Virus record (IMG/VR): IMGVR_UViG_3300048838_000241
Coordinates: 1-25,306 of that record
Length of the DNA: 25,306 nucleotides
Source of the DNA: a virus
Direction: 5' to 3' (one strand)
In this document: positions 1 to 25,306 of the stretch, in pieces
Layout of the letters: each line of letters opens with the position of its first letter
Position numbering within the stretch: the first letter of the stretch is position 1
The notes under the pieces: generated by a model
What the model was told of the DNA's origin: nothing
What the model saw: the letters and a program-made list of their open reading frames with translations, nothing else
Database searches by the model: none
Position numbers and translations under genes: made by a program

Positions 1-427
1 CACTGTTGGGAACGTCGGTGAAGGTTAGGTCGGTGCCGTCGTCGGTCATGATTCCATAATCGGGATCGACATTATCTCCTACCCAAAACACTAACATATT
101 AATGATGTTTCCATTGCCTGTCGATCCGCAAAATAAGACCTGGATCTCATCAACATAACTGCCCCCCCCGAACGGCCTGCGGTAGACCTCGCTGACCCAG
201 TAGGGGGTTCGCAGCCGCAGCGTAGAATCGGTGGAAACCGGGTAGGTCAGTGTCCCGGTTCGATAGTTGAGAGTCAGGTTGTACCCAGACTCAAGGGCCA
301 CGTCGCAATTCAGGTCAATCCTGGGAATCGCACACGAAATCGTCGTGGCGCTCACTCGCCGCAGGTTGCAGGGAAGCGTTTCCGCCTCATCGCAATCGCA
401 GCAGTTGCCGAGGTTGGTCGTGCTCAT
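1..427 (-). CDS. Tail-tip or fibre-type structural protein, partial (C-terminus beyond the window)
   Basis: An open frame starts at an ATG that overlaps the stop of the preceding gene in an ATGA junction and runs to the left edge without a stop, giving 142 residues of an incomplete protein. I found it by translating the strand by hand. The N-terminus is cysteine-rich (NCCDCDEAETLPCN, then further Cys at ISC, NCD and LFCG), followed by alternating beta-type sequence (SGYNLTLNYRTGTLTY, STLRLRTPYWVSEVY) without membrane segments. It lies downstream of the tape measure gene and two small tail genes, where tail-tip or fibre proteins are encoded, so a virion-surface role is inferred. I recognise no family. 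An eight-base G run falls inside the frame at 162-169. That an uninterrupted frame exists is certain; the function is only positional. Confidence 0.7.
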   Translation of the reverse strand, partial: MSTTNLGNCCDCDEAETLPCNLRRVSATTISCAIPRIDLNCDVALESGYNLTLNYRTGTLTYPVSTDSTLRLRTPYWVSEVYRRPFGGGSYVDEIQVLFCGSTGNGNIINMLVFWVGDNVDPDYGIMTDDGTDLTFTDVPNS

Positions 428-810
428 GGCTCCGGGCACCAGCGGCCGATCACGATCCACTCGGAGCCGTCCCAGGAGAGGATCAGCCGGGCCTCTGCCG
501 GGTAACTGCCGGCCCAGGACGGATTGCGGACGGTCACGTCCTCGAACAGCACCTCACCTCGGCCGTTGTAGAGGTCCAGCGCGCGCGTGGAGTCCGCGGC
601 GAACGTCGTCTCCGTGTTCGTCGCGAACAGCACGGCCTCGCCGGCGCCGGGCGACACCCGCACCAGCAAGCCACCGGCCGTCTGCACCTGGTTCGACGCG
701 CCCGAGACATTCACCCGATTGCGAAGCACCTCACGACGCAGCTCGTTGAAGTGGCGGGCCAGGATCGGGTCGCCCGGCCGCATGGTCTCGTTGACGGACT
801 TGTTGCTCAT
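424..810 (-). CDS. Small phage structural protein in the tail-tip region
   Basis: This encodes 128 residues starting at an ATG that overlaps the stop of the preceding gene (ATGA) and ending in an ATGA overlap with the next gene, so the three genes are probably translationally coupled. The N-terminus has a charged helical stretch (RPGDPILARHFNELRREVLR) followed by a beta-rich half with DLYNGRGEVLFEDVTVRN and a C-terminal LILSWDGSEWIVIGRW. There is no signal peptide or membrane segment. Small proteins of this design, with a short helix followed by a compact beta domain, are common beside phage tail-fibre genes and may form an adaptor or capping piece. I do not recognise a named family; the assignment to the virion rests on position after the tape measure gene. 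Confidence 0.75.
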   Translation of the reverse strand: MSNKSVNETMRPGDPILARHFNELRREVLRNRVNVSGASNQVQTAGGLLVRVSPGAGEAVLFATNTETTFAADSTRALDLYNGRGEVLFEDVTVRNPSWAGSYPAEARLILSWDGSEWIVIGRWCPEP

Positions 811-1679
811 GAGAACATCGCCATCAGATCGGCCTGGGTGAAGGGGCGGACCCCCGAGCCGTCGAACTCGACCAGCTCGTAGCTGCCGGCGTCGTTCACC
901 AGCGCGTTCCAGTCGGCGTCCCGGCCCAGGAAGGTCAGCACGACGGAGTGGTCGATCCCGGTGGAGGTGCTGGAGAGGTCGGTGCGGATCGCGTCGAACA
1001 GGAGCTGGCCGGCGTCGTGGCCGAGCATCGCCGCGCTGTTCGTCTTGCCCAGGTAGGGCTTGCAGATCGTGTACGGGTTGAAGGGGACCCGGGGGAATTC
1101 GAGCGTGATCTCCGCCTGGGCGGTCGGTCGGGACGCCTCGCTGTCCACGATCTTGCCGGAGGTGGAGAACTTCAGCTTCCGTTTCGGGAGGACCACGAAC
1201 GCGCTGCTGGCGTTGATGGACTGCTTGCAGTACAGGATCGGGTTGTCGGGGTCGATCTGCCCGGAGGCGCTACTGCTCTCGATGTCGTAGGTGGGCACCG
1301 AATACACAGCCGTGATCTCGGCCAGGGTGTACGGGTCCCACTTGGAGCCGGTCCCCAGCTTCTTGGCTCCCAGGCCCTCGATCGAGCTGATCTCCAGGCA
1401 TCGCAGGTTCGTGGACGGCGGGTAGGCGTGCGGCGGGGTGTAGGCCGAGAACCCGCTGGCGCCGGAGCCGTAGCCGCCGACCAGCTCCAGCACCAGGTCG
1501 TAGCGGTCCTCCCAGCGGCATCGGTAGACGACCGTCGCCTTGGGGCCGCCACTGCCGACCGACTCGCTGATCCCGCCCTTGAACCGGATCTTGTGCGCCG
1601 TCGTCAGCTCGACCGGAGGGCCGGAGTCGATCGGGAACGTCGTCGACCGGGATCGGAAGAGGGGAGACGCGAGGATCAT
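807..1679 (-). CDS. Minor tail protein following the tape measure (distal-tail position)
   Basis: This encodes 290 residues with an ATG start, 33 bases after the tape measure stop, and overlaps the next gene by four bases. It is the first gene after the tape measure, the place of the distal tail protein (Dit) in many siphoviruses. The sequence is mostly beta-type (TVVYRCRWEDRYDLVLELVGG, AEITLEFPRVPFNPY), with FSTSGKIVDSEA in the middle and an aspartate-rich HSVVLTFLGRDADWNALV end. There is no signal peptide or membrane helix. I see no clear motif of a known Dit family, so the role at the tail tip is inferred from gene order only. A hub or other tail-tip adaptor would be the alternative. Confidence 0.75.
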   Translation of the reverse strand: MILASPLFRSRSTTFPIDSGPPVELTTAHKIRFKGGISESVGSGGPKATVVYRCRWEDRYDLVLELVGGYGSGASGFSAYTPPHAYPPSTNLRCLEISSIEGLGAKKLGTGSKWDPYTLAEITAVYSVPTYDIESSSASGQIDPDNPILYCKQSINASSAFVVLPKRKLKFSTSGKIVDSEASRPTAQAEITLEFPRVPFNPYTICKPYLGKTNSAAMLGHDAGQLLFDAIRTDLSSTSTGIDHSVVLTFLGRDADWNALVNDAGSYELVEFDGSGVRPFTQADLMAMFS

Positions 1680-1712
1680 GGTGGGGTCACGTGCTCAGGT
1701 GAGTGGATTGCT

Positions 1713-4334
1713 TCAGCCCGCCACGGGCACGACGCCCTTCGGTTTCTCGGCCTTCTCGACCAGGCGGTCGATGCCGCCGGCGATCCGTTCGAGGTTCTTG
1801 GAATCCTTCTGTTTCTCGCTGGCGTTGCCCTGGAGCAAGCTGAGCATCTCTCGGGCGCCGATCAGCTCGCCGACGCGGGACTTGCCCTTGTCGGTGGCCT
1901 CCTCGCCGGGCAGCAGCTCGCCCGGCTTGGGCAGGGCGTTCTTGACCTCCTCGTCGCCAGGCAGGGCGGTGTCGAAGATCCGCGACAGCACCTCGCCCAT
2001 TTCGTCGGCGTAGGTGTTGGGCAGCGTGAACTCGGGCAGCTCCAGCGTCGGCGTCTGGGCCTCGAACCCTTCCAGGATCGGGGTCAACCTCAAGTCGAAA
2101 CTGTTGTTCAGCGGGTCCTGAATCCAGGCCATGAACGACGCGATGAAGTCGGAGATGTTCTGACCGATGTTCGAGAGGCCGGTGGCGACCAGGTTGAAGG
2201 CGTCGATGAAGATCGTCCGCCAGTTGGAGCCGAACCAGTCGAAGAAGACCATGAAGGACTGCCCCAGCCAGGAGATCGAGAACCCGGCGTTCTCGACGAG
2301 CTGCTGGAACACCAGGCCGATCAGCTCGCGGGTGTCGTCCCAGTTGGTGACAAGCTGGCGGACGAACCGGATGCTGCCGGCGATCGCCCGACCGATCCCG
2401 GAGAGCGTGTCCATGATGAAGCTGCCGACACTGCCACCGGCTACGCGAAGGTCGTTGTAGAGCAGCAGGATCTGCCGGAACGCGGGTTCCAGCGTCTGGC
2501 CCACAGCAACGCCCGCGTTCTGGATGTCGCCGGCCAAGCGCCTCATCATGTTGGCCGAGGAGCCCGAGGTCCGCTCCATGTCACCCTGGGCGGCCGACAG
2601 ACCGTCGCGGATCAAGGCAGCGCGAGCAACCACCTTGTCTTGCCGGGACAGTTCGCCCGTGGCGGCCGCCAGACCCATCGCCATCGCCCTGGCCTTCACG
2701 GCGTCCTCGTCGAGCAGGACGCCGACCTTACGCAGCGGCTCGGCCTCGCCGACCAGGCCGGAGGAGATTTTCTGTTGCGCCTCTTCGAAGCTGAGATTTC
2801 GGAAGCTGGCCAAATCGGTGGCGAGCTTGGCGAACTCGATCCCGAGCTGGCTCGATTCTTCTTTGGTCATGCCGGCGGCCTGGCCAATCGAGCCAAATCC
2901 CGCAGCCGCATCAATAGACGCTTGTTTGACGATCCCGAACCGATTCGCATATTCATCGGCGAACGCCTCAACGTCGGTCGAGAATCCGCCGAAGACCTCA
3001 CGTGACATGTTCAGTGTTTCATTGAGATCCATTGCCCCCTTGACGCCCCGGCCGACGAACGCGACCGTCATCACCGGGGCCATCATGCGGACCATCGACA
3101 GCGCATGCCCGATCGACGCGGTGAAGCTGCTCACCACGCCCGAGGCTGCCCGGAACGGCAGCGTCAACGGTGCGGTCAGGCCCAGGCCGACCCGCCCCAT
3201 CAGCCGCAAGCTGTTCGTGCCCAGGCCGACCCGGTGGTCGAACAGATCGAGGTGCCGCAACGCCACCCGGATCGGGAACGTGACGGCGCTGAAGGCGCCC
3301 GAGGCGACGTTGCGGAAGAACCGTGTCGACTCGACGAGCCGGTTGAACGCCAACTCGACGCGACGGGGTGCGGCGCCCAGGCGGTTGAAGGTGAGCGCTC
3401 CGACGTGTCCAACAGACGAGATCCCGGCGTGCAGCCGACGGCTCCCCTCCCAGGCGAGGAGCATGCCCCGGCCAACGGGGTGCGCGGAGGCGGCCAGCTT
3501 GCCCATCAGGGCGATGGCTCGCTCAATTTCGGCCGCGTCGGGAATCGCCATCATGCCGCGGCGTTTTTGCTGCTGGGCGAATCCCGCCATGTTGCCGCCC
3601 AGCGGAGCCCCTCGCTGCTCACCTTCCAGGTCGTAGGGAGACACCGACCAGGCATCTTTGGGCTCCGGGCCCGGACGCATCGCGTAGCCGCCTGCCTTGG
3701 TGGTCCGGCCTGCCTGATCCGCCGCTTTGGTGGCGACCTGTTTCGCCGAGTCCATCAGCTCGCGGACGACGGGGACGATTGCCTCCTGGGCGGCCTGGGC
3801 AGCGACGGGCGCCGCTGCCGCTTCCATGCTCGCCTTCTGGGCCCGGAGCATCTTGTCAAAGCCGACGCCCCCGGCGATCCGCACGTCGGCCGGGAGCCGC
3901 GCGTAGCCTTCAGCCGATTCGATCGTGCGCGACTGGCCGAGCGCTCGCGAGCCCAGGCGACCGGCCTGGGCGGTGTGGAACTGGCGGCGCTCCTCGCGGC
4001 GGAAGTCGTGGGCGACCTTGCCCGAGGCGATCACGTCGCCGGCGACCGTGGCCGTGCTCTTGGCCACGCTGCGGAGCTGGTCGATCACGCCGTCGAGGCC
4101 GCGGGCCATCGTCTGGGCCAGGCCCCGGAACTCGCCGACGATCGCCGCTACGCCCCCGGCGATCGCCAGGGTATTGCCGCCCCCCCCACCTGACCCCGAC
4201 ACGCCGACCGACAGTGACGAGCCCTCGGACTTCAGCCGCTTGGCCAGCGCGTCCAGGTCGCGGTCGAGCTGGTCGAAGCGCAGCCCGACGTCATAATAAA
4301 TCCCGCCGCCACGCATGCCGTTGTCGAGGGCCAT
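1713..4334 (-). CDS. Tail tape measure protein
   Basis: This encodes 873 residues, the longest gene of the tail module, directly after the G/GT tail chaperone genes. It starts at an ATG with only a weak upstream GGGAA. The N-terminus has coiled-coil character (FDQLDRDLDALAKRLKSEG) followed by a glycine linker (SGSGGGGGN). The central part, roughly residues 400-640, matches the conserved tape-measure core: MDLNETLNMSREVFGG, IDAAAGFGSIGQAAGMTKEE, LATDLASFRNLSFEEAQQKI and GLVGEAEPLRKVGVLLDEDA. Hydrophobic stretches such as FSISWLGQSFMVFFDWFG follow in the C-terminal third, and the end is charged. In this family the protein sets tail length and is released during DNA entry. By the rule of thumb of about 1.5 angstrom per residue, the tail would be roughly 130 nm. 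The call is firm. Confidence 0.95.
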   Translation of the reverse strand: MALDNGMRGGGIYYDVGLRFDQLDRDLDALAKRLKSEGSSLSVGVSGSGGGGGNTLAIAGGVAAIVGEFRGLAQTMARGLDGVIDQLRSVAKSTATVAGDVIASGKVAHDFRREERRQFHTAQAGRLGSRALGQSRTIESAEGYARLPADVRIAGGVGFDKMLRAQKASMEAAAAPVAAQAAQEAIVPVVRELMDSAKQVATKAADQAGRTTKAGGYAMRPGPEPKDAWSVSPYDLEGEQRGAPLGGNMAGFAQQQKRRGMMAIPDAAEIERAIALMGKLAASAHPVGRGMLLAWEGSRRLHAGISSVGHVGALTFNRLGAAPRRVELAFNRLVESTRFFRNVASGAFSAVTFPIRVALRHLDLFDHRVGLGTNSLRLMGRVGLGLTAPLTLPFRAASGVVSSFTASIGHALSMVRMMAPVMTVAFVGRGVKGAMDLNETLNMSREVFGGFSTDVEAFADEYANRFGIVKQASIDAAAGFGSIGQAAGMTKEESSQLGIEFAKLATDLASFRNLSFEEAQQKISSGLVGEAEPLRKVGVLLDEDAVKARAMAMGLAAATGELSRQDKVVARAALIRDGLSAAQGDMERTSGSSANMMRRLAGDIQNAGVAVGQTLEPAFRQILLLYNDLRVAGGSVGSFIMDTLSGIGRAIAGSIRFVRQLVTNWDDTRELIGLVFQQLVENAGFSISWLGQSFMVFFDWFGSNWRTIFIDAFNLVATGLSNIGQNISDFIASFMAWIQDPLNNSFDLRLTPILEGFEAQTPTLELPEFTLPNTYADEMGEVLSRIFDTALPGDEEVKNALPKPGELLPGEEATDKGKSRVGELIGAREMLSLLQGNASEKQKDSKNLERIAGGIDRLVEKAEKPKGVVPVAG

Positions 4335-4358
4335 CAGAGCGGTTCCCGTCAGGTCAGG

Positions 4359-5071
4359 TCAGAGGAGCCCGGAGCGGTTGGGGGCCTTCTTCCAGCCCTC
4401 GCCACCCCTCGCGGCCCAGAACAGCAGCTCGCCGAGACTCAGGTGGTTGATCACGTTCGGCGGCCAGCCGTAGAGCGCCGCGACGTCGAGACAGAGCAGG
4501 CCGACCTGCACCGAACTCAGGCTTTTGGGTCGTACACACCCTCGGGCAGATCGAAGGACGGATCGAGCGGCTCGGCGGGTTTGGCGTCGGCCTGGTCGTC
4601 GTCCTCGTCGTCGGGGCCGCGCACTTGCAGCAGTTCTGTGAGTCGACGGAGGTCCTCGGGACCGCAGAGCGCCCCCAGCCGTTCACCCTCCTCTCGGGTG
4701 ATCCCGGGCATGTGCTTGGAAAGGACCACGCGCAAAAAGAGCCCGATCCCTTGCCCTTTGAAGAGATAGTCCTGGGCCTGGGTCGAGTTGAAGGTGACGG
4801 GCCAGCCGGAGAGCTGCACGCCGTCCTTGTCGAACGTCTGGGTCATGCCCGCGCGAGCCGCCGCGAACAGTTCCGCTCGTTCCTCGGCGGTGAAGCCGTC
4901 GCCCGCGAGCTTCATGAGCTTCGCGTGCTCGACCAGGGGGCTCGGGAACACGTCTTTCAGCGCGGCCTCGATCTGGCCGAGCTGGTACGGGGTCATGCCG
5001 CTGACCGGGTACTCCTTGCCGGCGAACGCGAACATGCGTGGCGCGCCGACCTGCACGTCATGGGATTGCAC
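4359..5071 (-). CDS. Tail assembly chaperone GT fusion made by -1 ribosomal frameshift
   Basis: The fusion joins the G frame to a downstream frame in which no independent start is evident. Ribosomes slip one base back on CCCAAAA (4523-4529, minus strand), which in the zero frame is split C|CCA|AAA, and then read 54 more codons ending at the TGA at 4359-4361. The extension reads SLSSVQVGLLCLDVAALYGW, then PPNVINHLSLGELLFWAARG, then GEGWKKAPNRSGLL; this fills the otherwise empty gap between G and the tape measure gene. In lambda and many siphoviruses G and GT chaperone the tape measure protein and recruit tail tube subunits, with GT made at a few percent of G. The product would be about 237 residues. 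Position, slippery heptamer and the quality of the extension agree. Confidence 0.88.
4517..5071 (-). CDS. Tail assembly chaperone G (unshifted product)
   Basis: This encodes 184 residues with a GTG start at 5071 preceded by GGAG eight bases upstream. An internal ATG at 5035 is a weaker alternative. The protein is soluble and mostly helical: a conserved-looking core (FAGKEYPVSGMTPYQLGQIE, GIGLFLRVVLSKHMPGITRE) followed by a highly acidic linker (RGPDDEDDDQADAKPAEP) and the frameshift site at the last codons. A length near 140-200 residues, a position between tail tube genes and tape measure, and a shifted extension are all typical of the lambda gpG group. The acidic linker is the tether between G and T domains in the fusion. 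Sequence similarity to a specific family member was not tested. Confidence 0.88.
   Translation of the reverse strand: MQSHDVQVGAPRMFAFAGKEYPVSGMTPYQLGQIEAALKDVFPSPLVEHAKLMKLAGDGFTAEERAELFAAARAGMTQTFDKDGVQLSGWPVTFNSTQAQDYLFKGQGIGLFLRVVLSKHMPGITREEGERLGALCGPEDLRRLTELLQVRGPDDEDDDQADAKPAEPLDPSFDLPEGVYDPKA
4523..4529 (-). other. Programmed -1 frameshift slippery site CCCAAAA
   Basis: Read on the minus strand, the heptamer follows the X XXY YYZ rule in the zero frame of the tail chaperone gene (GAC CCA AAA GCC TGA). The zero-frame stop lies just one codon downstream. The -1 frame stays open for 54 codons and ends 25 bases before the tape measure start. No strong downstream pseudoknot was identified by eye. 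Confidence 0.85.
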
Positions 5072-5105
5072 TGCGGTTGCTCCAGTCGTGCTGAGGTGAG
5101 AGGGA

Positions 5106-5134
5106 GCCGGGAGACGGCTTTCCGATCTCCCGGC
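5106..5134 (-). terminator. Perfect 9-bp inverted repeat between tail genes (possible attenuator)
   Basis: GCCGGGAGA at 5106-5114 and TCTCCCGGC at 5126-5134 pair perfectly around an 11-base loop, in the 77-base gap between the small tail protein gene and the tail chaperone gene. In the direction of transcription the hairpin is followed by TCCCTCTC, not a T run, so it is not a canonical intrinsic terminator. It may reduce read-through into the chaperone and tape measure genes, whose products are needed in low amounts, or stabilise the upstream mRNA end. The structure is visible; the role is inferred. Confidence 0.45.
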
Positions 5135-5148
5135 GATTCAGGGGTGGA

Positions 5149-5532
5149 TCACGCCGGGGTGGGATCTTGCAGGGCGAAGATCCGCAACGTCGCGGCGTTG
5201 GTGCTGGTCACGAAGATCGAGGTGACATCGGCCGTGATGGGAGCGGTCTCGGAGGAGCCGTCCTCCCACCAGATCGGCACGTTCGCCCGGACGGTGATCG
5301 TGTCGTCTGGTGCGCTGGAGGAGTTGGTTTCGATCGTCAGGTCCTGATCGGCCAGGATCATGATCGAGACCAGCGTGGTCGCGTTGATCTCGACGGCGAT
5401 CTCCAGGTCGGTGGACGACGAGGGGATGGATTCCTCCAGCCCGATATCGTGGGCGGCCTCCTTGTCGACGGTGGCCGTGTAGTTGCGGCCCCCGCGCTGG
5501 AAGGTCTGGGCCATGCGGTGCGTGAACGCCAT
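5149..5532 (-). CDS. Small tail protein between tail tube and chaperone genes
   Basis: This encodes 127 residues from an ATG at 5532 with AAGGAA upstream. A second ATG at residue 7 could also serve. The sequence is beta-rich: an N-terminal FQRGGRNYTATVDKEAAHDI, then LEIAVEINATTLVSIMILAD and TIETNSSSAPDDTITVRANV, ending in ITADVTSIFVTSTNAATLRI. It has no signal peptide or membrane helix. The gene is unusual in sitting between the tail tube gene and the G/GT gene, and it is followed by a 77-base gap with a hairpin. A second tail tube-like or tail surface protein is possible. I do not recognise a family. Confidence 0.72.
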   Translation of the reverse strand: MAFTHRMAQTFQRGGRNYTATVDKEAAHDIGLEESIPSSSTDLEIAVEINATTLVSIMILADQDLTIETNSSSAPDDTITVRANVPIWWEDGSSETAPITADVTSIFVTSTNAATLRIFALQDPTPA

Positions 5533-5572
5533 GCCTGATTCCTTATGCGAGAAGGTGTGGGAGGGGCAAGAA

Positions 5573-6019
5573 TCAGACCGGGGCGACGTACGGCGTATCG
5601 ACGGTGGTCGAGCCGCGCGTGATCACGCCACTGGACTTGTACGCGAGCTGCCAGAGCACGGCGTCGGTGCCATTGACCTTGTTGGACCGCTTGACCGATT
5701 CGATGAACGCCTTGAAGGCGATCGCATCGGTGTGCACCACGCGGCCGCCTTCAAAAAGAACCAGGTTGGCCATGCCGGTGGTGGGCGCGGCCTGGTCGGC
5801 ACGGGCGACGATCGTGATGTTGCCGTTCAGGCTCGTGATCTCGCCCTCGTCGTCCATCTCCTGGTAGCCGTCGGATTCGGTGTTCGTGACCTCGACCCCG
5901 GCGGTCATGTCGTCGCCGTCCCACTCGGTTGCCGGGTAGTGGGTGTAATCGAGCGCGTAGTCGCCGCCGTCTCGACTGATCGACACGCGGCCCTTCTTGC
6001 CGTGCTTGTGAGCGGCCAT
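5573..6019 (-). CDS. Major tail tube protein
   Basis: This encodes 148 residues with an ATG start preceded by AAAGGG, an above-average ribosome site for this operon and in keeping with an abundant product. The N-terminus is GKKGRVSISRDGGDYALDYT, followed by WDGDDMTAGVEVTNTESDGY, EGEITSLNGNITIVARADQA and the end VKRSNKVNGTDAVLWQLAYK. Short beta-strand proteins of this size directly after the tail terminator and ahead of the G/GT chaperone are tail tube subunits that polymerise as hexameric rings around the tape measure. The assignment combines the beta-sandwich-like pattern and gene order; no distinctive motif was relied on. Confidence 0.78.
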   Translation of the reverse strand: MAAHKHGKKGRVSISRDGGDYALDYTHYPATEWDGDDMTAGVEVTNTESDGYQEMDDEGEITSLNGNITIVARADQAAPTTGMANLVLFEGGRVVHTDAIAFKAFIESVKRSNKVNGTDAVLWQLAYKSSGVITRGSTTVDTPYVAPV

Positions 6020-6052
6020 GAATCGTTACCCTTTTACTGGTTGGTGGGTGGG

Positions 6053-6553
6053 TCAGTCGCGGGAGAGAAGGAACACGTAATCGAGCGTGGACAGGACGAC
6101 GGGTCCGCCTGTGGGGCCGGGGTCAGGGTCGAGCGTGACGACTCCCCCGGTGCGGATCACGGTCACAATCGTGCCGGAGTCGCCCAGGGGTTCGCCGGAG
6201 ATCCGGTCGAGGCCGGCGGTGGTGTCTCTCGACAGCAACGTCCGGAGCAGGCGAGCCGAGGGTAAGTTGTCGGCGACGATCGTGAATTGCAGGCCGACGA
6301 CCTCAGCGTACAGCTCCTCGGTCGTGAAGTCGGGCACCTCGCTGATCACGTCGACGAGCAAATAGGGTCGCTGCGGGTTCGGGTGGTTGCGGGAGAAGTG
6401 GATGCCACCGGGAAACGCCTCTTCCAGCGTCGAGGAGCCCCGGAAATGGGCATCGACGTACTGGAGCACGTCGACCATCTCGGCCGTGACGTCCGGCGGG
6501 AAGAGATCCACCACCGTCGTTCCCGCGTTCCAGGTTGAGCCGTTCCAGTGCAT
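6053..6553 (-). CDS. Tail terminator / tail completion protein
   Basis: This encodes 166 residues with an ATG start and TGAGG seven bases upstream. The pattern fits small tail-terminator proteins (gpU/DUF3168-like design): an N-terminal helix with EMVDVLQYVDAHFRGSSTLE, then PQRPYLLVDVISEVPDFTTE and EVVGLQFTIVADNLPSARLL, and a C-terminal strand pair with GGPVVLSTLDYVFLLSRD. It lies immediately before the tail tube gene, as expected. The protein would cap the tail tube at its head-proximal end and join it to the neck. An adhesin/fibre cassette separates it from the other connector genes, which is atypical. Confidence 0.75.
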   Translation of the reverse strand: MHWNGSTWNAGTTVVDLFPPDVTAEMVDVLQYVDAHFRGSSTLEEAFPGGIHFSRNHPNPQRPYLLVDVISEVPDFTTEELYAEVVGLQFTIVADNLPSARLLRTLLSRDTTAGLDRISGEPLGDSGTIVTVIRTGGVVTLDPDPGPTGGPVVLSTLDYVFLLSRD

Positions 6554-6562
6554 TGCCAGACC

Positions 6563-6799
6563 TCAGAAGAACAGGTGCGCCAGGATCGAGCACACGACCA
6601 GGATCACGACCAGCGCCGCGAGGAACGATAGGGACGACGCGAACAGCCCGGCCGCGAAACAGGCCGCGCCGAAGATCCCCATGTGCAGGAGATCACGCTG
6701 GAGCCAGTCGCGAAAGGCATGCGTCCACGGCTGGCCGGGCCAGCGCTCCCAGAGGCGGCGATACGGGGGCCAGTCCTCGAACTGGTCGACCCATCCCAT
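6563..6799 (-). CDS. Small membrane protein, possible holin
   Basis: The preferred start is the ATG at 6799, which has GAGGG eight bases upstream and gives 78 residues. A GTG at 6814 that overlaps the previous stop (GTGA) is the alternative and gives 83. The N-terminal half is rich in Trp and Arg (FEDWPPYRRLWERWPGQPW), and the C-terminal forty residues form a continuous hydrophobic block (MGIFGAACFAAGLFASSLSF, LAALVVILVVCSILAHLFF) able to span the membrane once or, as a hairpin, twice. Size and membrane topology would suit a holin, but no endolysin gene is adjacent and the charged part precedes the membrane block, so this is tentative. It sits between fibre and tail terminator genes. Confidence 0.65.
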   Translation of the reverse strand: MGWVDQFEDWPPYRRLWERWPGQPWTHAFRDWLQRDLLHMGIFGAACFAAGLFASSLSFLAALVVILVVCSILAHLFF

Positions 6800-6810
6800 C
6801 GAAAAAGCCC

Positions 6811-7152
6811 TCACACGTCTGGCCTCTGCCCTGGTCGGCCCAAGCCCATCTGCAACGCCGTTTCGATCAGCGCGAACGCATCCGGCTCGATCACGAGCAG
6901 ATCCTCACGGCCCAACTCGCGTGCCAACTCGTTGATGCGATCGAAGGCAAGCCGGAACATCACACGGTTCGCTTGCGCGACCGGATCGGCCGCGTTGGCG
7001 AGCCCGATAGCCGCCGCGACCTCGGGCGGGCCGGTCACGTCCACGGTGTAGGTCTGGCCGTCGTCGTTGAGCGTGTATCCGGCAACCTCCAAACCCTCAG
7101 GGATCGCGGGGCCGGAGCGGTCAGGGAGTGCGGGCAGGGTGATCGAGATCAC
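6811..7152 (-). CDS. Small protein of unknown function following a tail fibre gene
   Basis: This encodes 113 residues with a GTG start in a TGACGTG junction with the fibre gene. It has no signal peptide or membrane segment. The first half is a short beta module (GLEVAGYTLNDDGQTYTVDV) and the second half is strongly helical (ANRVMFRLAFDRINELAREL, EPDAFALIETALQMGLGR). Such a gene behind a tail fibre gene could encode a fibre assembly chaperone or a small fibre-associated protein, but nothing in the sequence decides between them. I do not recognise the family. Confidence 0.65.
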   Translation of the reverse strand: MISITLPALPDRSGPAIPEGLEVAGYTLNDDGQTYTVDVTGPPEVAAAIGLANAADPVAQANRVMFRLAFDRINELARELGREDLLVIEPDAFALIETALQMGLGRPGQRPDV

Positions 7153-7153
7153 G

Positions 7154-8332
7154 TCAGTAGCTCCGCACGAAGAGGTTATCCCAGGAACCGCTGCCGGTCA
7201 GATCAGGGCTGCTGCCGACGCCGAAGCCGTCGCCTGAAAAAAACGTGGTGGCGTCGTCGGTGGTCATGTCGTAGCCGATTGCCTGCGTGCCGTGGTAATC
7301 GACGCCGATACGGCAGCTCGTACCTGCCCGGCCAAAGCGGGCCGACACGCGACCGTGGAAGGTGCGGCCTGTGGGCAGGGCGGCGGTTGCGACCTGGGTT
7401 GGGGTTCCCGCCAGCACGCGCAGGAGCCTGACGTTCGTCGCGGCAAGAGATCCGGCATCAACCAATGCTATCCAGTAATTGCTGGCATCGACGGCAAAGA
7501 GCACTAAGCCAACCGTCCTGGCTCCGGTCGGATGGCTGAGCCGAAGATCGGCTGTGACTTCGCCGCGTGTGACGCCTGCGAGTCGGAGAACGGCGAAATT
7601 GCCCGTCTCGTAGCCGACGTGGACCTGTCCTCCCGAGACGGTGATCCCGGAAGATCCGCGCGTGTATTCCCACGTCTGGCCGCTGGGGGCGACGCGCCCG
7701 ACGATTGACCCGTCCGGCGCGTCAAACGTATCCCAGGCGATCACGTCGTCGAGGCCCAGGACCGCCCGCTCGCGTGACGAGATCGCCAGCGATCCCCCCG
7801 CGATCGTGATCCCGTCGCCCGCCGCGATCGGCGTCGGCGCGCCGGTGCCGTCGCCGCCCCAGAGCGATCCGTCTGCGATCGTGGCGGAGAGCGCGTCGGC
7901 CTCGGAGATCGATCCGACGATGGGCGAGCTAAACGTCTTGGTGCCCGCGACGGTCTGGTCGCCGGTGAGCTTGACGGCTTCGGAGTCGAGGCCCTCGACG
8001 GCCGCCTCATTGGCCAGGGCCAGAGCTTGCAGCTCTTCGATGTACAGGCTCGCCGTCCCGCAGAGCACGACGTCGCCGACGGCCAGATCGACGTCGGTCG
8101 TACCGTCGACGGCCCCGGTGATCGTCAGCACGTCGCCGGTGCGGCCAGAGACGGATAGGATCGACTTGGGCACGCCGTCGAGCGAGTAGAACGTGCTGAC
8201 CAGGATCGGGAACGCCGCGCCGAACCGCGCGCCGGTGCCGGCGGCCAGGGTCAGCGTGCCGCTGCCAGCCGTGTACGTCGCTCCGACCGTCGAGGCCGCG
8301 TTGTTGACGAGCTTGTGGAGTTCGGTCGGCAT
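7154..8332 (-). CDS. Tail fibre-like protein with a lectin-like C-terminal domain
   Basis: This encodes 392 residues with an ATG start. The N-terminal 100 residues are a small beta module (TLTLAAGTGARFGAAFPILV, GRTGDVLTITGAVDG). They are followed by a motif common in phage fibres, KLTGDQTVAGTKTFSSPI, and a Gly/Ser-rich stretch (WGGDGTGAPTPIAAGDGITI) typical of trimeric fibre shafts. The last 190 residues look like a concanavalin A/LamG-type jelly roll (WDTFDAPDGSIVGRVAPSGQ, ending DLTGSGSWDNLFVRS), a fold that commonly binds carbohydrate. It is encoded with two other putative adhesive proteins between neck and tail terminator genes. Receptor binding is inferred from the architecture. The domain call would need a profile search. 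Confidence 0.82.
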   Translation of the reverse strand: MPTELHKLVNNAASTVGATYTAGSGTLTLAAGTGARFGAAFPILVSTFYSLDGVPKSILSVSGRTGDVLTITGAVDGTTDVDLAVGDVVLCGTASLYIEELQALALANEAAVEGLDSEAVKLTGDQTVAGTKTFSSPIVGSISEADALSATIADGSLWGGDGTGAPTPIAAGDGITIAGGSLAISSRERAVLGLDDVIAWDTFDAPDGSIVGRVAPSGQTWEYTRGSSGITVSGGQVHVGYETGNFAVLRLAGVTRGEVTADLRLSHPTGARTVGLVLFAVDASNYWIALVDAGSLAATNVRLLRVLAGTPTQVATAALPTGRTFHGRVSARFGRAGTSCRIGVDYHGTQAIGYDMTTDDATTFFSGDGFGVGSSPDLTGSGSWDNLFVRSY

Positions 8333-8339
8333 GGCCTGC

Positions 8340-8912
8340 TCACTCGGTTACGGGCCGGACGTAGATGATGGGCAGGGCCTCGGCGTCGGTGCCCAGGGTC
8401 GCTGTCCAGGCGACGGTGATCCCGTCCTCCTCGTAGACTTCCATCGGGCCGCCGACAGGGGCCTCGACCCGGCATCGCGTGGCCCGCATTGCGTTCAACG
8501 CGCAAAAGTCGGGGATCGTGGCCGAGACGGTGGTCCAGTCGAGCGTCAGGAGCTGCTCGCCCAGCGAGGTCGTGCCGGCGACCAGGGCGTCGTACACCTC
8601 CTGCGGGATGACGAGGAATTCGTCCCAGACCGGCATCGCCCCAAACTTGGAGACGGCCACCTTCAATCGACCAAGCGTGCCGGTGTCGGTGGTGTCCAGC
8701 GACACGTCGTAATAGCCCAGCTCGTCGTGAGGAGCGCCCGCGTCGGAGGCCCCCTGGTCGGCCGAGGCGGCTGCCATGTCGCCGCCTTCCTTCGACAGCC
8801 GCACGTCGGCCTTCTGGATTGTCAGGACCGTCTCGGCGGTCGCGCCGTCGGTGGAGTCGACGAACGGCCCGAGCTTGATCGTGGCGGCTGTACCCTCTCG
8901 CAACCATTTCAT
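8340..8912 (-). CDS. Appendage protein with an N-terminal domain shared with the 277-residue appendage protein
   Basis: The ATG at 8912 is two bases after the stop of the giant upstream gene and gives 190 residues. A longer frame reaching 8975 runs into that gene and is not used. The N-terminal ~105 residues (TAATIKLGPFVDSTDGATAE, LTIQKADVRLSKEGGD, ELGYYDVSLDTTDTGTLGRL) are clearly related to those of the 277-residue protein encoded near 21.5 kb. The rest (LDWTTVSATIPDFCALNAMR, MEVYEEDGITVAWTATLGTD) is a separate short domain. Proteins with this N-terminal pattern occur as phage baseplate or appendage adaptors. A structural role anchoring fibres is inferred from this and from its neighbours. 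Confidence 0.75.
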   Translation of the reverse strand: MKWLREGTAATIKLGPFVDSTDGATAETVLTIQKADVRLSKEGGDMAAASADQGASDAGAPHDELGYYDVSLDTTDTGTLGRLKVAVSKFGAMPVWDEFLVIPQEVYDALVAGTTSLGEQLLTLDWTTVSATIPDFCALNAMRATRCRVEAPVGGPMEVYEEDGITVAWTATLGTDAEALPIIYVRPVTE

Positions 8913-8914
8913 GC

Positions 8915-11900
8915 TCAGATCCTTAGCTGGGCTGAGTGCCGGTAAAAGAGGCCCGCCCGGGTGGCGTACGGCCACTCGACTTCAAGCGATTGGTTGCCGC
9001 CGGAGTCCACGGTGTAGCGGTCACTCCAGACGATCGGGTCGCCCTCCAGGTACTGGTACTGGTGCAGCCCGTCGAGCCGGAAAATCGCGTAAGCTGACGC
9101 CGCGACATGCAGGGCCGCCATGTAGCGCGTGGCGTCGGAGGCTTTCAGGATGTGGAAGCCGGCCGGCGTGTCCTGCCATCCCGAGGCCCAGGGGTGATTC
9201 GGTTGCCTCCAGTTCGATCCGGAGCTGAACGACAAGATCGGCAGCCCGGTCGTGACCTCACGGACGAAATACGCGCTGCCCCAGCCGGTGTTGCCCGCCG
9301 TATCGCGCCCTTCGTTCTGGCTGTAGACCTCGTAGAGCAGATCGCCGGCCGGCTCCACGTCCGCCTGGCTCGCTTCGCGGACAGGCAACGGAGCAGGGAC
9401 CAGGCCGCTGTCGGCGAGCGGCTTGGAAGGCATCAACAGGTTGGCGCGTTCGGCCACGGGAACCGCGTCGTCCAACGGCCAGTCGGCGATCGCTCCCGAT
9501 TGCAGGCCGGACGACAGATCGTCATATCGCTGGATGACGCCGGATTCGTACAGCTCAGCCGCCTCCGCTCCGGAAAGCTCTCGGTCCCAGGTCCGCACCT
9601 GGCCGAGCACACCTTGAACGCCGTCGACGTTGCCGAGGCGGCGCATCAGGACCAGCGGCACACTATTCAGCGTCGTGCCGGTCAGGGTGTTGCTGCTGGT
9701 GGACGTGCTGACCGCTTCCCCGTTGCGGTAAATCTTTAGGCCCGCCGGGGTCCGGGAGCCGTCATACGTCACCAGGATCTGGCGGAGCTCGTTCAGCGGC
9801 AGCGTTCCTGCCGCCGCCGTGACGGACAGGTCATCGCTGGTCGTCGTGTTCCGCACGGCCACGAACAGTCCACGACTGGCCGTGACGGCGACGAAGTAAC
9901 CACGTGTCAGGTCAGGATCATATTTACCCCAGAGGATGCCCGTCCCGCTGGAGTGCTGACAGAGGAAATTCAACTCAACGGACCACGGCTCATCGGAGTC
10001 GAAGTCGAAATCCGTGGCGTTCGGGTGCTGCAATCGTGCGTACAGGGGATCGGTCGTCATCCCCTTCGCGCCCCAGGCGCCGACCTCGGGACCGTCCGGG
10101 TCGGACTCCACCCAGACGTTGTAGCTCGTGGCGCCCTCGGGATAGAGCAGTTGCGTCATCGCGTACCGCGTGCCGTCACGGTAGACCCGCACAGCGTACG
10201 ATTCGCTCACGCTATCGTCGGTGGACTTGAGGATGCCGGCCGCGCCGCCCTTGCTGTCCCCGGCCACGTCCGAGTAGCGCATCGCCACGGGCCCCACGTA
10301 CTGCTGGGCGAACGGCGTGTCCGTGAGCGATTGCCGATCGTAGCTGTAGTGGGGGTTGACCTCGATCGGGTCCGACCCGCTCACCAGCTCGAAGCGGGGC
10401 GGGAACATGACCAGCGCGTTCGTCAGGCTGCCGTAGGTCACGTTGGGATTCAGCAATACCCCCTTCTCGTCGAACTTGGGGGCGGAGTAGCCAAACGGGG
10501 ATCCGCTCGTGAACGACCGCACTTCACCCTGTGGACTGGCCGAGGAGCCGGGGGCCACGTCGATCACGCCGTCCCCGTCGTCGTCCGACCACAGCCACCG
10601 GGACTTGGTGGAGGAGCCCGCGTCGAACTCGCTGTTGACGCCCGGCCACACCTGCAGGTGCCCCAGGCCCACCGACGCACAGTGCCGCAGCGAGCCGTCC
10701 GGCATGATCTGCCACACGTTGACGCCCCGGGTCAGGCTCGCGTGGTAGAGGTACGGGATCGGTCCCCAGGGCGTCTGGAGGGTGAGCAGGTTCGTGCTCG
10801 ACTGATCCCGCGTGGCGAACTTGAAGTCGGGTGGGAACGTGCTCCTGGTCGGCAACCACGTGCCGTCGCCCCAGCCGCCCTCCAGGGTCGAGCCGTCCAG
10901 CGCCAGGCGGTACTCGCCGATCCCCGTCACGATCTTCGCGGTGTTGCCGGTGATCCCCTCCGGGTTCCACCGCACCGACCCCTGGAACTCCTTGCTCGCC
11001 TTCAGGAGCAGGCTGTTGTCGCCGCCGAAGACGGCCGTCGTGCGCGTGCTGGTGTCGTAATAAGCGTAGCCGCCCGTCGACGGGTTGACCGCGAACCGCC
11101 CCACGTCCACGAACTGGGGCAGGGTGATGTCGAAGTCGTCGAGCCGGTCCCGGTAGCCGAGCTGGCCGTCCCTGGTGCCGCCCGACGAGGGGGTCGAGGT
11201 CACGTCGTATTCGCGGACCTGGCCCGAGGTGCGGTCGAAGTAGACCAACGAATACTCACCCGCCGCCCGCTCGAACACGCAGGGGCTGGCAGGTTGACCC
11301 AGCCCCGTGATCTCCACGTCGGCCGCGCTGAACACGTACGATTCGTCGTAAGGATACCGTTTGATCGTGCTCCCCGCGGCGATCCAGACCCCGCCGCCCC
11401 TGGGGTCGAGGCAGAGACCCCGAGAGCTGGTCAGGCCCGTCACCGCGTCGGCGTCCACCAGCGACCCGGCCTTGGTGTAGACGGAGAGCTGGCTGTTGAT
11501 CGAGTCGAGCAGGAACAGGTTGCCGCTGGGCTCGGCCGCGATCCCCGTATACCGCGGGGTCCGGCTGTCCTCGGTCGAGAGGGTCGCCAGCGTGGTCAGC
11601 CCGGTCCCCGCCGACCGGCTCAGGCGCTGGAGCAGGTGGTCGGAGCCGTCAGCCCGGATCAGGTACAGGTACGTGGCGTCTGTCGTCAGGGCGTAGGCGT
11701 AGTTGCTGGTGGCGTTGGTGCGCCAGGCAATCGTGCCGGCCACCGGGTCGAGCCGGGTCGTGTAATAGCCGTTCTCCTCGAAGTCCTGGCCGATATACAG
11801 GTTGCCGTCGGCGTCGAAGTGCAGAGACGCGACGGAGCCAGGCGCCGCGTTGAGTGCACTGACCGCCGACTGGCTCCCGGCGAGATTGTGGTGAGCGACC

Positions 11901-13204
11901 CCTTGCAGGGGCGTCACGGTAGCCCGGCTGAACAGAGCCACCGGCTTGCGTGACACGCTGGTCGTCGCCGTGAACGGGGCGAAGAGCTGGAACTTGTCCC
12001 ACCAGAATTCCTTGATGCCCGGCTCCACCTGGGCTCCGGGGATCAAGGCTGCCGTCAAGGCCCCGGTCGCCGGGTCGACGAGCCCCACGCTCAGGTGTCC
12101 GCTGAGCGGCACGTCCACCGTGAAGTGCGGCGTGGGGGCGCTCAGCGCGTTGCGGGAGATCACGTGCAGCCGATGCAGTGCCCCGGTGCCGGTCCCGGTC
12201 TGGCCAGCGATATCGGTACCGGTCGCGCCGAACGTCGCGAAGCTCTTGGAGCCGGCCGGGTAGGTGCCGTACTTGTTCACAACCTCAAGCCGGTGCGTCT
12301 CGACGGGATCTTCGAAGATCGCGACCGTGTCCGACGTGACCGGATCGGTCGTGCTCCAGACCTCGGTGGGGCTGCCTCCAAGCGGCGTGTACAGGATCGC
12401 CGCCCCGTTCTGCCAGGCGTCCAGGCCCGTCGAGCCGAAGTCCCGGAAGGCGAACCGCACGCCGTCGACCAGCAGAGGCTGCGTCCAGGTCAGGGCGAAC
12501 TTCGCGTCCTCCGTCTTGCCCGTGGCGCCCGCCGCGTACTGGAGCACGCGAAAGTGGTTCTCGTAAGTCTCCTGACGGAGATTCTGGCCGATATTCAGCT
12601 CGCCCCAGGGCGTAGCTGTGCCGCTGCGAATGTAGGCCGAATCCCAGAGGGACAGGCCCTCGTTGTCGAAGAGGGCCTCGTTGTTGAAGGCGTCCGCGAA
12701 GGCGCGGAAGCCGTAGAGCCGCCAGTCGGCGCCACGGAAGCCGGTGAAGGTGAACCGCAGGTAACGGGCCGCGCGGCTCGAACCCATGATCCGCCAGTTA
12801 TCCGTCCAGTACCGCGTCAGGCTCCCCAGCGTGCTCCAGCTCGATCCGTCCTCCGACGTGCTCAGGCTGATCGAGTTCGGGTCGCGGCTGGGCCCGTAGA
12901 ACCACGTTTCCACGGAGTGGAGCTTGTAAATGCGTGTCAGATCAACCGTCAGAACCGCCTGCCCGGCCGCCGCCGCCTGTTCCGGGATCGGATCGATGAT
13001 GAACGGCCGCCCCGGGCGCATCTGGAGCGCCAGGTCCGCGTCGTTGTAGAGGCTGCTGGCGTTGGCCTGGCTGTTCATGTAATCGACGGTGCAGGTCGTC
13101 TCGCGCACGCCCAGCGCCGTGTACCGCTGGCATAGGTCGGCCGCATAGATGCCGTAGAAGACGTCGCCGGGGTTTCGTGCGTGGTAGTACAGTTGGTTCG
13201 GCAC
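8915..13204 (-). CDS. Giant multidomain adhesin-like virion protein (discoidin-like, propeller-like, LamG-like)
   Basis: This encodes 1429 residues with a GTG start preceded by GGAAGG at ten bases. Domains seen by eye: a discoidin/F5-8C-like region (about 45-170: LTRIYKLHSVETWFYGPSRD, AARYLRFTFTGFRGADWRLY); a propeller-like middle with NHL-type strands (about 450-700: ASLHFDADGNLYIGQDFEEN, GIAAEPSGNLFLLDSINSQL); an EF-hand-like Ca loop SDDDGDGVID; and a LamG/concanavalin-like domain (about 1065-1222: FDSDEPWSVELNFLCQHSSG, LRQILVTYDGSRTPAGLKIY). A 200-residue C-terminal region has no recognised fold. There is no signal peptide or membrane helix, so it would be built into the virion rather than secreted. 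The gene opens the adhesin cassette inserted between neck and tail genes. Carbohydrate or surface binding is likely; the individual domain names are tentative. Confidence 0.85.
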   Translation of the reverse strand: MPNQLYYHARNPGDVFYGIYAADLCQRYTALGVRETTCTVDYMNSQANASSLYNDADLALQMRPGRPFIIDPIPEQAAAAGQAVLTVDLTRIYKLHSVETWFYGPSRDPNSISLSTSEDGSSWSTLGSLTRYWTDNWRIMGSSRAARYLRFTFTGFRGADWRLYGFRAFADAFNNEALFDNEGLSLWDSAYIRSGTATPWGELNIGQNLRQETYENHFRVLQYAAGATGKTEDAKFALTWTQPLLVDGVRFAFRDFGSTGLDAWQNGAAILYTPLGGSPTEVWSTTDPVTSDTVAIFEDPVETHRLEVVNKYGTYPAGSKSFATFGATGTDIAGQTGTGTGALHRLHVISRNALSAPTPHFTVDVPLSGHLSVGLVDPATGALTAALIPGAQVEPGIKEFWWDKFQLFAPFTATTSVSRKPVALFSRATVTPLQGVAHHNLAGSQSAVSALNAAPGSVASLHFDADGNLYIGQDFEENGYYTTRLDPVAGTIAWRTNATSNYAYALTTDATYLYLIRADGSDHLLQRLSRSAGTGLTTLATLSTEDSRTPRYTGIAAEPSGNLFLLDSINSQLSVYTKAGSLVDADAVTGLTSSRGLCLDPRGGGVWIAAGSTIKRYPYDESYVFSAADVEITGLGQPASPCVFERAAGEYSLVYFDRTSGQVREYDVTSTPSSGGTRDGQLGYRDRLDDFDITLPQFVDVGRFAVNPSTGGYAYYDTSTRTTAVFGGDNSLLLKASKEFQGSVRWNPEGITGNTAKIVTGIGEYRLALDGSTLEGGWGDGTWLPTRSTFPPDFKFATRDQSSTNLLTLQTPWGPIPYLYHASLTRGVNVWQIMPDGSLRHCASVGLGHLQVWPGVNSEFDAGSSTKSRWLWSDDDGDGVIDVAPGSSASPQGEVRSFTSGSPFGYSAPKFDEKGVLLNPNVTYGSLTNALVMFPPRFELVSGSDPIEVNPHYSYDRQSLTDTPFAQQYVGPVAMRYSDVAGDSKGGAAGILKSTDDSVSESYAVRVYRDGTRYAMTQLLYPEGATSYNVWVESDPDGPEVGAWGAKGMTTDPLYARLQHPNATDFDFDSDEPWSVELNFLCQHSSGTGILWGKYDPDLTRGYFVAVTASRGLFVAVRNTTTSDDLSVTAAAGTLPLNELRQILVTYDGSRTPAGLKIYRNGEAVSTSTSSNTLTGTTLNSVPLVLMRRLGNVDGVQGVLGQVRTWDRELSGAEAAELYESGVIQRYDDLSSGLQSGAIADWPLDDAVPVAERANLLMPSKPLADSGLVPAPLPVREASQADVEPAGDLLYEVYSQNEGRDTAGNTGWGSAYFVREVTTGLPILSFSSGSNWRQPNHPWASGWQDTPAGFHILKASDATRYMAALHVAASAYAIFRLDGLHQYQYLEGDPIVWSDRYTVDSGGNQSLEVEWPYATRAGLFYRHSAQLRI

Positions 13205-13211
13205 GGGCGGC

Positions 13212-13511
13212 TTACCTTCCCAGGGTGCGGCGGATCGTGTTCGTGCTCTCGGCGAGGGTGCGGCGGATCGCCCCCTCGGGCCGCATCTTGACGGTGCCCA
13301 GTTCGCGGAACCGGCCGTAGAGCAGCTCGGTGCCGATCAGTAGCTTCGCGTCCTCGGCGTTGACCTGGTGCGTGTAACTGGCGTCCAGCTCGCCGGTGTC
13401 GTCGGACGATCGCTTCCTGATCCCCTCGACCAGCCGACGGCCCAGGGGGTCGAGCCGAGAGACCAGCTCGCGCTGGATCGATTCAGACAAGGCTCGGGGA
13501 TCGATTTCCAT
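13212..13511 (-). CDS. HK97 gp10-like neck / tail completion protein
   Basis: The ATG at 13511, four bases after the upstream stop, gives 99 residues. An upstream start at 13580 would overlap the preceding gene by over 60 bases and adds a low-complexity Ser/Arg stretch, so it is rejected. The protein begins with a helix (LSESIQRELVSRLDPLGRRL) and ends with the hallmark of the HK97-gp10-type family, LLYGRFRELGTVKMRPEGAI followed by an Arg-rich helix. These small proteins complete the neck where tail meets head. The order after portal, capsid and head-closure genes fits. Confidence 0.82.
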   Translation of the reverse strand: MEIDPRALSESIQRELVSRLDPLGRRLVEGIRKRSSDDTGELDASYTHQVNAEDAKLLIGTELLYGRFRELGTVKMRPEGAIRRTLAESTNTIRRTLGR

Positions 13512-13515
13512 CGCG

Positions 13516-13905
13516 TTATCCCCTGGCCAGCTCGCACTCGACGACGACCATCGACCCGAGCCCCTCGGCGTCGACCTCACCGAACACGACGAGCGTCTTG
13601 TCGCCGATCAGCAGCCGATGGTCGCGTGTGAGGTTGACGGGCTGATTGAAGACGACACGGACGCGGCCGATCTGAGCGTCCCGCCCCTGGCGTTCCAGGG
13701 ACTTATCCGCGAGCGGTTGATACAGGCAGGGGACGCCGGTCGCCTCAGTCGTCCAGGTGACGGTCTGGCCGGTGTAGCCGTCCGAGGTGCGTGACTGGCG
13801 CTGAATCGTGCAGGTGGTGGCGTCCGAGACATGCTCACGGAGCTGCCCGAAGAGCCAATCGAGACCGTTCTTGAGCAGGTCCGTGGGCACGGCGAAGAGC
13901 CTCAC
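13516..13905 (-). CDS. Head closure / head-tail connector protein
   Basis: This encodes 129 residues from a GTG at 13905. A second GTG at 13890 with AGG nine bases upstream is possible. After an N-terminal helix (LLKNGLDWLFGQLREHVSDA) comes a beta-barrel pattern (CTIQRQSRTSDGYTGQTVTW, ARGRVRVVF-like RDAQIGRVRVVFNQPVN) ending in DHRLLIGDKTLVVFGEVDAE. This resembles head-closure (stopper) proteins of the SPP1 gp16 / HK97 head-tail adaptor type, which seal the portal after packaging. It is placed between the decoration protein gene and the gp10-like gene, as expected for a connector. Confidence 0.72.
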   Translation of the reverse strand: MRLFAVPTDLLKNGLDWLFGQLREHVSDATTCTIQRQSRTSDGYTGQTVTWTTEATGVPCLYQPLADKSLERQGRDAQIGRVRVVFNQPVNLTRDHRLLIGDKTLVVFGEVDAEGLGSMVVVECELARG

Positions 13906-13920
13906 AACAAAAGATCAGGA

Positions 13921-14274
13921 TCAGACGTAGGGCTCATGCAGGACCAGGCAGTTGGTGTTCGCCCCACCGCCGCCATCGGCGACGACGAACCCAAACAGAG
14001 CGTTGTTGGTCGAGGTGGTCGTGACCTTCTTGGCCGAGTTGTCCCACCAGACCTTGGCATAATCGGCCGCGTTGTCGAGGTTCACGACCTCGTACACACC
14101 GCCTCCAACAGCGAGGGCGCCCTGTACGTTGTTCTCCAGATCGACGTGGGCCACGCCGCACGTCAGGCCGGTCGTGTTGCCGAGCAGGATCACGTCACCG
14201 GCGTCCACGTCGCCGGAACTTGGGGTGTAGTCGACCATCTGCGGGTCGCCGTGGCGAAAAGTGGCCTCGGCCAT
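13921..14274 (-). CDS. DUF2190-type capsid decoration (cement) protein
   Basis: This encodes 117 residues with an ATG start in a TGACATG junction. The N-terminus (MAEATFRHGDPQMVDYTPSS, GDVDAGDVILLGNTTGLTCG) followed by HVDLENNVQGALAVGGGVYE matches the DUF2190 pattern of small beta proteins encoded next to phage major capsid genes and thought to stabilise the outer capsid. The final third (GFVVADGGGGANTNCLVLHE) is Gly-rich. In this window the gene is separated from the capsid gene by the Pro/Glu-rich protein and the glycosyltransferase-methyltransferase fusion; as an exposed capsid surface protein it is a candidate glycosylation target. Confidence 0.85.
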   Translation of the reverse strand: MAEATFRHGDPQMVDYTPSSGDVDAGDVILLGNTTGLTCGVAHVDLENNVQGALAVGGGVYEVVNLDNAADYAKVWWDNSAKKVTTTSTNNALFGFVVADGGGGANTNCLVLHEPYV

Positions 14275-14275
14275 G

Positions 14276-15607
14276 TCAGACCTCCAGGGGGACAGGTGCT
14301 AGGAGAGAGGCCGGGGGTCGCACCACGGCCAGGGAACCGGACACGGAGAGCAGCTCGCCGCCGGACGCGAGGAGATTGTCCACGGCCACCTTCACGTCGG
14401 GGTCGGTGCCGTTGTCGTAGTCGTGGAACGCCAGCAGGCCGCCAGGCGCCAGCAGGGACGCCGCACACCGGATATCGTTCTCGACGCTCGCCAGGTCGTG
14501 CGCCCCGTCGATAAATGCGAGGTCGAATCGGTCTTCCGGCCAGTGGTTGCCGTCGGCGAAGAAGTCCAGCGGCGTCGTTGAGATCGTGACCTTATCGGCC
14601 ACGTCGTACCGCAAGAGGTTGGCCTGGAACGTCGCGAGCGTGTCACGTGGCTCGGGAGTGCCGCGCCCGTCGTGCGGGTCGATCGCGTGGACGTGACTCG
14701 CGGTGCGGGCCAGGCAGATCGTGGACAGCCCGCAATAGCTGCCGATCTCCAGCACGCGCTTGCCCTGGGCGAGCCGGGCCAGCGCCTTGCCCTCCTCGGG
14801 CAAGAGCCAGCCCAGAACGTCCCAGGGGTGGACGTAGCCGTCCCGGTCGGCCTCGGGGACCGGGCTGCGGTCAGTCCAGGAAGAATCAAAGAACTGGCCC
14901 CAGGGCCGCTCGTTGGAGAACGGCGCGGGGCCTCGGTGCGTGAGCCGGATCTTGCGGGTGGCCCCGACCTTCAGGCCCAGCTCGTGGCAGAGCCGGGAGA
15001 AGTACCAGTCCTCGGGCTCGACCTCGGCGATGTATTCGTTCTTGTAGATGTCATAGACGATCCGGTCGTTGATCGTGAACCGGACCTTGCGGGCCCATTC
15101 GAGGTCGAACCGGCAGACCCACAGCCCGGTATTGAGCAACAGCGGACGGCCCAGGTCCTCGCTCGTGAAAGTCTCCGGCAGCCGGAACACGTCGGACATC
15201 GACAGCCGGCAGTGGGGCCGCCAGGTGTCCCCGTCGTCGCGAGCCAGGGCCAGCGACGTGAGCCCCTTGGCGTCCTTGATCGGGACGACAGCTCCCAGCA
15301 CGTCGAGGTTACGGGCCTCCAGCTCGTTGATCAGCGTGTCCAGCCACCAGTCCTGTGGTTCGACGTCCGCGTGGAGCATCGCGAAGTAGTCGACGCGCTG
15401 CCCCTTGTGGGCCAGGTTGAGAGCGTCGGCCCAGAGCCGATTGAAGTTGGCCGCGAGCAGCGAACCCTGCCGGTACTGATAGACGACCTGGTGGCTCGGC
15501 AGTTGGGTCGCCCGCCAGAAGGCACGCGCGGCCCCGGCCGTGACCTCACCGTAACCGGGTTGACCCAGGAAGACGCGCCGATTTTCACGAGATACGGATT
15601 CAAGCAT
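14276..15607 (-). CDS. Glycosyltransferase-methyltransferase fusion within the head gene cluster
   Basis: The start used is the ATG at 15607, which overlaps the upstream stop by eight bases and gives 443 residues. Longer starts up to 15736 read through the upstream gene and yield an Arg/Pro-rich artefact. Residues 1-230 look like a GT-A-type glycosyltransferase: HADVEPQDWW (79-88, DxD-like position), LDVLGAVVPIKDAKG, LLLNTGLWVCRFDLEW and VEPEDWYFSRLCHELGLKVG. Residues 275-430 are a class I SAM-dependent methyltransferase: motif I VLEIGSYCGLST (285-296), AIDPHDG (308-314), FDLAFIDGAHDLASV and LLAFHDYDNG. The gene lies between the capsid and decoration protein genes, translationally coupled to its neighbours. 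Sugar addition plus O-methylation of virion proteins is inferred; modification of host surface polysaccharide is the alternative. Confidence 0.85.
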   Translation of the reverse strand: MLESVSRENRRVFLGQPGYGEVTAGAARAFWRATQLPSHQVVYQYRQGSLLAANFNRLWADALNLAHKGQRVDYFAMLHADVEPQDWWLDTLINELEARNLDVLGAVVPIKDAKGLTSLALARDDGDTWRPHCRLSMSDVFRLPETFTSEDLGRPLLLNTGLWVCRFDLEWARKVRFTINDRIVYDIYKNEYIAEVEPEDWYFSRLCHELGLKVGATRKIRLTHRGPAPFSNERPWGQFFDSSWTDRSPVPEADRDGYVHPWDVLGWLLPEEGKALARLAQGKRVLEIGSYCGLSTICLARTASHVHAIDPHDGRGTPEPRDTLATFQANLLRYDVADKVTISTTPLDFFADGNHWPEDRFDLAFIDGAHDLASVENDIRCAASLLAPGGLLAFHDYDNGTDPDVKVAVDNLLASGGELLSVSGSLAVVRPPASLLAPVPLEV

Positions 15608-15917
15608 CGGGCTCGCTCGCCTCGGGCTCGGGGGACGTTTTCTTCGCCTTGCGGCGACGATGGCGGGGGACCGGGCGAGGCTCGACCGGAGCCGCGGGGG
15701 CCGGCTCTTCAGCCTCGGGTTCGGCCTCGGGTTCATCGGCCTGGTCGTCGACAGGGACCGGCTCGTCGGCGATCGCCTCGGCCCAGCGTCGACTCAGCAG
15801 CTCGCCGGCCGCTCTGGGGGCGACCGTGACGACCGCTCCGTGCCGGGCCTCGGAAGCCCGAAGCCCGAGCCGGCCGGCGTCGGCAACACTTAAACTGATC
15901 AGCATCTTCACGCGCAT
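15600..15917 (-). CDS. Small head-associated protein with Pro/Glu-rich C-terminus
   Basis: This encodes 105 residues from an ATG at 15917 with GGAGG ten bases upstream. A second ATG at residue 5 is possible. The N-terminal 45 residues form a small hydrophobic/charged module (MLISLSVADAGRLGLRASEA, VVTVAPRAAGELLSRRWAEA). The remainder is low complexity, acidic with repeated Glu-Pro (EPEAEPEAEEPAP), then a basic patch (RHRRRKAKK) and an acidic end. Small proteins that follow phage capsid genes and carry disordered charged tails may be capsid-binding or decoration-like. I do not recognise a family, and a role in the head is inferred only from position. Confidence 0.65.
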   Translation of the reverse strand: MRVKMLISLSVADAGRLGLRASEARHGAVVTVAPRAAGELLSRRWAEAIADEPVPVDDQADEPEAEPEAEEPAPAAPVEPRPVPRHRRRKAKKTSPEPEASEPDA

Positions 15918-16002
15918 CGGTCACGAGCCTCCGGGGGATCAGTCGAGCCCTCCGGAGGCCGTGAACAGGTCACGACCCCGGAGGATCACGGTCAGGCTCG
16001 GA
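15918..16002 (-). other. Short gap after the capsid gene with three copies of CCGGAGG
   Basis: This 85-base stretch after the capsid stop is the longest gap in the head module. It contains CCTCCGG (15928-15934), the palindrome CCTCCGGAGG (15949-15958) and CCGGAGG (15978-15984), plus an imperfect inverted repeat at GTGAACAGGTCAC (15961-15973). These could form a hairpin at the 3' end of the capsid message; no T run follows, so a terminator is not supported. The first copy supplies the ribosome site of the next gene on the minus strand. Confidence 0.4.
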
Positions 16003-18129
16003 TCACGAAGCGCCCTTGCTCTTCACGCCGCCCCGGTATTCCTGCTTGGCGACCCCGAAGTGGTGCACGCCCCGGATATGGATGCCCAGGGTATCGAAGT
16101 CGGCGTCGGCACTCTCGACGATCGGCATGTCCCGGCCGTCCAGGAGGGCGACCTCGATCACCGGCACGTCGTTCGGGTCGGCCAGGAGATACCAGGCCGT
16201 GGCGCTGTAGCCGGTGTAGCTGGAGTTGCTGAGGTACGACGCATGCACGACCCTGAAGTTGCCCGCGAACGGGTTGGACGTGCCGAACGAGGTGTTGGCG
16301 GTCGTGTCCCGGATCTCCGTCGAGTTCATGAGCTGACGAGCCGGACTCTTGAGCGCGTTGGGCACCAGCAGGATCTTCGGCATCACACCCAGGGGCTTAC
16401 CGTCGGGGTCCGTCTGGTTCAGGAACAGCGTTTCGGCCCGGGTCAGGCCCTCGATATTGAGACGGCTGTCGTTGGTGCCGGCGGTGGCGCCTTCCTGGTA
16501 GTTGCCGTTGCCGGTGGCGAAGAATGCGGAGTTGTCCATGAACGCACGCCAGAACACGTCGTTGATCTTCAGCGCGCCGCCACGCCCGAGCCGGCGCGGG
16601 ACGGCCGTGAAGGCGCCCAGGTCGTCGTTGCGGATATCCTGGTACGTGATCGCCAGCATCCGGCCGTAGCTCTTGGCGCGGTTGGTGTACGTCTCCTCGC
16701 CCAGCGTGCCGTGCTTGATTTCGCCGGCCGGGCCGATCTCCAGGTAATCCAGGTCGCCGGTGAGCGAGTGGCTGGTGATCGTCTTGAAATCGTTCACCGG
16801 CCGAACCGCACTGATCTCCCGCCAGCCGGACTCGACGTGGTTGAACGCCTCGACCAGAAACTTATTGGCGACGTTGGCGAGGATTCCAGGCAGGCTCATC
16901 GTCGAGAAACCGGACGCCTCGATCGACTGGCCGCGAGCGAACGAGGCTTCCAGCAAGCCCCGGACGTTGCGGGCCGAGATCGTGCCGTGTCCGTTCTCGC
17001 GAGCCGCCAGCATGAGCAACTCGACCAGGCCGAGGCCGTGCTTGAAGCTCTCGGAGGCTGCCTCTAGCGCGTCCTCCTTGAAGTGCTTTTCGGGATCGGA
17101 CAGACCGGCCGACATGCAGATCGCCGCCTCAATTACCTTGGCGCTGGCCTTGCGGTTGGACCGAGAAATCATGCCGGGAGCCTGGGGTCGCATCGCCCGC
17201 AGAACGACCAGCTCGAACTCGGTCGGGCTGCTCTTGGCCTCGATCGCCGCCCTGGCCATGCGGCCCAACTCCTCGCGGAGCATCGGACGCTCGTCGATCG
17301 CCGCCTTGCACATCGCGGTGATCTTGTCCTGCCGCTCCTGCTCGCGCTGAGCTTCAGCCAGGATGTCATCAAGATTTGTTTGCAGTTGAGCCTGAACCGG
17401 AGTGTTCGGCGTCGAGGTCGGCGTGGGGGCCGGTGGCGGGGCCTGCTCGGCGTCGTAAGCCGCCTTAAGGACGGTCTTCTGCTCGTCACTGAGGGCCGCC
17501 GGGTCGAACCCCTTGGCCTGAAGCCATGCTTCAAATTTCATCTCTACACCCTCATGGGGATTGCCAGGGGAATTCGACGCGGCCACGGAAGCCGACGTCT
17601 GCGAGTCCGCGCCGATGGCGACGAACGAGGTCTCTTTCAAAATCGCCTCGCGGGCGATCACCAGCGGGCCGGAAACGCGCCGGCCGTTGACCGTGGCCGT
17701 CTTGCCCGGTTCCAGGTACTCACGCCGGACAACGCCCGCACCGATCGACGCCTGCCACTGGAAGCCGTTGCGTGCGTGCGTGACGACCTTGGCCGCATCG
17801 CCGTCGTCGCCGGTGATCGTGCCTTCCAGCCGGACCCCGGCCGCGTCGATCGTCGAGGTCGCCTGGCCGACGATCCGTGACGGGTCATGATCCAGCAGGA
17901 TCGGGATACGGTCCCGGCTCGCCTTGAGCCCGGCCAGGTCGACGACGACGGGCGTATAAAATCCGGCCACGGTCATGACCGATCCGGTGTATCCGGTGAT
18001 CGTGAACGTCGGCCGCTTACCCTCGCCTTCCGCCGCCTGGAACTCGACGGTTCCGGTCGCCTGGATCACGGACGGGGCGGCAGACGCCTCAATCGTCGTC
18101 GGGGTCGTCGTCGGGGTCGTCGTCGGCAT
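16003..18129 (-). CDS. Fused prohead protease - scaffold - major capsid protein
   Basis: The ATG at 18129 has AGGAGG five bases upstream (18135-18140), the best ribosome site in the window, and gives 708 residues; it overlaps the portal gene by 41 bases. Longer frames upstream are rejected. Residues 1-190 resemble a prohead serine protease: PILLDHDPSRIVGQA with H81, QWQASIGAGV with S128 and ILKETSFVAIGADS. A linker and helical scaffold-like region follow (about 197-350; Pro-rich PPPAPTPTSTPNTP, then LDDILAEAQREQERQDKITA). The C-terminal ~330 residues resemble major head proteins of the Mu gpT/HK97-fold type (DFKTITSHSLTGDLDYLEIG, AKSYGRMLAITYQDIRNDDL, GRGGALKINDVFWRAF, NALKSPARQLMNST). Self-cleavage to release the capsid subunit is expected. 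An internal start at 17541 may give scaffold-capsid alone. Confidence 0.93.
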   Translation of the reverse strand: MPTTTPTTTPTTIEASAAPSVIQATGTVEFQAAEGEGKRPTFTITGYTGSVMTVAGFYTPVVVDLAGLKASRDRIPILLDHDPSRIVGQATSTIDAAGVRLEGTITGDDGDAAKVVTHARNGFQWQASIGAGVVRREYLEPGKTATVNGRRVSGPLVIAREAILKETSFVAIGADSQTSASVAASNSPGNPHEGVEMKFEAWLQAKGFDPAALSDEQKTVLKAAYDAEQAPPPAPTPTSTPNTPVQAQLQTNLDDILAEAQREQERQDKITAMCKAAIDERPMLREELGRMARAAIEAKSSPTEFELVVLRAMRPQAPGMISRSNRKASAKVIEAAICMSAGLSDPEKHFKEDALEAASESFKHGLGLVELLMLAARENGHGTISARNVRGLLEASFARGQSIEASGFSTMSLPGILANVANKFLVEAFNHVESGWREISAVRPVNDFKTITSHSLTGDLDYLEIGPAGEIKHGTLGEETYTNRAKSYGRMLAITYQDIRNDDLGAFTAVPRRLGRGGALKINDVFWRAFMDNSAFFATGNGNYQEGATAGTNDSRLNIEGLTRAETLFLNQTDPDGKPLGVMPKILLVPNALKSPARQLMNSTEIRDTTANTSFGTSNPFAGNFRVVHASYLSNSSYTGYSATAWYLLADPNDVPVIEVALLDGRDMPIVESADADFDTLGIHIRGVHHFGVAKQEYRGGVKSKGAS
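17539..17553 (-). promoter_or_regulatory. Internal ribosome site and ATG inside the protease-capsid gene
   Basis: GAGGG at 17549-17553 lies seven bases ahead of an in-frame ATG (17539-17541) that falls exactly at the end of the protease domain (residue 197, MKFEAWLQAKGFDPAALS). Initiation here would yield a 512-residue scaffold-capsid protein without protease, comparable in principle to the internal start of Nu3 within lambda gene C. The site is visible; its use is inferred. Confidence 0.6.
18088..18124 (-). repeat. 12-bp tandem repeat read in two frames (portal tail and protease start)
   Basis: About three copies of CCGACGACGACC lie in the overlap of the portal and protease-capsid genes. 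In the portal frame they encode DDDPDDDPDDD before the TGA; in the protease frame they encode PTTTPTTTPTT right after the start Met. A unit of 12 is a multiple of three, so gain or loss of a copy keeps both frames. Confidence 0.8.
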
Positions 18130-19573
18130 CGTCGCCTCCTGGGGCGGTTGACGGGGTGGCAGGTTGGACGGCCTCGCCGGGATAGGGCAGGCCCAGCTCG
18201 CGGTAATAGGCCCGCTCCTCGGCACGCTGGCGAGCGATCTCCCGCCAATCGTTGCCGTCCTCGGCACACTCGATATCCAGCGAGGTCGTGCCGTTGGCCA
18301 ACCGCGTGTCCTGGGCGTTGGCTTCCTTGATCGGATCAACGTGCTTGAATCCGTCCCAGCCCCAGCGACGGCGGGGAAGACGGGTCAAATCGAGCCCGGC
18401 GACGGTCTCCGGGTCGGTCAGCGCCGCCTCGGTGAGCCAGGCCCGCAGAATCCGGTCAAGGATGCGCGTTTCGAGGAAGTAGCGGTCCACACCGATCGAG
18501 CGGTGATAGACCTGGTGGTCGAGCCGGCCAGAGGAGTAGTTGTAGGTCGAGCTGTTGCCTGCCGCGACGTTGAACGGCATGTTCAGGCATCGCGCAATCT
18601 CACCTAGCAACGCATTCTTGAAACTGTCATACGTGGTCGCCGGGTGGTCCGGCTTCATCTGCTGGGCCTCGTAGCCCTCGGGCAGCGCGGCCATCATGCC
18701 GCGGACCAGCTCCTGGGTATCGAACGGAGTGATGGCCGGCGTCTCATCGTCCGGAGGCATGGTCGTCTTGAGCAGCACCGCGAACAGGGCCGCGATCTCG
18801 GCCGCGTGGACGGTCGCCAATGTGTACCGCCGCAACAGGGCGTACAGGGGCAGGGCCGGCGTGATTTCGGGCACGCCACGCACCTGACCGGATCGCCGGA
18901 CCTTGAACCAGTGCAGTACGTACCGGGCGGGAACGCGATCGTACTGGCCCCAGGCCGCGCCCCGACCGCCCCAGTCGCCCGGGTGGTACTTCAGGACGTG
19001 GTATTCGCTCGGGTTGCCGTGGGCGTCGAACCGCACGCCATCGACCGCCAGGGGATCGTCCCAGGGCAGGTACGGCGTCGAGACCTGATCACACTCCACG
19101 GCCTTGAGGTCGAGCTTGACCGCCGTCGGCAGCTCCGGGTTGGTGGTCAGCAGCAGGAACCCCTCGCCGCTGATCGTGCGGTCTTCACGGTAGGTCCGCA
19201 GTCTCTCGGCCAGGCCGGTGGCGGCGGCCCACTCCTCAAACGATTCAGCCACGCGAGCGTTGAGATCCCGGTCGGGTGTCTGGAGCTGGAGCCGTGGCCC
19301 GGTGCCGATCGTGTCGTTGGCGAGCGTCTCGGCCATTCCTGAGCAGTAACTATTGTTGTCCCGTTCATATCTCGCCCGCTCGCGGAGCTTACGCCGGACC
19401 TCCAGGCTGTTCGCCTGGGCAGCCGACAGCCCGTCGGCCTGTGCCCAGTGCGCCGTGTTCTCGGCGGTCGTCTGGGCCGCGTCGTACTTCGCGCGAAGGT
19501 TGCGCACGCCGGGCATGAGCTGACGAGCAGGAGAGGATCGCACAGGCTTGCCATCGGGACCGAGGATCGGCAC
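18089..19573 (-). CDS. Portal protein, lambda gpB family
   Basis: This encodes 494 residues with a GTG start in a TGACGTG junction with the gpW-like gene and GGGAG about ten bases upstream. The N-terminal half has the lambda-portal pattern: LRERARYERDNNSYCSGMAE, TLANDTIGTGPRLQLQTPD, DRTISGEGFLLLTTNPE and LDLKAVECDQVSTP. The central part has RYVLHWFKVRRSGQVRGVPE, YALLRRYTLATVHAAEIAAL and the gatekeeper-type NMPFNVAAGNSSTYNYSSGR. The C-terminus ends in an acidic DDDPDDDPDDD tail encoded by a 12-base repeat shared with the next gene. Portals form the dodecameric channel through which DNA enters and leaves the head. The call is firm. Confidence 0.95.
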   Translation of the reverse strand: MPILGPDGKPVRSSPARQLMPGVRNLRAKYDAAQTTAENTAHWAQADGLSAAQANSLEVRRKLRERARYERDNNSYCSGMAETLANDTIGTGPRLQLQTPDRDLNARVAESFEEWAAATGLAERLRTYREDRTISGEGFLLLTTNPELPTAVKLDLKAVECDQVSTPYLPWDDPLAVDGVRFDAHGNPSEYHVLKYHPGDWGGRGAAWGQYDRVPARYVLHWFKVRRSGQVRGVPEITPALPLYALLRRYTLATVHAAEIAALFAVLLKTTMPPDDETPAITPFDTQELVRGMMAALPEGYEAQQMKPDHPATTYDSFKNALLGEIARCLNMPFNVAAGNSSTYNYSSGRLDHQVYHRSIGVDRYFLETRILDRILRAWLTEAALTDPETVAGLDLTRLPRRRWGWDGFKHVDPIKEANAQDTRLANGTTSLDIECAEDGNDWREIARQRAEERAYYRELGLPYPGEAVQPATPSTAPGGDDADDDPDDDPDDD

Positions 19574-19574
19574 G

Positions 19575-20096
19575 TCACACGGCTCCCGGTGGGATCAGTT
19601 TCGTGAATCGTACGCCACGCCGGCCGTTTGCTGATTTTGCGGCCAAATATTTGTCGGCTTCGATAAGATCCTTGAGGCTGTACTGCTCAACCTCGCCCAT
19701 CGACCCCTTCACCCGCTTGGGACCAGCCAGAGCTGAGGCCAGTGCGCTGGGCGTCTCGGCAACCTCAGAGCCAGGTCCAGGCAGAACGTTGAGCGTGGCC
19801 TGCCACACGACCCGAGGCTCACTACCTTCGGTCAGGACGACGCGGGCCAGGTCGCCATGTCGCAGGGAAGCCGCGTCGGAGTCGTCGAAGGTCAGGCTGA
19901 TCGTGCCATCGGCCGGAACGAGCCAGGAGGCCGACGAGGCGATCAGGGCGAACGCCGGCCCGCCAGCAGCGGGCCATACCTCCAGCGCCAGCGGCTCGGT
20001 GCCGTCGTAGACACCAACGACCGCAGCCCCGAGGCTGTCGCGGATCTGCACCTCATAGGCTGAGGAGCCTCCATGTTCAATGGTGATTGTGCTCAC
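19575..20096 (-). CDS. Head-tail joining protein with gpW-like C-terminus and extra N-terminal beta domain
   Basis: The GTG at 20096 is two bases after the upstream stop and gives 173 residues; the frame extending to 20276 overlaps the preceding gene and encodes an Arg/His-rich artefact. The C-terminal ~45 residues (GEVEQYSLKDLIEADKYLAA, NGRRGVRFTKLIPPGAV) resemble lambda gpW, which joins head and tail, and the position just before the portal gene is where gpW-like genes lie. The first ~115 residues form a beta-type domain (AYEVQIRDSLGAAVVGVYDG, LVPADGTISLTFDDSDAASL, ARVVLTEGSEPRVVWQATLN) similar in style to the nearby appendage proteins. The fusion is unusual. The gpW match is moderate. Confidence 0.7.
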   Translation of the reverse strand: MSTITIEHGGSSAYEVQIRDSLGAAVVGVYDGTEPLALEVWPAAGGPAFALIASSASWLVPADGTISLTFDDSDAASLRHGDLARVVLTEGSEPRVVWQATLNVLPGPGSEVAETPSALASALAGPKRVKGSMGEVEQYSLKDLIEADKYLAAKSANGRRGVRFTKLIPPGAV

Positions 20097-20098
20097 GC

Positions 20099-20497
20099 TT
20101 AGCTCGCGAGTGAGGTCAGGGTGAGATCGAGGTCGCCTATTGCGATTGTGAACGTGCCTCCCGCCGTCACCGCGACGGGAGAAGCCAGGGCTCCGGACCA
20201 GATGAAATTGCCACCCGTCGAAGCGTCCCAGAGTGAGACGTGGCTGTACGTTTCGCTTGCGGCCACCGTCGTCCACTGAATCTGAGACGTGTTCGAAATC
20301 GCGCCGCCTGAGGCAGCATCGCCGAACGTCGCTTGCTGTCGGGTCGTCTCCGTGGCCGCGTTGGCAGTGGCCGAAGCTCCAGGGTCGCCCGTGTGCAGTT
20401 TGACGTAGAGCCCACTCGGGGCCGTCCAGGACGTTCCGCCGCGAAGATGATTGAGGATCGGATTCGCGAGATTGGTGGTGCTGAAGCCGGTTGGCAT
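20099..20497 (-). CDS. Phage fibre/decoration-type structural protein
   Basis: This encodes 132 residues with an ATG start next to the preceding stop. It has the widespread phage pattern SGLYVKLHTGDPGASATANA, ETTRQQATFGDAASGGAISN, TYSHVSLWDASTGGNFIWSG and GGTFTIAIGDLDLTLTS. Proteins of this pattern occur in many phages of high-GC hosts, usually annotated as tail fibre or minor structural protein. The gene is single-domain and short. It is encoded between terminase and portal rather than at the tail tip, so it could decorate the head or neck. The family recognition is good; the location in the virion is open. Confidence 0.85.
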   Translation of the reverse strand: MPTGFSTTNLANPILNHLRGGTSWTAPSGLYVKLHTGDPGASATANAATETTRQQATFGDAASGGAISNTSQIQWTTVAASETYSHVSLWDASTGGNFIWSGALASPVAVTAGGTFTIAIGDLDLTLTSLAS

Positions 20498-20500
20498 CTC

Positions 20501-21049
20501 TTAGAGCCCTCGTATTGTTGACGTGAAAGGATCGGCACCTGTCCTGGAAGCGAAAGAGGATAACGGATTGGCACCGACCCGCACGGCAATAGACGCGAAC
20601 CGCGTCGGCTTCGCAGCCTCGCCGGGCGCCGACCCCGCCGCAACCAGGACGCCCGATCCCAGCAGTGAAGCCGAGCCGAACGACTCCGCGAGGCCGGTCG
20701 CGCTGAGCAGGCCGGCACCTGTGAGGGCGGCCGAGCCGGTGTAAGAGGCAACGCCGCTGTATCCGTCAACCGCGAGAACTCCGACGCCTTCCAGGGTCGC
20801 TGAGCCGGTGAAGGTCGCCGCCGAATACGTGCCAGCCGCCGTGAGGACGCCGACGCCTTCGAGGGTCGCCGCCCCGGCCCCGACGCCGGTATAGACGCCT
20901 GATGCCGCCAGGACGCCTGTGCCTGCGAAGGTCGCCGATCCGGTGAACAGGGCAGGCGAATAGGTGCCGCTCGCGGCAAGGGAGCCCGTTCCTGCGAGGG
21001 TCGCCGACCCGGAATAGGACGGCGTTTGACCCAGGAAGAATTGGAGCAT
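20501..21049 (-). CDS. Repeat protein with six ~22-residue Gly/Ala/Ser repeats
   Basis: This encodes 182 residues with an ATG start overlapping the upstream stop by one base (TGATG). After a short N-terminus, residues 14-140 are six units of 20-23 residues with a core like GSATLAGTGSLAASGTYS, GSATFAGTGVLAASGVYTG and GSATLEGVGVLAVDGYSG, predicting a regular beta arrangement or fibrous shaft. The last 40 residues are non-repetitive and end in FTSTIRGL. The composition is close to silk-like. There is no signal peptide or membrane helix. A fibrous appendage or flexible spacer on the virion is inferred. I do not recognise the family. Confidence 0.72.
   Translation of the reverse strand: MLQFFLGQTPSYSGSATLAGTGSLAASGTYSPALFTGSATFAGTGVLAASGVYTGVGAGAATLEGVGVLTAAGTYSAATFTGSATLEGVGVLAVDGYSGVASYTGSAALTGAGLLSATGLAESFGSASLLGSGVLVAAGSAPGEAAKPTRFASIAVRVGANPLSSFASRTGADPFTSTIRGL
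20630..21010 (-). repeat. Six degenerate ~66-bp coding repeats
   Basis: These encode the 20-23-residue Gly/Ala/Ser units of the repeat protein. Units begin near residues 14, 37, 59, 82, 105 and 125. Nucleotide identity is highest among the first four (for example GGTCGCCGACCC and GGTCGCCGATCC on the plus strand) and falls toward the C-terminus. Confidence 0.75.
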
Positions 21050-21882
21050 CAGTTAATTCGACCCAGGATCACGAAGGTTGCTGCGTTCGCTGGTGCTGCT
21101 GGGAACGCATCAGCGAACGCAAATGTTCGCGTGGCTCCGGTGTAGCCCGTTACCTTGCGGGCGATTCCATCAAGAGTCCCCGACGTGAACGCCAGCACGC
21201 TGCCGACATAAAAGTTATCGCTGGACGACAGCCCCAAATCGCCGCTGAACCCGCTGGCCGTCGCCGAGCCGTCATTGACGCTCCCCAGCGTGCCGAAAGC
21301 GCCGAGCACGTCGAGCACCGCCTGAGCCGCCAGCGAGCCCACTGAGCCGACCACGTTACCGCCGACGTTGCCCGTCACGCTGCCCACTGTCGTTACGCTC
21401 GCCACGGTATCCGTGACCGGGTCGAAGTAATCGGCACTCGGGAGCGTTCGCGCGTTGAATTCGCTGACCGTGGGAAGGTCCGCAATCTGCGTATCGAGGT
21501 TGGCCGATCCCAGCCCGACCGCCGAACGGACTCCTGCCGCGTCCAGCGGAGCCGCCGTGTTGGGAGCCGCAGAACCATAAAGCCAGTCGTAGACGTTCGC
21601 GTGCAGGACCGAAAACGCCTCCGCGAACGGGATAAAGCCCGACCCGGTGACGAGCACCTTGAGCCGCCCGATTGTGTTGGTGTCCGTCGCGTTCAGCGTC
21701 ACCAGATAGTAGCCGTCCGAATCGTGCGTGATCGAGGTCGCGTCGTTGCGCACCGCGATCGCCCCGCCAGCCTTGCTGAGCTTGATCGTCAGTGTTGCCG
21801 ACGTGACGACCGCTCCGTCCGTGTCGATCACAGGTCCGACGCGAACGGTTGCGGAGGTCGATTGCCTTAAGTCGCGCGACAC
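21049..21882 (-). CDS. Appendage protein sharing an N-terminal domain with the 190-residue protein near 8.6 kb
   Basis: This encodes 277 residues from a GTG at 21882, two bases after the upstream stop. Residues 1-105 (ATVRVGPVIDTDGAVVTSAT, LTIKLSKAGGAIAVRNDATS, HDSDGYYLVTLNATDTNTIG) match the N-terminal domain of the gene at 8340-8912. A central linker has the pattern LDAAGVRSAVGLGSANLDTQ and VSEFNARTLPSADYF, followed by a repeated Val/Gly run (VTTVGSVTGNVGGNVVGSVG) typical of fibrous phage proteins. The last 80 residues (SVNDGSATASGFSGDLGLSS, AGAPANAATFVILGRIN-like end) may form a distal domain. Baseplate- or appendage-adaptor proteins of this layout are common in phages. A structural role outside the tail tip is inferred. 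Confidence 0.78.
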   Translation of the reverse strand: MSRDLRQSTSATVRVGPVIDTDGAVVTSATLTIKLSKAGGAIAVRNDATSITHDSDGYYLVTLNATDTNTIGRLKVLVTGSGFIPFAEAFSVLHANVYDWLYGSAAPNTAAPLDAAGVRSAVGLGSANLDTQIADLPTVSEFNARTLPSADYFDPVTDTVASVTTVGSVTGNVGGNVVGSVGSLAAQAVLDVLGAFGTLGSVNDGSATASGFSGDLGLSSSDNFYVGSVLAFTSGTLDGIARKVTGYTGATRTFAFADAFPAAPANAATFVILGRIN

Positions 21883-21883
21883 G

Positions 21884-22570
21884 TCAGAGCCCCCGCATCA
21901 GGGTGGAGTAGATCGCCGGAATCGAGACGGAGGGACCACCCGCATCAGGCTTGAAAACGATCACTCCCACCGAATAAGTTGACGAGGCCCCATACGTCAC
22001 ATTGCCGCCCGCCGATGTGCCCGCATCTACCTCGTCTTCGGCAATCGTGAGGTTATGTCGATTCACGAAACTGATATAGGAGTCGATCCGTTCGTTCCAC
22101 GGAGACGGCCATGTCGCCGGGGTGGGTGTGCTACTCCCCGTCATCGCCACGATCCCAAGGGCCAGGCTGCCGTTTTCGGCCACCGTGACGGTAGGGATCG
22201 GCACCGTGTCGCTCACGCCGGTCGCCGAGTTGGTGGCGTCTACCGGGCTGGACGTGGCGGCTCCAGTCAGCCTCAAGATCACCGCCTGCATTCCCTGGTC
22301 CGCGTTTACTCCCAGGTTAACAGTCGGTGTATCCGTGGAATCCCCCACCGCATAACGCCAATAGACATAAAAGCGCGTTATGACAGCGCCACCCGACAGG
22401 GCCAGAGTCCAGCCGGAAGGCGTCGTCGGGTTGACGCCCGTGGTCGCGTGCCGAACCGAGACGACCAGCACAATCAGCGACCCGGCCACTACGCCAGACG
22501 GAGCTGAAGTGCTGACCGTCGAAGACACGTCTGACGACGTGACGGAGCCGATCGCCGCGACCGAAACCAC
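21884..22570 (-). CDS. Beta-sandwich virion appendage protein
   Basis: This encodes 228 residues from a GTG at 22570 with GGAGA about nine bases upstream. The layout matches a group of phage surface proteins: VAGSLIVLVVSVRHATTGVN, TTPSGWTLALSGGAVITRFY, VYWRYAVGDSTDTPTVNLGV, MQAVILRLTGAATSSPVDAT and NGSLALGIVAMTGSSTPTPA. Such proteins have a jelly-roll-like pattern and are usually annotated as phage structural proteins. It ends in AIYSTLMRGL, close to the FTSTIRGL end of the repeat protein. There is no signal peptide; the hydrophobic stretch near the N-terminus is a beta strand, not a membrane helix. Confidence 0.8.
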   Translation of the reverse strand: MVSVAAIGSVTSSDVSSTVSTSAPSGVVAGSLIVLVVSVRHATTGVNPTTPSGWTLALSGGAVITRFYVYWRYAVGDSTDTPTVNLGVNADQGMQAVILRLTGAATSSPVDATNSATGVSDTVPIPTVTVAENGSLALGIVAMTGSSTPTPATWPSPWNERIDSYISFVNRHNLTIAEDEVDAGTSAGGNVTYGASSTYSVGVIVFKPDAGGPSVSIPAIYSTLMRGL

Positions 22571-22573
22571 CGC

Positions 22574-22882
22574 TTATTCTCCCGGCTCGTATCGAGGGAT
22601 ATAGTGCGCGTTGAGCGCCGCCTGAATCACGCCTTGCAGCGTCGCGTCTGGAATCGACGAGCCTCCCGCGATAAACGCGGGCTGGTTCAGGACGTGATAG
22701 CTCAACCTATCCCCCCACGACGCCGCGCTGTCGATCGCCGTCTGAGCCCACGCCGTTTGCGCCGCCGTCGCGCTGACGTTGCCTAATATGTAGAGTGCGT
22801 AATCAGCGATAAGCGACGTGCAACGATCCAGGATCACCTTGCGGATTGCCAGCCGATCCGCCATGTTCAATTCCCACTCCAT
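22574..22882 (-). CDS. Small conserved-looking phage protein of unknown function
   Basis: This encodes 102 residues from an ATG at 22882. The ATG at 22864 (MADRLAIRKV) with GGAG upstream is an attractive alternative and gives 96 residues. The protein is largely helical: AIRKVILDRCTSLIADYALY, TAAQTAWAQTAIDSAASWGD and DATLQGVIQAALNAHYIPRY. It has no membrane segment. Similar small helical proteins lie between terminase and portal genes in many phages without a known role. A connector or packaging helper is conceivable, but I cannot assign a function. Confidence 0.7.
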   Translation of the reverse strand: MEWELNMADRLAIRKVILDRCTSLIADYALYILGNVSATAAQTAWAQTAIDSAASWGDRLSYHVLNQPAFIAGGSSIPDATLQGVIQAALNAHYIPRYEPGE

Positions 22883-22886
22883 CGCA

Positions 22887-23168
22887 TCAAGCCTCGCTCA
22901 TATCGAGTTCACTGAATCGCCAGAAACGCCGCATTTTCCGTCGCCGTTGTGCCCTCAGCACGATCCCGCGTGTGCTCAGGTACAGCCGATGCGTGAGCCA
23001 TCGTTGAAATGACGCGCCCCGTTCCGGCTGCCACGACTCAGCCGCACGCCAGAGGATCAGCGGGTAATCGCCGCCGAAGTCCTCTCCGTAGCGCCGTTCC
23101 ATGCGTTCGGCCCATCGCTCGCAGTAGGAGGACCACCGGCGAGCGAGGCGTTCTTGAGCAGATGTCAT
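22887..23168 (-). CDS. Sigma-70 region 2-like small protein
   Basis: The ATG at 23168 overlaps the terminase stop (ATGA) and gives 93 residues; upstream starts to 23333 run into the terminase gene and are rejected. The centre (DYPLILWRAAESWQPERGAS, FQRWLTHRLYLSTRGIVLRA) matches the region 2 pattern of sigma-70-type factors: an acidic helix, a Trp-containing helix after PERG-x-SF, and a basic end RRRKMRRF. No region 4 is present, so it is not a complete sigma factor. It could be a phage transcription regulator for late genes, or a DNA-binding protein that serves as the missing small terminase partner. The family match is good by eye; the role is unknown. Confidence 0.7.
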   Translation of the reverse strand: MTSAQERLARRWSSYCERWAERMERRYGEDFGGDYPLILWRAAESWQPERGASFQRWLTHRLYLSTRGIVLRAQRRRKMRRFWRFSELDMSEA

Positions 23169-25258
23169 GCACCACGCTGCGACTGGAGATCCCTGAAGCT
23201 CATTCGCTTTCGCGGCTTTGGCTTCGACGGTTGGCTTTCGGCCAGCGACACGCCGCACATCGACGCAGCAACGGCAGATCCGACGAGCGTGTCGAGATAG
23301 TGGTTGTCCGGCTTCCCGACAACCGGCTTCCACTCGTCAACGACCCGCGAGGAGCCGTCACGTCGAACAGCCACCGGGTATTCCGCCGTCAGATGATCGG
23401 CGTAGAGCCGGTGGGCTTGCGGCCGATCTCCAAACAGGACAAGAGACCCGCGATCGCCACGCGACACCGCCAATCTCGCATGAACGAATGATTTCCAGTA
23501 ATTCGCATCGAAAATCACCTTGCGAATCGACCGTTTTCCCCTGGAGTCCAGAGGCATGTACCAGTTCAGGCCCAGCCGCTCACCTGGCCTGGCCTTCCAC
23601 TCGCTCATGGGACGACCGCTTGCCCCGATCCCCTTGCCGTGGCTCGGCGTCAAGATCGCCGCATGCTTCGACTCCCGGCAGAACTGGTATACGACGTCTG
23701 TCTGGGCACCCCAGTTGGCGTCAATCGGGCAGCGTTCAACCCGAAACGACAATCCGTCGGCACGAATCCATTCGCGGTCCAGAATCAGGTCCGTCAGCTT
23801 CTCTAGTCCGGCGTAAATCTGGCCCTCGACGCCAGCAGCCCGCGTCACCCGAGAAAGCGTCTGAGTCGCATCGCGGAGTGTGAAATAGCCTCGCTTCTGG
23901 TCCGGGTAGGTGCCGTAGTCGATCACCGCGCCGCCGAAATGGTCGTCCCAACCGACAACGCTGTAATAGAGCACGTCCTGGTGCACGTCGATGAACGCCG
24001 TCAGCCTGGTGCACTCCAGTGGGACAGTACCGCAAGCGATTCGGTTGATTCGCGCCGTGATCTCGTCGGCTGTCAGGATGTCGGCCCTGATCTCGGTGTC
24101 CGGCAAGGGCTCGTTCTGGTACTCAGCGAAGAATGCCGCAGGGTCGCGGAACTTCAAATTCATCGCATGCTGGATTGCGGATATCTCGTCAGGGTCGTAC
24201 CGTTCTGGCCATGAGACCTCCGATCCGGCATCCATCTCCTCGCGGTTGGCCCGATAGAAATCCGTGGCCTCTGACCCGTCTCGTCCGGCCTCCAGGCTCT
24301 CGCTGCGGATCTCGTGGTATCGCTCCCACAAGGCCGTGTTCGTCGGGAACGATCGAACCATCCGGGTCTTGCGTCCGCTCCACTCTGGGTTCTTCTTGCG
24401 GTCCAGGAGCTGGTCGGCCATGTCGTCGGCCTTGATGACCGTGCAGGGCATGATCGCCGCGATCTTCTTTCCAGGCCCAGCCATGCCTAGCACATCTCCG
24501 CTCACGATCGCCATTCGGTCCTCACTCTGCGAGCGTGACCGGGCCGACTCCCGCGTCTGCGGATCGTCCAGAATCACCAGCTCGGGCCGCACGATCGAGC
24601 TGTCCGGCAAGGCTGCCGACTGGCCTCGCAAGGCCCCGGTGATCCCGGCGACAGTCACCGTCGACCCACCGACGTTCACGCCGTCGCAGGCCCAGTCCGG
24701 CATCCTGGGGAACGTCAGGCGGTCGGCCGCCCACTCGATCTGAGTCTGCTGGCCGTCGAAGAGCTGGCCGGCTGCCTTACGGGCGTTGTTTTCCAGCTTG
24801 ATCAACGGGTGGCACACCTGGCGGAAGTCGGCGGCCAGAACCTCGTTGCACGTCAGATCGAACTTGATTTGCTTGAGAATTCGCTCGGCATGTCGCTCAG
24901 ACGCGCCCACCAGGCACACGAATCGACGGTGCCCGTAAAGCAACGACCAGATCGCCGCCTTGACGCTGATCGTCGTTTTGCCGCTTCCTCGCGGCATCGC
25001 CAGCGCGAACAGCCCGCCGCCCAGGACGACCTCCTGCATTCGCTCCAGCACAAGCAGGTGGTCTGACGACCAGGCCAGAGGGAACGCCGCGGGGAAGTAG
25101 TGCTCGCAAAATCGCCGCAGGTCTTTCTCGCACGCTTCTCGCGTTTCCAGATCACCCGACTCTGGATAATCCTCAGCGATATCCCGCGCGGTCCGACTGA
25201 CAACCGCCGCCCTCGCGTTGTCTGCCGCCAGCGAATCGTGATAATTACGCCGTGGCAT
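23165..25258 (-). CDS. terL: Terminase large subunit, GpA type
   Basis: This encodes 697 residues from an ATG with no strong ribosome site. The ATPase domain has a Walker A MPRGSGKTT (residues 88-96), an RILKQIKFDL coupling region, a Walker B LVILDD (227-232) and the following PQTRESARS. The nuclease half begins at TAFIDVHQDVLYYSVVGWDD (D424 as the first acidic residue) with AVIDYGTYPDQ after it, and ends in GKPDNHYLDTLVGSAVAA, a typical GpA-family C-terminal motif, then a basic tail. The protein packages DNA into the prohead and cuts it at unit length. It is the first gene of the visible operon; a small terminase subunit is not seen, and would have to lie beyond the right edge. Confidence 0.96.
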   Translation of the reverse strand: MPRRNYHDSLAADNARAAVVSRTARDIAEDYPESGDLETREACEKDLRRFCEHYFPAAFPLAWSSDHLLVLERMQEVVLGGGLFALAMPRGSGKTTISVKAAIWSLLYGHRRFVCLVGASERHAERILKQIKFDLTCNEVLAADFRQVCHPLIKLENNARKAAGQLFDGQQTQIEWAADRLTFPRMPDWACDGVNVGGSTVTVAGITGALRGQSAALPDSSIVRPELVILDDPQTRESARSRSQSEDRMAIVSGDVLGMAGPGKKIAAIMPCTVIKADDMADQLLDRKKNPEWSGRKTRMVRSFPTNTALWERYHEIRSESLEAGRDGSEATDFYRANREEMDAGSEVSWPERYDPDEISAIQHAMNLKFRDPAAFFAEYQNEPLPDTEIRADILTADEITARINRIACGTVPLECTRLTAFIDVHQDVLYYSVVGWDDHFGGAVIDYGTYPDQKRGYFTLRDATQTLSRVTRAAGVEGQIYAGLEKLTDLILDREWIRADGLSFRVERCPIDANWGAQTDVVYQFCRESKHAAILTPSHGKGIGASGRPMSEWKARPGERLGLNWYMPLDSRGKRSIRKVIFDANYWKSFVHARLAVSRGDRGSLVLFGDRPQAHRLYADHLTAEYPVAVRRDGSSRVVDEWKPVVGKPDNHYLDTLVGSAVAASMCGVSLAESQPSKPKPRKRMSFRDLQSQRGA

Positions 25259-25306
25259 TTGTTTATGGTTCAGGCGGGGAAGAACGAAACACTATACGTT
25301 TGTAGC
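25259..25306. other. Right-edge sequence upstream of the terminase
   Basis: This is 48 bases of relatively AT-rich sequence before the terminase start. On the minus strand two frames are open until a TGA or TAA shortly before the ATG, so the end of a preceding gene could be present, but it is too short to say. No promoter or ribosome site was recognised. Confidence 0.3.

What the first reader, a model, noticed from the sequence alone, without database searches (positions are those of the whole stretch)
14276..15607. Glycosyltransferase-methyltransferase fusion embedded between capsid and decoration genes
A 443-residue protein joins a GT-A-like half (HADVEPQDWW, EPEDWYFSRLCHEL) to a SAM-dependent methyltransferase half (VLEIGSYCGLST, FIDGAHD, HDY). 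It is translationally coupled inside the head module, next to the capsid and DUF2190 decoration genes. Glycosylated virions are known in some phages (for example certain mycobacteriophages), with glycosyltransferases encoded near structural genes. A single-chain enzyme that could add a sugar and then O-methylate it would be a compact virion-glycan system. Capsid, decoration or the giant adhesin are plausible targets.
Basis: partly seen in the sequence, partly recalled or inferred. Interest (0 to 1): 0.85.

Follow-up and report, generated by a model that had tools for sequence, protein, structure and literature searches.

The report
Phage sugar-transfer and methylation fusion enzyme
A phage gene sitting between the capsid and head-decoration genes encodes a sugar-transferring domain joined to a sugar-methylating domain, and its presence across related phages tracks two specific asparagines in the neighbouring decoration protein, which makes that protein the best testable candidate for being coated with a sugar.

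Summary
The minus strand (15607..14276) encodes a 443-residue protein with two confidently modelled domains. The first is a GT-A-fold glycosyltransferase whose metal and catalytic residues are invariant (H79xD81, NTG159-161, ED199-200, H224). The second is a class-I O-methyltransferase whose closest solved relative is the mycobacterial sugar methyltransferase MeT1. More than 60 uncultured phages carry relatives, mostly between capsid and DUF2190 decoration genes. The methyltransferase is optional, and fused in the opposite order in some distant relatives. Cultured phages lack the protein.

Position does not prove the target: in relatives the same slot also holds HNH endonuclease-like and DNA-methylase genes. 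New evidence points to the decoration protein. Of 37 DUF2190 columns conserved in glycosyltransferase carriers, only Asn48 and Asn90 are nearly invariant with the enzyme (45/46 each) and absent in all 18 relatives without it. The second Asn of each doublet is unaffected, and the major capsid protein shows no such column. Independent contrasts are few (4-5, all agreeing).

Best reading: a compact virion-glycosylation enzyme that glycosylates the decoration protein, then O-methylates the sugar. This is a new variant of a known kind (compare chlorovirus A064R, cluster O mycobacteriophages). Substrate, donor and activity are unproven.

The parts
14276..15607 (-). GT-MT fusion gene, 443 aa
   Evidence: translation; relatives; AlphaFold2 mean pLDDT 91.7
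14843..15607 (-). GT-A glycosyltransferase domain (residues 1-255)
   Evidence: model pLDDT 94.8, pTM 0.91; Foldseek to STIV A197, COLGALT1/GT25, LH3, RmlT, Mimivirus R699; stand-alone homologues of 250-290 aa in the same slot
14279..14842 (-). class-I SAM O-methyltransferase domain (residues 256-443)
   Evidence: PF13578 E 4e-17; profile hit to MeT1 6g7d E 6e-17; Foldseek rank 1 MeT1
15365..15373 (-). HxD metal motif H79-A80-D81 (DxD equivalent)
   Evidence: H79 and D81 invariant in 26 relatives
15125..15133 (-). G-loop N159-T160-G161
   Evidence: invariant in 26 relatives
15005..15013 (-). xED motif E199-D200-W201 (putative catalytic base D200)
   Evidence: invariant in 26 relatives
14930..14938 (-). 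C-His H224-R-G226 (third metal ligand)
   Evidence: H224 and G226 invariant
14720..14755 (-). SAM-binding motif VLEIGSYCGLST (285-296)
   Evidence: conserved in alignment A5
14417..14425 (-). H395-D396-Y397, MT active-site motif
   Evidence: H and D invariant in 23 MT domains; aligned with the HD of MeT1
14281..14285 (-). GGAGG ribosome-binding site of the DUF2190 gene inside the last codons (explains the recurrent PLEV C-terminus)
   Evidence: sequence; alignment
13921..14274 (-). DUF2190 / Phage_cement_2 head decoration protein, proposed acceptor
   Evidence: PF09956 E 7.5e-15, phrog_122; solved homologue gp48 minor capsid protein 9gay
14131..14133 (-). DUF2190 Asn48 codon, GT-linked residue
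14005..14007 (-). DUF2190 Asn90 codon, GT-linked residue
15600..15917 (-). small ORF (105 aa) between capsid and GT-MT, weak phrog_2616 match
16003..18339 (-). prohead protease-major capsid fusion
   Evidence: PF25209, PF04586, phrog_4523
18089..19573 (-). portal protein, lambda family
   Evidence: PF05136 E 4e-59

Best explanation
The gene encodes a soluble bifunctional virion-modifying enzyme made with the head proteins. The N-terminal GT-A domain is inferred to transfer a host-derived nucleotide sugar onto a virion protein, most likely the DUF2190 decoration protein encoded 1 nt downstream, at or around Asn48 and Asn90. The C-terminal domain is inferred to O-methylate the transferred sugar with S-adenosylmethionine, capping it. 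Shown: ORF, two folds, invariant catalytic residues, conserved head-module location, optional and order-swapped methyltransferase domain, and GT-linked decoration-protein asparagines. Inferred: activity, donor, acceptor, order of reactions, and biological benefit (masking or altering the virion surface).
For: GT-A fold with HxD, G-loop, xED and C-His invariant in 26 sequences. MT domain closest to the sugar 1-O-methyltransferase MeT1 by profile (E 6e-17) and by fold (function in PMC9883506). Between capsid and DUF2190 in nearly all close relatives; 39 GT-MT and 10 GT-only distinct DUF2190 partners. MT lost or gained 6-8 times on a capsid tree and fused in reverse order in L081-L083, L101, L102, so the two domains repeatedly go together. 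Capsid or decoration neighbours recur even in distant lineages with other capsid families. Of 37 conserved DUF2190 columns only N48 and N90 separate GT+ (45/46) from GT- (0/18), in 5/5 (or 4/4) independent pairs; N49 and N91 do not, and capsid columns do not. No NTP_transferase-type sugar-nucleotide gene on 14 longer contigs, consistent with use of host donors.
Against: No biochemical data. Independent GT+/GT- contrasts number only 4-5 on supported branches (sign test p 0.06-0.125). In some contrasts the whole DUF2190 type differs, so the asparagines may reflect a co-inherited allele. Exceptions: L050 (N48 to S), L059 (N90 to S), a distant GT-minus DUF2190 with STNN (L110), and several GT-minus ones with Asn48 only. 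The slot also hosts HNH-like, DNA-methylase and unknown cargo. Some homologues lie elsewhere in the structural module with no recognisable DUF2190, and one (L091) follows an exonuclease gene. Direct Asn glycosylation by a GT-A enzyme would be unusual (own knowledge).
Confidence: 0.55

Rival explanations
1. Virion glycosylation and methylation, but of another protein (major capsid, tail tube, the 1429-aa adhesin or tail fibre); the DUF2190 asparagines matter for a different reason.
For: Head-module placement in several capsid lineages, including lineages without detected DUF2190. In mycobacteriophages the known targets are capsid and tail tube (PMC12619734, PMC11600133).
Against: No column of the capsid C-terminal 420 residues tracks the GT (best frequency difference 0.63), whereas two DUF2190 columns do.
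Confidence: 0.22
2. The enzyme modifies a host surface glycan (receptor masking or superinfection exclusion) and sits in a cargo slot of the late operon.
For: The capsid-DUF2190 slot carries unrelated cargo in relatives: HNH-like ORFs L205 and L229, DNA methylase L152. MT-GT fusions occur in cellular surface-glycan pathways (WsaE).
Against: No membrane segment or signal peptide evident in the sequence or model, late structural location in many lineages, tight DUF2190 coupling, and the Asn48/Asn90 association.
Confidence: 0.15
3. The protein modifies phage DNA or a small molecule (the PHROG hit is labelled DNA methyltransferase).
For: phrog_2675 is annotated DNA methyltransferase; phage glycosyltransferases that modify DNA are known (cited in PMC12619734).
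Against: The MT has no DNA-methylase Pfam match and is closest to O-methyltransferases and MeT1; no DNA glucosyltransferase is among the 50 best fold hits of the GT; location is in the head module.
Confidence: 0.06
4. The domains are inactive and serve a structural or chaperone role in head assembly.
For: Head-module neighbours; catalytically dead glycosyltransferase relatives exist (COSMC, PMC7185993).
Against: All catalytic and SAM-site residues invariant or nearly so.
Confidence: 0.02

Closest known systems
Chlorovirus PBCV-1 A064R (three-domain GT-GT-methyltransferase)
   Same: A single virus-encoded chain with a GT-A domain and a C-terminal sugar O-methyltransferase domain that builds and methyl-caps a glycan of the capsid protein (PMC9614988).
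   Different: A064R has a second GT domain, is in an algal giant virus and acts on the end of an N-glycan. Sequence kinship was not shown here.
Cluster O (Corndog-like) mycobacteriophage virion-glycosylation genes
   Same: Phage glycosyltransferases beside an O-methyltransferase gene, reported to modify capsid and tail-tube proteins (PMC11600133, citing Freeman et al. 2023; original not held).
   Different: Separate genes there, a single fused chain here; here the decoration protein is the implicated target; no tblastn match of the window protein in 50,697 phage records at E 1e-5.
MeT1 (6g7d), mycobacterial methylmannose polysaccharide 1-O-methyltransferase
   Same: Nearest solved relative of the MT half by profile and fold; acts on sugar hydroxyls.
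   Different: Stand-alone enzyme of polysaccharide metabolism; about 25% identity.
WsaE of Geobacillus stearothermophilus
   Same: One chain with methyltransferase and glycosyltransferase domains; methyl cap on an S-layer glycan (PMC2943079).
   Different: Cellular, N-terminal methyltransferase, two GT domains.
STIV A197 and GT25-type COLGALT1 / LH3 / Mimivirus R699
   Same: Nearest GT-A folds, including viral proteins and protein-acting glycosyltransferases.
   Different: Only 10-15% identity; fold-level similarity only.
GT plus FkbM-methyltransferase protein of an uncultured Caudovirales phage (BFVD A0A6J5M7M7)
   Same: Top viral fold match of the GT domain, in a 788-aa protein annotated as a methyltransferase.
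   Different: Larger protein with a different (FkbM) methyltransferase annotation; context not examined.

Membership tests
GT-A fold glycosyltransferases | GT-A alpha/beta/alpha fold | tested here: met
   Model pLDDT 94.8; best PDB fold hits mostly GT-A enzymes, E 4e-8 to 1e-5
GT-A fold glycosyltransferases | DxD metal motif | tested here: inconclusive
   HxD with invariant D81; the first Asp is replaced by invariant His79
GT-A fold glycosyltransferases | G-loop glycine, xED and C-His | tested here: met
   N159TG161, E199D200, H224 invariant in 26 sequences; definitions from PMC7185993
Pfam Glycos_transf_2 (PF00535) | score above gathering cut-off | tested here: not met
   19.4 bits against 23.3; weak match in 10 of 26 relatives
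Methyltransf_24 (PF13578) | score above gathering cut-off | tested here: met
   63.4 bits against 26.3; 18 of 26 members of A2 match, the rest lack the domain or are truncated
Sugar O-methyltransferases (MeT1-like) | nearest characterised relative acts on a sugar | tested here: met
   6g7d E 6e-17, next hit 3e-12; function in PMC9883506
Sugar O-methyltransferases (MeT1-like) | methylates a sugar hydroxyl | not testable with these tools
   needs an enzyme assay
Phage virion-glycosylation enzymes | encoded with virion genes | tested here: met
Phage virion-glycosylation enzymes | virion protein carries the glycan | not testable with these tools
   needs mass spectrometry of virions
A064R-type multidomain capsid-glycan enzymes | GT plus sugar MT in one viral chain | tested here: met
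   Domain content by sequence and model; activities not tested
A064R-type multidomain capsid-glycan enzymes | second GT domain and sequence homology | tested here: not met
   443 aa, two domains only; no A064R-D1 structure is recognisable by name among the 50 fold hits listed

The most novel reading that the evidence does not exclude
A phage enzyme family glycosylates two Asn residues (first Asn of the 'I-x-N-N' and 'S-T-N-N' doublets) of the DUF2190 decoration protein by a non-sequon, GT-A-catalysed N-glycosylation, and a fused methyltransferase O-methylates the sugar. Enzyme and decoration allele are inherited as a cassette that has been swapped in and out of head modules several times.
Probability: 0.3. 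Interest if true: 0.8.

Novelty: new variant of a known kind. Interest (0 to 1): 0.58.

Why it matters
In the papers available here, virion glycosylation in tailed phages is documented in mycobacteriophages, with separate enzymes. A widespread single-chain glycosyl-plus-methyltransferase tied to one small decoration protein would give a simple two-gene system to test how phages coat their heads with capped sugars, and it names the residues to look at. If Asn48/Asn90 are acceptors it would also be an unusual cytoplasmic, non-sequon N-glycosylation.

Tried and rejected
Pfam alone does not identify the GT half (below cut-off), and a PDB sequence-profile search with it found nothing at E up to 1; structure prediction was needed. 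tblastn in cultured phages with the window protein gave nothing; with a distant homologue only weak hits, mostly in the MT half. DUF2190 of the window has no tblastn match in cultured phages. The recurrent C-terminal PLEV looked like a docking tail shared by GT-only and GT-MT proteins, but its codons hold the GGAGG ribosome-binding site of DUF2190, so it was dropped as a protein motif. Position as proof of virion function was rejected because the slot holds other cargo in relatives. The idea that GT-linked residues lie in the capsid was tested and rejected for the C-terminal 420 residues. A motif search for STNN-like sites in other proteins of GT carriers without DUF2190 found no convincing equivalent. 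NTP_transferase (sugar-nucleotide pyrophosphorylase-type) genes on 14 longer contigs: none. First genome-contig scan with the full-length profile: nothing.

Full report
OBSERVATION. The window is an IMG/VR virus record of 25,306 bases. Its ATG overlaps the end of a 105-aa ORF. Its stop lies one base before the start of the DUF2190 gene, and the GGAGG of that gene's ribosome-binding site is inside the enzyme's last codons. Going along the minus strand the order is terminase, portal, protease-capsid fusion, small ORF, GT-MT, DUF2190, head completion, Neck1-like, a 1429-aa lectin-domain protein, tail-fibre-like gene and tape measure.

WHAT THE TWO HALVES ARE. The C-terminal half is a class-I methyltransferase (PF13578, E 4e-17). 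A profile of 23 such domains finds MeT1 (6g7d) as the best solved relative at E 6e-17, ahead of catechol-type O-methyltransferases (next hit 3e-12), and MeT1 is also first by fold. MeT1 methylates the 1-OH of mannosides (PMC9883506). The N-terminal half is only weakly recognised by Pfam GT2 (19.4 bits, below cut-off), and a PDB profile search found nothing. AlphaFold2 models it at pLDDT 94.8, and Foldseek places it among GT-A enzymes: STIV A197, collagen galactosyltransferase COLGALT1, LH3, RmlT, Mimivirus R699, and phage GT-A proteins in BFVD. H79xD81, N159TG161, E199D200W201 and H224xG226 are invariant in 26 relatives spanning 43-82% identity. They correspond by order and spacing to the DxD, G-loop, xED and C-His elements of the GT-A core (PMC7185993). 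The metal motif is HxD, not DxD; metal dependence is inferred.

DISTRIBUTION. Three scans of IMG/VR with protein, full-length profile and GT profile found 4, 31 and 153 related stretches (the last kept 79 loci). The window protein has no tblastn match in 50,697 phage records at E 1e-5. Six bacterial MAG contigs carry a relative; two, labelled Gammaproteobacteria and Woeseia, have the full portal-capsid-GT-MT-DUF2190 order.

SYNTENY AND MODULARITY. In close relatives the gene lies after the capsid and usually within a few bases of DUF2190. The GT occurs alone in the same slot (L020, L021, L024, L026, L039, L042, L060, L061, L068), so the GT is the constant part and the MT is optional. On a capsid tree the MT changes state 6-8 times among GT carriers. 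In distant relatives (L081, L082, L083, L101, L102) the MT is fused in front of the GT instead. Repeated and order-swapped fusion suggests that the two reactions act on the same product (inference). In distant lineages with other capsid families the GT gene still lies close to a major head gene (L080, L082, L083, L088, L092, L093, L096) or directly after a head-decoration gene (L101); L091, where it follows an exonuclease gene, is an exception.

POSITION IS NOT PROOF. In relatives without the GT, DUF2190 usually follows the capsid gene directly. The gap can also hold unrelated cargo: a DNA-methylase ORF in L152, HNH-endonuclease-like ORFs in L205 and L229 (identified by reading, not by a family search), and an unknown protein in L184. 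A cargo-slot reading therefore had to be tested.

WHICH TARGET. I compared the DUF2190 proteins of 49 GT-carrying loci with 75 from GT-lacking loci. On a capsid tree GT presence changes 7 times, with GT-lacking phages (L129/L130, L152, L153, L155/L160, L165) nested among GT carriers. Of 37 DUF2190 columns conserved in carriers, Asn48 and Asn90 are the two that are nearly invariant in carriers (45/46 each) and absent in all 18 non-carriers on the tree; the only other column with no match among non-carriers is Gly21 (40/46), which is a gap in most of them. Each is the first Asn of a doublet (I-x-N-N and S-T-N-N); non-carriers typically read I-A-A-N and A-T-G-N. The second Asn (49, 91) shows no significant association. 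No column of the capsid C-terminal 420 residues behaves like this (best frequency difference 0.63 against 0.98). Both columns go with the GT in 5 of 5 independent pairs on supported branches, 4 of 4 when long branches are removed. The sign test cannot reach 0.05 with so few pairs, and the Fisher values ignore relatedness. One DUF2190 scan used STNN as a search pattern, and the loci from it that lacked the GT and had upstream sequence lacked STNN; the distant L110 is a GT-minus exception. Other exceptions are L050 and L059. In some contrasts (L155, L160, L165) the DUF2190 is of the type common in GT-lacking phages, so GT and DUF2190 allele may move as a cassette; in L129/L130, L152 and L153 the DUF2190 type is retained but the two asparagines are gone.

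MECHANISM (inference beyond the anatomy). The enzyme, made with the head proteins, takes a host nucleotide sugar (no NTP_transferase gene on 14 longer contigs), glycosylates DUF2190 at or near Asn48 and Asn90, and O-methylates the sugar. Phages with GT only would carry the uncapped sugar. Alternatives are that the asparagines are recognition rather than attachment residues, or that another virion protein or a host glycan is the acceptor.

COMPARISON WITH THE KNOWN. It works like chlorovirus A064R, one chain with GT domains and a methyltransferase that builds and caps a capsid glycan (PMC9614988), and like the GT genes beside an O-methyltransferase gene in cluster O mycobacteriophages, reported to modify capsid and tail tube (PMC11600133; the primary paper is not held). 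It does not share A064R's architecture (two domains, not three). WsaE shows that MT-GT fusions can cap an S-layer glycan (PMC2943079). One search of the held library for decoration proteins and glycosylation returned no title or abstract reporting a glycosylated DUF2190, but the literature search was limited.

VERDICT. Real, well-conserved, enzymatically plausible, and a new variant of virion glycosylation, with a specific substrate hypothesis. Activity and substrate remain unproven.

Noticed in passing
window 13204..8915, minus strand: A 1429-aa protein with an F5/F8 type C-like and a Laminin_G_3 (lectin-like) domain sits between the Neck1-like gene and the tail genes; unusual place for a large adhesin.
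   Followed up: no
L102:4392-5804 and L102:8896-9699: A phage-like contig in a Planctomycetaceae MAG carries both an MT-GT fusion and a second stand-alone GT of the same family downstream of its capsid gene.
   Followed up: no
L061:8010-9889: Two GTs of this family flank DUF2190 in one phage.
   Followed up: no
L103:5775-11977: A divergent GT homologue on a 444-kb Planctomycetota MAG contig lies near YcaO and luciferase-like genes, possibly a cellular biosynthetic cluster.
   Followed up: no
L152:3500-4150, L205:4143-4682, L229:1476-2153: The capsid-DUF2190 gap is an insertion slot that in relatives holds a DNA-methylase ORF or HNH-endonuclease-like ORFs.
   Followed up: partly
L079:16526-16732: A second, truncated DUF2190-like ORF at the end of the locus, about 7.3 kb downstream of the first.
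   Followed up: no
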